This document shows positions 1 to 64,000 of a stretch of 64,000 nucleotides of DNA, one piece after another. Under the pieces are notes generated by a model. The model made no database searches and was not told where the DNA came from. It saw only the letters and a list, made by a program, of their open reading frames with translations. The first letter of the stretch is position 1, and each line of letters opens with the position of its first letter. The stretch is from Sulfurimonas lithotrophica (GTDB lineage Bacteria > Campylobacterota > Campylobacteria > Campylobacterales > Sulfurimonadaceae): NCBI RefSeq assembly GCF_009258225.1, contig NZ_CP043617.1, forward strand, positions 558,001-622,000, in the 5' to 3' direction. The position numbers and the translations under genes are program-made.

Positions 1-1
1 T

Positions 2-112
2 TTGGGGCTGTTTATGTCTAAGATGATAGTTGAACAATCTTTTGACGGTTCTTTGGATGTTAAAAGTAAAAAACATTACACGATTTTTAGTATAAAAATA
101 CCGACGGCGTAG
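2..112 (+). CDS. Sensor histidine kinase, C-terminal end only (cut by window start)
   Basis: The frame is open from base 2 to a TAG stop at 110-112. The first residues read L-G-L-F, which match the end of the G2 box (GxGLGLF) of a HATPase_c domain, and the tail ends in short beta strands as kinases do. The response regulator starts 3 bases after the stop, so the two form a kinase-regulator operon. Its sensor and dimerisation parts lie outside the window and cannot be described. Confidence 0.75.
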   Translation: MGLFMSKMIVEQSFDGSLDVKSKKHYTIFSIKIPTA

Positions 113-115
113 TAG

Positions 116-790
116 ATGAGAGATAAAAAGTTAAAGACTCTAAAGGTTTTACTTGTAGAGGATGAACAAGCTATTGCAGAGCTTTTAAAGAGTGCAATCG
201 GCGATAATTTTCGCTCGTTTATCATAGCAAACGACGGTCTTGAAGGTTATGAACTTTATAGTAAAATAACTCCGGATATTATCATCACGGACATTATGAT
301 GCCAAACTCATCAGGACTCGAATTAGCAAAAAAAATACGTTTAAACGATAGACTGATTCCCATAATTATTCTTAGTGCATTTAGTGAAAAGGAGAAGCTT
401 TTCGGTGCTATAGATGCAGGTGTGACAAAGTATTTTACAAAACCGTATGATCCTGATGAGATACTTGAATATATTCATACTATTGCATCTGAGATACAAG
501 AGAAGACCTTGGAGTTATGTGATGATTTTAGCTTTGATAAGAACAACCATTCACTTTACAAAGAATCCAGCTTTGTAAAGCTTAGTAAAAACGAGACAAG
601 TTTTATTACATTGCTCGCTGAATCTTTGGAGAGACGATTAAGTTACGAAGATATAAAATCTTCTATGTGGGAAGATAAAGATGTAAGTGATGAGAGGCTT
701 AGAACTTTTGTAAAAAGACTTCGTGAAAAAACCTCCAAAAATCTCATAGAGACTATTAAAGGTTACGGTTACAGACTTAACGAAAGTTAG
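116..790 (+). CDS. OmpR-type response regulator
   Basis: This 224-residue protein has a receiver domain (about residues 8-125) and a winged-helix DNA-binding domain (about 135-222). The receiver keeps the acidic pair E15/D16, the phosphoacceptor D59 in ITDIMMP, S87 and the conserved lysine K109 in TKP. The C-terminal part has the typical end of OmpR/PhoB regulators (TIKGYGYRL). It should be phosphorylated by the kinase whose end precedes it by 3 bases. Its 3' end overlaps the convergent reductase gene by 14 bases. The regulated genes and the signal are not evident. Confidence 0.9.
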   Translation: MRDKKLKTLKVLLVEDEQAIAELLKSAIGDNFRSFIIANDGLEGYELYSKITPDIIITDIMMPNSSGLELAKKIRLNDRLIPIIILSAFSEKEKLFGAIDAGVTKYFTKPYDPDEILEYIHTIASEIQEKTLELCDDFSFDKNNHSLYKESSFVKLSKNETSFITLLAESLERRLSYEDIKSSMWEDKDVSDERLRTFVKRLREKTSKNLIETIKGYGYRLNES

Positions 791-2474
791 TTCTCTCAAT
801 CGGTGGCTTGTAATTTGGGTCCTTACCCTCAATAGTCCATAACTCTTTTACTTTAAGGCTTATTGTCTTTCTAAAACCATCTTCATGTATTTCAAGCTCT
901 TTAAAGTTGTCTTTTAGTAGTTTTTCTTCATCTTCTTGAGATATCTTTTTTGATTGTTTTGGTAGTGCTATAGTTTGTTTTGACTCTAAATTTGCCAGAT
1001 GCCATAAAGACAAAAATAGTTCTGAATAGTTGTTTAAAATCTCTTTTGAATAAGTCTCAAAATCACTGTATCCGCTTTTTTCAAATAAAGAGATAATTAG
1101 TGTTACTACACTGTTAAGATGCACAAAAGGAACCATGGAAAAAAGCTCACGTCCTACACTTTTACCATCGGAGTGCTCAGCTCCTATAAAAATTCTACAA
1201 CCACCGTCCGTGTCTCCAAAGTTATTTGTTTTAAGTCCGATAAGACCGATATCGGTATGGCGGTGTCTGCCACATCCTTTTGCACAACCTGAAAAACCTA
1301 CAAAGATGGAATGTTTTTGAATTAAATCAAGTGGAAGGTATTTGGTTTCTTCTTTGATGCTCCAAACGGCATATGGACAAAGATTACCCGCACATGCTAC
1401 TACGGTTGAGCTGTTTGAAGGTGAGATAAGAGGTGATTTTTTTTCTTTAAGCCCAAGTATATAGATGTTTTGGTCTATTCCTAATCTTATTTGTGCATCG
1501 TTCTTTGTTGCAAACTCTGCAATCTTATTCATCTCGTCTGCTGTAAGTTTTGAGAAATTTGTTTGATATACAAAAGCATATGTTCCGTCTTTAAGTTCTC
1601 TATATTCACTAAACTTACCTTTATTCAAAACAAGTTCACCGCTTGTTAAAAACTCTTTTTTATACTCATTTTGAATAAGTTCTTTTAGTTTATCTATACC
1701 AATATCTTCGATGAGGTAAATAAGCCTTGTACGAGAGCGTGAGTATCTTGAACCGTGAGTATAAAAAGTTTCGACAAAAGCTTTGAAAAAATCAAATACA
1801 TCCTCTTTATGTAAAAATATATCCACATCTTGTGCAACATCTGTATTTTTTCCGCCCATATAGACATTAAAACCGAAAACTCCGTCTTTTTTTGCCAGTG
1901 CAAAGTAGATGTCGTTTGCAAAAAATGAGTTTACGTTTACCGAATTTCCGGAAATTCCGATAGATACACGGCGAGGAAGCATCCCTACATAACGAGGATT
2001 TTGTAGTATAAAGTCTTGCATCTGCTCGATTATAGGATAACACTCTATCTCACTCTCTGCTATTACTCCGTCATACGCATCCGTGACAATGTTTCTTATG
2101 TTATCCCCAAAACTCTGCCAAGTAGTAAGATTTAGCGAGTTGATGCGTTTATGAATCTCTAAAACATCATCCACGTATATATCGTGAAGTTGGATGCCTC
2201 CGCGGGCAGTCATAACTATGGTTAAATCATACTCTTTGACTATATCTGCAATAGCTTGAAACTCTTTAGTACCTATGCGACCACCTGCAAGACGGATACG
2301 AATTGTAAATTCATCTTCTAAAAAATCAGTCGTAAAAATACCAAAATCTTGAAGATAGAACCTGTCACCCTCACCAAGATTCTCAAAATCTAAATTTTCA
2401 AAATCTTTGTAATAATCTATAGGTCTAAGTCTAGCTTTGTATTTTTCACGTTTATTTAGTTTTTCATCTACCAT
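777..2474 (-). CDS. Siroheme-dependent nitrite/sulfite reductase (CobG/NirA-like)
   Basis: This 565-residue protein has the duplicated ferredoxin-like (NIR_SIR_ferr) and hemoprotein layout of siroheme/4Fe-4S reductases, which carry out six-electron reduction of nitrite to ammonium or sulfite to sulfide. Visible marks are an N-terminal half with RxAGGR and TARGGIQLH, and cluster cysteines in VVACAGNLC and GCAKGCGRH. The second motif (GCAKGC) resembles CobG and bacterial reductases rather than the plant-type GCPNSC. The first pair is spaced C-x4-C, one residue shorter than the usual C-x5-C. The gene diverges from a phosphatase-cysteine synthase operon, which fits sulfur or nitrogen assimilation. 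Substrate cannot be fixed from sequence. Confidence 0.82.
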   Translation of the reverse strand: MVDEKLNKREKYKARLRPIDYYKDFENLDFENLGEGDRFYLQDFGIFTTDFLEDEFTIRIRLAGGRIGTKEFQAIADIVKEYDLTIVMTARGGIQLHDIYVDDVLEIHKRINSLNLTTWQSFGDNIRNIVTDAYDGVIAESEIECYPIIEQMQDFILQNPRYVGMLPRRVSIGISGNSVNVNSFFANDIYFALAKKDGVFGFNVYMGGKNTDVAQDVDIFLHKEDVFDFFKAFVETFYTHGSRYSRSRTRLIYLIEDIGIDKLKELIQNEYKKEFLTSGELVLNKGKFSEYRELKDGTYAFVYQTNFSKLTADEMNKIAEFATKNDAQIRLGIDQNIYILGLKEKKSPLISPSNSSTVVACAGNLCPYAVWSIKEETKYLPLDLIQKHSIFVGFSGCAKGCGRHRHTDIGLIGLKTNNFGDTDGGCRIFIGAEHSDGKSVGRELFSMVPFVHLNSVVTLIISLFEKSGYSDFETYSKEILNNYSELFLSLWHLANLESKQTIALPKQSKKISQEDEEKLLKDNFKELEIHEDGFRKTISLKVKELWTIEGKDPNYKPPIERTNFR

Positions 2475-2573
2475 ATAACTGTCCTTTAATTTTATTATAA
2501 CAAATGAAAATAATATTTATATTGATATATGTCATTATAAATATTAGTGCTAATCATGTTCAAATCTATATGA

Positions 2574-2579
2574 TATAAT
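2574..2579 (+). promoter_or_regulatory. Putative sigma70 -10 box of the phosphatase-cysK operon
   Basis: A perfect TATAAT lies 28 bases before the TTG start at 2608, in the AT-rich divergent spacer 2475-2607. No clear -35 is visible, which is usual for Campylobacterota promoters. Confidence 0.5.
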
Positions 2580-2607
2580 TTCTCAAAATATAAAGAAGGC
2601 CACTTAT

Positions 2608-3051
2608 TTGAAATCAATTATTTTTGTTTGTTTGGGAAATATTTGCCGCTCGCCATTAGCCGATGGCATCGCAAAAAAATATATAAAAGACAACGCTTTG
2701 GATATCAGTGTTGATTCTGCAGGAACAGGTAATTGGCATGTAGGTGAAAACCCATGCCCAAACTCAATCAAGGTTGCAAAGAACAACGGTATAGATATAT
2801 CTGCTTTGGTATCAAGGCAAGTAACAAAAAATGATTTTGAAATTTATGATTTAGTTGTGGCACTTGATGATAATAACATGAATGATTTGACTGCACTAGG
2901 TGCAAAAAATATTGTAAAACTCGGTGATTATGGATTTTATGGAAAAGATGTACCGGATCCGTATTTTTATAACGGTTTTGAAGGATTTGATAAAGTTTAT
3001 GATATGATACAAAAATGCGTAATAAACTTAATAGATGAATACACTAAGTAG
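2608..3051 (+). CDS. Low-molecular-weight protein tyrosine phosphatase
   Basis: The 147-residue protein carries the family P-loop CLGNICRS near the N-terminus (nucleophile C8, R14) and the general-acid motif DP at D117-P118 followed by Y119. Length fits the family. It is a cytosolic phosphotyrosine phosphatase by family; some relatives are arsenate reductases, but these normally have extra cysteines that are not arranged that way here. The start is TTG, with GAAGG about 10 bases upstream. It lies 11 bases before cysK and is probably cotranscribed with it. Confidence 0.88.
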   Translation: MKSIIFVCLGNICRSPLADGIAKKYIKDNALDISVDSAGTGNWHVGENPCPNSIKVAKNNGIDISALVSRQVTKNDFEIYDLVVALDDNNMNDLTALGAKNIVKLGDYGFYGKDVPDPYFYNGFEGFDKVYDMIQKCVINLIDEYTK

Positions 3052-3062
3052 AGGAAAAAATT

Positions 3063-3992
3063 ATGGCTAATATTGCAAATGATGTAACTGAACTTATAGG
3101 AAATACACCTCTTGTTAGACTAAATAAGGCATCTCAAATAACTGGTGCAACGATTCTTGGAAAATGTGAGTTTATGAATCCGACAAGCTCTGTCAAAGAT
3201 AGGCTTGGATTCAACATGATAAGACGTGCACAAGAAAAGGGTCTTATAAATGAAAACTCTACAATCATTGAGCCTACAAGCGGAAATACCGGTATTGCAC
3301 TTGCAGCTAACTGTGCCGCACAAAATTTAAAACTTGTTTTGACAATGCCTGAATCTATGAGTATAGAGAGACGCAACCTGCTTAAAGCACTCGGAGCCGA
3401 GCTTGTTTTAACCTCGGCAGCTAAAGGTATGAGCGGTGCAATAGAAAAAGCCAAAGAACTTGAAGCCCTGACTAACAACTCTATTATCCTTCAGCAGTTT
3501 GAGAACGATGCAAATGCAGAGATACATGAACTTACAACCGCACGTGAAATACTGCGTGATACGGACTCAAATATAGATGCTTTTGTAGCGGCGGTCGGAA
3601 CAGGCGGTACACTTACGGGTACTGCAAGGGTTTTGAAAAAAGAGATTCAAAATATTGCCGTATTTGCAGTTGAGCCAAAAGACTCACCCGTACTCTCAGG
3701 CGGAAATGGTGGTCCTCACAAAATTCAAGGGATTGGTGCAGGTTTTATCCCTAAGGTACTAGACACTTCCGTTTACGGTGAAGTTGTGCAGGTGAGTAAT
3801 GAAGACGCAATTGAAACAGCTAAAATGCTCGCGCGTGAGGAAGGTTTACTTGTCGGAATCTCGGCAGGTGCAAATGTATGGGCTACGATGCAGGTAGCTA
3901 AAAGAGATGAATTTAAGGGCAAAATATTGGTAACTGTTCTTTGCGATACGGGTGAGAGATACTTAAGTACAGCACTTTTTAATGAAGAATGA
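3063..3992 (+). CDS. cysK: Cysteine synthase (O-acetylserine sulfhydrylase)
   Basis: This PLP enzyme makes L-cysteine from O-acetylserine and sulfide. At 309 residues it has the full family length. The PLP lysine is K45 in TSSVKDR, the substrate loop is PTSGNTG (71-77) and the phosphate-binding loop is GTGGT (179-183). The segment GGPHKIQGIGAGFIP is typical of CysK/CysM. It follows the phosphatase gene and overlaps the next gene by 11 bases, so all three are likely translated from one mRNA. The start is ATG with AGAGG upstream. Confidence 0.93.
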   Translation: MANIANDVTELIGNTPLVRLNKASQITGATILGKCEFMNPTSSVKDRLGFNMIRRAQEKGLINENSTIIEPTSGNTGIALAANCAAQNLKLVLTMPESMSIERRNLLKALGAELVLTSAAKGMSGAIEKAKELEALTNNSIILQQFENDANAEIHELTTAREILRDTDSNIDAFVAAVGTGGTLTGTARVLKKEIQNIAVFAVEPKDSPVLSGGNGGPHKIQGIGAGFIPKVLDTSVYGEVVQVSNEDAIETAKMLAREEGLLVGISAGANVWATMQVAKRDEFKGKILVTVLCDTGERYLSTALFNEE

Positions 3993-4578
3993 ATTTTTAG
4001 AGACCATAAAGATTTTAGATGCCAAAGTATGGCATCCGGAGTATCACCAAAAAAGGTATGAGAGTGTTTTAAAACATTTCGGCGTCTGTACATATAAAAA
4101 GCTTGAAGATTTTATAAAGCCGCCTAAAAAAGGTCTCTATAGATGCAGGCTAGTTTATACTCCAGAGGATATAAAAAAAATATCTGTCGAGTATATAGAG
4201 TATGAAAAAAAAGATATAAATACTCTAAAGCTTGTATATGATGATGAGATAGACTATCCGTTAAAATCTACGGACAGGTCAGAATTAAACAAACTTTATG
4301 AAAAACGTCAAGATGCAGACGACATACTTATAGTAAAAAAAGGATATTTAACAGATACAAGCATAGCAAATATTGCTCTTTTTGACGGTGAGTGGAAAAC
4401 ACCCAAATATCCGCTTTTAAAAGGTACTACAAGACAAAGATTGTTAGACAGCGGAAAAATTCATGAAGATGATATAAAAGTTCAAGATATAGGCAGGTTT
4501 TCAAAAGTTGCACTATTAAACGCTATGATAGATTTTGATATAATTGCAGATGAAAATATAAAGGATGTTTTTTGTTAG
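3982..4578 (+). CDS. Aminotransferase class IV family protein (PabC-like)
   Basis: The 198-residue protein resembles the fold-type IV PLP enzymes that include aminodeoxychorismate lyase and branched-chain aminotransferases. Supporting segments are the N-terminal YHQKRYE, the central DDILIVKKGYLTDTS, which matches the DdvLivN-G-vTEtS block, and TPKYPLLKGTTRQRLL near the end. K95 in YPLKSTDR is the likely PLP lysine. It is shorter than free-standing PabC (about 270). It could supply 4-aminobenzoate for folate, but the substrate is inferred. It overlaps cysK by 11 bases at its start and the next gene by 7 bases at its end. Confidence 0.72.
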   Translation: MKNEFLETIKILDAKVWHPEYHQKRYESVLKHFGVCTYKKLEDFIKPPKKGLYRCRLVYTPEDIKKISVEYIEYEKKDINTLKLVYDDEIDYPLKSTDRSELNKLYEKRQDADDILIVKKGYLTDTSIANIALFDGEWKTPKYPLLKGTTRQRLLDSGKIHEDDIKVQDIGRFSKVALLNAMIDFDIIADENIKDVFC

Positions 4579-5033
4579 AAGATTTGATTCAAGACGAAGG
4601 TTTTGCAAAAGTTATGAAAAATAATATTGCGCAACTTATTGTCTATCTATTTGAAAAAGATAAAAATTTCGGAATACTTTGTAATATTTCCGATGTTGAT
4701 TTTTCTCCAGAGTTGCCTGAAGAGATTTTGTCTCAGTTTCATAATATGACTCTGTTTTTTTTAGCCGGTTATACCTTTGAGACTGCAAGAATTGAAGCCG
4801 ATAACTTAGTTTTTGAAGCAGGTTTTGGAGCAGATAATTTTGGTTCGGTCGTAAATGTACCTTTGCTTAGTATTGTTCAGATTATAATAGATGAACAGCC
4901 TGTGCTGATTAATCTTGCAAAATATAAAAAGAAAGAACAAGAAAGTACTACAAAAAAAGTTGATCAAGAGGGTGTAGAAAATTCTATGAATATGTTTTTA
5001 TCAAATCCCGATAATGCTAAGTTCCTTAAATAA
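4572..5033 (+). CDS. Conserved hypothetical protein, unknown function
   Basis: This is a 153-residue soluble protein that I do not recognise. The TTG start lies inside the stop region of the preceding gene (TTGTTAG), which suggests translational coupling. The first 110 residues are mixed hydrophobic and acidic, without a signal peptide or membrane helix. The stretch AKYKKKEQESTTKKVDQEG looks like a flexible linker to a short C-terminal tail. A perfect inverted repeat overlaps its stop codon. No catalytic motif is visible. Confidence 0.6.
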   Translation: MLEDLIQDEGFAKVMKNNIAQLIVYLFEKDKNFGILCNISDVDFSPELPEEILSQFHNMTLFFLAGYTFETARIEADNLVFEAGFGADNFGSVVNVPLLSIVQIIIDEQPVLINLAKYKKKEQESTTKKVDQEGVENSMNMFLSNPDNAKFLK

Positions 5034-5040
5034 GGAACTT
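5019..5040. terminator. Bidirectional terminator hairpin between convergent genes
   Basis: A perfect 10-bp inverted repeat (AAGTTCCTTA with loop AA) spans the stop codon of the hypothetical gene and reaches the stop of the LysR gene. It is followed by a T-rich stretch on the plus strand, so it can end transcription from both sides. Confidence 0.7.
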
Positions 5041-5942
5041 TATATTTTGTTTAAAGATAGTAAGTAGCTTACTACATTATCGACAAATGCGTCGTGTTTT
5101 CTATCTTTAGAGTAAGCTATATAGAACTTACGTTCCATTTTAAAATTTTTAAGTCTAGCACAATATAGTCTTTCCTGATCAACATCATCTTTAATAACGT
5201 GCCTACTCATAATAGATACTAAAGGACGCTCTGCATCTCTGTTTGAATGTAAAATAGCTTCTTTGATAGCTGTAGGAGATTCCATTACACTTACTACGTT
5301 AAAGTTGTTACACTGCACACCTATCTCTTCAAAAACTTCGGCAGTCAATCTTCTTGTATGTGAATGTTCATCACGGCAAATCCAATCAAACTCCATTAAA
5401 TCTTCGCCTGTCAATTGTTTCTTTATAGGTTGGTTTGAAAAAACTACAAGCTCATCTTCAATCCACTCTCTATATATAATATCATCTCTAAATACAGGTG
5501 ATTCTATTAGTGCTAAATCAATTTTTTTATCTTCAAGTGCATCTATAATGTTTGATGATTTATCAACGTTCATATGTACTTCGTTGTCTATTCTTTTTTT
5601 AATCTCAGCTATATAATTTGGAAGTACATAGTTACCGATAGCATTAGATGAGCCTATTACAAAAGTAAATTCTTTATTAATAATACTAATAAGTTCTTTT
5701 TCACTGTTTTCTATAGCTTTTTCTAATCTTTTTGCTATTCTATAAAGATCTTCTCCCTCTTTTGTAAGTAAGATACCGTTCTTTTTTCTTTGAACAATCT
5801 TAGTATCAAGATAGTCTTCAATGAACTTTATTTGTTGCGTAACAGCAGGTTGAGAGATACCGAGTTTTGCTGAAGCTTTAGAAAAACTCTTCTCTTTTGT
5901 TACCATCAAAAATGTTTGCAGTTTAGCAAAATCTTTTAACAT
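5040..5942 (-). CDS. LysR-family transcriptional regulator
   Basis: The 300-residue protein has an N-terminal winged helix-turn-helix (about residues 5-62, with SFSKASAKLGISQPAVTQQIK at the core) and a periplasmic-binding-like effector domain (about 90-295). This is full LysR length. Its upstream spacer holds a TAATGA-N12-TCATTA dyad at 5964-5987, a plausible autoregulatory site. The nearby reductase and cysK genes make sulfur or nitrogen assimilation a possible target, but that is inference. Confidence 0.88.
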   Translation of the reverse strand: MLKDFAKLQTFLMVTKEKSFSKASAKLGISQPAVTQQIKFIEDYLDTKIVQRKKNGILLTKEGEDLYRIAKRLEKAIENSEKELISIINKEFTFVIGSSNAIGNYVLPNYIAEIKKRIDNEVHMNVDKSSNIIDALEDKKIDLALIESPVFRDDIIYREWIEDELVVFSNQPIKKQLTGEDLMEFDWICRDEHSHTRRLTAEVFEEIGVQCNNFNVVSVMESPTAIKEAILHSNRDAERPLVSIMSRHVIKDDVDQERLYCARLKNFKMERKFYIAYSKDRKHDAFVDNVVSYLLSLNKI

Positions 5943-5963
5943 AATAATTCCTATAAGTTTAAG

Positions 5964-6014
5964 TAATGATGAAATTATAACTCATTATTATAATAAAAGC
6001 AATATTTTTATTAT
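5964..6014. promoter_or_regulatory. Two dyads in the LysR/helicase divergent spacer
   Basis: TAATGA-N12-TCATTA (5964-5987) and a 9-bp inverted repeat with a 7-base spacer (arms 5990-5998 and 6006-6014) sit between the divergent lysR and helicase genes. The first has the size and symmetry of a LysR operator. TATAAT boxes for the helicase follow at 6012-6017 and 6033-6038. Confidence 0.45.
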
Positions 6015-6068
6015 AATTTAGAAAATTTTTGATATAATAAATAAAATTGAATGAATTTAGTGGGATAT

Positions 6069-8117
6069 ATGGAAAAAATTTTTGCAAGGCTTAATGAAGA
6101 ACAAAGTATTGCCGTAAAAAACACGGAAGGACCCGTGTTAATACTAGCAGGAGCAGGAAGTGGAAAGACTACTACTATAGTCTCAAGGCTTGCTTATCTT
6201 GTTAAAGGTGTGGGAATTCCGGCTTCAAATACTTTGACCCTTACATTTACAAATAAAGCCGCAAAAGAGATGCGTGAACGTGCACTTGGCATGATGGAAG
6301 ACGTCTCTTATCCTCCTCTTCTTTGTACATTTCATAAGTTTGGGCTTTTATTTTTAAAGTTCAATATCCACTTAATGGGTAGAAAAAATAACTTTGTCGT
6401 TATAGATACCGATGATAAAAAAAGAATAATCAAAAAAATAAACTCAGAAATTGCAACTCCGCTTATAGCAAGTGAGATATCAAGATATAAAAACTCACTT
6501 ATGACACCTGATGATGCTTATAAGCAAGCCGAACTATATAACTATCAGCAAATAGCAAAAGTTTATGAAGAGTATGAAGCATACTTGGCAGAAAACAATC
6601 TTGTAGATTTTGATGATTTGATAGCTCTTACATATAAACTTTTAGAAGATAATCCCGAGTTAGCCAAAAAAACTAGTGAAAAGTACCAGTATATTATGGT
6701 AGATGAGTACCAAGATACAAACGAGCTACAACTTAAGCTTTTGCAAAAACTTTGTTCAACTCACAATAATATCTGTGTAGTAGGGGATGATGATCAGAGC
6801 ATCTACGGTTGGCGCGGTGCTCATATAAGAAATATTATGGAGTTTGACCAGGATTTTGAAAATACCGCCGTTTTTAAACTTCAAAACAACTACCGTTCAC
6901 GCGAGCCTATCTTAAAAGTTGCAAATGCTTTAATAGAACATAACCGTTCACGTCTTGGAAAAGAACTTAAGCCTACTCGCGGCAGCGGAGAAGATGTAGT
7001 TGTTTTGAATTCGCATGATGAGAGTGAAGAAGCCAGAAAAATAGCTACAAATATAACAAAACTTATAGACTCGGGAGTGAGTGCAAAAGATATAGCCGTT
7101 TTATATCGTGTAAATGTTCTCTCCCGTTCAATCGAAGAGGGATTAAACCGTGCAAGGATTAACTACAAACTTGTAGGCGGACAACGATTTTACGACAGAG
7201 CCGAAGTTAAAGATTTGATATCTTATATACGTGTTATCACGAACTTTAATGATGATTTTTCTTTTAAAAGAATTATAAACAAGCCAAAACGCGGTTTGGG
7301 TAAAGCTAGTGTGGATAAACTTGAACTATCTGCACATGCAGCCGAAAAGTCAATATTTGAGTTTATAAAAAGTTCAAGTGTTGCCGAGCTTGAAGCACTT
7401 GTAAGAAAGAAAAATGCAAAAACTCTAAAACAGTTTATAAAAGACATACAAAGCGTAGCAAAAGTTGCAGAGGAATCTACATATAATTTTATCGATGTAT
7501 TAGAAGATACCTTTAGTCTAAAAGATATATATAAATCTCAACCGGATGAGCAGGAAAGAATCCTAAATATGGATGAGTTTTATGCACTTTTCCGTGACTT
7601 TATAAAAAATAATCCCGAATCTGGACTTGATGAGTTTTTGAACGAACTTACACTTCAAAGCGAACAAGATCAGGTTGAGGGTGAGAGCATCTATATGATG
7701 AGCATCCATGCATCTAAAGGTTTAGAGTTTGACCATATCTTTATAATAGGTATGGAAGAGGGCTTTTTACCTCTTGTGGGTGATGGAAGTGACTTAGAAG
7801 AGGAACGCCGTCTTGGTTACGTTTCTTTTACGCGTGCAAAAGAGAAACTTACATTGTCTCATGTAAGCAGTCGTTTTTACAAAGGGCGTAGAAGTGACTT
7901 GGAAAAATCAAGATTTTTTAATGAAGCCGGACTTTGTCAAGGGTCTTTGAAGCTAGAGAAAAATACGGCTTTTAAAAAGGGTGATTTAGTTCGTCATAAA
8001 ATTTTTGGAACGGGACGTGTGCTTGGTGTGTCAAAAGCAGGGAAAGAGTTTAAACTAAACATCAATTTCGCAGGTACGAAAAAAGATATACTTGCATCGT
8101 TTATAGAACGTTTATAG
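6069..8117 (+). CDS. UvrD/Rep/PcrA-type ATP-dependent DNA helicase
   Basis: This superfamily 1A 3'-5' DNA helicase of about 682 residues has Walker A GAGSGKTT near the N-terminus, the motif II segment MVDEYQDTNE, motif III GDDDQSIYGWRGA, motif IV NYRS and motifs V/VI in SIHASKGLEFDHIF and GYVSFTRAKEKL. The C-terminus holds a small Tudor-like domain (GDLVRHKIFGTGRVLGV), as in PcrA/UvrD. The role is repair or replication restart. I chose the ATG at 6069, which has GTGGGA upstream and begins MEKIFARLNEEQ; an ATG at 6051 in the same frame is possible. It begins a run of housekeeping genes. Confidence 0.92.
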   Translation: MEKIFARLNEEQSIAVKNTEGPVLILAGAGSGKTTTIVSRLAYLVKGVGIPASNTLTLTFTNKAAKEMRERALGMMEDVSYPPLLCTFHKFGLLFLKFNIHLMGRKNNFVVIDTDDKKRIIKKINSEIATPLIASEISRYKNSLMTPDDAYKQAELYNYQQIAKVYEEYEAYLAENNLVDFDDLIALTYKLLEDNPELAKKTSEKYQYIMVDEYQDTNELQLKLLQKLCSTHNNICVVGDDDQSIYGWRGAHIRNIMEFDQDFENTAVFKLQNNYRSREPILKVANALIEHNRSRLGKELKPTRGSGEDVVVLNSHDESEEARKIATNITKLIDSGVSAKDIAVLYRVNVLSRSIEEGLNRARINYKLVGGQRFYDRAEVKDLISYIRVITNFNDDFSFKRIINKPKRGLGKASVDKLELSAHAAEKSIFEFIKSSSVAELEALVRKKNAKTLKQFIKDIQSVAKVAEESTYNFIDVLEDTFSLKDIYKSQPDEQERILNMDEFYALFRDFIKNNPESGLDEFLNELTLQSEQDQVEGESIYMMSIHASKGLEFDHIFIIGMEEGFLPLVGDGSDLEEERRLGYVSFTRAKEKLTLSHVSSRFYKGRRSDLEKSRFFNEAGLCQGSLKLEKNTAFKKGDLVRHKIFGTGRVLGVSKAGKEFKLNINFAGTKKDILASFIERL

Positions 8118-8124
8118 GCCCTTT

Positions 8125-8949
8125 ATGAACAGACTGTTTGTTGCATACAAACCATCAAATATCAGCTCCAATTTTTTCTTAAATAAATTAAAAAGAAAAT
8201 ATAATCAGAAAAAAGCAGGTTTTTCAGGTACGCTTGACCCTTTTGCTAAAGGAGTGCTGGTTATAGGTATGGGAAGTCATACTAAACTGTTTCGTTTTTT
8301 AAATAAAACACCAAAGATATACAGAGCTACACTTTGGCTAGGAGCTAAGAGTGACAGCTTAGATACAGAGATGATTGAACATATTGATGAACTAAATAGA
8401 TTTAGTGAGGATGAAGTACTGAAAGCACTTAAATCGCTTCAGGGTGAGTTGGAGTATGAGCCGCCTATTTTCTCGGCAAAACGCATAAACGGACAACGTG
8501 CATATGATTTGGCACGTGCAGGCGTAGAGTTTGAGTTAAATAAAATAAACTCTACTATTTATGAGACAAAACTTATATCTTACTGCCACCCTTTTGTAAC
8601 TTTTGAAGCTACGGTTAGCGAGGGTACATATATAAGAAGTCTTGGATTATTGCTTGCAAATAGGCTTGGAGTAGAATATGGAAGCTTAAGTATGTTAGAA
8701 AGACTGAGTGAAGGTCAGTTCTTTTATGATGATGAAAAAGCACTTGACATTAAAAAATCTTTGAATATTCCTCAAAATTTTTATGATGGAGATGAACAAA
8801 ATATCAAATATGGAAGAGTTATTGCTTTAGAAGATATAAGAAACAAAAAAGACGGATATTATTGGATCGATAACGGTGATAATATCTCTGTAATAAATAT
8901 AGAAAAAAGCAAAGTAAAATATGAGCTCGGTAGGATATATATATGTTAG
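8125..8949 (+). CDS. truB: tRNA pseudouridine(55) synthase
   Basis: TruB makes the universal pseudouridine 55 in the T-loop of tRNAs. The 274-residue protein has the catalytic motif GTLDPFAKGVL with D38, preceded by KKAGFSG. The central EPPIFSAKRINGQRAYDLARAG and SEGTYIRSLG segments are also typical. It is slightly short because the C-terminal PUA-like part is reduced. Its stop overlaps the start of csrA by 7 bases, so the two are coupled. Confidence 0.93.
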   Translation: MNRLFVAYKPSNISSNFFLNKLKRKYNQKKAGFSGTLDPFAKGVLVIGMGSHTKLFRFLNKTPKIYRATLWLGAKSDSLDTEMIEHIDELNRFSEDEVLKALKSLQGELEYEPPIFSAKRINGQRAYDLARAGVEFELNKINSTIYETKLISYCHPFVTFEATVSEGTYIRSLGLLLANRLGVEYGSLSMLERLSEGQFFYDDEKALDIKKSLNIPQNFYDGDEQNIKYGRVIALEDIRNKKDGYYWIDNGDNISVINIEKSKVKYELGRIYIC

Positions 8950-9173
8950 TTTTAGCGCGTAAAGCAGAAGAGTCGATACAATTAGGGGATGATATAGTTA
9001 TAAAAGTTATATCTATAGATAAGGGTGTAGTAAAGCTTGGCATCGATGCACCAAAAGATGTAAGTATTATTAGAACTGAACTATTAGAAGATGTAAAAGA
9101 TTCAAATGTCGCATCATCAAAAGAAATTGATAATACTTTACTTACTCAGTTAAGTTCAATTATAAAAAAATAG
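8943..9173 (+). CDS. csrA: Carbon storage regulator, RNA-binding protein CsrA
   Basis: CsrA is a small dimeric protein that binds GGA motifs in mRNA leaders; in Campylobacterota it affects flagellin translation. The 76-residue sequence begins MLVLARKAEESIQLGDDIVIKV and continues VKLGIDAPKDVSIIRTELLE, matching the family along its length, including the RNA-contacting L4 and the late arginine of the IRTE segment. The last ~15 residues are a variable tail. It sits between truB and ispE, with 3 bases to ispE. Confidence 0.95.
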   Translation: MLVLARKAEESIQLGDDIVIKVISIDKGVVKLGIDAPKDVSIIRTELLEDVKDSNVASSKEIDNTLLTQLSSIIKK

Positions 9174-9176
9174 TAG

Positions 9177-9944
9177 ATGAAAATATATAAAGCGTATGCG
9201 AAAGTAAATACTTTTTTAAAAATTACGGGTCTTCGCGGAGATTACCATGAAATAATTTCACGTTTTATGAGAGTAGATGACCTTTATGACGAGCTTTCAT
9301 TTGAGAAAAAAGATACACCAGACTTTAAAATAATAGGTAGTTTTTCTTGTACAACAGAGCAAAATACGATTTATAAAGCATATAATGAACTTTTAGAATA
9401 TACAAAAAGTGAGTCACTAGACAAGCTGATGCAGACATATGCAGTTAAAGTAGATAAAAATATTCCCGCTTTTGCAGGTCTTGGAGGCGGGAGCAGTGAT
9501 GCCGCAACATATCTTAAAATGTGCAACGAGGTACTGCATCTAAACCTTAGTATAAAAGAGCTTGCCGAGATAGGTTTAAAAGTGGGAGCGGACGTGCCGT
9601 TTTTTATTTACGGGTATGATAGTGCGAATGTCAGCGGAATAGGTGAGATAGTCGAGCCATTTGACGAGCCGCTTTTAAAGTTTGACGTATATACGCCAAA
9701 TATTGAGATATCTACGCCAAAAGTATATAAATCATATAGAGATAACTTTTTTAATCCTATTAACTCCACAGAACTTCATAAGTTAAAAAATGCAACATCT
9801 ATTGAGGTCTTGGAATCATATTCTCCAGAAGAGGCAAACGATTTATTCAACCCTGCACTTAAAGAGTATCCTAAGTTAAAAAAACATCAAAAAGACGAAT
9901 ACTACTTCAGCGGAAGCGGAAGTAGTTTTTTTAGAGTTATATAA
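9177..9944 (+). CDS. ispE: 4-diphosphocytidyl-2-C-methyl-D-erythritol kinase
   Basis: IspE phosphorylates CDP-methylerythritol in the non-mevalonate isoprenoid pathway. The 255-residue GHMP kinase has K9/N11 in the YAKVN start motif and the ATP loop PAFAGLGGGSSDAA at about 97-110. The final segment YYFSGSGSSFFRV is the usual GHMP C-terminal motif. It is on the short side for the family. A terminator-like hairpin lies inside its last codons (9901-9932). ATG start, 3 bases after csrA. Confidence 0.93.
   Translation: MKIYKAYAKVNTFLKITGLRGDYHEIISRFMRVDDLYDELSFEKKDTPDFKIIGSFSCTTEQNTIYKAYNELLEYTKSESLDKLMQTYAVKVDKNIPAFAGLGGGSSDAATYLKMCNEVLHLNLSIKELAEIGLKVGADVPFFIYGYDSANVSGIGEIVEPFDEPLLKFDVYTPNIEISTPKVYKSYRDNFFNPINSTELHKLKNATSIEVLESYSPEEANDLFNPALKEYPKLKKHQKDEYYFSGSGSSFFRVI
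9901..9932 (+). terminator. Intrinsic terminator embedded in the 3' end of ispE
   Basis: ACTACTTC (9901-9908) pairs with GAAGTAGT (9919-9926) across a GC-containing loop and is followed at once by seven T. It lies 12 bases inside the ispE reading frame, so transcripts could end before the stop codon. Confidence 0.5.
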
Positions 9945-9951
9945 GCTTTGC

Positions 9952-9957
9952 TATAAT
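9952..9957 (+). promoter_or_regulatory. Putative -10 box for smpB
   Basis: TATAAT lies 47 bases before the smpB start and just after the ispE terminator, so smpB and the following genes probably have their own promoter. Confidence 0.5.
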
Positions 9958-10003
9958 TGTATTTAAACAGTATTTAAAAGAATAAAGAGAGACTAAAAAA
10001 TTT

Positions 10004-10456
10004 ATGGGTGAACCATACGCAAAAAATAAAAAAGCATATCATGATTATTTTATAGAAGAAAAATTTGAAGCGGGCATCGTTTTAAAAGGTAGTGAAGTAA
10101 AAGGTATCCGTGCACGTCGCATAAATATGAAAGACAGTTTTATCCGCATCGATAACGGCGAAGCAGTTTTGTATAACATGCACATAGGAAGACTTGAAAC
10201 TACTCACCATTTTTACGGACACGAAGAGCGTGGAAGCAGAAAACTTTTGCTTCATAAAAAGGAACTTGCAAAATTACAAAAAGCGGTTGAGCGTGACGGT
10301 TATACTATAGTGCCTTTGCAGTTATACTTTAATGCAAGAAACATAGTAAAGGTTCAAATAGCTATAGGAAAAGGTAAACAGCTACATGATAAAAGGGCTG
10401 ATCTTAAAGAAAAAGATCAAAAAAGAGATATACAAAGAGCGATGAAGGATTACTAA
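10004..10456 (+). CDS. smpB: SsrA (tmRNA)-binding protein SmpB
   Basis: SmpB binds tmRNA and brings it to stalled ribosomes for trans-translation. The 150-residue protein shows the typical [20 protein letters not shown] opening, [18 protein letters not shown], and the basic C-terminal tail that reaches the decoding centre ([19 protein letters not shown]). The length is normal. No tmRNA gene is seen in this window. Its stop overlaps the ATG of the M23 peptidase gene (TAATG). Confidence 0.95.
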
Positions 10457-11286
10457 TGAGGGGATTATTTTTAGTACTATTTTTACTATCAAACCTATTT
10501 GCTTTTAGGTTTGACATATCAAATTCCGAGATAAAAAACGGTCAAACTGCACTTATAAAGTTTGCCAAAGAAGAAGGAGTAGAGTTTAAGTATATAAAGA
10601 TAAAAGATAAAACGTATGAAATCTTTTCAAACTATGCATATGTTCCCATAAGCTATTATGAAAAACCGCAAACACTTAAAGTGTATGTTCATTATACTAA
10701 AAATAAAAAGCCCGAATCAAAACTACTATTTTTTAAAGTTGTTGACGGTAAGTACCAAAAAGAAACTCTAAGTGTAGATAACTCAAAAGTAAAACTCTCA
10801 CAGAAAGATAAAAAAAGAGCTGCAAAAGAGTATGTTGAGGCTATGGATATATACAATTCTACTACGTCAAAAAGTTTTATTGATTCTGATTTTATAATGC
10901 CTTTAAATTCCAAAATCACAAGTGATTTTGGACGTGCCAGAATATTTAACGGAACATTAAAAAGCTATCACAGCGGTACTGATTTTCGTGCAAAAGTGGG
11001 TACACCTATAAAATGTGTAAATGACGGTAAAGTCGTACTTGTTAAAGACAGATTTTATTCAGGTGGATCTATTATAGTAGATCACGGGCAGGGTGTTTAT
11101 ACGTGTTACTATCATATGAGTAAGTTTGATGTTAAAAAAAATGAGTTGGTTAAAAAAGGTCAACTGCTTGGATTATCTGGTGCAAGCGGTAGGGTAACGG
11201 GGCCGCATTTACATTTTTCAGCTAGAGTTAACGGTGTACAAGTTGACCCTTTGCAATTTATAGAGTTAATAAATAAGGAATTATAA
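10456..11286 (+). CDS. M23-family zinc metallopeptidase, exported
   Basis: The 276-residue protein starts with a signal peptide (about residues 1-17, LFLVLFLLSNLFA) and ends with an M23/LytM endopeptidase domain (about 160-270). The zinc and catalytic residues are visible in SYHSGTDF (HxxxD), YYHMS and GPHLHFSARVNG (HxH). Such enzymes cut peptide cross-links in peptidoglycan; in helical Campylobacterota, relatives help set cell shape. The N-terminal ~140 residues form a prodomain-like part. The gene overlaps its neighbours by 1 base on each side. Confidence 0.85.
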   Translation: MRGLFLVLFLLSNLFAFRFDISNSEIKNGQTALIKFAKEEGVEFKYIKIKDKTYEIFSNYAYVPISYYEKPQTLKVYVHYTKNKKPESKLLFFKVVDGKYQKETLSVDNSKVKLSQKDKKRAAKEYVEAMDIYNSTTSKSFIDSDFIMPLNSKITSDFGRARIFNGTLKSYHSGTDFRAKVGTPIKCVNDGKVVLVKDRFYSGGSIIVDHGQGVYTCYYHMSKFDVKKNELVKKGQLLGLSGASGRVTGPHLHFSARVNGVQVDPLQFIELINKEL

Positions 11287-11912
11287 TGAGCGTATTACAG
11301 TTACTGATGTTAGGTGCATCAGCTTTTTTTGCTTTTAAAATATATCAACATATTCAAACATTGGAAGATGATCAGAATATACAAAGAGAAGATTACGAAC
11401 CTTCACAAGATGAAAAAGATGAAGACTATGCAAAAGCTATGAATACTTTTTCTCCGTATTCGGCAGAGGAGTTAGTTCAAAAAGCAGATGATGCTTATCA
11501 AAATGAAGATGAGCAAAAAGCATTAGCATTTTTAAGCGAGGCAAATCTAAAAGCACCTAATAATGCAGAGATACTTTTCAAACTTGGATTTATTAGTGCA
11601 AAAGTCGGTGACAACACTATGGCAATCAGATACTATAAAGAATCACTTGATGTAGATAAAGACGACGAATTTGTTCACAACTCTTTAGCAAGTGTATATC
11701 GTGCAGAAAAAGAATTTGCTTCTGCGAAGATGCATCTAAACGATTCCTTGTCTATAGATGATACAAATGCACTTACTTATTATAACTACGGTAACTTGAT
11801 GATAGATATGGGTAATGAAGACGTAGCTCGTGAAATGTATGCAAAGGCTATAGAGTTAGACCCTGAGTTTAAAGAGGCAAAAGAAGAGTTGGAAAAACTG
11901 CAAAAAGATTAA
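11286..11912 (+). CDS. Membrane-anchored TPR repeat protein
   Basis: The 208-residue protein has an N-terminal membrane helix (about residues 4-20) and then an acidic spacer. At least three tetratricopeptide units follow, between about residues 58 and 200 (for example AEILFKLGFISAKVGDNTMA and ALTYYNYGNLMIDMGNEDVA). It is likely a scaffold facing one side of the inner membrane; the partner is unknown. It is translationally coupled to the M23 peptidase gene (TAATG overlap), so a role near the cell envelope is plausible. Confidence 0.75.
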   Translation: MSVLQLLMLGASAFFAFKIYQHIQTLEDDQNIQREDYEPSQDEKDEDYAKAMNTFSPYSAEELVQKADDAYQNEDEQKALAFLSEANLKAPNNAEILFKLGFISAKVGDNTMAIRYYKESLDVDKDDEFVHNSLASVYRAEKEFASAKMHLNDSLSIDDTNALTYYNYGNLMIDMGNEDVAREMYAKAIELDPEFKEAKEELEKLQKD

Positions 11913-11915
11913 GCC

Positions 11916-12638
11916 ATGAAACTAAAAGATATATATGAAAAACTAGATGAACTCTCACCTTTTGAACTACAAGAAAAATGGGATAACTCCGGCATCCAAG
12001 TAGGTTCACCTAATCAAGAAATAGAACAAATTGTTCTAAGTATAGATGCAGATGCAGAGCTTTTAGAGAGTTTGAAACCTAACACACTTTTAATAACTCA
12101 CCACCCTATAATTTTTGGTGGAATTACCGAGCTTAATTTTGAAACATACCCGTCAAACTTTTTAAAAACTATGATTGAAAAAAATGTTTCAAATATCGCG
12201 ATGCATACAAATTTTGACAAAACTCATTTAAATAAATACGTAGCCGAGAAAATTTTAGGCTATAAAATTTTGGATGATAAAGAGTTTGTTATAAAATTTG
12301 AGGTTAATGAAGATTTTGATACTTTTGCAAAAAAAGTAGGTGAAAAATTCTCGCTGAAAAATGTAAAAAGCGTAAAATGTCGTGATTTTGTAAAAACTTG
12401 TGCTTTGACAACGGGAAGCGGCGGTTCTATGATTAAATATATTGACGCTGACTGCTTCTTGACAGGGGATATCAAGTATCATGATGCGATGGAAGCAAAG
12501 AGTATAAACTTGTCACTTATCGACATCGGTCATTTTGAATCTGAGTGCTTTTTTAGCGATATTTTACACAAACATTTGAAAGTTTTAGGTTTAGACGCTA
12601 TAATTTCATCATCAAAGAACCCTTTTACATATATTTAA
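11916..12638 (+). CDS. Nif3-like dinuclear metal centre protein (YbgI family)
   Basis: The 240-residue protein has the three metal-binding motifs of the Nif3/YbgI/YqfO family: ITHHPIIF, AMHTNFDKTHLN, and IDIGHFESE near the end. Family members bind two metal ions. YbgI has been linked to GTP cyclohydrolase I-like folds, but a firm function is lacking. Despite the name it is not part of nitrogen fixation. It precedes the flgZ-like gene by 13 bases, as in Helicobacter pylori (HP0959-HP0958), which supports conserved operon order. Confidence 0.88.
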   Translation: MKLKDIYEKLDELSPFELQEKWDNSGIQVGSPNQEIEQIVLSIDADAELLESLKPNTLLITHHPIIFGGITELNFETYPSNFLKTMIEKNVSNIAMHTNFDKTHLNKYVAEKILGYKILDDKEFVIKFEVNEDFDTFAKKVGEKFSLKNVKSVKCRDFVKTCALTTGSGGSMIKYIDADCFLTGDIKYHDAMEAKSINLSLIDIGHFESECFFSDILHKHLKVLGLDAIISSSKNPFTYI

Positions 12639-12651
12639 TCGAAGGAGATTA

Positions 12652-13365
12652 ATGAATCCGCACCTAAAACAACTAATAGACCTATCAATAGTTGATAAAG
12701 AGATAGATGCTTTTGAACCGCAAATTGAAGAAGCAAACGCAAGTTATGAAGCGGCTATCGCAAAAAAAGAGAGTATAGATAAAGATATTGAAAATTTAAG
12801 TAACGAAATTAAAGAAGAAGAGTTAAAAAAATCTAAAAACGAACTTCACCTGTCTGAACTTTCTCAAAAACTTGAAGATAACTCTAAAAAATCTAAAGAA
12901 GTAAAAACTGAACGTGAGATGAAGTCACTTCAACTTGAAGAAGAGATAGCAAAAGAACAAGTAACTTTTGCTAACGAAGAGATTGAGCGTTTAGAAAAAA
13001 TCATAGATAATAAAAATGAGCAAATCGAAGCTGCAAAAACAGCTCTAGCTGAAATAGAAGCTAATTTAGAGTCTGTAAAAGCTGACGTTGACGAAAAACT
13101 AAAAGTTATCAATGAAGAGAGACAAAAAGTATTTGTTGAAAAAGAGAAACTTTTAAGTACGGTAAATCAAAAAGGTTTAGCGTTCTACCAAAAAATTCGT
13201 CGCTGGGCTAAAAATACAACGGTTGTAAAGGTTGAAGAACAAGCTTGTATGGGTTGTAATATGTTAATCAGTGATAAAGTTTACGCTGATGTAATCAAAG
13301 GTGAAGATATCACTAACTGTCCACACTGTGGTCGTATCCTTTATGTGGAAACTGCAGAGCAATAA
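12652..13365 (+). CDS. flgZ: Coiled-coil zinc-ribbon protein (HP0958/FlgZ-like)
   Basis: This 237-residue protein has a long charged coiled coil (about residues 15-175) and a C-terminal C4 zinc ribbon (CMGC and CPHC). That layout, and the neighbouring Nif3-like and kdtA genes, match HP0958 of Helicobacter pylori. HP0958 binds RpoN and flaA mRNA and is needed for flagella. Here rpoN is at the far end of the window. Function is inferred by homology. AAGGAG lies 5 bases before the ATG. Confidence 0.8.
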   Translation: MNPHLKQLIDLSIVDKEIDAFEPQIEEANASYEAAIAKKESIDKDIENLSNEIKEEELKKSKNELHLSELSQKLEDNSKKSKEVKTEREMKSLQLEEEIAKEQVTFANEEIERLEKIIDNKNEQIEAAKTALAEIEANLESVKADVDEKLKVINEERQKVFVEKEKLLSTVNQKGLAFYQKIRRWAKNTTVVKVEEQACMGCNMLISDKVYADVIKGEDITNCPHCGRILYVETAEQ

Positions 13366-14530
13366 GGCATTGCCTTTCAGTGTTTTTTACTTTATCCTAA
13401 GTGTCGTGCTATATATTGTAGCACTTCCGCTTTTGATATTGTTATCCCTCAAACCAAAGTATAAACAATCAATTCCGGCAAGATTTTTTCTATATAAAAA
13501 TAAAAGATTTTCAAGTGAAGATGGCATCTGGTTTCATGTATGTTCACTCGGTGAAGCAAGAGCATTAAAACCGATTATAGATTGCTTAGACGGTGAAGAT
13601 ATAAAAATAACTACCATAACTCATACAGGTCAGGCTGAAGCTAAAAAATATGATGCTGAAGTTAGATACCTGCCTTACGAGATGTTTCTACCTTTTTGGG
13701 CAAAGAAACAGCGAGTAGTAGTAGTTTTGGAAGCAGAATTTTGGTATATGCTTTTTGCAGTGGCTGCATCTATGGGAAGTCGTGTTATTTTACTAAATGC
13801 CCGTATATCTGAACGTAGTGCACAAAGATATCTGCAGTTTGCATGGTTTTATGAGAAACTACTCTCAAACGTTGAGATGATATATGCTCAAAGTGAAGCC
13901 GATAAAAACCGTTTTTTAGCTTTAGGTGCTAGAAATATTGAGGTGGTTGGAAACATAAAACTTGCAGCCGAGATTAAAAAAACAAAAGACTTCGATAAAC
14001 CTCACGAAGAAGTTATCGTAGCGGGAAGTACGCATCTAGGTGAAGAACAGTCTATCTTGGATTCATATGTTAGCTATAAAGAAACAAATGACTCAAAGTT
14101 GATAGTCGTTCCAAGACATCCTGAGCGTTTTGAGAGTGTATATCTTTTGATGGAAGCTTATGCAAAAGAATATAATTTAAGTTTGTCTCGTTTTAGCGAG
14201 GAGAAGAACTTTTTTGCTGATATGATACTCGTAGATGCAATGGGTGAGTTAAATAACATTTACAATATAAGTGATGTAGTTATATTAGGTGGTGCATTTC
14301 GCGAAGACGTAGGGGGACATAATCCACTAGAGCCTGCTTTTTTTGGATGCAAGATAATTACGGGAAAACATTTCTTTCATCAAAAAGAGTTGTTTAAGTA
14401 TGTACATCATGTCCAGTATGTTGATGCAGACGGGATAAAAGAAGCATTGGACAATGCGAAAGAGCTACCTCCTTCAATAGTAGAAGAGAAGATAGATTTA
14501 GACAGGGTTATTGATAAACTAAAAAAATAA
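13343..14530 (+). CDS. kdtA: 3-deoxy-D-manno-octulosonic acid (Kdo) transferase
   Basis: KdtA/WaaA transfers Kdo to lipid A precursor at the inner membrane. A membrane anchor lies at about residues 15-32 (VLYIVALPLLILLSL), followed by the KPKYKQSIPARFF motif and a GT-B glycosyltransferase with FHVCSLGEARALKP, LEAEFWYML, NARISERS and GGHNPLEPA. All are classic for the family. The start is uncertain: ATG 13343 lies inside the flgZ frame, TTG 13370 just after its stop is an alternative, and the frame is open back to 13301. Gene order matches HP0957. Confidence 0.9.
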   Translation: MWKLQSNKALPFSVFYFILSVVLYIVALPLLILLSLKPKYKQSIPARFFLYKNKRFSSEDGIWFHVCSLGEARALKPIIDCLDGEDIKITTITHTGQAEAKKYDAEVRYLPYEMFLPFWAKKQRVVVVLEAEFWYMLFAVAASMGSRVILLNARISERSAQRYLQFAWFYEKLLSNVEMIYAQSEADKNRFLALGARNIEVVGNIKLAAEIKKTKDFDKPHEEVIVAGSTHLGEEQSILDSYVSYKETNDSKLIVVPRHPERFESVYLLMEAYAKEYNLSLSRFSEEKNFFADMILVDAMGELNNIYNISDVVILGGAFREDVGGHNPLEPAFFGCKIITGKHFFHQKELFKYVHHVQYVDADGIKEALDNAKELPPSIVEEKIDLDRVIDKLKK

Positions 14531-14542
14531 TAAAATATAAAG

Positions 14543-14603
14543 TTCTTCTCGCCGACAGGCGTAGCTTTAGTGAGAGGAATTTTACAAGGAATTTACTTCC
14601 TTG
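14543..14603 (+). promoter_or_regulatory. Structured leader upstream of rluA (two hairpins)
   Basis: TTCTTCTC (14543-14550) can pair with GAGAGGAA (14572-14579) with one G-U pair, and inside it GCC-GACA-GGC forms a small stem. A second perfect 7-bp stem, CAAGGAA/TTCCTTG (14585-14603), ends 2 bases before the ribosome binding site of the next gene. The second could hide the binding site or end upstream transcription. Confidence 0.4.
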
Positions 14604-14618
14604 GAAAAGGAGATAAAA

Positions 14619-15350
14619 GTGAAAGAGAAAGCGTATAAACTTTTAGCGGCTCAAGAGGGTGTGTCTAACAGTGTCGCAAAGTCTATGATAGACCGCGGGC
14701 TTGTTTATGTCGGAAATAAAAAGGTTATGATAGCTCGCGGCGAGATAGATGACAAAACTATGTTTCGCGTGACAAAAGTCGAGAAACCGAATATCATCTT
14801 TGAAAATGACGATATCTTGGTAGTAGATAAACCACCGTATGTAAACTCTGACGAGATTGAACGCCAGTTTAAAGGTGTTCAGCTTTTACACAGACTCGAT
14901 CGTGAAACGAGCGGTGTTTTGATGCTTGTAAAAAATGAAGAGTTTCGTCAAAAGGCTATTAAAGAGTTCAAAAAAGACAATGTTTACAAAGAGTATATTG
15001 CATGGGTTGAAGGAATCATGAGTGAGCCTATCGAAGTGGATAAGCCTATATTTACTACAAAGAAAAACAACCGTGCACAATCAAACGTATCGTCCAAAGG
15101 AAAACCGGCACGCAGTGAGTTCTTTCCTGACATTGTAAGTGCTAAAAAAACAAAGGTAAAATGTATAATTCATCACGGACGTACACACCAAATCCGTACA
15201 CACCTTCGCTATGTTGACCATCCGATAATCGGTGATGAACAATACGGAGGAAGACGTTCAAAACGTGTGATGCTTCACGCTTATAAAGTAAGACTTTTGG
15301 GTATGGAATTTACCGCACCTGAGCCAAAGGCATTTGTGCATTTTGAGTAA
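14619..15350 (+). CDS. RluA-family 23S rRNA/tRNA pseudouridine synthase
   Basis: The protein (243 residues from this start) has an N-terminal S4-like RNA-binding part (about residues 1-60) and a pseudouridine synthase domain. The catalytic aspartate is in [15 protein letters not shown], and the later motif is [22 protein letters not shown]. It modifies a uridine in rRNA or tRNA; the target is unknown. I chose the GTG at 14619 because AAGGAG stands 6 bases before it; an in-frame TTG at 14601 has no such site. HP0956 in H. pylori holds the same position after kdtA. Confidence 0.88.
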
Positions 15351-16299
15351 AAAAAAAGATAGTCTCTATATAGGCATCGACTTAGCTTGGGGTGAGAAAA
15401 ACCCAAGCGGATTTTGTGTTGCCAAACCCTCCAAGAACAAACTTAAAATACTAGATGTAAAACTCCTTAACTCCATAGATGAAATCTTAGACGAGATTTT
15501 AAAATACAAAGATTATAAAGTACATGTAGGCGTAGATGCACCTCTTGTAGTTCCCAATGATAGCGGAAACAGAGATATAGAAAAAGAGTTTAACAAAGAC
15601 TTTGCAAAGTACAAGATATCAATGCTTCCCGCAAATAAAAAACTGCTTACAAAATATTCCCCGACAATTAGAAGCGTAGGCTTGTTTGATAAACTCAATG
15701 AACTTGGTTTTAAACGTGATTACAAGCACGATAAAGTGATTTTTGAGGTTTATACACACTCGACTGTTGCTATGCTTTGGAACAATCACGAGATACTCCC
15801 ATACAAAAGAAAAAAAGGTCGAAATACTGAGTTTATAAAAACCCAGTTAGATATCTATAAAAAATACCTTTTAAAAGAGTTTTATTCTCATAAAATTCTA
15901 AAAGAGGACCTGAGTACCTTAAAGGGGAAAAAACTAAAAGATTATGAGGATATGTTAGATGCTCTGACATCTGCATATAGCATCTACTACTGTAAAAAGG
16001 GCGATGCAAAGTTCTATCAAGTAGATGGTTTAGATACTTTTGTAACGCCAATAAGCAAGTGGAAGGTATATGTACTAAAATGTGCCGATGATACTCTCTA
16101 CACTGGTGTAGCTACAGATTTGGACAGACGTTTGGATGAGCATAACAGCTCCACTAAAGGTGCTAAATATACAAGAGTAAGACGTCCCGTAGAGCTTGTG
16201 TACTATGAGAACTGTGCCGACAGAGTCGATGCAAGTAGACGTGAGTATGAGATAAAACAGCTTAGTAGGAAAGAGAAGTTGGAGTTAATCAATGTTTAA
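15343..16299 (+). CDS. DUF429 (RNase H-like) / GIY-YIG nuclease fusion protein
   Basis: Two nuclease-like domains are joined in one chain of 318 residues. The N-terminal ~235 residues match DUF429, a predicted RNase H-fold family: [39 protein letters not shown] and the late [12 protein letters not shown] give the expected acidic positions. The last ~80 residues are a YhbQ/UPF0213-type GIY-YIG domain: [41 protein letters not shown] and the catalytic glutamate in REYEIKQL. I chose the TTG at 15343, which overlaps the rluA stop (TTGAGTAA); TTG 15334 is also possible. The domain fusion is unusual and its substrate is unknown. Confidence 0.75.
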
Positions 16300-16744
16300 A
16301 ATGTATGTAGATGGTGATGCTTTTCCAAACCTACTTAAGCCTATACTTGTAAAACAGATAGAGCGTTTAAAAATAAAAACCATAGTAGTTTCAAATAAAA
16401 AGATAAATATAGGCAAATCTGACTTTGTTGAGTACATGATAGTAGATGCAGGTGCAGATGAGGCTGATAACAAAATAGTAGAGATGCTAGAAGAGGGTGA
16501 CTTGGTAATCACTGCAGATATTCCGCTGGCTGATAGGACTATAACAAAAAATGCACACGCAATTGATCACAGGGGTGAGCTTTACAGTGTAGATAACATA
16601 AAACAGTATCTGGCAATGAGAAACTTGATGGAGAAGATACGTGAGAGCGGTGAGATAACAAAAGGTCCTAAACCATTTTCAAGTAAAGATGCAGAACTTT
16701 TTGCAAATCAGATAAACGCCTTTTTAACAAAACATACAAAATGA
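16292..16744 (+). CDS. UPF0178 (YaiI/DUF188) family protein
   Basis: The 150-residue protein matches the YaiI family: [10 protein letters not shown] at the start, [32 protein letters not shown] and [10 protein letters not shown]. The acidic residues in these motifs resemble PIN/NYN-type nuclease folds, so an RNase role has been proposed for the family, but none is shown. It overlaps the fusion nuclease gene by 8 bases and the next gene by 4, so three genes of possible nucleic-acid or protein processing sit in one operon. Confidence 0.82.
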
Positions 16745-17256
16745 AAAAACTAAAATATTTAAGCCATTATCCCCCTTCTGTTCAAAAACAAGTACAAGCC
16801 CTTATAGATGCTGATAAACTTGAGAATTATCTACTGGGTAAGTATCCAAAGCCACATTCATATAAAAACGATAAAGCACTCTTTTCATATGTGCAGGATA
16901 TAAAAAACGAGTATATGAAAAAAACAGCCCCTCTTAGCAAAGTTGTGTATGATGGAAAGATAAACGTTATACATAATGCTTTGGGGACTCACCATTTTGT
17001 CTCACGTGTTCAAGGCTCAAAACTAAAAGCAAAAAATGAGATAAGAGTTGCGCCTATGTTTAAAAATACACCAGAAGAATTTTTGCAGATGATAGTCGTA
17101 CATGAACTTGCACACTTTAAAGAAAAAGAGCACAACAAGGCATTTTATAAGCTTTGTGAACATATGTTCTGTGATTATCATCAGGTAGAGTTTGACCTTC
17201 GTTTATATCTTACTCATATGGATATAAAAGTTAAAATACAAGTATGGAATAACTAG
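16741..17256 (+). CDS. YgjP-like (DUF45/M48-type) metallopeptidase
   Basis: The 171-residue protein has the zinc motif HELAHFKEKEH (HExxH, then a third histidine), followed by NKAFYKLCEHM. That is the pattern of the YgjP/WLM/SprT-like group, soluble predicted metallopeptidases. No signal peptide or membrane helix is seen. ATGA overlap with the YaiI gene indicates cotranscription. Substrates are unknown. Confidence 0.75.
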   Translation: MKKLKYLSHYPPSVQKQVQALIDADKLENYLLGKYPKPHSYKNDKALFSYVQDIKNEYMKKTAPLSKVVYDGKINVIHNALGTHHFVSRVQGSKLKAKNEIRVAPMFKNTPEEFLQMIVVHELAHFKEKEHNKAFYKLCEHMFCDYHQVEFDLRLYLTHMDIKVKIQVWNN

Positions 17257-17257
17257 T

Positions 17258-17515
17258 CTATAAATTATCGGGAGTTAAGCCTACTTCTTCAAGGAAGTGA
17301 CGAAGTTTAACGACTGCATCTTTAGATAATTCATTTCTATGTGAGAGAGCTATAGAGTGTTCCTTAGCTTCAAAATGCAAAAGCGCACGATGCTTTTTAG
17401 TCATATCTACTTCAATTCCATAATGCTCTAACGCATGTACAAGCCTGCTTGCATCAATATTTCCAGAGATTGGATGCTCAAAAATCTTTGCTATTTTGTC
17501 TTTGTGTTTACTCAT
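17258..17515 (-). CDS. HicA-like small protein without a partner
   Basis: This 85-residue protein resembles a group of HicA/YcfA-like proteins in proteobacteria: MSKHKDKIAKIFEHPISGNIDASRLVHALEHYGIEV, then a beta strand pair, and a C-terminal KLRHFLEEVGLTP. The fold is a double-stranded RNA-binding-like domain. The key histidine of true HicA toxins is not clearly in place (HSIALSHRN is the nearest match), and no hicB antitoxin gene is adjacent. It is convergent with the YgjP gene, with 1 base between stops. A toxin role is not supported. Confidence 0.5.
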   Translation of the reverse strand: MSKHKDKIAKIFEHPISGNIDASRLVHALEHYGIEVDMTKKHRALLHFEAKEHSIALSHRNELSKDAVVKLRHFLEEVGLTPDNL

Positions 17516-17624
17516 ATAATCTCCTGTCTTTTTAGCTATATATTAATTATCGTCTTATAAAGATTAAAAGAGTGTTAAAAACACGCAAAAAATTTGATTA
17601 AAAAGATATAAAGCACCACTTAGA

Positions 17625-17630
17625 TATAAT
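17625..17630 (+). promoter_or_regulatory. Putative -10 box for ffh
   Basis: TATAAT 37 bases before the ffh ATG, in the 151-base spacer divergent from the HicA-like gene. Confidence 0.45.
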
Positions 17631-17666
17631 CCTCAAAAATTATACAGATATTTAGAAGGTATTTTT

Positions 17667-19034
17667 ATGTTTGATACACTAACATCCTCGTTTACGACAG
17701 CGATGAAAAAAATCCGTACATTTGATGATGACAAGGCACTTAAAAAAGCACTTGATGAGCTTAAAAAGTCTTTACTAAAAGCAGATGTAAACCATAAAGT
17801 CGTAAAAGAGTTAATAACTAACGTTCAAACAAGGACAAAAGAAAAAGGTATAGGAAAAGACCAGTTTCTAGAAGCACTTAGAATCACGCTAAACGAGCTT
17901 TTAGAAGTAGGGGGGAACAAAGGTTTTGTATTTGCTCCAAATCCACCTACTGTTATACTTATGACAGGTCTTCAGGGTTCTGGTAAGACGACAACTACCG
18001 GTAAACTAGCGACTTATTTAAAAAACAAACAGAAAAAAGTTCTTATAGTTGCAGCCGACCTGCAACGTTTGGCAGCGGTTGAACAGCTTCGCCAAATAAC
18101 TACACAGATAGAAGTTGAACTTTACGAAGATGAAGCTACTAAAAATCCTGTAGAGGTTGTAAAAGCGGCGCTAGAGTATGCAAACTCTAAAATCTACGAC
18201 GTAGTTCTAATAGATACGGCGGGTCGTTTAGCAATAGATGATGAACTTATGCAAGAACTTCATGCTGTAAAAGACGTAGCAAAACCAAGCGAGATTTTTT
18301 ATGTTGCAGATTCACTGACCGGTCAAGATGCAGTAAGAACGGCAACTACTTTTAAAGAAAAAATAGGAATAGACGGTGTAATCCTTTCAAAATACGACGG
18401 TGATGCAAAAGGCGGCGTAGCTCTTGGTTTATCTAGTCAAGTTGAAGTTCCATTACGTTTCATCGGTAGCGGTGAAAAGATGGAAGACTTGGAAATCTTT
18501 ATGCCCGAACGCATCGTAAACCGTCTTATGGGCTTTGGAGACGTTGAAGGTTTAGCTGAAAAGACTGTCGGTGTTATTGATGAGAAACAAGCTAAAAAAC
18601 TGACTCAGAAAATTAAAAAAGGTAAGTTCAACTTTAATGACTTTTTAGAGCAGATGGAATCTATGAAAAAGATGGGTTCTATGAAATCACTTCTAGGTAT
18701 GATGCCAGGTATGGGTAACATGAGCAAAGCTTTAAAAGATTTTGATTTAGAAAACTCTGGAGAACTTAAAAATATAAAAGCTATGGTTTCATCTATGACG
18801 CAAAAAGAAAGAGAAGATCCGGATCTGCTTAACAACTCCCGTAAAGAGCGTATAGCAAGAGGATGTGGACTTACTCAGGTTGAGATTAACCGTATGATAA
18901 AGCAGTTTAAAAATGCAGGAAAAATGGCTAAAAAATTCTCAGGCAAAAACGGTATGAAACAACTCCAAGATATGATGGGTCAAATGGGTGGAGCAGGCGG
19001 TATGGGCGGTTTCCCTGGTGGACTTCCAAGATAA
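17667..19034 (+). CDS. ffh: Signal recognition particle protein Ffh
   Basis: Ffh binds the 4.5S RNA and signal sequences of nascent membrane proteins. The 455-residue GTPase has an N domain, a G domain with GLQGSGKTTT at 101-110, the DTAGRL motif, SKYDGDAKGG, FIGSGEKMEDLE, and a methionine-rich M domain (about 325-440) ending in a glycine/methionine tail. It is complete. The neighbours, hemN and others, are unrelated housekeeping genes. Confidence 0.96.
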   Translation: MFDTLTSSFTTAMKKIRTFDDDKALKKALDELKKSLLKADVNHKVVKELITNVQTRTKEKGIGKDQFLEALRITLNELLEVGGNKGFVFAPNPPTVILMTGLQGSGKTTTTGKLATYLKNKQKKVLIVAADLQRLAAVEQLRQITTQIEVELYEDEATKNPVEVVKAALEYANSKIYDVVLIDTAGRLAIDDELMQELHAVKDVAKPSEIFYVADSLTGQDAVRTATTFKEKIGIDGVILSKYDGDAKGGVALGLSSQVEVPLRFIGSGEKMEDLEIFMPERIVNRLMGFGDVEGLAEKTVGVIDEKQAKKLTQKIKKGKFNFNDFLEQMESMKKMGSMKSLLGMMPGMGNMSKALKDFDLENSGELKNIKAMVSSMTQKEREDPDLLNNSRKERIARGCGLTQVEINRMIKQFKNAGKMAKKFSGKNGMKQLQDMMGQMGGAGGMGGFPGGLPR

Positions 19035-19097
19035 AGCTTTTATCCATTCGTTAATAAAGTTTGGAGATAATCGCGTAATTAATAAGAGGCAAATAAG

Positions 19098-20465
19098 ATG
19101 TTAGACTTTTCAAAATTTTTAAAATATTCAAAACCGGGACCAAGATATACAAGTTATCCGACGGCACTAGAGTTTAGTGATTCGTATGCGTATGACGAGT
19201 ATATAAAAAAGATAGAATCGCAAGATCCTTCACGTCCCTTAAGCCTTTATTTTCACCTTCCGTTTTGTAGAAACGCTTGTTATTTTTGTGGATGTAACGT
19301 TGTATTTACGTCTAAAGAAGATAAGATGATGCGTTACGTAGATTACCTAAAACGTGAACTTCAAATCTTAGCTAAGCATCTAGACACTTCTCGTGACGTG
19401 CTTCAGATGCACTTTGGCGGCGGTACTCCTACATTTTTTTCTGCGCCTCAGTTAAAAGAGGTGATAGATGAAATCAAAAAAGTATTTCCAAATTTTAGAA
19501 GTGATGCAGAGATAAGCTGTGAAATAGATCCACGTCATATTACGGAAGACCAGATGAAGGTTCTCTCAGATGCAGGTTTTAACCGTGTAAGTTTTGGTAT
19601 TCAAGATTTTAACGAAAAAGTTCAAGTAGCAGTTCACCGTGTTCAGCCGTATGAGATAACAAAAAAAGCTATGGATTTGGCAAGAAAATATAATATGGTT
19701 TCAGTTAACGTTGACTTGATTTACGGACTTCCTTTTCAGTCACTGGAGACTTTTAAAGAGACTCTTCGTCTTTCACTAACACTTGACCCTGATAGATTTG
19801 CAGTATTTAACTACGCACACGTTCCTTGGATGAAAAAAACTATGCGTAAGATTGACGAGACTACACTTCCACGTCCGGATGAGAAGTTAGAGATTATGAA
19901 ATATACTATCGATTATCTGACATCAAATGGTTATAAAATGGTTGGAATGGATCACTTTGCAAAACCTGAAGATGAGCTTTTTAAGGCTATCGAAAAAGGT
20001 GAGCTTCACAGAAATTTCCAAGGTTATACCACAAAAGGCGGAGCCGACTTGATAGGTGTAGGACTTACTTCTATCGGTGAAGGAGTTGATAGCTACAACC
20101 AAAACTTCAAAGATATGAAAGAGTACGAAGCGGCTATAGAAGAGGGCAAACTTCCGTTTGAACGCGGTATAGTTCTAAATGAAGATGACCTAATCCGCCA
20201 ATACGTGATTATGGAGTTAATGAGTAATTTTAAACTAGATATAGACAGATTTAACAAAAAATTCGATGTTGATTTTAATACATATTTTGCAGATGCACTT
20301 GAAGCTTTAAAGCCGTTTCAAGAGGAAGATTTGTTAAGTATCAGTGAAAATAAAATAGAGTGTAGCCAAACGGGTACTTTACTAATTAGAAACATCTGTA
20401 TGCCATTTGATGCATATATGAAAAAACACGCAGCTAATAAAAAGACTTTCTCAAAAACGGTATAA
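19098..20465 (+). CDS. hemN: Oxygen-independent coproporphyrinogen III oxidase
   Basis: HemN is a radical SAM enzyme that converts coproporphyrinogen III to protoporphyrinogen IX under low oxygen. The 455-residue protein has the cluster motif CRNACYFCGC (C57, C61, C64), GGGTPT, NRVSFGIQDF and DLIYGLP. This is the long HemN form. It ends 1 base before the iron-sulfur protein gene, and the pairing is probably an operon. Confidence 0.93.
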   Translation: MLDFSKFLKYSKPGPRYTSYPTALEFSDSYAYDEYIKKIESQDPSRPLSLYFHLPFCRNACYFCGCNVVFTSKEDKMMRYVDYLKRELQILAKHLDTSRDVLQMHFGGGTPTFFSAPQLKEVIDEIKKVFPNFRSDAEISCEIDPRHITEDQMKVLSDAGFNRVSFGIQDFNEKVQVAVHRVQPYEITKKAMDLARKYNMVSVNVDLIYGLPFQSLETFKETLRLSLTLDPDRFAVFNYAHVPWMKKTMRKIDETTLPRPDEKLEIMKYTIDYLTSNGYKMVGMDHFAKPEDELFKAIEKGELHRNFQGYTTKGGADLIGVGLTSIGEGVDSYNQNFKDMKEYEAAIEEGKLPFERGIVLNEDDLIRQYVIMELMSNFKLDIDRFNKKFDVDFNTYFADALEALKPFQEEDLLSISENKIECSQTGTLLIRNICMPFDAYMKKHAANKKTFSKTV

Positions 20466-20466
20466 A

Positions 20467-21753
20467 ATGGATAAAAAAACAGAAGATATTTTTAACTTTA
20501 CCGCTGTCAGTGATGAGTGTGTAAAATGCGGTAAATGTATCCCGGTATGTACTATACATAACGTTAATGCCGACGAGGTTACAAGTCCTCGTGGTTTTAT
20601 CGATTTGCTTGGTGCATATAAACGTGGTCAGTTAGAACTTGATAAAAATGCAAAAGATATCTTTGAGTCTTGTTTTTTATGTACAGCTTGTACGGAAGTA
20701 TGTCCAAAATCACTCCCTACGGATATGGTAATTGAGCAAGCTCGTGCAGATATAGCACAAAAATTCGGTATAGCTTGGTATAAAAAACTTTTCTTTTTAC
20801 TTCTTCGCCACCGCTGGTTAAACGACTTGGCTTTTAAACTGGGTTACGTTTTTCAAACTTGCGGATTTAAAATAAAAGCCGAAATAGACTCTATGAGTCC
20901 GCGCTCTTTTGTCCCTATGATAAAAGCAGATCGTTTGCTGCCGTCTTTAATGAAGACTTCGTTTTTAAACTCTCACGAAGAAAATATAGATAATGGCGGA
21001 AAAAGAAAAGTAGCAGTATTTATCGGTTGTTTGGGAAACTATAACTATAAAAAAGTCGGGGAGTCTCTTTTAGAGATTTTAGAGACTTTGGAGATAGATG
21101 CTTTCCTCGCAAAAGATCAAAAGTGTTGTGCGGCTCCTGCATATTTTACGGGTGATTTTGATACGGTTGATCATAATGCAAAGTTCAATATTGAATATTT
21201 TGAGAAATTTGGTGATGATATCGAAGCTATCATAGTTCCTGAAGCTACTTGTAGTGCTATGCTGAAGATTGATTATGAACACTTTTTTCATGACCAGCCT
21301 GAGTGGTTAGAGAGAGCAAAAAAAATAAAAGATAAAATATTTATGGCTACAGAGTGGCTTCAGCATCATACCCAGTTAGAACAACTGTTGGCATCTAAAA
21401 AAAGTATGCCAAACATCGTTACTTATCATGATCCTTGTCATGCTAAGAAGATGCAAGGCATCTACAATGAACCAAGAAACCTGATAAGACAAAACTATAA
21501 AATAGTCGAGATGAGTGATCCAAATCTTTGTTGTGGATTTGGCGGTGTAACTATGCAGACTGAGAAGTACCACTTTGCAGAAGCTGCAGGTAAACCTAAA
21601 GCTGCTATGATAGAAAAAAGCGGTGCGGAAATTGTAAGTGCTGAATGTTCAGCGTGTCGTATGCAGATAAACAACTCCATGAATGTAAGCGGCGTTGAGA
21701 ATGTCGAGTTTAAAAACCCTATAGAACTTATAGCAGAGGCTTTAAGAAAATAA
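20467..21753 (+). CDS. (Fe-S)-binding protein with two 4Fe-4S and two CCG domains
   Basis: The 428-residue protein resembles the GlpC/LldE/HdrD group. It has two N-terminal 4Fe-4S motifs (CVKCGKCIPVC and CFLCTACTEVCP) and two cysteine-rich CCG domains (GCLGNYNY...CCAAPAYF and DPCHAKK...CCGFGG...CSACRMQ). Such subunits pass electrons between a flavoprotein dehydrogenase and quinone or heterodisulfide-type partners. No dehydrogenase gene is next to it, so the partner is unknown. It overlaps lgt by 1 base. Confidence 0.85.
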   Translation: MDKKTEDIFNFTAVSDECVKCGKCIPVCTIHNVNADEVTSPRGFIDLLGAYKRGQLELDKNAKDIFESCFLCTACTEVCPKSLPTDMVIEQARADIAQKFGIAWYKKLFFLLLRHRWLNDLAFKLGYVFQTCGFKIKAEIDSMSPRSFVPMIKADRLLPSLMKTSFLNSHEENIDNGGKRKVAVFIGCLGNYNYKKVGESLLEILETLEIDAFLAKDQKCCAAPAYFTGDFDTVDHNAKFNIEYFEKFGDDIEAIIVPEATCSAMLKIDYEHFFHDQPEWLERAKKIKDKIFMATEWLQHHTQLEQLLASKKSMPNIVTYHDPCHAKKMQGIYNEPRNLIRQNYKIVEMSDPNLCCGFGGVTMQTEKYHFAEAAGKPKAAMIEKSGAEIVSAECSACRMQINNSMNVSGVENVEFKNPIELIAEALRK

Positions 21754-22577
21754 TGCCAAATAGCAGTTGGAATCATATATACGATAACTTTGATCCAATA
21801 GCGTTTCATATTTTTTCTTTTCCTATTCACTGGTATGGGATGATGTATGTACTGGCTTTAGTTAGTGCTTTATATATCGGAAAATATTTTATAAAAAGAG
21901 ATAACCTAGAGTTTAAAGAAGGACATTTGGATATCTATTTTATATATATTGAGATAGGTATAATCTTAGGTGCAAGGCTTGGTTTTATCCTTTTTTACGA
22001 TTCTCATACATCTTATTATTTAACTCATCCTTGGCAGATATTTAACCCTTTTGATGCAAACGGTGATTTTGTAGGTATTCGAGGTATGAGTTATCACGGT
22101 GCTATTATAGGTTTTTTTATCGGCTCATACCTTTTTACCAAAAAGTACAAGTCTCCATTTGGAAAAATAATGGATTTGGTCGCAATATCCGTACCTCTTG
22201 CTTTTACGTTTGGTCGTATAGGAAACTTTTTAAATAAAGAACTTATTGGCAGGGAAACGGATGTAAGCTGGGGCATCTATGTCGATGGCGTACTTCGTCA
22301 TCCATCACAACTGTATGAAGCCTTTTTAGAAGGAATTTTAGTTTTTTTAGTTGTTTACAGCTATAGAAAATACCAAAAATTCTCAGGAGAACTAATACTC
22401 GTATATGGGATGAGTTACGGGATATTTCGTGCAATCGCCGAGATTTGGCGTGCCCCTGATGCTCAAATAGGTTATATATGTTGTAATTTTATAACCCAAG
22501 GTCAAGTCATGAGCCTTGGAATGGCTAGTATTGGAGTTATATTTTGGATTTATTTTTATAAAAAAAGCAGAATTTAA
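21753..22577 (+). CDS. lgt: Prolipoprotein diacylglyceryl transferase
   Basis: Lgt is an inner-membrane enzyme that attaches diacylglycerol to the cysteine of lipoprotein lipoboxes. The 274-residue protein has several hydrophobic helices and the family signature GRIGNFLNKELIGRETD. RGMSYHGAIIG and HPSQLYEAFLEG are further conserved segments. It is complete. The ATG overlaps the preceding stop (TAATG). Confidence 0.94.
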   Translation: MPNSSWNHIYDNFDPIAFHIFSFPIHWYGMMYVLALVSALYIGKYFIKRDNLEFKEGHLDIYFIYIEIGIILGARLGFILFYDSHTSYYLTHPWQIFNPFDANGDFVGIRGMSYHGAIIGFFIGSYLFTKKYKSPFGKIMDLVAISVPLAFTFGRIGNFLNKELIGRETDVSWGIYVDGVLRHPSQLYEAFLEGILVFLVVYSYRKYQKFSGELILVYGMSYGIFRAIAEIWRAPDAQIGYICCNFITQGQVMSLGMASIGVIFWIYFYKKSRI

Positions 22578-22579
22578 AA

Positions 22580-23146
22580 TTGAACAGACCAAATAAGCTA
22601 AAAAACTATATGTTAAAAATGAAAGGCTTTGAGAAGTGTCCTCCAAGAAAACCGTTTTCTAAAATACTTTGGTCGTGGTTGGGTGCTTTTTTAGGTATAT
22701 ATACAATATCTATATTAAATGAAAAAATACATCTAAATGCTACCGATACTTTGTTTTTAGTAGGCTCATTCGGTGCATCCGCAGTTTTAATATTTGCGGC
22801 TCCTCAGGCGGATTTTTCACAACCGAGAAATTTTTTAGGCGGTCATGTTATATCTGCACTCGTTGGCATAACGATTTATAAGTTTTTGCATTTTGATATA
22901 GAAGTTTTAAGTGCAATCGCCGTTTCCGTAGCAATTATAGTGATGCACTTTACACGGACAATTCATCCTCCCGGCGGAGCAACTGCTTTGGTAGCTATAG
23001 TGGGTAGTGAGCAAACGCATCAACTTGGTTATCTTTTTGCTTTTATGCCGATACTGTTAAACTCTTTTGTGATGTTTGTTATAGCTCTTGTAATTAACAA
23101 CCTCTCAAATAATCCAAAAAGACATTATCCGCGTTACTGGTTTTAA
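22580..23146 (+). CDS. HPP family integral membrane protein
   Basis: The 188-residue protein has the family hallmark HPPGGATAL, about four to five membrane helices, and the G-S-F-G-A-S-A-V-L segment. HPP proteins in cyanobacteria and plants have been linked to nitrite transport; in bacteria the role is mostly untested. The TTG start lies 2 bases after the lgt stop. It converges with the DUF2062 gene, overlapping by 4 bases. Confidence 0.82.
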   Translation: MNRPNKLKNYMLKMKGFEKCPPRKPFSKILWSWLGAFLGIYTISILNEKIHLNATDTLFLVGSFGASAVLIFAAPQADFSQPRNFLGGHVISALVGITIYKFLHFDIEVLSAIAVSVAIIVMHFTRTIHPPGGATALVAIVGSEQTHQLGYLFAFMPILLNSFVMFVIALVINNLSNNPKRHYPRYWF

Positions 23147-23637
23147 TTTTTTCTATCGTCTCGATGTAGTTTTCTGTCTCTATGCACCGAGCCTTTCCAA
23201 AAGTGATTTACTATCCAAAAAGCAAGTGATGAACCGACTATAGAATAAAAAGCAGTCCCTGTGTATAAGGGAATAAAAATATTGTCCAGATTATTGCTAA
23301 ACCACTCCAGTGTCATCTCGACGGGTTCCGGTTTTATGCCTAGAAAAAAACTGCCTGTTAAATATTCCATGTAGTACATAGGCGGCATTGTAAAAGGGTT
23401 TGATAGCCAGCACATAGCAAGTCCTAGCGGGACGTTGAACTTAAAAAAAGGCATAAAAGCTAGTATGGCAGCCATCTGCATAGGCATAGGTATAAAAGCT
23501 ATAAATATACCCAAAGTAACTCCGCGAGATACCATTTTTCTATTTGTAGAAAGGTATTCATGAGGGACTTTATATTTTTTTATAAACTCTTTTATCTTTT
23601 GGCTTTTTGATATTTTTTTTAAATTTTTTCTGACCAT
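23143..23637 (-). CDS. DUF2062 membrane protein
   Basis: The 164-residue protein has a basic N-terminal part, then two or three membrane helices. The conserved core is RGVTLGIFIAFIPMPMQMAAIL and CWLSNPFTMPPMYYMEYLTG, which match DUF2062. These proteins are small membrane proteins of unknown function. The ATG has a weak ribosome binding site. Confidence 0.78.
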   Translation of the reverse strand: MVRKNLKKISKSQKIKEFIKKYKVPHEYLSTNRKMVSRGVTLGIFIAFIPMPMQMAAILAFMPFFKFNVPLGLAMCWLSNPFTMPPMYYMEYLTGSFFLGIKPEPVEMTLEWFSNNLDNIFIPLYTGTAFYSIVGSSLAFWIVNHFWKGSVHRDRKLHRDDRKN

Positions 23638-23752
23638 CTGATTTGCTTTGTTTAAAGTTGTGATTTTCTCATATATTAATTTTGGAAGATTATATCTTTA
23701 ATATGCTAAAATTTCATATAAATTTACAAGTATAAAAGAAAAGAGAAAATAT

Positions 23753-25012
23753 ATGTCATTTGAAAAATTGGGTGTGATGAAGCCTTTACTCTCAGCTATA
23801 AAAGAGTTAGGGTATAAAAATCCTACAACTATACAAACAAGAGCTATTCCGCTTGTTTTAGCAAAAGAGGATGTATTTGCAACGGCTCAAACGGGTACGG
23901 GAAAAACAGCAGCTTTTGGTTTACCAATGCTTCAAAGACTGCGTAACACGAGTGCAGATGAAAACAGAACTCTGCGCGGTGTTATTTTATCTCCTACGCG
24001 TGAGCTTAGCATCCAGATATATGAAGATTTAAACAACTATGCAAAAAATATGAAATTAAATATAGCCGTACTTGTCGGCGGTAAAGATATAGAATCTCAG
24101 CAAAGAATTTTAAATAAGGGTGTAGATATAGTTATAGCTACACCAGGGCGTTTGATAGAACATGTGGATAAGGGTTTAAAACTTAACGATGTAGAGATAT
24201 TTGTACTTGATGAAGCTGACAGGATGCTTGACATGGGTTTTGTAAAAGAGATAAAAAAAACTCATCCATTACTTCCAAAAAGACATCAAACACTTCTTTT
24301 TTCGGCTACATACTCCGATAAGGTCAGAAAACTCTCAAAACTCATCCTTACAAAACCGCAGTTTATAGAATCAGCTAAAAAGAACTCAACGGTAGATACT
24401 ATAAATCAAGTTGCATATATGGTCGATACCGATAAAAAAGCAGCCTTGTGTGCATATCTTATAGGTTCACGCAACTTTAGACAGGTGCTTGTATTTACAA
24501 AAACTAAAGTAAGTGCGGATGAGCTTGTTGAAGAGCTTAAAAAAGACGGACTAAAAGCTGATGTGATTCACGGCGATAAGACGCAGGCAAAACGTCTTAA
24601 AACTCTTAATATGTTTAAAGAGGAAAAAATACGCGTACTTGTAGCTACGGATATTGCATCCAGAGGTTTGGATATAGAAGAGTTGCCATATGTAATAAAC
24701 TATGAACTTCCAAGCGTACCTGAAGATTATGTGCATCGTGTAGGGCGTACGGGTCGTGCAGGGCGTGAGGGAGAAGCTATAACACTTTTAGATATATACG
24801 AGAAGTTTGATATAAAAGAAATTGAGCGTTTAATAGGTCAAAAAATACCAAAAGAGACGGTTGAGGGTTTTGAGCCAGATCCGACTATAAGACGTAAAGA
24901 CGTTGAAGAGACTAAACTAAAGTCCGAGCATAAAAAAGAGATTAAAAAACCTCGTAAAAAACATTATAAAAAAACTACCAACAAACACAGAAAGGTGACG
25001 AAGAGAGGTTAA
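23753..25012 (+). CDS. DEAD-box ATP-dependent RNA helicase (RhlE-like)
   Basis: All motifs of DEAD-box helicases are visible: the Q-motif (KNPTTIQTRAIP), Walker A AQTGTGKTA, PTRELSIQI, TPGRLIEH, VLDEADRMLDMGF, LFSATYS, ATDIASRGLDIEELPYVINYE and HRVGRTGRAGREG. The 419-residue protein ends in a lysine-rich tail, as in RhlE, that helps RNA binding. Such helicases act in RNA decay and ribosome assembly, often in the cold. It overlaps the convergent DUF4395 gene by 4 bases. Confidence 0.93.
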   Translation: MSFEKLGVMKPLLSAIKELGYKNPTTIQTRAIPLVLAKEDVFATAQTGTGKTAAFGLPMLQRLRNTSADENRTLRGVILSPTRELSIQIYEDLNNYAKNMKLNIAVLVGGKDIESQQRILNKGVDIVIATPGRLIEHVDKGLKLNDVEIFVLDEADRMLDMGFVKEIKKTHPLLPKRHQTLLFSATYSDKVRKLSKLILTKPQFIESAKKNSTVDTINQVAYMVDTDKKAALCAYLIGSRNFRQVLVFTKTKVSADELVEELKKDGLKADVIHGDKTQAKRLKTLNMFKEEKIRVLVATDIASRGLDIEELPYVINYELPSVPEDYVHRVGRTGRAGREGEAITLLDIYEKFDIKEIERLIGQKIPKETVEGFEPDPTIRRKDVEETKLKSEHKKEIKKPRKKHYKKTTNKHRKVTKRG

Positions 25013-25749
25013 TCTTCATCATCCCCAAACTCATTTTCTAGCTGTTTTTGGTATGCTTCATCTTTTTCTTTTTGAAGCTGTGCATCTGTTAAAATTGCTT
25101 CATGAAGAAATTCACCAAAGAATGTTTTAGGTTCTTGGGTTGCTAAAAACAGATACGTTCCCACAATTAGTCCAATCATAGATATTGCCGTTATTGTTTT
25201 TTGAATTGGGTTAAAGGTCTGTATAGGCTCTTTTTGACGTACCTCACATACACCTCCGGGGCAGTGTTTTGCTTCCTCTTTAGTTATAGCTTGGTAAATT
25301 ATACAACCTATACATATTGAAAATGCACTCTCAAGAAAGGTAAGTAAAAGACAAAGTACGCAAAGTAGGACTTTATAAAAAGATATATCCCAATTTATTA
25401 CAAACCACCACATAATCGGAATAAAAATAATCCAACCAAGCGTCCATGCAAATCTTTTTTGCAAAGCACCGACATATTCGGGTTTTTGATTTTGGACAAA
25501 GAATCTTCCCATAAGTAAAGAAGGAACGTAGTTTGTACTTATCATTCTCATAGTAAAATCAAAAAACATAAATGCAAGATATACTCTTGCAACTATTGTG
25601 TGATTGAAACCAATAGCGACAAACACGACAATCATCCCAAGTGTTCCAAGGATTCCTGCCGCCGCTCTTGCTTCTCTTTCATTGATAACTCTTATATCGT
25701 ATCCCGGAACTTTTGCTCCGTATTCCCATAAAAAACTGTGTAAGCTCAA
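25009..25749 (-). CDS. DUF4395 membrane protein
   Basis: The 246-residue protein has about four membrane helices. The opening VPGYDIRVINEREARAAAGIL and the SAFSICIGCIIYQ segment with its C-x2-C-like pair match DUF4395, a family found in sulfur-oxidising and other proteobacteria. An additional cysteine pair (CPGGVC) follows the last core helix. The acidic tail is soluble. Function is unknown. The start is TTG. Confidence 0.75.
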   Translation of the reverse strand: MSLHSFLWEYGAKVPGYDIRVINEREARAAAGILGTLGMIVVFVAIGFNHTIVARVYLAFMFFDFTMRMISTNYVPSLLMGRFFVQNQKPEYVGALQKRFAWTLGWIIFIPIMWWFVINWDISFYKVLLCVLCLLLTFLESAFSICIGCIIYQAITKEEAKHCPGGVCEVRQKEPIQTFNPIQKTITAISMIGLIVGTYLFLATQEPKTFFGEFLHEAILTDAQLQKEKDEAYQKQLENEFGDDED

Positions 25750-25827
25750 AAAAAATCCTTGAATTACTTTTTATTATATAGAATTATATCAAATTTATAT
25801 CACAAAAATTAAATGATACAATTTCAT

Positions 25828-26553
25828 ATGAATGAAAATGAAGAATTAGAGATTTTATATAAAGACGAATATTATATAGCCATTAACAAACCAAGCGGTT
25901 TACTGGTGCATCGTTCGCCTATAGACAGGCATGAAACCCGCTTTGCGATCCAGATGCTACGTGATCAGATAGGTCGCTATGTATATCCACTGCATCGTTT
26001 AGACAAGCCTACTTCGGGAGTATTGTTTTTTGCACTTGATAAAGAGAGTGCGAACCTAGCATCCGAGCAATTTAAAAACCATAGCATTGAAAAAACTTAC
26101 TTGGCAGTTGTACGCGGACATACCGAAGATGAAGGTATTATAGACTATGCTCTAAAAGAAAAACTTGACAAGATAGCCGATAAAGATTCCCGTAACGACA
26201 AAGAAGCTCAAGATGCAGTGACACATTACAAGACTTTGGCTAAAACAGAACTTGACTACGCAGTCGGGCGTTATGATAAAGTTAGATATTCCTTAGTTGA
26301 ACTAAAACCAAAAACAGGTAGAAAACATCAAATACGCCGTCATATGAAACATATATCACACCATCTTTTAGGAGATACCAAATACGGAAGAGGGGAGCAT
26401 AACAAACTGATACGTGCAGAGTTTGATTGTCATAGAATGCTTTTACATGCAAGTAAGTTAAAACTTTACCATCCATACCTGAAAAAAGAGATTTGTATAA
26501 AAGCAAAACTTGATAATACTTTCTCCTCGATATGCAAATTTTTTTTTGAGTAA
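25828..26553 (+). CDS. truC: TruC-like tRNA pseudouridine synthase
   Basis: This RluA-family enzyme has the TruC-type motif YPLHRLDKPTSGVLFF with the catalytic aspartate, the earlier KPSGLLVHRSPIDR and the later KPKTGRKHQIRRHMKH. TruC makes pseudouridine 65 in some tRNAs. No S4 domain is present, as in TruC. I chose the ATG at 25828, because the GATACAAT stretch before it looks like a -10 region; ATG 25813 is in the same frame. About 241 residues. Confidence 0.85.
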   Translation: MNENEELEILYKDEYYIAINKPSGLLVHRSPIDRHETRFAIQMLRDQIGRYVYPLHRLDKPTSGVLFFALDKESANLASEQFKNHSIEKTYLAVVRGHTEDEGIIDYALKEKLDKIADKDSRNDKEAQDAVTHYKTLAKTELDYAVGRYDKVRYSLVELKPKTGRKHQIRRHMKHISHHLLGDTKYGRGEHNKLIRAEFDCHRMLLHASKLKLYHPYLKKEICIKAKLDNTFSSICKFFFE

Positions 26554-26652
26554 TTTACCTATAAGATAATTTTACTATAATATTCGTATAGAAATTATTT
26601 CATATAAAACAGTTTTAAATAAGATACTCACTTAAGTACAAGAGGATGGTAG

Positions 26653-26970
26653 ATGGCTTACAGCATTGATTTAGAAGCAATAGCAAAAGAATTGGATTTT
26701 GATTTGGAAGATGTTGAGATGTTAGTTGATGTTTTTTTAGACAGTGCCGAGGAAGGTCTTGTTGAACTAAAAGATGCAATAGCTCAAAATGATTTAGAAT
26801 CAATATTCGCTTCATCGCATGCTATCAAAGGAAGTGCCGCAAATATAAAACTTGACGAGATATCTTCTCTTGCAAGAAATATAGAAAATAGTGCAAGAAA
26901 TAATAATACAATGGACTATGAAAAGGAATATAATAAATTAAAAGAATTGGTAGAATCAATAAGAGTATGA
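26653..26970 (+). CDS. Histidine phosphotransfer (HPt) protein
   Basis: The free-standing HPt domain of 105 residues has its phosphorylatable H56 in ASSHAIKGSAANIKLDEI, with the four-helix pattern and an acidic surface before it. HPt proteins shuttle phosphate between the receiver of a hybrid kinase and a final response regulator. The REC-EAL gene follows by 34 bases on the same strand. A hybrid kinase that lacks its own HPt lies about 2.4 kb away. Confidence 0.88.
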   Translation: MAYSIDLEAIAKELDFDLEDVEMLVDVFLDSAEEGLVELKDAIAQNDLESIFASSHAIKGSAANIKLDEISSLARNIENSARNNNTMDYEKEYNKLKELVESIRV

Positions 26971-27004
26971 TAAGATTTACAAAATAGCAGGAGGATTATG
27001 ATAA

Positions 27005-28627
27005 GTGAGAGCTGAACTTAGTATCTTGATTGTAGATGACTTATTAGATAATCGACTTGCAATAAAAATTGCATTAAAAAAAGAGGGATATAAACTTTAT
27101 GAAGCGGCCAACGGTGAAGAGGCTTTACAAAAGTGTATAGAGTTAACGCCTGATGTAATCTTAATGGATGGTATGATGCCTGTTATGGACGGGTATGAAG
27201 CTACAAAAGCAATTAGAAATTTAGAAGAATTTAAAAGAACACCGATTCTCATGATTACGGCATTAAGTGAGAAAGACGATAAAATAAAAGCTCTTAATTT
27301 TGGAGTTAACGATTTTATCTCCAAACCTTTTGATAAACATGAACTAATAGCCAGATGCAAATCTTATGCAAATCTCTCAAAAATAAATAAACAATATATA
27401 CTTGCTTCTAAAAACCGCTTTACAAATCTTCCTAACAAATCTGCTTTGATGGATGATATTAATTTATGTCAAAATCCTGTGTTGGTATTATTTAAAATAA
27501 AAGACTATGAGCTTCTTGAAGAGTTTTATTCAGAAGAAGTCGTAAACAGAATCGAGTCAAAATTTGCCAAAATAATTCCGGATATCATACCTGCAAAATG
27601 TAAAAACTCAACTTTATATCATACCTCAGACGGCGAGTTTGCACTTCTAAACGATAAAAAAGATGAAGTAATCGTAGTGGATGATATGTATGAAACATGT
27701 ACAGAATTTCAAAGTAATATCAGAGACGTCAAAATCCTTTTAGATAACTATGAGTATGAAGTAGCTGTTGACATAAGTTTTTCATATAATACAAAACAAT
27801 TGTTTGAATATTCAAGAATAGGTTTAAGTCATGTAATGAAGGGAAAAAGAAATATTATTTTTTCCAATGAGATAGTAGAACATGTTCATAAAGAAGCGGA
27901 AAAAAATATAAAAATGATTAAAACGATTAAAAATGCATTGGATAATAAAAAAATCGTATCTTATTATCAGCCGCTTTTTAACAATAAAACAAAACAGATA
28001 GAAAAGTATGAGTCTCTTGTTCGAATTATTGACGAAGACTATAAAGTAGTATCTCCGTTTTTTTTCCTCGATATTGCAAAAAAAGGTAGATATTATACAA
28101 GTATCACGAAGTGTGTCTTAGATAATAGCTTTAAAGCATTAAAAATGACGCAAAACGAAATCTCTATAAATTTATCTGCTTTAGATATTGAAGACAGAGC
28201 TTTATCTTCAAGAATATTAGAGTTTTTAAAAAATAATAAAGATTGTGCAAAAAGGGTTATTTTTGAGCTTTTGGAAGATGAATTGTTTTATGATTTTGAG
28301 AGAGTTAAAAATTTTATTACAGAAGTTAAAAAATACGGTGTGAAAATCGCTATAGACGACTTTGGAGCAGGTTATTCAAACTTTGAAAGATTAATTGATT
28401 TTCAACCGGATATAATTAAAATAGACGGTAGCTTGATTAAAAATATACATGAAAATACTTTTAACAGAAACGTAGTGGAAACAATACAAAGTTTTGCTAC
28501 CAAAATTAATGTTAAAACAGTTGCGGAGTTTGTATCAAACGAAGAGATATTTAATATAATAAACGAGATTGGAATCGACTTTTCCCAAGGTTATTATATA
28601 GATGAACCAAAAGAACTTTTTAGTTAA
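27005..28627 (+). CDS. Response regulator with EAL c-di-GMP phosphodiesterase domain
   Basis: The 540-residue protein has a receiver (D55 in LMDGMMP, K107 in SKPFD), a degenerate GGDEF-like middle (NRFTNLPNKSALM and SDGEFALL, with no GGDEF motif), and a C-terminal EAL domain (about 305-535). The EAL active-site segments are mostly kept: ESLVR for EAL, INLSALD, FELLEDE, IDDFGAGYS, DIIKIDGSLIKN and FSQGYYI. An active c-di-GMP phosphodiesterase is therefore likely. The GTG start has AGGAGG 10 bases upstream. It is paired with the HPt gene in one operon. Confidence 0.85.
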   Translation: MRAELSILIVDDLLDNRLAIKIALKKEGYKLYEAANGEEALQKCIELTPDVILMDGMMPVMDGYEATKAIRNLEEFKRTPILMITALSEKDDKIKALNFGVNDFISKPFDKHELIARCKSYANLSKINKQYILASKNRFTNLPNKSALMDDINLCQNPVLVLFKIKDYELLEEFYSEEVVNRIESKFAKIIPDIIPAKCKNSTLYHTSDGEFALLNDKKDEVIVVDDMYETCTEFQSNIRDVKILLDNYEYEVAVDISFSYNTKQLFEYSRIGLSHVMKGKRNIIFSNEIVEHVHKEAEKNIKMIKTIKNALDNKKIVSYYQPLFNNKTKQIEKYESLVRIIDEDYKVVSPFFFLDIAKKGRYYTSITKCVLDNSFKALKMTQNEISINLSALDIEDRALSSRILEFLKNNKDCAKRVIFELLEDELFYDFERVKNFITEVKKYGVKIAIDDFGAGYSNFERLIDFQPDIIKIDGSLIKNIHENTFNRNVVETIQSFATKINVKTVAEFVSNEEIFNIINEIGIDFSQGYYIDEPKELFS

Positions 28628-29396
28628 AACATGCGCTTAGATATCCTACTACGTTAGAGTTGTCACCGCTTGCATCTGCACTCGTTCTATAATCGAGTAT
28701 TTTTGATTTTAAGTTTAACTCATTGGCACTTAAGAGCATCGCTTCTATACCTATAATACCGCAAGCCTCGCAACCTTTATGAAGAGAGTTTACATCCATA
28801 TTTTTTACGGCATCTATACATATTGCATCTAGAGAATTTGCATCTTCTAAATTATAAAAGTGGCTTAAATCAGTCGATATAACTACGCCCCAGTCTTTTT
28901 TTTCATATATATATTTTATTAATTTTGAGAGTTCTTTTGGATCTTCTTTAGAATAGACTAATTCTATAATACTTGCGTCTTGTATATAGTGCTTTATAAA
29001 TGGAAACTGTACCTCGGTAGAGTGCTCACGATGCGCTTCATAATATGAAGATATATTAAACTTTGATTTTAGTTCGTCAAATATATCGTTATCCCCTTTT
29101 ATCTCTCCAAAAGGTGTATCATAAGCCTCAAAATTACATATACTGCTTCTTTGAAATCCAATCCTGTGAGAAGGACCTATGATTAAAAAGTTTTTAACCG
29201 AGCTGTTTTTTAAAACTTTATATGCAATGTTTGCCGTAAAGCCTGAATAGATATAACCTGCGTGTGGTACTATTATAGCTTTTGAAGACGGTAAGGAAAT
29301 CTCTTCTATTAAGGAAGAAAAATGCTCAAAATATTTTAAAATCTCTTTTTCCTGACTCGGGTAAAAAGTTCCGGATACGCTCATATTTCTAGTCAT
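28620..29396 (-). CDS. Memo-like protein (AmmeMemoRadiSam system protein B)
   Basis: The 258-residue protein matches the Memo/UPF0103 family: SGTFYPSQ at the start, IVPHAGYIYSGFTA, IIGPSHR, HREHSTEVQFPFI, STDLSHF and a C-terminal DYRTSADASGDNSNVVGYLS. Related to non-heme iron dioxygenases, it keeps the H, H and C-type ligands (HAGY, HSTEVQ, CGI). In many bacteria it sits with an AMMECR1 protein and a radical SAM protein; neither is here. Function in bacteria is unknown. It overlaps the REC-EAL gene by 8 bases, convergently. Confidence 0.85.
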   Translation of the reverse strand: MTRNMSVSGTFYPSQEKEILKYFEHFSSLIEEISLPSSKAIIVPHAGYIYSGFTANIAYKVLKNSSVKNFLIIGPSHRIGFQRSSICNFEAYDTPFGEIKGDNDIFDELKSKFNISSYYEAHREHSTEVQFPFIKHYIQDASIIELVYSKEDPKELSKLIKYIYEKKDWGVVISTDLSHFYNLEDANSLDAICIDAVKNMDVNSLHKGCEACGIIGIEAMLLSANELNLKSKILDYRTSADASGDNSNVVGYLSACFN

Positions 29397-29413
29397 ATAA
29401 TATCTCCTTTTGT

Positions 29414-32032
29414 TTAGTTAAGATATTCGCTTAAAACTTGTCGTAACATATTTTTATCTACCGGTTTTGTTAAATAATAATCCATCCCTGCAGATAAGAA
29501 TTTTTTCTTATCGCCTTTTAAAGCATTTGCCGTTAGAGCTATAATAGGGGTATGTTTTAGTTTATTTTTCTTTTCTATCTCTATAATTTTAGAAGTTGTT
29601 TCAATCCCGCTCATATTAGGCATATTTTCATCCATAAGTATTACATCGTATTTATTGTTTTTAAAATATTCTATTGCTTCAAAACCGTCGTTTGCTATAT
29701 CGTAAGTTACTTTTTCTTTTTTGAAGATGACTTTTATAAACATTTGATTTGCTTTATTGTCTTCTACCAACAAAATATTTCCTTCTAACTCTTTTTTTAT
29801 GTCACTAAGTTTTGGTTTTTCATCCTCTTGCTCATCACTGGTTTCAAGAGGGATAGAAAAGTAAAATTCACTACCTTTGTTCAGTTCACTTTTTACATCA
29901 AGTTTACCTCCCATCATCTTAATAAGGTTATAAGAAATAGATAAACCTAAGCCTGTACCTCCATACTTTCTGGTGGTTGAATTGTCCTCTTGCGAAAATG
30001 GCTCAAAAATCCTTTTTTGATATTCTTTTGAAATACCGATACCCTCATCCTTTACTCTTACTCGCAGTTGAGATTTGTAGTACATGATATCTACAAAAAT
30101 ATTTTTACCTTCCGCCGTAAACTTAATGGCGTTTCCTATAAGGTTATTTAATACTTGCTTGATTCTTAATACATCTCCTTTTAAGATTTTCGGGAGTTCA
30201 TTTATGGTCAAATACAGTATTATGTTTTTTTCGTTTGCTCTAGCTTCAAAAAGTTTTTTTGTTGTTAAAAACTCATTTTTTGGATTAAAATTTATCGAGT
30301 CTATAGTTATATTTCCACTCTCAATTTTGCTAAAATCAAGTATATCGTTGATTATATTCAACAAATCATTACTTGCACTATTTATTACGCCTAAATACTT
30401 TAAGCTTTCACTATCTCGTTCTTTTTCTTTTAAAAGGTCTATAAAACCCATTATGGCGTTTAGCGGCGTCCTTATTTCATGACTCATATTAGCTAAAAAT
30501 TCCGATTTGGCTATGTTTGATTCCATAGCTTTTTTTGTTTGTTCTTTTAGCTCTTTTTCGTGAAGGATAGTTTTTGTTATATCATATATAGTACCTATAC
30601 TTTTTACTAGATTGCCTTTAGCATTAAAACTGTGGATGATGTTTTCTTGTACATATCGTATATCGCCGTCGTCTCTTAGTATTTTGTACTCGATATTGCA
30701 TTGCTGTTTGTCCGTCATACTTTTTTTACGGGCTTTTTGTACATGCTTAAAATCATCAGGGTGTACATAAGAAAGAAGAGTATTTTCATTTGGTTTAAAT
30801 GATTGTGGTTGAAAGCCTATTATTCTAAAAATTTCATCGCTCCAATCCAGCTTTTTTTGTTTTACGTCATAGTTCCATGAACCTAGATGGGCAATACTTT
30901 GTACCTCTTTTAAAATATTGTTCTTTTCGTTAATCTCTTTTGTTCTTAAATCCACGGTATCTTTTAGTTTTTTACTAAATAATAAAAGTGAAAAAATTAT
31001 AATTATGACTACTATTACAAAAATCAAAAGTATGTTTAAATATTTTTCATAATTCGGTTTATCCGTATTTGGATTCCAAACTAACTCTTTTAGAGCTTGT
31101 TTTAATGAATCTTTATCGGATTTGTCCATCTTTTCAAATGCTTGGGCGGCTTTATAAAATCTGTCTGAATTTGTATAACCTATATCTACCAACTTTCTAA
31201 CCATAAGTTTTTCATACAGATTTGCTTCATATAAAAGGGCATCAAGAGTTGATTTGCTTCCGTATTCATCAATGAGGGTTTTTGCACTTAACTCTTTATT
31301 GTCCATAGCATAGTTCCATCCTTTTATAGATGCCGCAAGAAATTTTTTTGAACGTTCTGGATTGTTTTTCAGTTCTTTTTCTCTACTAAAGAGTATGCCG
31401 TCATATAAATCAACACCGTAGTTTACGGGATTAATTATATTAAAATCGACATCTTCATCCAGTAAGTCAAATATAATACGACCGGAATGTCCGGATATTA
31501 CATCTATCTTTCCTTCTAAAAAATCTTTATAATCATTTTTAAAAGGTATGTATGTATAGTCTGATTTTTTAAGACCAGAAGAACTTAGCAATACACTTAC
31601 TGCAGCATTATCCGTAGCTTCAGGGTAAGAAATGATTTTATTATTCATTTCCAAAGGACTGAAAATCATAGTATTTTCAGCTGATATGAGTACAAGTGGA
31701 GAGTGTTGAAATATAGATGCCATAACTTGTACGGGATGACCGTATGAGCGGTAAAGTAAAATGTTTGAATCCGAGATGCTATATGTAGCTTCGCCGTTTA
31801 TAACTTGGTCTATATTATTTTTGTTAAAATTTCTCTCTAATATTTTTACATCAAGCCCCGCTTCTTTATAGTAGCCGTTCTTTAAAGCCATATAGTAACC
31901 TGCAAATTCAAATGTACTTAGACCGTTAAGTTGAAGAGATACTTTTTCTAAGTTATTATTGTTTGCATTTAAACAAGATACGTAAAATAGTAAAAATAAT
32001 ATGGTTTGAAGGAAATTTATTTTTAAAAACAT
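29414..32032 (-). CDS. Hybrid sensor kinase with NMT1/THI5-like periplasmic domain
   Basis: The 872-residue protein has a signal peptide (1-23), an NMT1/SsuA-type periplasmic substrate-binding domain (about 30-300, with ELAGYYMALKNGYY-like sequence LSTFEFAGYYMALKNGYYKE), a membrane helix (about 332-355), a PAS domain (about 385-490), HisKA with NMSHEIRTPLNAIMGF, HATPase with N-box IGNAIKFT and GTGLGLSI, and a receiver with D in ILMDENMP. The binding domain probably senses a small pyrimidine- or sulfonate-like ligand directly. It has no HPt domain. The Memo-like gene lies 17 bases downstream. Confidence 0.88.
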   Translation of the reverse strand: MFLKINFLQTILFLLFYVSCLNANNNNLEKVSLQLNGLSTFEFAGYYMALKNGYYKEAGLDVKILERNFNKNNIDQVINGEATYSISDSNILLYRSYGHPVQVMASIFQHSPLVLISAENTMIFSPLEMNNKIISYPEATDNAAVSVLLSSSGLKKSDYTYIPFKNDYKDFLEGKIDVISGHSGRIIFDLLDEDVDFNIINPVNYGVDLYDGILFSREKELKNNPERSKKFLAASIKGWNYAMDNKELSAKTLIDEYGSKSTLDALLYEANLYEKLMVRKLVDIGYTNSDRFYKAAQAFEKMDKSDKDSLKQALKELVWNPNTDKPNYEKYLNILLIFVIVVIIIIFSLLLFSKKLKDTVDLRTKEINEKNNILKEVQSIAHLGSWNYDVKQKKLDWSDEIFRIIGFQPQSFKPNENTLLSYVHPDDFKHVQKARKKSMTDKQQCNIEYKILRDDGDIRYVQENIIHSFNAKGNLVKSIGTIYDITKTILHEKELKEQTKKAMESNIAKSEFLANMSHEIRTPLNAIMGFIDLLKEKERDSESLKYLGVINSASNDLLNIINDILDFSKIESGNITIDSINFNPKNEFLTTKKLFEARANEKNIILYLTINELPKILKGDVLRIKQVLNNLIGNAIKFTAEGKNIFVDIMYYKSQLRVRVKDEGIGISKEYQKRIFEPFSQEDNSTTRKYGGTGLGLSISYNLIKMMGGKLDVKSELNKGSEFYFSIPLETSDEQEDEKPKLSDIKKELEGNILLVEDNKANQMFIKVIFKKEKVTYDIANDGFEAIEYFKNNKYDVILMDENMPNMSGIETTSKIIEIEKKNKLKHTPIIALTANALKGDKKKFLSAGMDYYLTKPVDKNMLRQVLSEYLN

Positions 32033-32087
32033 AAGATGATTTTAGCATAAATATACTCTAGAAAGAAAAAAATTATAAATAGTTTTT

Positions 32088-32111
32088 TTGAAGATGGTGT
32101 CAAGAGAGAGA
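32088..32111. repeat. attR-like distal copy of the 24-bp direct repeat
   Basis: This copy matches positions 35922-35945 exactly over 24 bases and diverges on both sides. It lies 56 bases upstream of the hybrid kinase start and holds 17 bases of tRNA 3' sequence with no tRNA around it, as expected for the far attachment site. Confidence 0.82.
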
Positions 32112-32142
32112 TAGCCAAAATAGAAATATAAAAAGCTATAAA

Positions 32143-32158
32143 TGCCTATGAATAGGCA
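32143..32158. terminator. Hairpin downstream of the AAA/TOPRIM gene
   Basis: TGCCTAT-GA-ATAGGCA forms a 6-7 bp stem. It lies 114 bases after the stop of the minus-strand ATPase gene, and the minus strand continues into a T-rich run, so it may be that gene's terminator. Confidence 0.4.
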
Positions 32159-32271
32159 CTTTCTAATTTCATAAAACTTTAAAAATGGAACAATTGGAGT
32201 CATTTATGGAACAGTAATTTATGATTCAACAGTTCAAAAAATACTTTTTAATTATTAACAAATATTGTTTT

Positions 32272-35200
32272 TTAGTTTTCTTTTAAACTAAACTTACTAA
32301 AAATTTTATTAAATAGTTTGTTGTATTTTGTATTCTGCTTAGGCTTATTTTTATAGTAGTTATCAAGTTTTTTTCTAAAAGTTCCTTTTTTATCTTCATC
32401 TAATAATAACTCAAATGCTTCATATTGTTTTAATGCATGAATATATATATCAAGATAAGGAGCGTAACTAGAGCCATTAAATAAATTATTACTTAGACCT
32501 ATGATATTTTTAAACTCATAACCTATTTGAATATATTTCCCAAAATGTTGATAGTAAATAATAGTTTCTACAGAATTAATTATATTAATCAATGCACTTT
32601 CTGAAAATAATAACCTTAATTCATCTAAATTATTCAATTTTAATGCAACATATATAGTAAAATAAAATTCATTAATATCTGCAGTATTATTAACTACGTT
32701 TCTAGAATTAATAATATTAGTAACTTTTTCTAAATCATCTTGTTTAAAAGTCTTCATAGAAATAAACATTATTTCTAAAATTAGATGTAATTTATATTGT
32801 GATCCAGAGGTAAGCGTCTGTATATTATTTAAAAGGTCATCAATTGAAAATTTTATTGGTATTTCGTGATTGATAATATTGTGTAATATATTTAAATTAT
32901 TTGAAAGCTTTATAAAATACTTATTTAATAAATAAATAAAACTTTCATTATTAAAGTTCTTTGACATATAATCATTTATAATGTGAGAATCATTATTAGA
33001 AAACTTTTCTTGTTCAAATAATTTAAGGAGTTCAGCATCTAACTCTGAAAAATCAATTGACTTTTCCTTATCTATAAGTTTTGTTCTTCCTTTTTCAATG
33101 TCCAATGTTTCTTTTAAATCTTCTTTATTATTTGAGGACAACTTTATTTTCTCTTGATTACTTATATCTTCTTTTGCTTCTTTATTATCTTTGGATAACT
33201 TTATTTCATTTTTATTACTTATAGTTTTTTCTACTTTTTCTTTAGTCTCAATAGGTTCTTCTATAGTTTTTTTAGTATCTATGACTTGCTTCCTGCCTAA
33301 AGCTTTTGTACCTTCTTGTTTAACATCTATAGATGGTATATCACAACTGTCTAGTTCTAGTAATTCAACAATATCTAAAATCCATGATGGAATAAACTCT
33401 GAATTGTATTTAGAAACATAATAATTACAAATTTGTTGTTTTGTACTTGTTTTCTCTAAAAAGCTAATAACTTCTGAAAATTGATTAACATGTTCTATTA
33501 AACCATTAGCTTCATCAAATTTTAATAAAACAGCTTCTCCATTATTTGATGGTATTCTAGATATCTTACAATTATTATTTTGTTTATATGAGTTTAAAAT
33601 TTGCTCAATATCAGTGCCAATAGCAATATGTTTTATTGTATCAAAATATTTTTTAGGTTCTAAACAATCTTCGACTTCAGTTTGGGAATATCTTTGTGTA
33701 TTTTGAGCAATTTTATCTAATTTTATTATGTCTTTATGAATTTGAATTCTTCTAATGTAAATCGTATTATCTTTGTCAGATAGAATATTGTTATCCAAAC
33801 CAAATTGTCTTAAATCAGTATCTACAAGACAAAGTATTTTTCCATGTATTTTAACTCTATCTTTCTGACTTAATGAAGCATAGAGTAAATGGTATAGCTT
33901 TTTTACATTACCACATCCACTTACTGGTATGATTCTAAGATTAGAATTTTTTTGATTAAATTTTAAATAATATTCTAAGTATTTTTTATCATCACTTCCT
34001 TCACATATTATCCATTTATTAAATCTTGTTGTTGATTTAATTGAAGTTATGATTGATGTAACTAATTCAAAAAAACTTTTCATTTCAATATCATCTGGAA
34101 ATAAATCTTGTTGTTCAAAAAGATTATAAAAATCTAAGTTTTTAATTTTTATATCATTGTCTTCTAGTGCAATATGATTTAAGTTGCCATAATCACTAAT
34201 AGGTAAAAAGCCATACCAATGTGTTGTACCTATAAATTGTACATTATGTTCTAAAACTAAACTTTCTAGTTGTTTAAACTGATCGAAAACATTTTTCATA
34301 TGCATGGATGTTTCAGGTTCATCTACCGCTAATATAACTTCTTTTGCTCTTTTTGAACTTTGTTTTAAAAATGCTGTTGCTATATCAATAAGAGCTTTTC
34401 TTTTTTCACCAGAACTTAATTGAACAATATCTTTTCCATTTTTACTTAAACTTCTAATTGAAAAATATGCTTTAAAAATTTGTTCTCTAATATCTTTTGG
34501 AGTTAAATATTTTTTAAATTGTCTATCTGCTGTATAAGCGTAACTGTTATCTATATTAGAAATAATATCATTAACTTCATACATAAATATATCAAGCTTA
34601 TTATTAATTGAATCTACAATTGATATTTTTTTACCATCTATTGAAGCTTTTGATGATAACATCTTTTCAGTATATTCTAAAATGTCCTCACTTAATAACA
34701 TTTGCATTTCTGTTGTTTCCATTTTTAATATTTCGTCCACAGGTGTTTCAACAGGTACATATATGTATGAATATATATTTTTTATTTTTTCTATTAAGTT
34801 TTTAACATCTCCTATGTCAAATTCCATTTGATTAGTAATGAATTTTTCAAAAGAGAAAAAATAATCATTAACTTGCTTACTTACATGAAGAGGTGTTAAT
34901 AAAAGATAATAGTCATTTAAATTATTCATTTCTTTTACTTCTTGTAAAAAGTAAAAAAAGTTTAGAACATGTTGATTTGATTTTAAATAGTTAGTATCAT
35001 TGATATCCCAACTTAAAAATAAATCATTAATAGTGGAAATTATCTTTAATTCATTATTCGTTAAATTTAAAGATTCTTTTTTTATAAGGAAAACTGGACA
35101 TATAAATGCGTCATGTTTTTTGGAATTTCTATTTATATTCCATTCTCTATTATTAAAAAAAATATCAAGTGCTTCTAAAATAGAACTTTTACCTACTCCA

Positions 35201-35304
35201 TTTTCACCAATATAAAAAGTGAATGGCTTGTTATTTTTAACAGTAGGGATATAAAAAGTTTTTTCATAGCTTTTTATATTCCTTACAAATAGACCAATTA
35301 GCAT
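32272..35304 (-). CDS. OLD-like AAA ATPase with TOPRIM domain and long C-terminal extension
   Basis: The 1010-residue protein has an ABC/SMC-type ATPase: Walker A GENGVGKSS (33-41), signature LSSGEKRK (296-303), Walker B VILAVDEPE (323-331) and TTHW at 360-363. A TOPRIM nuclease-type domain follows, with E435 in ICEGSDD and D495/D497 in LVDTD. This order is that of single-gene (class 1) OLD-family endonucleases, many of which are phage defence genes. After it come about 500 residues, including a charged low-complexity linker (about 685-760, with a 19-residue duplicated unit) and a helical C-terminal domain I do not recognise. No helicase partner is adjacent, so it is not a Gabija pair. The defence role is inferred. 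Confidence 0.78.
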   Translation of the reverse strand: MLIGLFVRNIKSYEKTFYIPTVKNNKPFTFYIGENGVGKSSILEALDIFFNNREWNINRNSKKHDAFICPVFLIKKESLNLTNNELKIISTINDLFLSWDINDTNYLKSNQHVLNFFYFLQEVKEMNNLNDYYLLLTPLHVSKQVNDYFFSFEKFITNQMEFDIGDVKNLIEKIKNIYSYIYVPVETPVDEILKMETTEMQMLLSEDILEYTEKMLSSKASIDGKKISIVDSINNKLDIFMYEVNDIISNIDNSYAYTADRQFKKYLTPKDIREQIFKAYFSIRSLSKNGKDIVQLSSGEKRKALIDIATAFLKQSSKRAKEVILAVDEPETSMHMKNVFDQFKQLESLVLEHNVQFIGTTHWYGFLPISDYGNLNHIALEDNDIKIKNLDFYNLFEQQDLFPDDIEMKSFFELVTSIITSIKSTTRFNKWIICEGSDDKKYLEYYLKFNQKNSNLRIIPVSGCGNVKKLYHLLYASLSQKDRVKIHGKILCLVDTDLRQFGLDNNILSDKDNTIYIRRIQIHKDIIKLDKIAQNTQRYSQTEVEDCLEPKKYFDTIKHIAIGTDIEQILNSYKQNNNCKISRIPSNNGEAVLLKFDEANGLIEHVNQFSEVISFLEKTSTKQQICNYYVSKYNSEFIPSWILDIVELLELDSCDIPSIDVKQEGTKALGRKQVIDTKKTIEEPIETKEKVEKTISNKNEIKLSKDNKEAKEDISNQEKIKLSSNNKEDLKETLDIEKGRTKLIDKEKSIDFSELDAELLKLFEQEKFSNNDSHIINDYMSKNFNNESFIYLLNKYFIKLSNNLNILHNIINHEIPIKFSIDDLLNNIQTLTSGSQYKLHLILEIMFISMKTFKQDDLEKVTNIINSRNVVNNTADINEFYFTIYVALKLNNLDELRLLFSESALINIINSVETIIYYQHFGKYIQIGYEFKNIIGLSNNLFNGSSYAPYLDIYIHALKQYEAFELLLDEDKKGTFRKKLDNYYKNKPKQNTKYNKLFNKIFSKFSLKEN

Positions 35305-35581
35305 ATGTTATAACCCTTTTTTTTTAAAACTTTGTCAAAAAATCTGTATTACACATATTTATAAAATACATATTGATATTATTAGAAACAACTAAACAAT
35401 TACAGATTAAAACTATATTAATAACCTATGTTTATAATTATTAATAAAGATTTTAGAAAATTGTATAGAGTTTATTATTTGTCTAAACTTAATGCAAATT
35501 AATTTATATAAATTTTTTAAATGATTTTTGTTAAAATCTAAATAGACCAATAATATAAATTAACTGGAACTAAAAACTCTT

Positions 35582-35836
35582 TTGTGTTTCTTATATAGTA
35601 ATAAGGTAAGAGATTACTCTTGGAAAGACAGATTAAAAAGAGCAAATTTAGAATATAGAACAATCTACAACATTAGACACTCGTTTGCAAGTTTAATGAT
35701 AAGTAAGGGTGAAGATATACTTTGGGTCTCTCATATGTTAGGTCACAGTTCAACTGAAATGACTTTACGAAAATATGTTAAATACATTAAAAATGAGAGA
35801 AAACAAAGAGCAGTTTTTTTACATAATGAAATCTAG
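35582..35836 (+). pseudogene. Tyrosine recombinase (phage integrase) remnant, C-terminal fragment
   Basis: About 84 residues match the end of a tyrosine integrase: YNIRHSFASLMI (the second catalytic arginine), VSHMLGHSS (H and LGH block) and TLRKYVKYI (nucleophile tyrosine). The N-terminal arm-binding and core domains and the first catalytic arginine are missing. A NSFVFLI-like stretch just upstream in another frame (about 35576-35596) suggests a frameshift, and stops precede it. The position next to the tRNA end is where an active integrase gene would lie. The fragment is not likely to be functional. Confidence 0.8.
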
Positions 35837-35837
35837 T

Positions 35838-35880
35838 TTTGGCACACTAGAACAGAATTGGCACAATTTTGGCATAATTT
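35838..35880 (+). repeat. Three short TTGGCA repeats next to the attachment site
   Basis: TTTGGCACA, ATTGGCACA and TTTGGCATA occur within about 35 bases between the integrase remnant and the tRNA. They may be remnants of integrase arm-binding sites or the decayed end of the integrase reading frame. No other role is visible. Confidence 0.35.
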
Positions 35881-35921
35881 AAAAATTTGATTCTCTGAAA
35901 GTTCGTATTTTAGGAGTTTAA

Positions 35922-35945
35922 TTGAAGATGGTGTCAAGAGAGAGA
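35922..35945. repeat. attL-like copy of the 24-bp direct repeat within the tRNA 3' end
   Basis: This copy covers the CCA, acceptor stem and part of the T-arm of the tRNA (35929-35945) plus 7 bases beyond. It is identical to 32088-32111, so the element restored an intact tRNA end on insertion. Confidence 0.82.
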
Positions 35946-36005
35946 CTTGAACTCTCGACCTCCGGCTTATGAGACCAGCGCTCTAACCAGCTGAGCTACC
36001 TTGAC
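35929..36005 (-). tRNA. tRNA with CAT anticodon (probably elongator tRNA-Met)
   Basis: The minus strand folds into a full 77-nt cloverleaf: acceptor GTCAAGG/TCTTGAC with discriminator A and encoded CCA, D-stem GCTC/GAGC, anticodon stem CTGGT/GCCGG with loop CTCATAA, and T-stem GAGAG/CTCTC with TTCAAGT. The G1-C72 pair and the lack of three G-C pairs at the anticodon stem end argue against the initiator. A CAT tRNA read as isoleucine after lysidine modification cannot be excluded. It is the integration site of the element on its 3' side. Confidence 0.9.
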
Positions 36006-36155
36006 ATCCGTTTAAGAGGGTGGAATTATACTACCTAAAAACTTTAAAAAACCTTTTATTTATAGAAAAATAAATTATAATATAATAAACTCAATATACT
36101 TTAGCTTTAACTATATATAAATATTGAGTCTTATAGACTAAGAGTGTTGACTTTG

Positions 36156-36172
36156 TTACTAATTTTTAGTAA
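36156..36172. promoter_or_regulatory. Inverted repeat upstream of groES
   Basis: TTACTAA-TTT-TTAGTAA is a perfect 7-bp inverted repeat 40 bases before the groES ATG, and a TTGACT -35-like box lies just upstream at 36147. A second dyad, AGTCT-TAT-AGACT, lies at 36127-36139. Neither is the HrcA CIRCE sequence. These may be operators of a heat-shock regulator. Confidence 0.4.
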
Positions 36173-36211
36173 TATTCGCATATTAATTTAGACTGTTTAT
36201 AAGGAGTTAAA

Positions 36212-38122
<1,911 letters not shown>

Positions 38123-38124
<2 letters not shown>

Positions 38125-38143
38125 AAAAGCTTTTAGCTTTTTT
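38123..38143 (+). terminator. Terminator after groEL
   Basis: A 9-bp stem (AAAAAAGCT with loop TTT and AGCTTTTTT) starts at the groEL stop codon and ends in the T run, a typical intrinsic terminator. Confidence 0.75.
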
Positions 38144-38156
38144 ACTTACAAAAGAA

Positions 38157-38834
38157 TTATTTTATAATCCTTAACATCTCATCCGCACATTTTTGAAACT
38201 CATAATTGGTTTTTACTATCTTAAACTTATAACCTTTATTTTCTAAAACTTCTAATACATCTTTTAGATGGATAGATTTTTCATTTTTTAAATTTAAAAT
38301 AGGAAAAATTCTAACTTCATTTTTTGAAACTCTTATCATTTCAAGTATAGAATCTATATGAAACTGTAGATTAAAATGCTCACTATATAGGAATAAAAAG
38401 TGTGAACACAAAACCAAATCAAAACTATTATCATTAAAAGATAATTTTGGTAATTCTTCAAAAATATATCTATTTTCTGATTTTCCGATTTCATAGTCTT
38501 TTAAAAAATTATTCATGGCGTTTAGTCTTATTTCTATTAGTTCATCTACACAAGAGATATTTCTCCAAACAAAATCATCTTTATTTTCCGTTAATTGATT
38601 GATAATTATTGATGATGTTTCATCTATCCTTTGTCTTATTTTTTTTTGCGAAAACTGATAAATAGGGTCAATTGATATAACATTTCCATTTTGTTTTGTT
38701 AGTTCATAGTTAAAACTTGACGGACCGTCTCCGCATCCTAAAATATTAGAGGTAATGTTTTCTTCATTTAGTAAAAACATCTCTTTATATTCTTTTAAAT
38801 TTCTACCCCACGGTACCACTTGTTCTAAGTTCAA
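38157..38834 (-). CDS. SAM-dependent methyltransferase-like protein
   Basis: The 225-residue protein has a class I methyltransferase core: ILGCGDGPSSFNYEL for the SAM loop, VISIDPIY for the acidic residue after strand 2 and FDLVLCSHFLFL for motif IV. The N-terminal WGRNLKEYKEMFLL is shared by a family of uncharacterised methyltransferases. Target unknown. The TTG start has GGAG upstream. It converges with groEL across the terminator. Confidence 0.65.
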   Translation of the reverse strand: MNLEQVVPWGRNLKEYKEMFLLNEENITSNILGCGDGPSSFNYELTKQNGNVISIDPIYQFSQKKIRQRIDETSSIIINQLTENKDDFVWRNISCVDELIEIRLNAMNNFLKDYEIGKSENRYIFEELPKLSFNDNSFDLVLCSHFLFLYSEHFNLQFHIDSILEMIRVSKNEVRIFPILNLKNEKSIHLKDVLEVLENKGYKFKIVKTNYEFQKCADEMLRIIK

Positions 38835-38878
38835 AATTATTCTCCGTTTGTTAATAGTTTTTTTGTTAATAATCAGTT

Positions 38879-40294
38879 TTATATACTATCTTTTAGACTA
38901 TTTCTTATTTTTAAAATCTCATCTATATTTTCGAAAAACAATTTTACTAAACGTGGGTCAAAATGTTTTCCGCTTTCCTCTTTAAAAAGCTCAAAAATTT
39001 TATCATCATCCCAAGCTTTTTTATATACCCTATCAGAACCCAATGCATCAAATACATCTGCAACAGCCGTAATACGACCGTATATATGTATATCTTTACC
39101 GCTTAAGCCTCTTGGATATCCACTACCATCATACTTTTCATGATGTTCATATGCAACTATTGCAGCAGCTTTTAAAATCTCTCTACTAGAATTTTTTAGT
39201 ATGTCATAACCAAGGTTTGCATGTGTCTTCATAATCTCAAACTCTTCTTTTGTGTGGCGTCCCGGTTTATTTAATATACTGTCGGGTATTCCTATTTTTC
39301 CAATATCGTGCATTGGGGATGCTTGTTTTAAAAGTTTTGCTTCATTTGCATCCATACCGTATTTTAAGGCTAAAAGCTCTGAGTAAAGTGCCACTCGTTT
39401 TACATGGTTTCCTGTCTCTTTGCTTCTCGTTTCTGCAATTTCCCCCATAGTATTTACAATTTCTGTTTGAGTTGAGACTATCTCTTGATTTAGGTTGCCA
39501 ATCTCATGAGCCATAGATTCTATAGCTTGAGATATCTCACCTATCTCATCAGCCCTTGCAATATTATGGGTTATATTGTAGTTTGAGTGTTTTATCTCAT
39601 GTATATTCTCAAGCACTTTTTTTGTGTCTTCTTTTAGCATCTTTCCAAAATAGTATGCACATATAATAGCTACCGATATAAACAAAACTATAACATAGGC
39701 TATCTCTTCTAGTATGTGAGAGCCTTGAAGCGTTTCATTTCTATAACGTGCAAGTATTAATATAATGGTTATGGAAGGGGCAGCACTCAGTATAAGAAAA
39801 CTCTCAAAAATTCTGCGTGATATATTTTCGTTAAACTCTTTTATGTATAAAACATCAACTATCTGTTTATATCTTTGCTCAAATATTATATATTCAAGCT
39901 GGGCAAGAAGTCCTGCACCAAGCACCCAGTAACTGCTCAGAAGTTTTAAATGGCTTCCTATTGGAAAATAGGGATATAAATAGTTATGCAAAAGAAATGC
40001 TCCTATACCAGCAATCATCCAAGAGATAATAGATAGGTAGTACAGAAAACGAGGCAGAGTTAAACCTGATGGGGTTTTGTCGAAAAAATAGTATAGAAGT
40101 TCTCTGATCATAATATGAAAAATAAATATAATAAAAAGATTAAAGGTAAGGGTATTATAAGAAAGCTCATCAATAAATGGACATACGTTTATACAATAGT
40201 TTTGTGAAAAAATCATTGTTGAGAGTGAAGACAGATATAAAAAAAGACGTACTTTTGTAGAGATAATATTTGAGGGTTTAAGTCCACTTTTCAT
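38879..40294 (-). CDS. Membrane HD-GYP domain protein (c-di-GMP phosphodiesterase)
   Basis: The 471-residue protein has about six membrane helices (1-225), a HAMP-like segment (about 225-275), a short coiled coil and a C-terminal HD-GYP domain. Its active-site motifs are complete: HVKRVA, MHDIGKIGIPD, THANLGYDIL, HHEKYDGSGYPRGLSG and ADVFDAL. Such enzymes degrade c-di-GMP to GMP. It lies 45 bases upstream of the methyltransferase gene on the same strand. The signal sensed is unknown. Confidence 0.88.
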   Translation of the reverse strand: MKSGLKPSNIISTKVRLFLYLSSLSTMIFSQNYCINVCPFIDELSYNTLTFNLFIIFIFHIMIRELLYYFFDKTPSGLTLPRFLYYLSIISWMIAGIGAFLLHNYLYPYFPIGSHLKLLSSYWVLGAGLLAQLEYIIFEQRYKQIVDVLYIKEFNENISRRIFESFLILSAAPSITIILILARYRNETLQGSHILEEIAYVIVLFISVAIICAYYFGKMLKEDTKKVLENIHEIKHSNYNITHNIARADEIGEISQAIESMAHEIGNLNQEIVSTQTEIVNTMGEIAETRSKETGNHVKRVALYSELLALKYGMDANEAKLLKQASPMHDIGKIGIPDSILNKPGRHTKEEFEIMKTHANLGYDILKNSSREILKAAAIVAYEHHEKYDGSGYPRGLSGKDIHIYGRITAVADVFDALGSDRVYKKAWDDDKIFELFKEESGKHFDPRLVKLFFENIDEILKIRNSLKDSI

Positions 40295-40371
40295 ATGTTT
40301 TCTCAGTGTTAATATGATATTATTATTGCATTATATTATAAAATATAGATTAAGTTTAAAAAGGTTATATA

Positions 40372-40620
40372 TTGAAAATCGAAAACCCGTTTGAGAGTGG
40401 ACATATAAAAAATTATCTTTTAGCTTATGCATCCGTAGTTGTAATAATGGTATTGTTCTTTTTGGCTACATCACTCTTTCACGATGTAGAAGAGATTGAA
40501 AAAAAAGAATTTAGTACAAAAAAAGTTGTTCAAACATCAAAAGCAGATTTGAAAAAAGACACTAAAGAAGATAAATCTACGTGGAAAAGTGACTTAAAAC
40601 TTATGGATAAGACTTATTAG
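40372..40620 (+). CDS. Small single-pass membrane protein
   Basis: This 82-residue protein has one membrane helix (about 16-38, YASVVVIMVLFFLATSLF) and a lysine-rich C-terminal tail. The TTG start has AGGTTAT upstream. It lies 8 bases before the patatin-like gene and is probably cotranscribed with it. I do not recognise a family. Confidence 0.6.
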   Translation: MKIENPFESGHIKNYLLAYASVVVIMVLFFLATSLFHDVEEIEKKEFSTKKVVQTSKADLKKDTKEDKSTWKSDLKLMDKTY

Positions 40621-40628
40621 GAAACGGT

Positions 40629-41477
40629 ATGAAAAAAAGAGTTTCATTAGTTCTTGGGAGTGGTGGAGCAAGAGGTTTGGCACATATCGGTGTTATACGT
40701 TGGCTTGAAGAAAACGGTTATAAAATCGATTCTATTTCAGGATGCTCTATGGGAGCTTTAATAGGTGCTTTTTATGCCGTCGGTAAACTAGACGCTTATG
40801 TAGAATGGTTAGATGATATAGATACATTGGATATGCTTAAACTTTTAGATTTCAAAGGTGACGGCGGTTTGGTTTTAGGTGATAAACTCATGTCAAAACT
40901 TCAAGATATAGCCGGAGAGCATAACATAGAAGATTTGCCTATAAACTTTACAGCTGTTGCGACGGATATAAATGCAGAGAAAGAAATCTGGATAAAAAAA
41001 GGCTCGTTAATGGATGCGATAAGGGCATCTATTTCACTTCCGTTATTTTTTTCACCTTACCGTTATAAGGACAAGCTTTTGGTAGATGGAGGTGTTTTAA
41101 ACCCCGTTCCGATAGCTCCTACGTTTAATGACGATACGGATATTACAATAGCTGTAAATTTAGGAGCCGAGCCAAGTTCTGATGTGATATCTGATGATAA
41201 TAAAGAAGAACCTAAAGATATTAAATCCAAAATAAAAGAGTATATGAGTAAGATAACTATGCCTGACTCTGTCTTCTCGGAGAATGGAATGCATATGGTG
41301 GCTAACAAGTCTTTTGATACGATGCAGGGAAGTATTGCCAATATGAAACTTGCGGCTTATCCACCGGATATAGAGATAAAAATACCAAGAAATATATGTG
41401 GAATTTTTGATTTTAAGCTTTCAAGAAAGATTATTGATTATGGATATAACAAGTGTAAAGAGAGTTTTGAAAAATAG
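40629..41477 (+). CDS. Patatin-like phospholipase (RssA-type)
   Basis: The 282-residue protein has the patatin oxyanion segment GSGGARGLAHIGVI (10-23), the nucleophile S40 in GCSMG, and the catalytic D153 in VDGGVLNPVP. The family cleaves acyl ester bonds in lipids. It may be membrane associated through the adjacent small membrane protein. It converges with exbD, the stop codons being adjacent. Confidence 0.87.
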   Translation: MKKRVSLVLGSGGARGLAHIGVIRWLEENGYKIDSISGCSMGALIGAFYAVGKLDAYVEWLDDIDTLDMLKLLDFKGDGGLVLGDKLMSKLQDIAGEHNIEDLPINFTAVATDINAEKEIWIKKGSLMDAIRASISLPLFFSPYRYKDKLLVDGGVLNPVPIAPTFNDDTDITIAVNLGAEPSSDVISDDNKEEPKDIKSKIKEYMSKITMPDSVFSENGMHMVANKSFDTMQGSIANMKLAAYPPDIEIKIPRNICGIFDFKLSRKIIDYGYNKCKESFEK

Positions 41478-41870
41478 CTACTCTTTAGTAACTATATAAA
41501 GTTGTTCATGCTTCAATTCTTTTAAAATATCCATAACGCTTACAAAATCCTGAAAACGTGATTCTTTATCGCTTCTAAGTACTACCGTTTGCTCTTTGGA
41601 GATAGTCTCAAGTTTGGTTCTTAATTCTTTTAAATCGACCTTTTCTTTTTCAAAAAATAGCTCACCTTTAGCATTCACATAGATGTTGAGCTCTTTTTTT
41701 ACATCTTGTTTGTCTGCTTTTTTGGCTTTTGGCAAATCTACGGGGATTACTCCCTGTTTTATAAAAGTGGCAGTAGTTAAAACCATAACTAAGAGTACAA
41801 GCATAATATCGATAAACGGTATGACGTTTATCTCATCAAATCTTTTTGGAGCTTTTTTACATTTTGCCAT
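41478..41870 (-). CDS. exbD: ExbD/TolR-family energy-transduction protein
   Basis: The protein (130 residues from this start) has one membrane helix (about 17-40) with the key aspartate in INVIPFIDIMLVLLVMVL, and a periplasmic domain. It works with ExbB to pass proton motive force to TonB or TolA. No tonB is here. The ATG at 41870 lies in the end of exbB (ATGGCAAAATGTAA); a TTG at 41882 is a weaker alternative. The proteins are encoded in the order exbB-exbD. Confidence 0.85.
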   Translation of the reverse strand: MAKCKKAPKRFDEINVIPFIDIMLVLLVMVLTTATFIKQGVIPVDLPKAKKADKQDVKKELNIYVNAKGELFFEKEKVDLKELRTKLETISKEQTVVLRSDKESRFQDFVSVMDILKELKHEQLYIVTKE

Positions 41871-42303
41871 TTTGTACGTCAAACTTTGTAAGGATTCTTT
41901 CTATCTTTCTTAAAGATATAGTATAAAATATAATAGAGGGAATTGCTACTACAAGACCCATTGCCGTAGCTTTAAGTGCAAGTGCCAGACCTATCATAAT
42001 TTTCTTTGCATCTACCGCCCCCGCATCTCCGAGGGTATAAAAGGTAATCATGATTCCAAGGACTGTTCCAAGAAGTCCTACATAGGGAGCGTTTGAACCT
42101 ATAGCACTGATAACGCTAATGTTGTCCGTTAAATCCATTTCTAAATTGTCTCTATGGTCGTAATCATCTATGCGTACACTTTTGTAAAACATCATTCTCT
42201 CTATAAAAAGCCATAAAGTAACTATACTCATAAGAATAAGAACACCCATCACACCGTAGTCAACGGCTTGTTCGGCATATGCTAAAAAATTTATATCTTC
42301 CAT
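41857..42303 (-). CDS. exbB: ExbB/MotA/TolQ-family proton channel protein
   Basis: The 148-residue protein has three membrane helices, with the family block NAPYVGLLGTVLGIMITFYTLG and the proton-path helix LALALKATAMGLVVAIPSIIFY. It forms a pentamer around ExbD. This is the short form without an N-terminal extension. Directly upstream of exbD, overlapping by 14 bases with the chosen start. Confidence 0.87.
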   Translation of the reverse strand: MEDINFLAYAEQAVDYGVMGVLILMSIVTLWLFIERMMFYKSVRIDDYDHRDNLEMDLTDNISVISAIGSNAPYVGLLGTVLGIMITFYTLGDAGAVDAKKIMIGLALALKATAMGLVVAIPSIIFYTISLRKIERILTKFDVQNGKM

Positions 42304-42316
42304 ATTGTTAAATCCC

Positions 42317-43141
42317 TTATTTAAACATTAGAGTTATTTTTGTACCATAATTCGGTTTTGAATCTATGGATAATTTTATATTTTGTTTATCGCAAAATCT
42401 TTTTACCAGACTAAGTCCGATACCAAAACCTTTTGCACCTGTATCGCCTTGATAGTATTTGTCAAAAACTTTTAGCAGTTCACTTTCATCCATACCCTGA
42501 CCATAGTCTTGTATAGTTAAATATTTGTTTTTTAAATAAATATCTATAATATCACTGTTTTTACTGTATTTTATACCGTTATCGATTATATTATCAATAA
42601 CTTTTCCAAGTCCAATTTTATCGTTAAATATGTTTACTCTCTCAAGTTTTAGTTTGAATGTTTTGTTGGGATAGATGCCTTGTAAAAAATCTATACGTTC
42701 TTTTACAAGTTCATCTAAAAAAAAATCTTCATTAATCTCTTTTGTAGTGTGGGTTTTAATCATATAATCTAGTTCGTTGTAACGTTGTTCAAGCATATTT
42801 GATGCACTAAGAATTCTTGAAATTCTTTTTAGATCTTTTTCATTATTCATATTTTTTGAAAGCATCTGTGTATTTGTTTTTATCGTAGCTATAGGAAGGT
42901 TTAACTCATGCAGTGTCTCTTTGGATAAATGTTCTATGTTGTTTAAGTGCTCTTGAAACGGTTCAATTGCCAATTTTGAGATAAATACACCGGAAAATAT
43001 CGCAAGAGTTGCTAAAATGGCCAAAAGTAAGTAAACGTCGCCAAACTCTAAAACTTCTAAAAAGTAATACAAGACAAACAAAAAACCGAGTGTAGTGAAA
43101 AAGTAATATATAAAAATATTTAAACGTAAATTATGAAACAA
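42317..43141 (-). CDS. Sensor histidine kinase, short
   Basis: The 274-residue protein has two membrane helices (about 9-30 and 37-58) with hardly any periplasmic loop, then HisKA with H78 in HELNLPIATIKTN and HATPase with NIIDNGIKYS and FGIGLSLVKRF. The tiny external part suggests it senses a signal in the membrane or through a partner. It overlaps the regulator gene by 11 bases. Confidence 0.86.
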   Translation of the reverse strand: MFHNLRLNIFIYYFFTTLGFLFVLYYFLEVLEFGDVYLLLAILATLAIFSGVFISKLAIEPFQEHLNNIEHLSKETLHELNLPIATIKTNTQMLSKNMNNEKDLKRISRILSASNMLEQRYNELDYMIKTHTTKEINEDFFLDELVKERIDFLQGIYPNKTFKLKLERVNIFNDKIGLGKVIDNIIDNGIKYSKNSDIIDIYLKNKYLTIQDYGQGMDESELLKVFDKYYQGDTGAKGFGIGLSLVKRFCDKQNIKLSIDSKPNYGTKITLMFK

Positions 43142-43784
43142 GTTTATACCCTACGGCTCTTACGTTTTGAATATTTATTTCGGGAAGAAGATGTTTAAGA
43201 CGGTTTATATAAACTCTTAATGCTCCATCGCTTCCACCTTCACTAAGATTCCATAACTCATCCAAAATAAGCTCTTTTGGTACGGTTGAATTCACGTGTC
43301 GCATAAGCAGTAGTAAAAGTTTATACTCTTTTTGAGATAAGTCCAGCTCATGAGATTTGTAAAGGATTCTTTTGTGGGTTGCATCGTGACATAACTCTCC
43401 GACACAATCTGAATTATTTGTTTTGGTTCTTTTAAAAATAGAAGCTATTCTAACAAGAAGTTCATCATTGTCAAAAGGTTTTTTTATAAAGTCGTCACAT
43501 CCGTTGTTAAAGCCTTCAAGAAGTTTATCTTTTTCTTGATGGGAGGTAAGATATATGGCAGGTGTATTGTCACTTGCATCTCTTAACTCTTTTAGTAGAG
43601 TTAGACCGTCTATTTGAGGAACGTTTATATCCAAAAGATACAAATCAAACTTATTCTCAAATGTTGCATCCAAAGCATCTTGACCGTTTGGAAAATGAGA
43701 TACGGCATAGCCTTCATCTTCAAGTAAATCTATCAGAGTTTCCCCAAGTAGTATATCGTCTTCTAAAAGTAGTATTTTATTCAA
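43131..43784 (-). CDS. OmpR-type response regulator
   Basis: The protein (217 residues) has a receiver with D9/D10, D52 in LLDINVP and K101 in KKPFD, and a C-terminal winged helix ending in AVGYKLV. I chose the TTG at 43784 because it gives the normal [10 protein letters not shown] start and overlaps the pyrC stop (TTGAATAA); a longer ATG start would add 12 residues of pyrC-overlapping sequence. Partner of the kinase encoded after it. Confidence 0.87.
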
Positions 43785-44784
43785 CGCTTTGAATTGCCCA
43801 ACCAATTTCTTTACCTGCATATAAAGGTACTACATCTGAGTAACTAGCCGGTACTTCAAAAGGGCGTTTTTCTAAAACGACTTCTTTAAATTCGGGACAT
43901 ATACCGTAGATGCTTTGTGCATTGTCGCTTACAAATGCTTGTAAGTTATCGAGTTTATCGTACTGTTCAAATATCTCACAAAGAAGCTGAAGAGCGATAG
44001 GTGCTGTAAATACACCGGCTGCACAGCCACATGATTCTTTTTTATTTTTGGGATGCGGAGCAGAGTCTGAACCGAACATAACTTTAGGATGAGCTTCTAG
44101 TGCAACACTCAGCAGTGCATCCAAATCCTCAGGACGTTTTGCTATTGGTTTGCAAAAGTGGTGTGGCATCATCATACCGCCCACTACGTCATCTAGTGTT
44201 AAAAGCAGGTGATGAACAGTTATAGTCGCATAAAGATTATCGTACTTGTCTAACATATCTACTGCGGCTTTAGTTGTGATATGTTCCATAATGATTTTTA
44301 GATTTGGAAAGTTTTTAGCTAAAAGCTCATAGATACTCATAAACTCGGCTTCTCTGTCCATAACAAAACCTGCTGTTTCGCCGTGTACACATAAAGGAAT
44401 GTCAAGTTCACTCATCGCTTCTAAAGTTTCACGCATCTCTTCTATGTCAAAACTGCTAACTCCACCGTCCGAATTTGTAGTCGCACCGTCAGGGTATAGC
44501 TTTATTGCAGTTATATTATCAACAACACTCTCAAGAAATGCTTTATCGTAGTTTTTGTAAAAAAGTGTCATATACGGCTCAAAATAATCGTTTGGAACTG
44601 TTGCCATAATACGTTTTTTATATTTTTTTACATCATCTAGTGTAGTTACCGGCGGAACCAAGTTTGGCATAATTATAGCACCTGAAAAACTGTAAGCACT
44701 AAGAGGTGCAATGTTTTCAAGCATCACACCGTCACGAAGGTGTAAGTGCATATCTAGTGGCATCAAAAGTGTATGGGTTTTCAT
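43777..44784 (-). CDS. pyrC: Dihydroorotase
   Basis: PyrC closes carbamoyl aspartate to dihydroorotate in pyrimidine synthesis. The 335-residue protein is the type II form, with MHLHLRDG for metal ligands, [11 protein letters not shown] for the carboxylated lysine, HGE, EHITT, and GSDSAPH near the end. It overlaps the response regulator gene by 8 bases, so a metabolic gene heads a two-component operon. Confidence 0.94.
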
Positions 44785-44882
44785 AAAAATCCTTAAAATA
44801 TTTCTTATGTATTATAGCAAAATAAGTTATATGTAAGGTTAAGTTAAGAATAAATCATATATTACATAGATATAATATTGAT

Positions 44883-46652
44883 ATGAGCAGTAAAAAACAG
44901 CAAAATACAAATATTATAAACGAAAACAATATAGGTACTATTTTAACATTTGGACCTTTTATATTTATCCCTTTAACGGTATTGCTATTTAGTTTATTAA
45001 TTATAAATACAAGCAATGAAAGCTTTAAGAAAAATGTAGAAAAAGTAGAACAAAATCTTCATCATACCCATAGAAAAACTATAAAAGCTCAAGTTGAATC
45101 TATGGTCAATCACATAGTTTACCATAAAAGCATCACAAAACAAGATATGAAAAAGCGTATAAAAAGCAGGGTAAACAATGCTATAAAAATCGCAAAAGCA
45201 ATAGAGACAAAATATAGGGACACTAAATCAAAAAAAGAGATACAAGAGATAATTATAGAAGCACTTCGTCCGATGCTGTGGAACAATGGTGAGAGTTTTA
45301 TATGGATATTGGATTTTAAAGGAGTTTTTTATTTGTCTCCAAAATATTTAAAGCATCTTGAGGGAAGTTCTATAATAGATTTTAAAGATGCCAACGGCAA
45401 GGAGATAATAAAAGATGAGATTAAACTTTGTAAAAATGAAGGGGAAGGTTTCTTATGGGATACTTTTACAAGACCCGGTTTTGATAAAACAAAACAGTTT
45501 AAACAACTTGCTTTTGTAAAAAGTGTAGGTTTTTACGACTGGTATATGGGAAGTTCGGAGTATCTTGATAGTGCTACTAAAAGTGCAGACAAAATTTTAC
45601 TCACAAGTATATCAAAAATAGATGCTATGAACTCGAATTACTTTTATATTGTAAAAAGAGACGGGACTATGCTTTTGCATTCAGCCATGAATGAAATGGT
45701 CGGTAAAAATATTAAGTCGTATAAAGAGGGAATAGCAAAAAATATTTATAAAATGATATATGATATTTTTAGAGACAATAATTCAGGTTATATTACATAT
45801 GATTGGGATAATCCAAAAACAAAAAAAGATGAGAAAAAATATACATATATACAAGCAGTGCCGAATTCTGACTGGATAGTTGCTACGGGTTATTACGAAT
45901 CTACGGTAAAAGATGAAGTCGCAAAACAAAGCAGAGAATTGTATGAAGCTCATAACATGAAGCTTACAAACTTAGTTTTTGGAAGTATTATCCTTCTTAT
46001 AGTGTCTTTATTTATATCATATTTTGTATCACGTTTTATAAAAAAATCGTTTGAAAATTATCAAGAAGAGATTACGGCAAAAGCCAAAGAGTTAAAAGTT
46101 TTAAATAATTCTCTTGAATCAAAAGTTAAGGAGAGAACTAAAGAGCTGATGCAAGCCACAAAAGATTTGGAAAAAATTGCAAAAACCGATTATTTGACAA
46201 AAGCTCACAGTCGGTACTCTATTATGGAAGTATTAAAGCATGAAATTCATCGTTGTAACCGTCATAAAACTATACTTAGTTTAGCAATGGTTGATATAGA
46301 TTTTTTTAAAAGAATTAATGATATATACGGCCATGACAAGGGTGATTTTGTATTGGTTGAACTTGTTAAACTTTTAAAGTTAAATTTAAGAGATATAGAC
46401 TATATTGGCAGATACGGCGGAGAAGAATTTTTGCTTCTGATGCCTGATACGAAAATAGCCGGTGCAAAGAGCACTATTGAGAGAATGATGAAAAGTATTT
46501 CTGAATATGACTTTGGGTTAGATAAACCTTTGACGATAAGTGTAGGTTTGGTGGAATATGAAGAAAATGAGTCTATAGATATATTTTTAAAAAGAGCAGA
46601 TACTTTACTGTATGAGTCAAAAGAAAATGGTAGAAATTTAGTAACTATTTAA
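44883..46652 (+). CDS. Cache-domain diguanylate cyclase
   Basis: The 589-residue protein has a membrane helix at about 18-42, a large periplasmic Cache domain (about 45-350, with WILDFKGVFYLSP, and FYDWYMGSSEYLD), a second helix (about 358-382), a coiled coil, and a GGDEF domain with GRYGGEEFLLLMP and DIDFFKRINDIYGHDKGD. It should make c-di-GMP in response to a ligand. No upstream I-site (RxxD) is obvious (the residues before GGEEF are LRDIDYIG). Confidence 0.88.
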   Translation: MSSKKQQNTNIINENNIGTILTFGPFIFIPLTVLLFSLLIINTSNESFKKNVEKVEQNLHHTHRKTIKAQVESMVNHIVYHKSITKQDMKKRIKSRVNNAIKIAKAIETKYRDTKSKKEIQEIIIEALRPMLWNNGESFIWILDFKGVFYLSPKYLKHLEGSSIIDFKDANGKEIIKDEIKLCKNEGEGFLWDTFTRPGFDKTKQFKQLAFVKSVGFYDWYMGSSEYLDSATKSADKILLTSISKIDAMNSNYFYIVKRDGTMLLHSAMNEMVGKNIKSYKEGIAKNIYKMIYDIFRDNNSGYITYDWDNPKTKKDEKKYTYIQAVPNSDWIVATGYYESTVKDEVAKQSRELYEAHNMKLTNLVFGSIILLIVSLFISYFVSRFIKKSFENYQEEITAKAKELKVLNNSLESKVKERTKELMQATKDLEKIAKTDYLTKAHSRYSIMEVLKHEIHRCNRHKTILSLAMVDIDFFKRINDIYGHDKGDFVLVELVKLLKLNLRDIDYIGRYGGEEFLLLMPDTKIAGAKSTIERMMKSISEYDFGLDKPLTISVGLVEYEENESIDIFLKRADTLLYESKENGRNLVTI

Positions 46653-46690
46653 GTAAAATATAGAAATTTAAAAGGATAAGAGCAGATTTT

Positions 46691-49252
46691 ATGAGTGAAA
46701 TAAAAGAGATATATTTAAAAGATTATAAACAACCAGAATTTAAAGTAAGCAAATGTGATTTGTGTTTTGAACTTTATGATGATTATACGATAGTAACAAA
46801 TACGATGAATATAGAGAGTTCAAAAAAAGATAATCAGCTATATACTCTTAAGTTAAACAGTATAGATTTAGAACTGATTGAATTATATTTAAATGACTTA
46901 AAACTCTCGGATGCAAGGTACAGCTATAAAGATGAGGTATTGAGTGTTTACAATACGCCAAACAAATTTTCTCTAAAGATAAAAAATAAAATATACCCCC
47001 AAAATAACACGGAATTAGAAGGCTTATATAAATCAGGTTCAATTTTTTGTACACAAAACGAACCTGAAGGTTTTCGTCGTATAACACCTTATATAGACAG
47101 ACCCGACGTTATGGCTGTATATACTACTACAATAATTGCTGATAAAAAAAAGTATCCGGTATTACTCTCAAACGGAAATAAGCAAAGTGAAAATCAGTAT
47201 GGTGACAAGCACAGTGTTACTTGGTTTGATCCGCATCCCAAACCCTCATACCTTTTTGCATTGGTAGCAGGTGATTTGGGTGTTATAAACGACAGCTTTA
47301 GAACAATGAGCGGTAATGATATCGAGTTAAATATCTATTGTGATTTAGGAAATGAATCTAAATGTTTTCATGCTATGAGGTCTTTAAAAGATGCAATGCT
47401 TTGGGATGAGGAAAAATACGGTCGAGAGTATGACTTGGATATTTACAACATAGTAGCCGTTGACAGCTTTAATATGGGTGCTATGGAGAATAAGGGCTTA
47501 AACATATTTAACTCACATTATGTGCTGGCAAACGAAGAGTTGGCAACCGACAGAGATTTTATGGGTATTCAAAGTGTAATAGCACATGAGTATTTTCATA
47601 ACTGGACCGGGAATAGGATTACGTGTCGCGATTGGTTCCAGCTTACTTTAAAAGAGGGGCTTACCGTTTTTCGCGACCAGTGCTTTTCAGCCGATTTAAA
47701 CTCTAAAGAGGTTGCTCGCATCGAAGATGTTAAAGCTTTAAGAGAGCGTCAGTTTGTAGAAGATGCATCTCCGACCTCACATCCTATTCAACCCGAATCG
47801 TACATATCTATGAATAACTTCTACACGGCGACCGTTTATGAAAAAGGTGCTGAAGTCATAAGAATGATACACACGCTTTTAGGGGAAGAAAAATACAGAA
47901 AAGCTACTGATCTGTACTTTGAGAGTTTTGACGGGCAAGCCGTGACTACAAAAGATTTTTTATGGGCTATGAGTGAAGCGGGTAAAGTTGATTTAACACA
48001 GTTTGAGAGATGGTATCATCAAAACGGTACACCTAGACTGCTTGTCAGTGAAAAATATGAGAATAATAAATATATACTTCGTCTTACTCAGGTTATTCCA
48101 AATACACTTGAAGGTCAGAGACAAAGAGTTTATTTCTTTCCGCTAAAAATAGCACTCTTAAATGAAGAAGGAAAAGAGATACTTGAAGAGACTCTAACAA
48201 TCTCAAAAGAGTTTGAAGAGTTTTCATGGGAAACGGATTCAAAACCGATTCTCTCTATAAACCGTGATTTCTCGGCTCCTATTATTATTAAACAAGAACA
48301 AAATGATTATCAGTTTTTAAGCAGACACGATTCAAACTCTTTTGTAAGGTACGAGTCGATGCACTCATTCGGTGTCGATACACTTGAGAAGATAATACAT
48401 AACGACGAGATTGATAGAGAGTTTGTAGATACATACGGATATATTCTGGATGCAGACCTAAATTTGTCGTTTAAAGCTCTTTTGCTTGAACTTCCTTCAG
48501 TCTCTACTCTGATGCAAAGACAGGAAGTAGTTGATTTTGAACCTATATATGAAGCCAACGAGAAGCTTCAAAAGCATCTGGCATCCGTATATAAAGACAA
48601 ACTGTTATCGATTTATAAGAATAATCATTTACCTAAAGACGATTCTATAGAATCACTTAGTATGGATAGACGAGCTATTAAAAACAGGGTTTTAAAACTC
48701 TTAAGTATGCTTGGAGATGAGGACATTATTGATTTGGTAAAAAATCAATACGATAACTCATCTACTATGACGGATAAAATAGCAGCTTTGGATATCTTGG
48801 AAAATACGACTCAAAAAGAAGGTGCTGTTTCATTGAGCGATTTTTATCAAAGATATAAAAACGATACCTTGGTTATGAATAAATATTTTGCAATACTTGC
48901 CGCATCTGAGAGAGAAGGTACCTTAGATAGGGTAATGGCACTTCAAAATGATGATGTATATGATGAAAAAATTCCAAACCTTGTTCGCTCTTTGATAGGA
49001 GTGTTTGCACGTAACTATAAACATTTTCATTCAAAAGACGGACTCGGATATAAATTTGTAGCCGATAAAATAATTGAAATAGATAAAATCAATGCACAAA
49101 TGGCATCAGCGCTGGCGGGGGCATTTAAAATTTACGAGAAAATGAATGAAACAAATAAAAAACTTATGAAAGCAGAATTAAAACGTGTAGTTTCTACACA
49201 CTCACTTTCAAAAAATTGTTATGAAATTGTAAACAAAATTTTAACAAAATAG
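46691..49252 (+). CDS. pepN: Aminopeptidase N (M1 family)
   Basis: The 853-residue zinc aminopeptidase has the substrate motif GAMENKGLNIFN and the zinc site HEYFHNWTGNR with the second glutamate in LKEGLTVFRD. The length and the C-terminal helical domain match bacterial PepN. It removes N-terminal amino acids from peptides in the cytosol. AAGGATAAG lies upstream of the ATG. Confidence 0.94.
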   Translation: MSEIKEIYLKDYKQPEFKVSKCDLCFELYDDYTIVTNTMNIESSKKDNQLYTLKLNSIDLELIELYLNDLKLSDARYSYKDEVLSVYNTPNKFSLKIKNKIYPQNNTELEGLYKSGSIFCTQNEPEGFRRITPYIDRPDVMAVYTTTIIADKKKYPVLLSNGNKQSENQYGDKHSVTWFDPHPKPSYLFALVAGDLGVINDSFRTMSGNDIELNIYCDLGNESKCFHAMRSLKDAMLWDEEKYGREYDLDIYNIVAVDSFNMGAMENKGLNIFNSHYVLANEELATDRDFMGIQSVIAHEYFHNWTGNRITCRDWFQLTLKEGLTVFRDQCFSADLNSKEVARIEDVKALRERQFVEDASPTSHPIQPESYISMNNFYTATVYEKGAEVIRMIHTLLGEEKYRKATDLYFESFDGQAVTTKDFLWAMSEAGKVDLTQFERWYHQNGTPRLLVSEKYENNKYILRLTQVIPNTLEGQRQRVYFFPLKIALLNEEGKEILEETLTISKEFEEFSWETDSKPILSINRDFSAPIIIKQEQNDYQFLSRHDSNSFVRYESMHSFGVDTLEKIIHNDEIDREFVDTYGYILDADLNLSFKALLLELPSVSTLMQRQEVVDFEPIYEANEKLQKHLASVYKDKLLSIYKNNHLPKDDSIESLSMDRRAIKNRVLKLLSMLGDEDIIDLVKNQYDNSSTMTDKIAALDILENTTQKEGAVSLSDFYQRYKNDTLVMNKYFAILAASEREGTLDRVMALQNDDVYDEKIPNLVRSLIGVFARNYKHFHSKDGLGYKFVADKIIEIDKINAQMASALAGAFKIYEKMNETNKKLMKAELKRVVSTHSLSKNCYEIVNKILTK

Positions 49253-49339
49253 TTTAAAATAGAATTTAAAAATCTCTTTAAGCCCTATAACAAGAACTTA
49301 TATATGTGGTTTATAATTTGTATATAATATGGTTATGTA

Positions 49340-49372
49340 AAATTGTGATATAAATTTGATAAAAATTTGATA
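49340..49372 (+). promoter_or_regulatory. Three phased direct repeats upstream of the SQR-like gene
   Basis: Three 11-base units, AAATTGTGATA, TAAATTTGATA and AAAATTTGATA, follow one another without gap, so they lie on the same face of the helix. A possible -10 box (TATTCT, 49376-49381) follows by 3 bases. The layout fits binding of an OmpR-type regulator over the -35 region. Confidence 0.5.
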
Positions 49373-49407
49373 CAGTATTCTTTGAACAACAATTTTAAGG
49401 AAGATAT

Positions 49408-50877
49408 ATGGCAAGATTAGTTGTATTAGGTGGTGGTGTTTCAGGCCACACAGCTGCTACGTTTGCAGCAAAATGGTTAGGTTCAGCTCACGAAGTTGTA
49501 GTTGTAACTCCAAATAGTAAATGGAACTGGATTCCATCAAATATTTGGGTCGGTGTAGGTCAAATGACGGCAGAAGACGTTACGTTTGATTTAGCTCCGG
49601 TATATGCTAAAGCCGGTATTAATTACAAGCAGGCAAAAGCCGTTTCTATAAATCCAGAGGGAAAAGAATCAAGTGATAAACCTTTTGTTACTATTGAATA
49701 TACTCAATCAGGTAAAGAGGGTGAGAGTGAAGAGGTAGAATATGATTATCTAATTAATGCTACTGGTCCAAAACTAAATTTCGGTGCTACGCCGGGTCTT
49801 GGTGAGGGAAGCCAGCTTGGTGAGCATACCGTGTCTGTTTGTACGGCAGATCATGCGGCTCATGCTAGTGATGAATTAGATAAATGTATTGAAAAAATGA
49901 AAGCCGGCGAGCGTCAAAAATTCTTAATCGGTACGGGTCACGGTATGTGTACGTGTCAAGGTGCTGCTTTTGAGTATATTTTTAATATTGAACATGAACT
50001 TAAAAAAGCCGGTGTGCGTGATATGGCTGACATCAAGTGGATATCAAACGAGTCTTTCTTAGGTGACTTCGGTGTTGGTGGACTACACATGAAAGCTATG
50101 GGCTTTGCCGTAAGTTCTAAAATCTTTGCAGAATCTTTATTTACAGAGCGTAATGTTGATTGGATTATAGGTGCACACGTATCTAAAGTTGAGTCAGGAA
50201 AAGTTGAGTATGAGTTACTCGACGGTTCTACGGGTGAGGAAGAATTTGATTTTTCAATGTTAATTCCGCCGTTTGCAGGTGTAGGTATAAAAGCTTTCGG
50301 TAAAGACGGCTCTGATATTACGGATACTATGTTTGCTCCAAACGGTTTCTTAAAAGTTGATGCTAACTACGCTGCAGGTGCATATGAGAACTGGAAAGCA
50401 TCTGACTGGCCTCGTACTTATCAAAATCCTACATACGGTAATGTATTTGCTTGTGGTATTGCCTTTGCTCCTCCACATCCGATTTCAAAACCTATGAAAT
50501 CTCCAAACGGGACTATGATTGGACCTACTCCTCCAAGAACAGGTATGCCTTCAGGTATTATGGGAAAAACTGTTGCTCATAGTATTTGTGATAGAATACT
50601 AAAAGGTGAAAACGCTCCATTACATGAAGCTTCTATGGCAGAGATGGGTGCGGCTTGTGTTGCATCTGCAGGTAAAGGTGTATTCAGCGGTACTGCTGCT
50701 GCTATGACTATTTATCCTGTTGTTCCTGATTTTGAAAAATATCCTGGAACAGGGCGTGATACGGATTATACATTCGGTGAGATAGGTCTTGCCGGACACT
50801 GGATTAAACATATATTACATCACTTGTTTATGTATAAAGCTAAGCTTAATCCGGGTTGGACTATGATTCCTGAATAG
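49408..50877 (+). CDS. sqr: Sulfide:quinone oxidoreductase-like flavoprotein
   Basis: The 489-residue protein is a two-dinucleotide-binding-domain flavoprotein with an N-terminal FAD motif (VLGGGVSGHTAA) and the SQR/FCSD-type segments WNWIPSNIWVGVG, NATGPKLNF and GTGHGMCTCQGAAFEY. It has cysteines in SVCTA, GMCTC and ACVAS that could form the redox pair. FACGIAF replaces the usual FAxGD. The C-terminal HILHHLFMYKAKLNP may touch the membrane. It would pass electrons from sulfide to quinone. The exact SQR type is not determined; AAGGAAG precedes the ATG. Confidence 0.8.
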   Translation: MARLVVLGGGVSGHTAATFAAKWLGSAHEVVVVTPNSKWNWIPSNIWVGVGQMTAEDVTFDLAPVYAKAGINYKQAKAVSINPEGKESSDKPFVTIEYTQSGKEGESEEVEYDYLINATGPKLNFGATPGLGEGSQLGEHTVSVCTADHAAHASDELDKCIEKMKAGERQKFLIGTGHGMCTCQGAAFEYIFNIEHELKKAGVRDMADIKWISNESFLGDFGVGGLHMKAMGFAVSSKIFAESLFTERNVDWIIGAHVSKVESGKVEYELLDGSTGEEEFDFSMLIPPFAGVGIKAFGKDGSDITDTMFAPNGFLKVDANYAAGAYENWKASDWPRTYQNPTYGNVFACGIAFAPPHPISKPMKSPNGTMIGPTPPRTGMPSGIMGKTVAHSICDRILKGENAPLHEASMAEMGAACVASAGKGVFSGTAAAMTIYPVVPDFEKYPGTGRDTDYTFGEIGLAGHWIKHILHHLFMYKAKLNPGWTMIPE

Positions 50878-50916
50878 GGATTATTTATAAAAAAATAATA
50901 TAAGGAGACTATAGAT

Positions 50917-51090
50917 ATGGCACACGAACATAAACACGGCGAAGAAAATATTAAAGCTTATGGAAACAACTTTACGACGATGACACCCGGACCGTTTGCA
51001 AAATGGTTACGTACATGTGTTATTTGGCAGTTTATAAGATTTGTAATCATAAATCTTAAAATGATAACAGTGGTTAAAAAAAGCCACTAA
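50917..51090 (+). CDS. Small conserved-looking protein downstream of SQR
   Basis: This is a 57-residue reading frame too short for most gene finders. It has a strong TAAGGAG 9 bases before the ATG and a terminator hairpin after the stop. The N-terminus is histidine-rich (HEHKHG), followed by TPGPFAKWLRTCVIWQFIRFVIINLK, a single amphipathic or membrane helix, and a basic end. It lies 39 bases after sqr, in the same transcript. Function unknown; a small membrane partner of the SQR-like protein is possible. Confidence 0.7.
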   Translation: MAHEHKHGEENIKAYGNNFTTMTPGPFAKWLRTCVIWQFIRFVIINLKMITVVKKSH

Positions 51091-51093
51091 CAA

Positions 51094-51134
51094 TATCCCC
51101 ATCTTTGGGGATAAAACTCATAATCCTATTTTTT
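51094..51134 (+). terminator. Terminator of the SQR operon
   Basis: TATCCCC-ATCTTT-GGGGATA forms a strong 7-bp stem 3 bases after the small gene's stop, with a run of T at 51128-51134. It should separate sqr from the following operon. Confidence 0.65.
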
Positions 51135-51154
51135 AATAATTAAGGCAATTTATA

Positions 51155-51955
51155 ATGGTAAAAGATATTATTACTTACCCTACACCTCCAAGTGTAAATT
51201 ACTCCACTGATGTAAGAGTAGTAAATGAAGAGATAGAAAATTTGATACAGGATATTAAAGATACTATAGATGCAAACAATCTTGACGGATTAGCTGCTTT
51301 TCAGATAGGGAGTATGTATAATATAGTAGTTATTAAAAAAGAGGACGGTAGTTTTTTAGAGTTAATAAACCCAAGAGTTATAGGTGCTTCGGCGGAAAAA
51401 ATTACAACGGTTGAAACAACCGCATATTTTCCTGGTTTAAGTGCAAAAGTTACAAGGGATGCAAACATATCTATAGTATATGAAGATAGAAATTTACAAC
51501 AGCACTCTTTAAAAGCTGAGGGTGATGACGCTATTCTTTTACAAAGAAAGATTGACTACACTTTTGGTTCGTCTTTTATAAATAAACTAAGTTCTGACGA
51601 GAAAAAAAGGTTTGAGACTAAACTTGAATTTGGAAGTGATATAGCGATATCTGAGACTTGTCCAACAACTTTTAACAGGGATAAAATATTAAAAGTCATA
51701 AATATTGCTATGGTGGCAATGGTAATAATGTTAATATCTTCGTTTTTCTCGGATAACGATAAACTATGGGATTACCAACTATATACATCTTTTGGAGTAC
51801 TTGGATTAAATATAGTATACTTCTTTTACGCACAGTATGAAGGGAAAAAATATACATCATGTACATCTTGTCAAATAGGAAATATTATAGGTACGACCAT
51901 AATATCATTATCAAAACTCACTTTGATAATGATAGCTTCATATTTCTTAATGTAG
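51155..51955 (+). CDS. Peptide deformylase-like membrane protein, active site lost
   Basis: The 266-residue protein has an N-terminal deformylase-fold region (about 1-140) and three membrane helices (about 180-198, 206-226 and 242-264). The PDF motif I appears as DGLAAFQIG. Motif II, normally EGCLS, is YFPGLS with no cysteine. Motif III, normally QHExDH, is QRKIDY, so both histidines and the glutamate are gone. The loop before the last helix has CTSCQ. It cannot be a metal deformylase; a sensing or binding role is plausible. It lies 8 bases before a hybrid kinase gene. Confidence 0.72.
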   Translation: MVKDIITYPTPPSVNYSTDVRVVNEEIENLIQDIKDTIDANNLDGLAAFQIGSMYNIVVIKKEDGSFLELINPRVIGASAEKITTVETTAYFPGLSAKVTRDANISIVYEDRNLQQHSLKAEGDDAILLQRKIDYTFGSSFINKLSSDEKKRFETKLEFGSDIAISETCPTTFNRDKILKVINIAMVAMVIMLISSFFSDNDKLWDYQLYTSFGVLGLNIVYFFYAQYEGKKYTSCTSCQIGNIIGTTIISLSKLTLIMIASYFLM

Positions 51956-51963
51956 ATTAGTTT

Positions 51964-54255
51964 ATGAATATAAGAGCTCCACAGTTAACTAAACATCAGC
52001 ATCTGTTTATAAATTCAAAAAACAGTATATTAGCCAACTGGATATCTTATGATTTACCCAAAGAGATTCTACTGCAGCACTCTATTGAACCAAAGCTTTT
52101 TATAGATACATACGGTTCCGGTGTATTTGATTATTTTATGGGTGTTATCAGCGGAGAAACCGAAATAGGAAACTGTCCTGTTATGCAAGGGCTTTTAAGT
52201 TACCTCAAAGATCGAGAGATAAGTGCGGATGAACTGTTTGAGATATGCAGTCATTTTAGACGCTCAATGGTTGATTTTTCATATGATGCAAAAATTAATT
52301 CTAAAGAGATTTTTGATGAAATATCTTATATCTTTGATCAAAATTTTCGTGGAATTTTACGTTATTATACGGATACGATTTTTCAAAAACTGATAGATGC
52401 AAGAGCTAAGGCAGAAAAAGCTACATTGGCAAAAGACCACTTTTTATCAAATATGTCGCATGAGATACGTACACCCTTAAATGCTATTTTGGGCTTTGTT
52501 AATCTGCTTATTGATGAAGACTTGTCCGATAAACACAGAAACTATTTAGATATTATTCATACAAGCGGTGAAACACTGCTTAGTATAATTAACGATATAT
52601 TGGACTTTTCAAAACTTAGAAGCGGTGAGTTTACCATAGAACCAAAACAGTTCTCAATACATGAAGAGTTAAGTCATACATTAGAGTTATTTGTTGCATC
52701 GGCAAGTAGTAAAAATATAACTATTATATCTTTTATCGACCCGCAGATACCCCAAGAGATATATGCAGACCCACTTAGAATAAAACAAATAGTATCAAAT
52801 TTTTTAAGTAATGCAATTAAATTTACTCCAAATAACGGAAAGATAAGTTTAGAAGCAAAGTGTGTAAACAAGATATTAACCATAAGTGTAAAAGACAGCG
52901 GTGTTGGAATTGATGAGAAAGACCAAAAAAATATTTTTTCGGCTTTTACCCAAGCTTATGATAAAACGATTGATTCTATCAGCGGAACGGGACTTGGATT
53001 ATCCATATCTAAGCAATTAGCGGAGTTAATGGATGGAAAAGTTTACGTAGAGTCAAAACTTGGACGAGGCAGTACATTTTATGTAGATGTACCTGTAAAA
53101 GTAGATAACAAGTCTTGTAATATTTTAGACAGTATGTCTGAGCTAACCGATAAAAAAATAGTCTTTTATTTTAATAATGAAGAGAGTAGATATAAATTAG
53201 ATTCACTAATACGCTATCTGAATGTATTTAAAGTGTATGTTGATGTCGTAAATGATTTAAATACGGATTTTGATGTAGCTTTATATATAAATGAAGATAT
53301 GAACGACACGGCTTTAAAAAATCATATACTTAATGATACAAATCAAAACTATATAGCACTTATGAGTAAAGAGACCGATGAATATAAAAATTATTCGCAT
53401 ATCTCTTCTATGACGTATCCTTTGTATTGTTCAAAGTTAAAAAACAAATTTTTAGAGATTTTACATCCAAATATAAAACATAAAATACATCAAAACAGTG
53501 CTAAAAGTTATATTGGAAATATATTGGTTGCAGAAGATAATGAAGCAAATCAAGAATTAATTAAAATTTTACTCCAAAAATACGGCTTAAACTTTGATAT
53601 TGTTAACAACGGTTTAGAAGCGTATGATTTATACCGACAAAATAATAACTACGACCTTATTTTAATGGATGAGCAGATGCCTGTAATGGACGGGAATAAA
53701 TCCGTAACCAAGATATTAAACTATGAAAAAAATATGGGTTTAAAACATACACCGGTCTCAGCCTTAACCGCAAATGTAATCAAAGGTGCGAAGGAAAGAG
53801 GATTAAAAAGCGGGTTTGATTCATTTTTGGGAAAACCGATAGTTTTAAAAGAGCTTGAAAAAGTTTTTAATCTTTATTTAAAACAAGGCAGTAAAAAACC
53901 GCTAGAACAAAATTATAAAACAGAAAATAAAACACTAAAAGGTTTAGAGATAGATAGATTAATGGAAGAGTTGCAGCTAAATAGAGATGAACTTAGTATG
54001 TTACTTGATTTGTATCTAAAGAAGATGTCTAAAATGTTGCCTGAATTAAAAGTTGCAATAAAAGATAAAAACTATAAAGATATCTCTCTTTTAGCACATA
54101 GCATAAAAGGTTCAAGTGCCAACTTTAGAATTGATTTTTTGCAGACTTTAGCATACGATATGGAAAAAAATGCAAAATCAGAAAAAGAAAATTATAATTA
54201 CGATGAAGTTTTTGATGAAATATCTAAATATCTTCAAGAGATAGAGGTCGATTAG
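51964..54255 (+). CDS. Hybrid histidine kinase with receiver and HPt domains
   Basis: The 763-residue protein has no membrane segment. Its N-terminal ~145 residues are a helical domain of unknown type. HisKA follows, with H166 in NMSHEIRTPLNAILGF, then HATPase (LSNAIKFTP, SGTGLGLSISKQ), a degenerate receiver-like stretch (about 385-500), a complete receiver with D in ILMDEQMPVMDG, and an HPt domain with LAHSIKGSSANF. The phosphorelay is complete except for the final regulator, probably the convergent gene that follows. Cotranscribed with the pseudo-deformylase, which may act as its sensor. Confidence 0.86.
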   Translation: MNIRAPQLTKHQHLFINSKNSILANWISYDLPKEILLQHSIEPKLFIDTYGSGVFDYFMGVISGETEIGNCPVMQGLLSYLKDREISADELFEICSHFRRSMVDFSYDAKINSKEIFDEISYIFDQNFRGILRYYTDTIFQKLIDARAKAEKATLAKDHFLSNMSHEIRTPLNAILGFVNLLIDEDLSDKHRNYLDIIHTSGETLLSIINDILDFSKLRSGEFTIEPKQFSIHEELSHTLELFVASASSKNITIISFIDPQIPQEIYADPLRIKQIVSNFLSNAIKFTPNNGKISLEAKCVNKILTISVKDSGVGIDEKDQKNIFSAFTQAYDKTIDSISGTGLGLSISKQLAELMDGKVYVESKLGRGSTFYVDVPVKVDNKSCNILDSMSELTDKKIVFYFNNEESRYKLDSLIRYLNVFKVYVDVVNDLNTDFDVALYINEDMNDTALKNHILNDTNQNYIALMSKETDEYKNYSHISSMTYPLYCSKLKNKFLEILHPNIKHKIHQNSAKSYIGNILVAEDNEANQELIKILLQKYGLNFDIVNNGLEAYDLYRQNNNYDLILMDEQMPVMDGNKSVTKILNYEKNMGLKHTPVSALTANVIKGAKERGLKSGFDSFLGKPIVLKELEKVFNLYLKQGSKKPLEQNYKTENKTLKGLEIDRLMEELQLNRDELSMLLDLYLKKMSKMLPELKVAIKDKNYKDISLLAHSIKGSSANFRIDFLQTLAYDMEKNAKSEKENYNYDEVFDEISKYLQEIEVD

Positions 54256-54257
54256 TT

Positions 54258-55007
54258 TTATTCTTCAATAAAATAACCGATTCCCGAAGCATTTTTAATA
54301 ATGTCGGTCTCAAGCTTGTTTCTAAGTCTCCAAACCAATGTTCTAACACTATTCTCAGTAGCTCCGTTTTCGTCCCATACATAGTTTGTAGCTTGCTCGA
54401 AACTTACAACTTGACCGAGTTGTGCTACAAGCAGACGTAAAAAAGCATTCTCTTTTTTAGTCAGCTTTATTTTTTTACCCTTGTAAAATGTTTCGCAAAT
54501 GGATATATCCAAGTGATAGTTGTCTCCAAAAGGTACAATAGGCTCATCTGAAGCTCTTTTGGAATATAGAAGTTTTTCAAGGTTTAGTTTATCGATTTTT
54601 AAAGAACTCAAATCATTTTTTCTGGAGTTTTCTACATTAAACTTAAATAAAGCCATCTGTATAGTAGCATGAAGTGAACTTGGATCAAAAGGTTTTACGA
54701 TATAACCGTAGGGTTCGGTTACTTTGGCTAAAGATATTATGTCGTCATCACTATGTGAAGTTAAATAGATAAAAGGTATGTTGTATTGTTGTTTTATAAA
54801 TTTAGCCAGTTCAATACCGTCTGAAGTATCTTGAAGTGAAATATCTACAATTACCAAATTTGGTATGTGTGAAGCTATTTTACTTTTTGCATCGATAACA
54901 TTACTACAAATTTCAACTATATTGTAGTCGTGTTTTTGCAAAGACATACTTAAGTTTAGTGCAGTAATCTCATCGTCTTCTACTATAATAATATCTACTT
55001 TACTCAT
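54258..55007 (-). CDS. Response regulator with receiver and winged helix
   Basis: The 249-residue protein has a receiver (D11/D12, D55 in IVDISLQD, K105-type lysine in VKPFDP) and an OmpR-like C-terminal domain (about 165-248) ending GIGYFIEE. It converges with the hybrid kinase, stops 2 bases apart, and is probably its output. Possible targets include the SQR-like gene: an 8-base TTGTGATA at 55040-55047 in its own upstream region is also in the repeat array before sqr. Confidence 0.86.
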   Translation of the reverse strand: MSKVDIIIVEDDEITALNLSMSLQKHDYNIVEICSNVIDAKSKIASHIPNLVIVDISLQDTSDGIELAKFIKQQYNIPFIYLTSHSDDDIISLAKVTEPYGYIVKPFDPSSLHATIQMALFKFNVENSRKNDLSSLKIDKLNLEKLLYSKRASDEPIVPFGDNYHLDISICETFYKGKKIKLTKKENAFLRLLVAQLGQVVSFEQATNYVWDENGATENSVRTLVWRLRNKLETDIIKNASGIGYFIEE

Positions 55008-55225
55008 TTTCTTCCTTGAATCAAAAAAATGTAATTACTTTGTGATAAATTTGTCATCTATTATAATATAATTTTATGCATATTACAAAATATAAGCAAG
55101 AAATAAATATTATCTCGTAAAAGAAGTAACATTTTGAAATGCTTAAGTATATTATTTAAATTATATTTATAAAAAAAAATAAAAAATTAAATTTTTTATT
55201 TTTTTTAAATAATCATCAACTGTAT

Positions 55226-55239
55226 AAAAAATAATCAAT
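55226..55239 (+). promoter_or_regulatory. Shared 14-bp block upstream of amtB
   Basis: AAAAAATAATCAAT is identical to 57018-57031 before glnA, and its end lies 30 bases before the start of the -10 box in both. An AATAATCA copy lies further upstream at 55208. The spacer 55008-55306 is otherwise very AT-rich and holds no gene. Confidence 0.55.
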
Positions 55240-55268
55240 AATTTGTTCAATAAATATTTTTAGACTGT

Positions 55269-55274
55269 TATAAT
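55269..55274 (+). promoter_or_regulatory. Putative -10 box of amtB
   Basis: TATAAT 33 bases before the ATG of amtB. No -24/-12 (GG/GC) sigma54 promoter is visible here. Confidence 0.5.
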
Positions 55275-55306
55275 TCTGGTATATTAAAAATAATATAGGA
55301 GATAAG

Positions 55307-56611
55307 ATGAAGAGATGGTTAAAGATAGCGGTGCTGCTGTTACCGAGTTTGGCATTAGCTGAGGAAGCACCGACACTAGATAGCGGTGATACGGCATGGA
55401 TGATGATGAGTGCGGCATTAGTATTATTAATGACACCGGCAGGTTTAGCACTGTTTTATGCAGGTATGACAAGAAGTAAGAACGTACTAAATACATATGC
55501 GATGGTATTAGGTGCATTTGCAGTAGCATTTATAGCATGGATAGCAGCCGGATATTCAATGGCGTTTGGAGATGGAGGAAGCCTGCAGTCATATATAGGC
55601 GGATTTGGTAATATGTTTCTAAGTGGAATTAACTGGAACGACTTAAGCGGAACGTATCCAACATATGTATTTGTAGTATTCCAAGGTACATTTGCAGCTA
55701 TCACGGTAGCTATTGCTTCAGGATCAGTAATTGAGCGTATCAAGTTCTCAACTTGGTTAGTATTTGTTGCAATCTGGACAATCGTAGTATATGCTCCAAT
55801 CACACACATGGTATGGGGTGGTGATGGTGCACTACTATTTGACGCAGGTGCATTAGACTTTGCAGGTGGTACGGTTGTACACATGAACGGTGGTTTAGCA
55901 GGTTTAGTATTAGCATACTTAGTAGGTAAACGTAACGGTTATCCAAAAACAGCAATGAAACCAATGTCTGTAATGTTAACAGCTCTTGGTGCAGCACTGT
56001 TATGGTTTGGTTGGTACGGATTCAACGGTGGATCTGCATTTGGTGCAAACGCAATCGCTGGTTTAGCTTACCTTACAACAACTCTTGCAACGGCAGTAGC
56101 AGCTATCACTTGGATAGTAATAGAGTGGTTAGTATTTAAAAAACCTACACTACTAGGTGCAGCTTCAGGTGTAGTAGCAGGTCTGGTAGCAATTACTCCG
56201 GCAGCAGGGTTTGTAGATGTAACAGGAGCAATCATAGTCGGTTCAGTAGGTTCAATAGTAGCATTTTACGGTGTAGCTGTACTTAAAAAGAAACTTGGAT
56301 ACGATGATTCACTAGATGCATTCGGTATTCACTTTCTAGCAGGTCTATGGGGTGCATTGGCAACCGGACTACTAGCACTAAAAGATAATAACTTACTATG
56401 GGATGGACCACTAAAAGCAAGTGGAGACAGAATGGGTCAATTCCTAGTTCAATTAGAATCGGTAGTAGTAGTCGGTATCTTTACATTAGTAGGTACAGTA
56501 GTAGTTTACTATATAGCTTCAGCATTAACAGGCGGTGCTAGAGTAGATGAAGAGACAGAACAAGTTGGTCTTGATGAAGCTACGCATGGTGAAAAAAGTC
56601 TTAACCTTTAA
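55307..56611 (+). CDS. amtB: Ammonium transporter AmtB
   Basis: The 434-residue protein has a signal-like first helix and about 11 membrane helices. The pore residues are kept: the twin histidines in THMVWGGDG and FGIHFLAGLWG, and the external aromatic gate. It is followed by glnK after 41 bases, the usual pairing in which PII plugs the channel when nitrogen is plentiful. AGGAG lies 7 bases before the ATG. Confidence 0.94.
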   Translation: MKRWLKIAVLLLPSLALAEEAPTLDSGDTAWMMMSAALVLLMTPAGLALFYAGMTRSKNVLNTYAMVLGAFAVAFIAWIAAGYSMAFGDGGSLQSYIGGFGNMFLSGINWNDLSGTYPTYVFVVFQGTFAAITVAIASGSVIERIKFSTWLVFVAIWTIVVYAPITHMVWGGDGALLFDAGALDFAGGTVVHMNGGLAGLVLAYLVGKRNGYPKTAMKPMSVMLTALGAALLWFGWYGFNGGSAFGANAIAGLAYLTTTLATAVAAITWIVIEWLVFKKPTLLGAASGVVAGLVAITPAAGFVDVTGAIIVGSVGSIVAFYGVAVLKKKLGYDDSLDAFGIHFLAGLWGALATGLLALKDNNLLWDGPLKASGDRMGQFLVQLESVVVVGIFTLVGTVVVYYIASALTGGARVDEETEQVGLDEATHGEKSLNL

Positions 56612-56637
56612 TGGTTTTGACTTCAAATAAATAATAA

Positions 56638-56994
<357 letters not shown>

Positions 56995-57010
56995 TAATAA
57001 AAAATAAATT

Positions 57011-57031
57011 ATTGATTAAAAAATAATCAAT
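57011..57031 (+). promoter_or_regulatory. Inverted repeat and shared 14-bp block upstream of glnA
   Basis: ATTGATTA-AAAAA-TAATCAAT is a perfect 8-bp inverted repeat. Its right part (57018-57031) is the same 14-base block as before amtB. A TACAAT -10 box lies at 57061-57066, 30 bases after the end of the block, as at amtB. Confidence 0.55.
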
Positions 57032-57094
57032 TGAATAAATTATTTCTCTTTTTTATTGGCTACAATACAAGCAGATTAAATCAGGAGATAATAA

Positions 57095-58522
57095 ATGGGT
57101 AAATTTGTTAATAGTATAGATGAGTTTTTCTCTTTTTGTAAAGAGAATGAAGTTGAATTTGTAGATTTAAGATTTACGGATATAAAGGGTGCATGGCATC
57201 ACTTAACTTACAGAATGAGTGCCGTAAATGCTGAAAATTTAGAAGCCGGTTTTCCGTTTGACGGTTCATCGATTGAAGCTTGGCAGCCTATCAATAAATC
57301 GGATATGCTGCTAAAACCTGATGTTCCGACTGCTTTTATGGATCCTTTTACAGCTGATCCTACTATAATCGTTTTTTGTGATATTTACGATATTTATAAA
57401 GGTGAACTATACGAAAAGTGTCCACGTTCAATCGCTAAAAAAGCTCTTGCTCATGCCGATGAAATCGGTATAGCTGATGCTGCATACTTTGGACCTGAAA
57501 ATGAGTTCTTTATCTTTGATGACGTAAAATTTGTTGATAATATCAATGAAGCCGGTTACAAAGTAGATTCTTCTGAAGGCGAATGGAATTCAAATACTGA
57601 TTTTGAAGACTTAAACACTGCACACCGTCCAGGTACTAAAGGTGGTTACTTCCCGGTTCAACCAACAGATAGCATGGTAGATATGCGTGCAGAGATGATG
57701 CAAGTACTAGAACAAGTTGGACTTGAAGTTGTACTTGGTCACCATGAAGTTGCACAAGCTCAAGGTGAAATCGGTATAGTTTTTAGCGATATCATCGGTG
57801 CAGCAGACAACGTTCAAAAATATAAATATGTCGTAAAAATGATAGCTCACCTTAACGGTAAAACTGCTACATTTATGCCAAAACCTCTTTATGGCGACAA
57901 CGGTAACGGTATGCATACTCACCAATCTCTATGGAAAGACGGTAAAAACCTTTTTTACAAAGAGGGTGAGTACGGTAACCTAAGTGAAACGGCTTTACAT
58001 TATATAGGCGGTATCTTTAAACACGCTCGTGCAGTTGCTGCATTTACAAATGCATCTACTAACTCTTACAAGCGTTTAATTCCTGGTTTTGAAGCTCCTT
58101 CAATTCTTACATATTCTTCTCAAAACCGCTCGGCATCTTGTCGTATCCCATATGGTGCGGGTGAGAAAGCTACTCGTATCGAAATGAGATTCCCGGATTC
58201 TACTGCATGTCCGTACTTGGCATTTGCTGCTATGATGATGGCTGGGCTTGACGGTATCAAAAACAAAGATATCCCAATCGGTCCAATGGATGAGGATCTG
58301 TTTGAATTAACTCTTGATGAGATTCGCGAGAAAAAAATACCGCAGATGCCACATACTTTACGTGGTTCGCTTGAAGCGCTTATCCGTGATAACGACTTCT
58401 TAAAACCTGTATTTTCTCAAGTATTTATTGATACTTACCAATCATATAAATTTGAACGTGATGTATGGCCGGATGAAGGTCGTCCGACTGCTTACGAGTT
58501 CAAAACAACTTACCAGTGCTAA
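57095..58522 (+). CDS. glnA: Glutamine synthetase, type I
   Basis: GlnA forms glutamine from glutamate and ammonium. The 475-residue protein has the motifs [53 protein letters not shown] and CRIPYG. In the loop where E. coli has the adenylylated tyrosine (DKNLYDLPPEE), this protein has [11 protein letters not shown], with F403 in place of Y. Control by GlnE-type adenylylation is therefore not expected. AGGAG precedes the ATG. Confidence 0.95.
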
Positions 58523-58557
58523 TAAATTTTTAGCATTGTTTATTCCCACTTTGTGGG
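58517..58557 (+). terminator. Two hairpins after glnA
   Basis: TGCTAA-N7-TTAGCA (58517-58535) and CCCAC-TTT-GTGGG (58545-58557) follow the glnA stop within 40 bases. Together they probably end or weaken transcription before nifN; a long T run is missing. Confidence 0.5.
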
Positions 58558-58602
58558 GATATTAATACTTTTAAAATAAATCTTTCTTTTCAAAATTCCT
58601 AG

Positions 58603-58632
58603 GGAACAATATATGTAAGTACGTATATAAAA
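58603..58632 (+). promoter_or_regulatory. Conserved nif upstream block at nifN
   Basis: GGAACA, 4 bases, then ATGTAAGTACGTAT (58613-58626), then a TATAAAA-like stretch. The centre is a near-palindrome (ATATGTA-AG-TACGTAT, one mismatch). The same block with the same internal spacing is found before nifX. Confidence 0.6.
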
Positions 58633-58644
58633 TAGGAATAAATT

Positions 58645-59922
58645 ATGAGCAAACCATTACAAATAAACCCAATAAAATTATCGCAGCCTATGGGAGCATT
58701 ACTTTGTTTTTTAGGTATAAAAAACTGTATGCCTTTGATGCACGGGGCACAAGGATGTGCATCGTTTTCAAAAGTATTTTTTACACGTCATTTTAGTGAT
58801 CCCATAGCTGTTCAGACAACTGCCATAAATGATATAACTGCCGTTATTGACGGGGGAGATTATTCTATTAGCGAAGCCATCAAAAATATAACAAAAAAAG
58901 TTCAGCCTAATCTAGTAGGCCTTTTTACGACAGGTATAACCGAAACTAAAGGTGATGATATAAAGGGTGCTGCATATCTGCTAAAAGATAAACAGCTTAT
59001 AACCTATGTACATACCCCTGACTTTGAAGGTGGGTTAGAGAGTGGGTTTGCAAGAAGTGTTGAAGCTATTATAGAACAGTTGGTCGAACCTACAATAAAA
59101 ATAGATACTCAAAAAGCACTTTTAATCCCAAACGTAAATCTAACTCCCATAGAGATTGAGAAGATAAAAGAGCAAATTTCGATGTTTGGTTTTGAGACTT
59201 ACGCACTGCCAGATCTCAGTGAATCCCTAGATGGTCATTTAGGTTTAAAACAAGGTGCACTTAGCAGTGGAGGAATAAGTGTAGAGGATATTAAAAAACT
59301 CGGGGAGAGTGCTGTTGTTATTACAGTGGGTGATTCTGTAGAAAAAGCCGGTGAAAAACTGATAGAGAAAAACGCAAATGTTAAACACCTACATTTTAAT
59401 ACACTAAGCGGACTTTTAAATATAGATAGATTTTATAAAAAACTTATGGAGTTTAAAAATATCTCAAAACCAAATCCGAGTGTTATTAGATGGAGAAAAA
59501 GACTTCAAGATGCCTTGCTTGATACACATTTTGCAATAGGCGGTTCAAAAGTAGTTATAGCACTTGAAGCCGATCAGGCACTATCAGTTGTCAGTACGAT
59601 AAAAGAAGCCGGAGCTGATATTAAAACAATAGTAATACCTACAAGAAGTGATGTTTTAGAAAGTGTTGATTGTGATAATGTAATTGTAGGTGACTTTGAA
59701 GATGTTGAGAATGCCTTGGAAGATGCAGATTTACTTATCAGCAATTTTCACGGTGAGAGGATTGCACATAAATATAAAAAAGCATTACTTCTTAGAGGTT
59801 TTCCAAACTACGAAATTGTAGGAAACCAACTTATAAACGACACTTTGTATGAAGGAAGTTGTTATTTACTTTTTGAGCTAGCAAATATACTAAATGTATA
59901 TAATCACGGAGTCCACGAATGA
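58645..59922 (+). CDS. nifN: Nitrogenase cofactor scaffold protein NifN
   Basis: NifN with NifE forms the NifEN complex on which FeMo-cofactor matures. The 425-residue protein begins MSKPLQINPIKLSQPMGALLCFLGIKNCMPLMHGAQGCASF, of which the LSQP-GA-LGIK-CMPL-HG-QGC pattern is diagnostic of NifN. The cysteine in KNCMPL is the likely cluster ligand. VGLFTTGITETKGDD is also conserved. It is not preceded by nifE, as it usually is; glnA lies upstream. The hemerythrin gene overlaps its stop by 4 bases. Confidence 0.9.
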   Translation: MSKPLQINPIKLSQPMGALLCFLGIKNCMPLMHGAQGCASFSKVFFTRHFSDPIAVQTTAINDITAVIDGGDYSISEAIKNITKKVQPNLVGLFTTGITETKGDDIKGAAYLLKDKQLITYVHTPDFEGGLESGFARSVEAIIEQLVEPTIKIDTQKALLIPNVNLTPIEIEKIKEQISMFGFETYALPDLSESLDGHLGLKQGALSSGGISVEDIKKLGESAVVITVGDSVEKAGEKLIEKNANVKHLHFNTLSGLLNIDRFYKKLMEFKNISKPNPSVIRWRKRLQDALLDTHFAIGGSKVVIALEADQALSVVSTIKEAGADIKTIVIPTRSDVLESVDCDNVIVGDFEDVENALEDADLLISNFHGERIAHKYKKALLLRGFPNYEIVGNQLINDTLYEGSCYLLFELANILNVYNHGVHE

Positions 59923-60311
59923 AGTTTGATAAGCAAAAGCATCTTTTAAATTTTGAGGAGATGGACTCTTACCATAAGGATTTTGTGGAAATTTACAATT
60001 CTTTGGAAAATGACAGCTCAGAAGCTTACAAAAATGTCATGTTGAAAATTTTAGAACAAACAAGATTACATTTTTGTAATGAAGAGGAGCTTATGCAAAA
60101 ATATAATTATCCTAGACTAAAAGAGCATTCCGATGAGCATAAAAAAGTACTATATGAGATGGAATACTTTATCAACGGCGCAAATACAAAAATAGGAAGA
60201 AATATATTAAAATCATATTTTCTTGAGGGTCTTCCAAACTGGTTCGATACGCATCTTCTAAGTATGGACAGTGATCTTTCAAGCTTTTTAAAAGAAAAAA
60301 CAAACTTATAA
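59919..60311 (+). CDS. Hemerythrin-like oxygen-binding protein
   Basis: The 130-residue protein has the complete di-iron ligand set of bacteriohemerythrins: H19, H51 and E55 (HFCNE), H70 and H74 (HSDEH), and H112 and D117 (HLLSMD). It likely binds or removes oxygen. The ATG overlaps the nifN stop (ATGA), so it is translated with nifN, and protection of oxygen-sensitive NifEN or nitrogenase is a natural inference. Confidence 0.85.
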   Translation: MKFDKQKHLLNFEEMDSYHKDFVEIYNSLENDSSEAYKNVMLKILEQTRLHFCNEEELMQKYNYPRLKEHSDEHKKVLYEMEYFINGANTKIGRNILKSYFLEGLPNWFDTHLLSMDSDLSSFLKEKTNL

Positions 60312-60320
60312 CCTTTCAAA

Positions 60321-60350
60321 GGAACACTTTATGTAACTACATATGTAAAT
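60321..60350 (+). promoter_or_regulatory. Conserved nif upstream block at nifX
   Basis: GGAACA, 4 bases, then ATGTAACTACATAT (60331-60344) and an AT-rich -10-like stretch. ATGTA-AC-TACAT is a perfect 5-bp inverted repeat. It matches the nifN block in order and spacing. Confidence 0.6.
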
Positions 60351-60368
60351 AATATATGGAGAACATAA

Positions 60369-60764
60369 ATGAGTTCAACTATACAAGTAACTTCAAATAA
60401 CAATAACGACGGAATTATAAAAGTGGCATTTGCTACGAATGATAATGAAAATGTAGATGCACACTTCGGTAGTGCAAAGCAGTTCAATATTTACGATATC
60501 TCTAAAGAGGGATATGACATATCTACGATTATAAAAATTCAAACGAAAGATACGGATACGACGGTGGAGTTACTAAAAGGTAATGATATTGTTTATTTTG
60601 TAAATATAGGACCTACTGCTGCTGCGAAAATTATTAATAAAGGCATTTTTCCTATTAAATACAAAGAAGTTATTTCTATAGATGAAGAGTTAAACAAACT
60701 GGTAAAAATGTTAAATGATAATCCTCCTCCGTTTATTAAAAAAATCATAGAGAAAAAGGCTTAA
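60369..60764 (+). CDS. nifX: Nitrogenase cofactor carrier protein NifX
   Basis: NifX holds and carries cofactor precursors (NifB-co, VK-cluster) between NifB and NifEN. The 131-residue protein has the NifX/NifB C-terminal-like domain with KVAFATNDNENVDAHFGSAKQF and IVYFVNIGPTAAAKI. A ~15-residue N-terminal tail is rich in N and S. GGAG lies 9 bases before the ATG. It is followed by the DUF269 gene with a 1-base overlap. Confidence 0.9.
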   Translation: MSSTIQVTSNNNNDGIIKVAFATNDNENVDAHFGSAKQFNIYDISKEGYDISTIIKIQTKDTDTTVELLKGNDIVYFVNIGPTAAAKIINKGIFPIKYKEVISIDEELNKLVKMLNDNPPPFIKKIIEKKA

Positions 60765-61189
60765 TGATGGAGAATTTATTTATAGATACTTTGATATCTC
60801 AAGTTAGAGCACTTGATCAGTTCGGTACATGGGCTAATAAAGCGGATGAAGATATTTTAAAAGAAAAATATGTAAAGAGTAAAGAGGATTTAAAAAATAT
60901 CCCTGTAATTGCAGACATAGATGAGATGCAGATACAAGATATAAGACTTATATATCAGGCGATTGCACTGGCTTTTGAGAAAAAGACAGGAATTATGTGT
61001 TCTGTTGTTATGGAGATGAGTCACGAAGGTTTTGGTAGGGCTGTCGTAATAGCTGAGAAAATAGTAATAGTAAATAAGTTTTTTAAAGATGCACATAGAT
61101 ATTCATTTCGTACGTATGAGAAGTTATGTGAAGAGGGCGATAAAATGCTTGCAGATGCAATAAAAATTTATGAGGAGTATAAAAAATGA
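60764..61189 (+). CDS. NifX-associated nitrogen fixation protein (DUF269)
   Basis: The 141-residue protein matches the DUF269 family that almost always follows nifX: FIDTLISQVRALDQFGTW near the start, DIRLIYQAIALAFEKKTGIMCSVVMEMSHEGFGRAVV and the YSFRTYEKLCEEGDKMLADA end. Its exact role is unknown. It overlaps nifX by 1 base and the flavodoxin gene by 4. Confidence 0.9.
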   Translation: MMENLFIDTLISQVRALDQFGTWANKADEDILKEKYVKSKEDLKNIPVIADIDEMQIQDIRLIYQAIALAFEKKTGIMCSVVMEMSHEGFGRAVVIAEKIVIVNKFFKDAHRYSFRTYEKLCEEGDKMLADAIKIYEEYKK

Positions 61190-61710
61190 GTAAAATCGGT
61201 GTTTTCGTAGGAACAGCAGGCGGAACAAGTATGAAGGTGGCAAATGCCTTAATAGAGGCGTTTGAAATCGAAGAAGAAGATGTAATAAACATGGAAGAAG
61301 ACTTTGATGATGTCGAAGATCAACTTTTAGAATATGATGTTTTATTTCTAGGAAGCTCAACTTGGGGGCAGGGTGATTTACACTTTAGCTGGGTTGATCC
61401 TGTACTGGAGATAGAAGATGAGACAATAGACTTTAGCGGAAAAACAATAGCAGTGTTTGGAGCGGGTGATTGTAAAAAACACGGTGAACATTTTTGTTCT
61501 GCACTTGGAAAACTTCATAAAACATTTACGTCAGCGGGAGCAAAGTCCGTTGGTTTTGTACCAAAAGATGATTATTCATATGAGTTTTCTTTAGCAGAGA
61601 TAGACGATAAATTATGCGGTTTGGCAATAGATGAACATAATGAATCTGATAAAACACAAGAAAGGATAGAGAGATGGGTAGATATATTAAAATCAGAACT
61701 AGGAGACTAA
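61186..61710 (+). CDS. nifF: Flavodoxin (NifF-type, long chain)
   Basis: The 174-residue protein has the FMN phosphate loop GVFVGTAGGTSMKVA and the aromatic-flanked loop STWGQGDL, and the DYSYEFSLA segment of long-chain flavodoxins. In a nif operon it is probably the electron donor to nitrogenase Fe protein, as NifF is. A general housekeeping flavodoxin would be elsewhere. ATGA overlap with the DUF269 gene. Confidence 0.88.
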   Translation: MSKIGVFVGTAGGTSMKVANALIEAFEIEEEDVINMEEDFDDVEDQLLEYDVLFLGSSTWGQGDLHFSWVDPVLEIEDETIDFSGKTIAVFGAGDCKKHGEHFCSALGKLHKTFTSAGAKSVGFVPKDDYSYEFSLAEIDDKLCGLAIDEHNESDKTQERIERWVDILKSELGD

Positions 61711-61711
61711 A

Positions 61712-62113
61712 ATGTACATGGTAATGGCAGTTGTAAATCAATACAACTTAAAAAATATTTTGGAAGATTTGTTTGCAAATAATATAGAGGGTATTACAGT
61801 AAGCGATGTAATCGGTAAGGGTTCATTCGGTTTAACAGAAGCCGATAATCAACCGACAGACCTTGTTTCAAAAGTGAAACTTGAAATTGTTGTCTCAGAT
61901 GTAAAACACAGAGAAATAGTTATGGAATGTATAAGAACAAATGCTCATGATTTAGGTCGCGGTGCAGGTAAGATGTGGTGGCTAGAAGTCGGCGGAGTCG
62001 AGAGAATTCGTACGGGTGAGAAAGACATTGAAGCACTTACGACACAGATAAATAAAAAAATAGGAAATGTATCTACAGGTGTTACGACACATATCGATAC
62101 TCCTTGTAGTTAA
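61712..62113 (+). CDS. Divergent PII-family protein in the nif operon
   Basis: The 133-residue protein has a PII core (VVNQYNLKNILEDLFANNIEGITVSDVIGKG, then KVKLEIVVSDVKHREIV, VGGVERIRTGEKD at the end). Its T-loop (SFGLTEADNQPTDL) lacks the uridylylated tyrosine of canonical PII and is of different sequence. There is also a ~20-residue C-terminal tail with a Cys. It may sense nitrogen status and act on nitrogenase or a nif protein. It is not NifI1/NifI2 by sequence memory alone; this cannot be settled here. Confidence 0.8.
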   Translation: MYMVMAVVNQYNLKNILEDLFANNIEGITVSDVIGKGSFGLTEADNQPTDLVSKVKLEIVVSDVKHREIVMECIRTNAHDLGRGAGKMWWLEVGGVERIRTGEKDIEALTTQINKKIGNVSTGVTTHIDTPCS

Positions 62114-62124
62114 AGGAATAATTT

Positions 62125-62466
62125 ATGAATACTAAAGCAAAGTCATTAGACGAGTTTTATGAACTAACTGATGCGGAAGATTATTTTACTTTTTTTGATT
62201 TGGATTATGATCCGAGTCTTGTAAATGTTAAAAGATTTCATATATTAAAAGAGTATGGAACTCTTATAAAAACCGGTATGAAAAACCTTATAGGCGAAGA
62301 GGAAAGATTACTTGATTTTTTAAAGTATTCACTTCTAAAAGTATATGGAGAATTTTCCAACGGATATGCACCTAGTGCAGCTGATGTTTGGGATATGTTT
62401 AAAGACGGGAAACTAAGTGGTTGTATGAGTTGTACGCCATCACCGGGGAATAGTTGTGGATGCTAA
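62125..62466 (+). CDS. nifW: Nitrogenase-stabilising/protective protein NifW
   Basis: NifW binds nitrogenase MoFe protein and supports its maturation or protects it from oxygen. The 113-residue protein has the NifW pattern: LDEFYELTDAEDYFTFFDLDYDPSLVNVKRFHIL at the start and FKDGKLSGC at the end. It ends with a cysteine-rich tail (CMSCTPSPGNSCGC), which looks extended over typical members. The last 11 bases overlap nifZ. Confidence 0.88.
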   Translation: MNTKAKSLDEFYELTDAEDYFTFFDLDYDPSLVNVKRFHILKEYGTLIKTGMKNLIGEEERLLDFLKYSLLKVYGEFSNGYAPSAADVWDMFKDGKLSGCMSCTPSPGNSCGC

Positions 62467-62875
62467 CGCTATTTTTGATCCAAATGTAAAGCTGTATGAC
62501 AGTGTAACGGCAAGTCGTTCGGGTAAAGACGAAGAGGAACCAAAGTATAAAGTAGGGCAAAAAGTAAAACTCTTAAGTGATGTTGTAAACGACGGAACTT
62601 ACCCACATGCAAAAATAGGTACACTCATGATGCCAAAGGGCAGCATCGGATATATAAAACATATGGGTGAGTTTTTACAAGTTATCAGAGTTTACGAAGT
62701 ACATTTTTTCGGTACAGACATGGACGTTGAGATTATTGGGTGTCGTGAACACGAACTAGAATCTATGGAAGATAATTTTGTTGATGAGGACGAACTTGAG
62801 CGTGAGGCTATGAGGCTTCATAGAGAAAAAATGAGTAAAATGGATAAACAGCAATCTAAACATAAGGAGAAATAG
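62456..62875 (+). CDS. nifZ: Nitrogen fixation protein NifZ
   Basis: NifZ helps P-cluster formation in the second half of MoFe protein. The 139-residue protein has the family block VGQKVKLLSDVVNDGTYPHAKIG, GSIGYIKHMGEFLQVIRVYEVHFF and VEIIGCREHELE. The GTG start lies inside the nifW frame. The C-terminal ~35 residues are charged and unique. Confidence 0.88.
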   Translation: MDANAIFDPNVKLYDSVTASRSGKDEEEPKYKVGQKVKLLSDVVNDGTYPHAKIGTLMMPKGSIGYIKHMGEFLQVIRVYEVHFFGTDMDVEIIGCREHELESMEDNFVDEDELEREAMRLHREKMSKMDKQQSKHKEK

Positions 62876-62931
62876 ATAGCAAAATAGATTAGTTCAATCT
62901 AAAACAAAATCACAAAAATTAAGGAGAGATA

Positions 62932-63228
62932 ATGACAACAAGAGTGGAAATCATAAATGATTTTTTAGCAATAAATGTAAAACAAGGTAGTACTATTCAG
63001 GATATTGTAGAAGCAAGTGGTTCAGCACTTCCTTTTGGATGTCGTGACGGTGAATGTGGGACATGTGTAGTTGAAGTTGAGTCCGGTATGGAGTTCCTGT
63101 CTGACAAGACTGATAAAGAGGTAAAAGTTCTTAAAGAGATTTGTTCTGGAACTTGTACGCCAAATTCACGTCTTTCATGTCAGATGAAAGTTTCTAAGCC
63201 AAACGGTTTAGTAAGATTAAAATATTAA
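62932..63228 (+). CDS. 2Fe-2S ferredoxin, nif-associated
   Basis: The 98-residue plant-type ferredoxin has C-x4-C-x2-C (FGCRDGECGTCVV) and the fourth cysteine in LSCQM. There is a further pair in ICSGTCTPN, just before it. It probably passes electrons in nitrogen fixation or protects nitrogenase as Shethna-type proteins do. AAGGAGAG lies 4 bases before the ATG. A TAGATT/AATCTA dyad lies at 62885-62901. Confidence 0.87.
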   Translation: MTTRVEIINDFLAINVKQGSTIQDIVEASGSALPFGCRDGECGTCVVEVESGMEFLSDKTDKEVKVLKEICSGTCTPNSRLSCQMKVSKPNGLVRLKY

Positions 63229-63231
63229 TTC

Positions 63232-63282
63232 AACTGCGTAAAATATACGCAGTTATGGGACTCAAGCCATCTTTGGTTTGAG
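63232..63282 (+). terminator. Two hairpins between ferredoxin and rpoN
   Basis: AACTGCGTA-AAATA-TACGCAGTT (63232-63254) is a perfect 9-bp stem 4 bases after the ferredoxin stop. CTCAAGCC-ATCTTT-GGTTTGAG (63261-63282) is an 8-bp stem with one G-U pair. A TATAAT (63283-63288) follows 7 bases before the rpoN ATG. The first looks like a terminator without a long T run; the second may control rpoN. Confidence 0.55.
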
Positions 63283-63294
63283 TATAATTTAATC

Positions 63295-64000
63295 ATGTCA
63301 AGTACATTTAATTTACACACAACACAAAAACAAGGTTTACAATTATCTTTAAGATTATGGTTGCCTTTATTACAAGCTCCTCTTCAGGATTTAGAGACAA
63401 TATTTAAAGAACATAGTTTTGATAACCCTTTTTTGGAATATAAATCATCTTTTGAATCAAACTACTCAAGCGGGGGTTTTATTGAAGAGATAAACTTATA
63501 TAAAGAGTCTTTATACGACGTTGTGTCAAATCAGATTGAAGCTCCTTTGTTTCCGACACCTACATCCCAAAAAGTAGCACATGAGATACTTATGAATATA
63601 GACAGTGAGGGATATTTTGAAGGTGATATAGAAAATATTGCAAATAACTGTAATACAACAAAAGAATTTGTAGAGAGTATAAGACAAAGATTTGCATACT
63701 TGGATCCTGCAGGGATAGGGGCAGTCGATTTGACCGAATCGTTTATGTTTCAACTCTCCCAAATTCCTCTTGATGAGGAGTTAAACCTTTTTACTCAAAA
63801 AGTTATACAAAATATAAAAAATATAGACAAATATCACAAGCATCACAGATTTGATGAGGCTACGGAACTTATTCAAAGGTTTAAGTCACCTCCTGCAGTT
63901 GATTATCAAGAGGAAAATTCGTATATAGTCCCTGATTTTTTTGTTGATATAAGTAATGATATTACCGTTACAATGAATAATAGTTATTATCCTGATATTA
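63295..64000 (+). CDS. rpoN: RNA polymerase sigma-54 factor, N-terminal part (runs off window)
   Basis: The frame is open from ATG 63295 to the window end (235 codons). The first ~50 residues are region I, rich in Q and L (TTQKQGLQLSLRLWLPLLQAPLQDLE, NPFLEY), and the core-binding region follows (VAHEILMNIDSEGYFEGDI, LDPAGIGAVDLTESFMFQL). The DNA-binding C-terminus with the RpoN box is outside. In Campylobacterota it usually serves flagellar genes; whether it also controls nif genes here is open, since no -24/-12 site is visible before them. Confidence 0.93.
   Translation, partial: MSSTFNLHTTQKQGLQLSLRLWLPLLQAPLQDLETIFKEHSFDNPFLEYKSSFESNYSSGGFIEEINLYKESLYDVVSNQIEAPLFPTPTSQKVAHEILMNIDSEGYFEGDIENIANNCNTTKEFVESIRQRFAYLDPAGIGAVDLTESFMFQLSQIPLDEELNLFTQKVIQNIKNIDKYHKHHRFDEATELIQRFKSPPAVDYQEENSYIVPDFFVDISNDITVTMNNSYYPDI

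Follow-up and report, generated by a model that had tools for sequence, protein, structure and literature searches.

A decayed tRNA-Met element in Sulfurimonas lithotrophica retains a DUF7829-tailed, standalone OLD-family ATPase-TOPRIM gene that likely serves in anti-phage defence

In the genome of Sulfurimonas lithotrophica, what is a single long gene doing between two copies of a tRNA end? We analysed 64,000 nucleotides of DNA around this locus (the window). The 3.8-kb segment between the two copies has a GC content of 23.4%, compared with 33.3% window-wide. We propose that a decayed tRNA-Met(CAT) element left behind a standalone OLD-family enzyme, with an ATPase and a TOPRIM domain, which is likely to act in anti-phage defence with its DUF7829 tail as a sensing or docking module.

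The segment is bounded by a perfect 24-bp direct repeat (Table 1), which occurs at only two sites in the window with up to 3 mismatches allowed and never in 100 dinucleotide-preserving shuffles (0 expected). The two copies, which lie 3834 bp apart, can be aligned over a longer stretch of 31 nt at 94%. Because the tRNA-Met(CAT) gene overlaps the right copy, the 3' end of the tRNA, encoded CCA included, makes up 17 of the 24 bases. Between the repeats, the only long ORF besides a relic of an integrase has 1010 codons. The preliminary description had pointed to the repeat at the tRNA end, to an integrase fragment beside the tRNA and to this ORF as the only intact cargo, and we found all three. 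It also proposed to test whether an empty site holds one copy of the repeat. The nearest relative (genome G015) has a single copy, no insert, and neighbours that are identical in kind; the orthologue of the left neighbour is 74.7% identical and adjoins tRNA-Met. This one genome is the empty-site evidence. At the tRNA-Met loci of 20 relatives, no second exact copy of a 15-mer of the tRNA end was present upstream (1.8 to 15.9 kb were available and up to 15 kb was scanned). With one repeat copy in the 3' end of a tRNA and an empty site elsewhere, this is a tRNA-site integrative element.

The tyrosine integrase is no longer intact, and its C-terminal quarter alone is left. The relic corresponds to the last ~75 of ~354 residues, its alignment to a relative of 354 aa covering residues 278-353 there, and a further piece of 13 residues lies just upstream in another frame. 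We infer that the element entered the 3' end of tRNA-Met(CAT) through recombination by a tyrosine integrase, which would have duplicated the 24 bp; the repeat, the empty site and the relic are direct observations. The integrase was then lost save for its last quarter. Distant DNA matches of the relic are found in 37 of 298 genomes, the source genome (G000) among them. We also considered integrases near the tRNA at three other loci (L049, L054, and L057) as candidates for the same site. Because a tRNA-Asn separates them from tRNA-Met, they probably target tRNA-Asn, and they served only as integrase relatives.

Table 1. Features of the element and its surroundings (positions in the window; residues refer to the 1010-aa protein)
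Feature	Position	Strand	Remark
Left chromosomal neighbour, 872-aa sensor-kinase-like gene	29414..32032	-	function judged from sequence by eye
attL, left copy of the 24-bp repeat	32088..32111	.	exact match to 35922-35945
OLD-family ATPase-TOPRIM protein (1010 aa) with C-terminal DUF7829, sole intact cargo gene	32272..35304	-	
DUF7829 (PF25167) tail, residues 775-1003	32296..32982	-	predicted helical
Disordered charged linker, residues 655-746	33067..33342	-	pLDDT under 50
TOPRIM nuclease domain, residues 428-650	33355..34023	-	E435, D495, D497, E545
ABC/SMC-type ATPase domain, residues 1-400	34105..35304	-	AAA_15; SMC/Rad50/OLD head matches
ATPase motifs			Walker A G33-S40, LSSGE 296-300, DEPE 328-331, H362
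Further integrase piece, 13 residues	about 35554-35592		other frame, just upstream of relic
Tyrosine integrase C-terminal relic, 84-aa ORF	35582..35836	+	PF00589, E = 8.3e-9
attR, right copy of the repeat	35922..35945	.	exact match to 32088-32111; overlaps tRNA 3' end
tRNA-Met(CAT), insertion target	35929..36005	-	ARAGORN; Rfam RF00005, 66.5 bits, at 35932-36005
Right chromosomal neighbour, groES	36212..36472	+	retained beside tRNA in relatives

The single remaining gene, as motifs, profiles, and a structure model show, encodes an SMC/ABC-type ATPase followed by a TOPRIM nuclease domain. In Pfam, AAA_15 matches residues 6-362 (E = 7.2e-21), AAA_21 is likewise over its cut-off, and OLD-like_TOPRIM scores 19.1 bits, which is below its cut-off of 23.2. 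Among the 40 aligned members of the family (alignment A2), 29 match a Pfam TOPRIM at E ≤ 0.01. K39, D328, E329, H362, E435, D495, D497, and E545 are invariant in all 40 rows; the four TOPRIM residues are also displayed for the 37 rows of a second alignment (A3). We classify the protein, from its residues and its modelled fold, as an OLD-family enzyme, an ATPase plus a TOPRIM domain with its catalytic residues kept and with predicted nuclease activity. The preliminary description's OLD-like ATPase with a TOPRIM domain thus stands, but its "AAA" does not: the model places the ATPase in the SMC/OLD-ABC type, not AAA+.

Structure comparison with VIA-align gave retron Eco8 as the top row among those listed (Z = 17.6, 477 residues, rmsd 19.8). 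GajA (Z = 15.9, 364 residues, rmsd 17.3) was matched over residues 1-653, and TsOLD had Z = 15.2 (362 residues, rmsd 14.8). Among the 50 rows listed, 11 extend to residue 651 or further, and each of these is a retron Eco8, GajA, or TsOLD entry; the alignment to the OLD entries runs through residue 651-655. AriA is absent from these 50 rows, which is compatible with a likeness to AriA. Because SMC and Rad50 heads match the ATPase fold equally well, and because Foldseek gives low TM-scores for the model as a whole (0.20-0.25 by query length in the best rows), the fold alone is no proof of defence. In a viral structure library there were 6 matches at E ≤ 0.001, the first of which is a giant-virus ATP-dependent endonuclease. 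In a tree, the window protein groups with two Lactiplantibacillus plasmid proteins on a long branch, with unsure placement; because long branches meet at this protein, we claim no origin from the tree.

The old gene of phage P2 is a tested single-gene example of defence by this class of enzymes. The protein could simply be a Class 1 OLD exonuclease of the P2 Old kind, one that kills the cell or stops phages under RecBCD inhibition, with DUF7829 as an irrelevant tail. Like the Class 1 enzymes P2 Old and Thermus scotoductus OLD (6p74), it is encoded by a single gene, ATPase then TOPRIM, which stands without a helicase, a reverse transcriptase (RT), or a separate TOPRIM gene. In a comparison of four proteins by hhalign, P2 Old also aligned best (E = 2.3e-9), the aligned residues 231-472 covering the latter half of the ATPase and the beginning of the TOPRIM domain, and some relatives adjoin a P2-like portal gene, which is where P2 carries old. 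However, the sequence similarity is weak, P2 Old has just 586 residues, PADLOC favours AriA (72 bits) over Old (25.7 bits), and the structural match to TsOLD is equalled by those to retron Eco8 and GajA. We consider this reading rather unlikely.

As for the other classes, the likeness to Gabija GajA (Class 2) is in the fold, and there is no UvrD/PcrA-like helicase (GajB) in the element or adjoining it. The model also resembles the retron Eco8 effector (Class 3), but the element has no ORF the size of an RT, and the msr-msd RNA expected of a type I-B retron gave no Rfam hit: in 31900-36200 the tRNA is the only Rfam family over its gathering score.

We also weighed a single-gene fusion of PARIS (Class 4), in which an AriA-like ATPase and an AriB-like TOPRIM would cleave host tRNA upon sensing Ocr or another anti-restriction protein made by a phage. 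PADLOC ranks AriA first for the window protein (2e-20), and AriA has a match in all 40 members of the family (mad3 matches 39, PtuA 38, Old 33, and GajA up to 29). PARIS is also element-borne, and a fused AriAB is on record in a passage of PMC9122126. Furthermore, one relative is embedded in a BREX locus, and PMC12839542, in the portion on such loci, reads OLD-TOPRIM modules as a PARIS-like back-up. In contrast to PARIS, the window protein is one polypeptide with an OLD-like TOPRIM and without DUF4435 (PF14491). This domain, by which fused PARIS is defined, is unmatched in it at E up to 1 and absent from the whole source genome at E ≤ 0.001, though within the order 9 of 149 genomes have a match. 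The ATPase frame that adjoins a DUF4435 gene at locus L151, a presumed AriA, aligns to the window protein over 71 columns only, and its DUF4435 partner gave no alignment (E = 0.16). A 520-aa frame at L155, which combines DUF4435 with a Walker A motif, gave a weak alignment (E = 5.1e-6). By sequence, the window protein belongs to none of PARIS, Gabija, and the retrons, and we regard a fused PARIS as improbable.

We defined relatives by residues 1-650. Single-protein scans of viral contigs and genome contigs, and tblastn against phages, gave none, but an alignment query (A1) recovered relatives in viral and genome contigs that the single-protein scans had missed. Among 16 plasmid records with a match, 3 were used. 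The alignments leave out broken or truncated proteins (L069, L081, L083, L085, and L111), similar copies (L092, L093, L095, L099, L100, and L101), fragmentary matches (L086-L089 and L112-L115), and weak matches from the phylum (L123-L131). Domains of neighbours were scanned in 20 proteins from a chosen set of loci. One relative lies between pglX and pglZ of BREX, and others adjoin AlwI restriction genes; further neighbours include HsdR with a RecD-like helicase, Schlafen AlbA, and NERD-UvrD, with MmeI nearby. Relatives also occur on plasmids and in P2-like prophages. In the 22 viral-contig loci counted (L090-L111; L112-L115 were left out), 13 relatives lie between a CI repressor and an integrase, 2 by CI only, 2 by an integrase only, 4 by a portal gene, and 1 by none of these. 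These 21 of 22 are not 21 independent events because near-identical prophages are among them. Such positions match the defence hotspots described in part of PMC9122126. Seven relatives (L116-L122) are apparently amid ordinary genes. Notwithstanding these seven, the association of the family with defence is strong.

Might the gene instead be a cellular ATPase for DNA repair or the cell cycle, with no role in defence? At L116, L117, and L120, the three of the seven loci whose neighbours were scanned, lone relatives lie amid housekeeping genes, and PMC12796447 includes a precedent, Cran1, in which one OLD class of Sulfolobales has a cell-cycle role and is apparently not for defence. However, the gene is sporadic: it is present in 2 of 99 related genomes searched (the source and, at another place, G079) and, at E ≤ 0.001, in 15 of 397 genomes of the phylum (8 with strong matches, the source included). 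We consider a housekeeping role highly improbable.

Another reading is that the gene protects or maintains the element, for instance by excluding competing plasmids or elements, instead of protecting the cell from phages. The gene is the sole survivor of its element, and relatives are carried by plasmids and prophages. Against this, the BREX and restriction-gene surroundings of some relatives speak for defence of the cell, and because the element seems unable to move, selection for its selfish interest should have lapsed. This explanation is quite unlikely. We give still less credence to the gene being a decaying passenger that currently has no function. The integrase is a relic, the linker coding region contains a 57-nt tandem duplication, GC is very low, and just 1 of 40 family members has the tail, all of which could be signs of decay; yet a frame of 1010 codons is still open, with its catalytic residues kept, amid DNA of 23% GC.

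Two outcomes would have spoken against the preliminary description: the repeat at this site in genomes that had never held the insert, and the ATPase as a core gene conserved at the locus throughout the family. The tRNA-Met loci of the 20 relatives and the sporadic distribution of the gene show neither. It also proposed a candidate for an undescribed defence or interference module. The link to defence holds for the family, but "undescribed" is too strong because OLD ATPases linked to a TOPRIM domain already count as a class of defence enzyme (as portions of PMC12839542 and PMC10568477 describe) and single-gene examples have been tested. Anti-phage activity of the single-gene systems IbfA and HEC-04, each a standalone ATPase plus TOPRIM, is recounted in a section of PMC12111858. 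We compared these by description only: IbfA has 518 residues as against 1010, and PADLOC lists no HEC-04 family among its matches to the window protein, which is compatible with kinship. The OLD-ABC ATPases recruited by BREX, as PMC12839542 presents them in part, share both domains; in contrast, the window gene stands alone, with no BREX gene adjoining, and adds a DUF7829 tail.

This tail, the unusual part of the protein, was missing from the preliminary description. DUF7829 scores 48.5 bits in the window protein (the curated cut-off is 28.6) and is unmatched in the 39 other family members scanned. It is over the cut-off in 4 of 5 CoiA-like DUF6035 proteins scanned, one of which is 37% identical to the tail over 59 aa (pairwise E = 2e-8). 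In these DUF7830-DUF6035-DUF7829 proteins, the main part is CoiA-like instead, and the match covers only the latter half of the DUF7829 model. Judging from these profile matches, what appears to be new here is the presence of this tail, shared with CoiA-like DUF6035 proteins, on an OLD-type ATPase-TOPRIM enzyme. DUF7829 is not mentioned in the literature searched. The C-terminal 252 aa had no tblastn match in plasmids or phages. PF25167 profile searches of 299 and 118 genomes also gave no match, but they prove no absence because the controls gave none either. The DUF7829 region of the structure model has low confidence, and an alignment-free model of the tail (mean pLDDT 54) matched no solved structure at E ≤ 0.001. 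We rejected a viral-contig match (L162), a short common stretch inside a 747-aa phage ORF, and did not use weak matches below the cut-off in G262, G175, and G464.

Our preferred, and likely, reading of this gene is an ATP-gated nuclease that makes phage infection abortive. By analogy with OLD, Gabija, retron Eco8, and PARIS, the ATPase would keep the TOPRIM domain in check until it meets a phage-made signal or DNA state; its release would lead to metal-dependent cleavage of DNA or tRNA, and the infected cell would be stopped. Anti-phage defence as its job is suggested by the contexts of its relatives. The DUF7829 tail, on its flexible linker, would most likely be a sensor, a targeting module, or a docking module. 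More tentatively, DUF7829 might be a module for sensing or targeting that can pass between proteins and has come to sit on two unrelated anti-invader nucleases, the CoiA-like DUF6035 proteins and this OLD-type enzyme. If so, the gene would encode a defence system of hybrid make-up, in which the tail, and not the ATPase, determines the trigger or target.

PMC10568477 asks, in the portion that concerns us, whether a standalone OLD enzyme is by itself sufficient for defence against a broad range of phages, and whether AriAB-like fusions in one gene are a separate class. The family described here, whose members occur within BREX, next to restriction genes, and at P2-like phage hotspots, and which is without the PARIS-defining DUF4435, is well placed for both questions, and the DUF7829 tail offers a removable part for asking what sets the trigger.

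The element is a decayed insertion at a tRNA site. As the preliminary description had it, a perfect 24-bp direct repeat brackets the region, with its copies spaced 3834 bp apart, and the match lengthens to 31 nt at 94%. No further copy with up to 3 mismatches was found elsewhere in the window or in 100 shuffles. Given where ARAGORN and Rfam both place the tRNA-Met(CAT) gene, the right copy covers the 3' end of the tRNA, as had been proposed. The GC content of the element is 23.4% (versus 33.3% for the window), and its main gene is 23.2% GC overall and 13.3% at third positions, where four neighbouring genes have 22.5-25.4%.

Features of the element and of the protein encoded by its main gene (nucleotide positions count from the start of the window)
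Feature	Position	Strand	Source
24-bp direct repeat (exact), left copy	32088-32111		
24-bp direct repeat (exact), right copy	35922-35945		
tRNA-Met(CAT)	35929-36005	minus	ARAGORN and Rfam
Main gene	32272-35304	minus	
57-nt tandem duplication in main gene	33120-33233		
AAA_15	residues 6-362		Pfam
OLD-like TOPRIM, sub-threshold	residues 429-476		Pfam
DUF7829	residues 775-1003		Pfam

An integrase fragment does lie next to the tRNA: what remains can be aligned with residues 278-353 of a relative that is 354 aa long, and an extra piece of 13 residues is found in a different frame. We found no other convincing integrase parts in the element, and we infer that it cannot move by its own enzyme. Elsewhere, the window's genome (G000) encodes two full-length integrase frames that are 40% and 35% identical to this 354-aa relative. 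One of the two (L132, G000:C1:1798696-1799712) is a 390-aa frame that shares 40% identity with the integrase of locus L057; it adjoins a tRNA-Leu(GAG) gene and is perhaps part of a second tRNA-linked element. We also observed that contig C2 of this genome (36,597 bases; loci L003, L004, and L137) duplicates chromosomal DNA near 1,896,545 and 1,910,070 of C1 (L005 and L136) at 99.5-100% identity in the stretches compared, and that it contains a tRNA-Arg stretch duplicated in inverted orientation. Either an error of assembly or a free copy of an integrated element could explain C2.

The anticipated empty site, with one repeat copy, is seen in G015, which of 99 genomes matches the tRNA-groES stretch best (89% identity) once the window's own genome is set aside. 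In G015, the gene that comes immediately after tRNA-Met is 74.7% identical to the window's left neighbour and is its orthologue, three more genes beyond it keep the same order, and the alignment contains a single copy of the repeat core. In none of 20 relatives' loci, G015 included, did the tRNA end recur upstream as an exact 15-mer (1.8 to 15.9 kb of sequence, of which up to 15 kb was scanned). The left neighbour adjoins the tRNA only in G015 (1/20), and in 14 of the 20 loci a tRNA-Asn takes its place. The region is thus plastic, and it is this one genome that supplies a clean comparison of the site before and after insertion. In three relatives (L049, L054, and L057), integrases lie at the tRNA-Asn that neighbours tRNA-Met, upstream of groES; in L054 the integrase is reduced to a 112-aa C-terminal piece, and a nearby short ORF looks transposase-like by eye. 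Together these suggest that the stretch upstream of groES has been a repeated target of insertions.

The cargo was described as an OLD-like ATPase with a TOPRIM domain, and the AAA_15 match, the motif residues, and the structural comparisons agree, with the TOPRIM match in Pfam being sub-threshold. K39, D328, E329, P330, H362, E435, D495, D497, and E545 are invariant in a 40-member alignment; the motifs were also displayed for 37 family members. With a mean pLDDT of 69.1, the AlphaFold model is good over most of residues 1-650 and poor at 577-604; residues 655-746 are disordered, and the tail is helical but unsure. The tandem duplication (copies 77% identical) lies in the part of the gene that encodes the linker. 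The best Foldseek matches were GajA, retron Eco8, and TsOLD (E from 1.1e-13 to 6.9e-11), with low TM-scores (0.20-0.25 by query and 0.29-0.36 by target length). In VIA-align, SMC/Rad50 heads and OLD entries matched the ATPase part equally well; of the 50 matches listed, 11 extend to residue 651 or beyond, and all of these are retron Eco8, GajA, or TsOLD. Among these 11 are retron Eco8 9lpa_B (Z 17.6, 477 residues, rmsd 19.8), GajA 8x5i_A (Z 15.9, 364 residues, rmsd 17.3), and TsOLD 6p74 (Z 15.2, 362 residues, rmsd 14.8). The high rmsd means either that the domains are differently arranged or that the domain packing of the model is unsure.

Which system does the protein belong to? PADLOC scored AriA highest (72 bits), followed by mad3 (43.1), the ATPase-TOPRIM of type I-B retrons (40.9), and Old (25.7). 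The ATPase is AriA-like, but PARIS requires DUF4435, and neither the window protein nor its genome has a match to DUF4435, although matches occur in 9 of the 149 genomes from the order, so PARIS is unlikely. From those DUF4435-matching genomes, a presumed AriA (an ATPase frame adjoining a DUF4435 gene) aligned to our family profile over 71 columns (E 6.8e-8), its DUF4435 partner failed to align (E 0.16), and only a weak alignment (E 5.1e-6) was obtained for a 520-aa frame that carries both a Walker A motif and DUF4435. The best of the four alignments was that of P2 Old (E 2.3e-9), which spans residues 231-472 and thus takes in the latter half of the ATPase and the beginning of the TOPRIM. Unlike Gabija, there is no helicase here, and unlike retrons, no reverse transcriptase. 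Together with the P2 Old alignment, these differences place the protein, by sequence, among the standalone enzymes of the OLD family, with an ATPase that is AriA-like. The placement of single-gene AriAB-like fusions is left open in PMC10568477.

The preliminary description had set its reading against that of a gene conserved across the family; the gene is not core, as it is present in just 2 of 99 relatives' genomes (the window's own and G079) and in 15 of 397 genomes of the phylum at E ≤ 0.001. Eight of these matches are strong, and besides the window's own all are from family f11; the 7 weaker ones have E from 1e-8 to 2.4e-4. Relatives in named genomes come from Pseudomonadota, Bacteroidota, Rhodothermota, and Cyanobacteriota, plus a Lachnospiraceae MAG, and the closest row of the tree is 36% identical to the window protein. 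The relative from Lachnospiraceae (L069:1474-3431), 43% identical in the segment that matches best, is broken into two ORFs and is followed by a Schlafen AlbA gene.

Many relatives have defence genes nearby. In a BREX-1 locus on an Acinetobacter plasmid, the relative has pglX on one side and pglZ on the other; on a Lactiplantibacillus plasmid and in G079, relatives are close to AlwI restriction enzymes and adenine methylases; others adjoin HsdR and a RecD-like helicase, a Schlafen AlbA protein, or a NERD-UvrD helicase; and MmeI is near some. On a second Lactiplantibacillus plasmid a transposase, and no restriction gene, adjoins the relative, and at L080 the relative comes after an IS110-type transposase. 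Of 22 loci on viral contigs (L090-L111; neighbours by tblastn within 600 bp), 13 have a CI repressor on one side and an integrase on the other, two have CI only, two have an integrase only, four adjoin a portal gene, and one has none of these. We call these loci P2-like from CI, integrase, portal, and gpP-like terminase domains, which were scanned in four of the 22 (L091, L104, L107, and L110). Both positions are defence hotspots in PMC9122126, which describes one between gpA and the portal gene gpQ of P2-like phages, where P2 old and tin lie, and one between cI and the integrase of P2-related Vibrionaceae prophages. At L116, L117, and L120, relatives lie among ordinary genes (including those for a NapC-type cytochrome, argininosuccinate lyase, a chemoreceptor, and ribonucleotide reductase), which argues against a purely defensive family; the layouts of L118, L119, L121, and L122 resemble L117 or L120.

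The DUF7829 (PF25167) tail sets the window protein apart, as it is the only one of 40 family members with the domain at E ≤ 0.01. Across the phylum, PF25167 exceeds its curated cut-off in 1 of 397 genomes, the window's own, with two more below it; in 18 genomes that hold ATPase relatives there was no match over the cut-off and one below. Three further genome sets gave 0/299, 0/118, and 1/120, with the controls also lacking matches in the 299 and the 118. The single match is a 471-aa protein with DUF7830, DUF6035, CoiA_nuc, and DUF7829, whose tail is 37% identical to the window tail over 59 aa (E 2e-8, single comparison). DUF7829 is over the cut-off in three of four plasmid DUF6035 proteins (four of five counting the 471-aa protein). 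In the DUF6035 proteins the match is confined to the second half of the DUF7829 model, beginning near position 134, and in the window protein it spans positions 7-223. CoiA-like domains are presumably nucleases, going by the Pfam name. Two of the four plasmid genes are in defence-like surroundings, and the other two are not obviously so: one DUF7830-DUF6035-DUF7829 gene (L165:3965-5383) has AbiJ-NTD4 and an AAA ATPase/UvrD helicase pair next to it, and another (L168:3812-5212) lies within a type I restriction locus. Such CoiA-like genes might form an uncharacterised family of defence nucleases.

The term DUF7829 did not occur in the literature that we searched, where DUF6035 occurs in one paper, and the new part here is this tail, common to the window protein and CoiA-like proteins. 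The cargo gene stands alone and encodes an OLD-type ATPase-TOPRIM protein; its relatives are often in defence loci, and its role, judging from those contexts, is likely to be defence.
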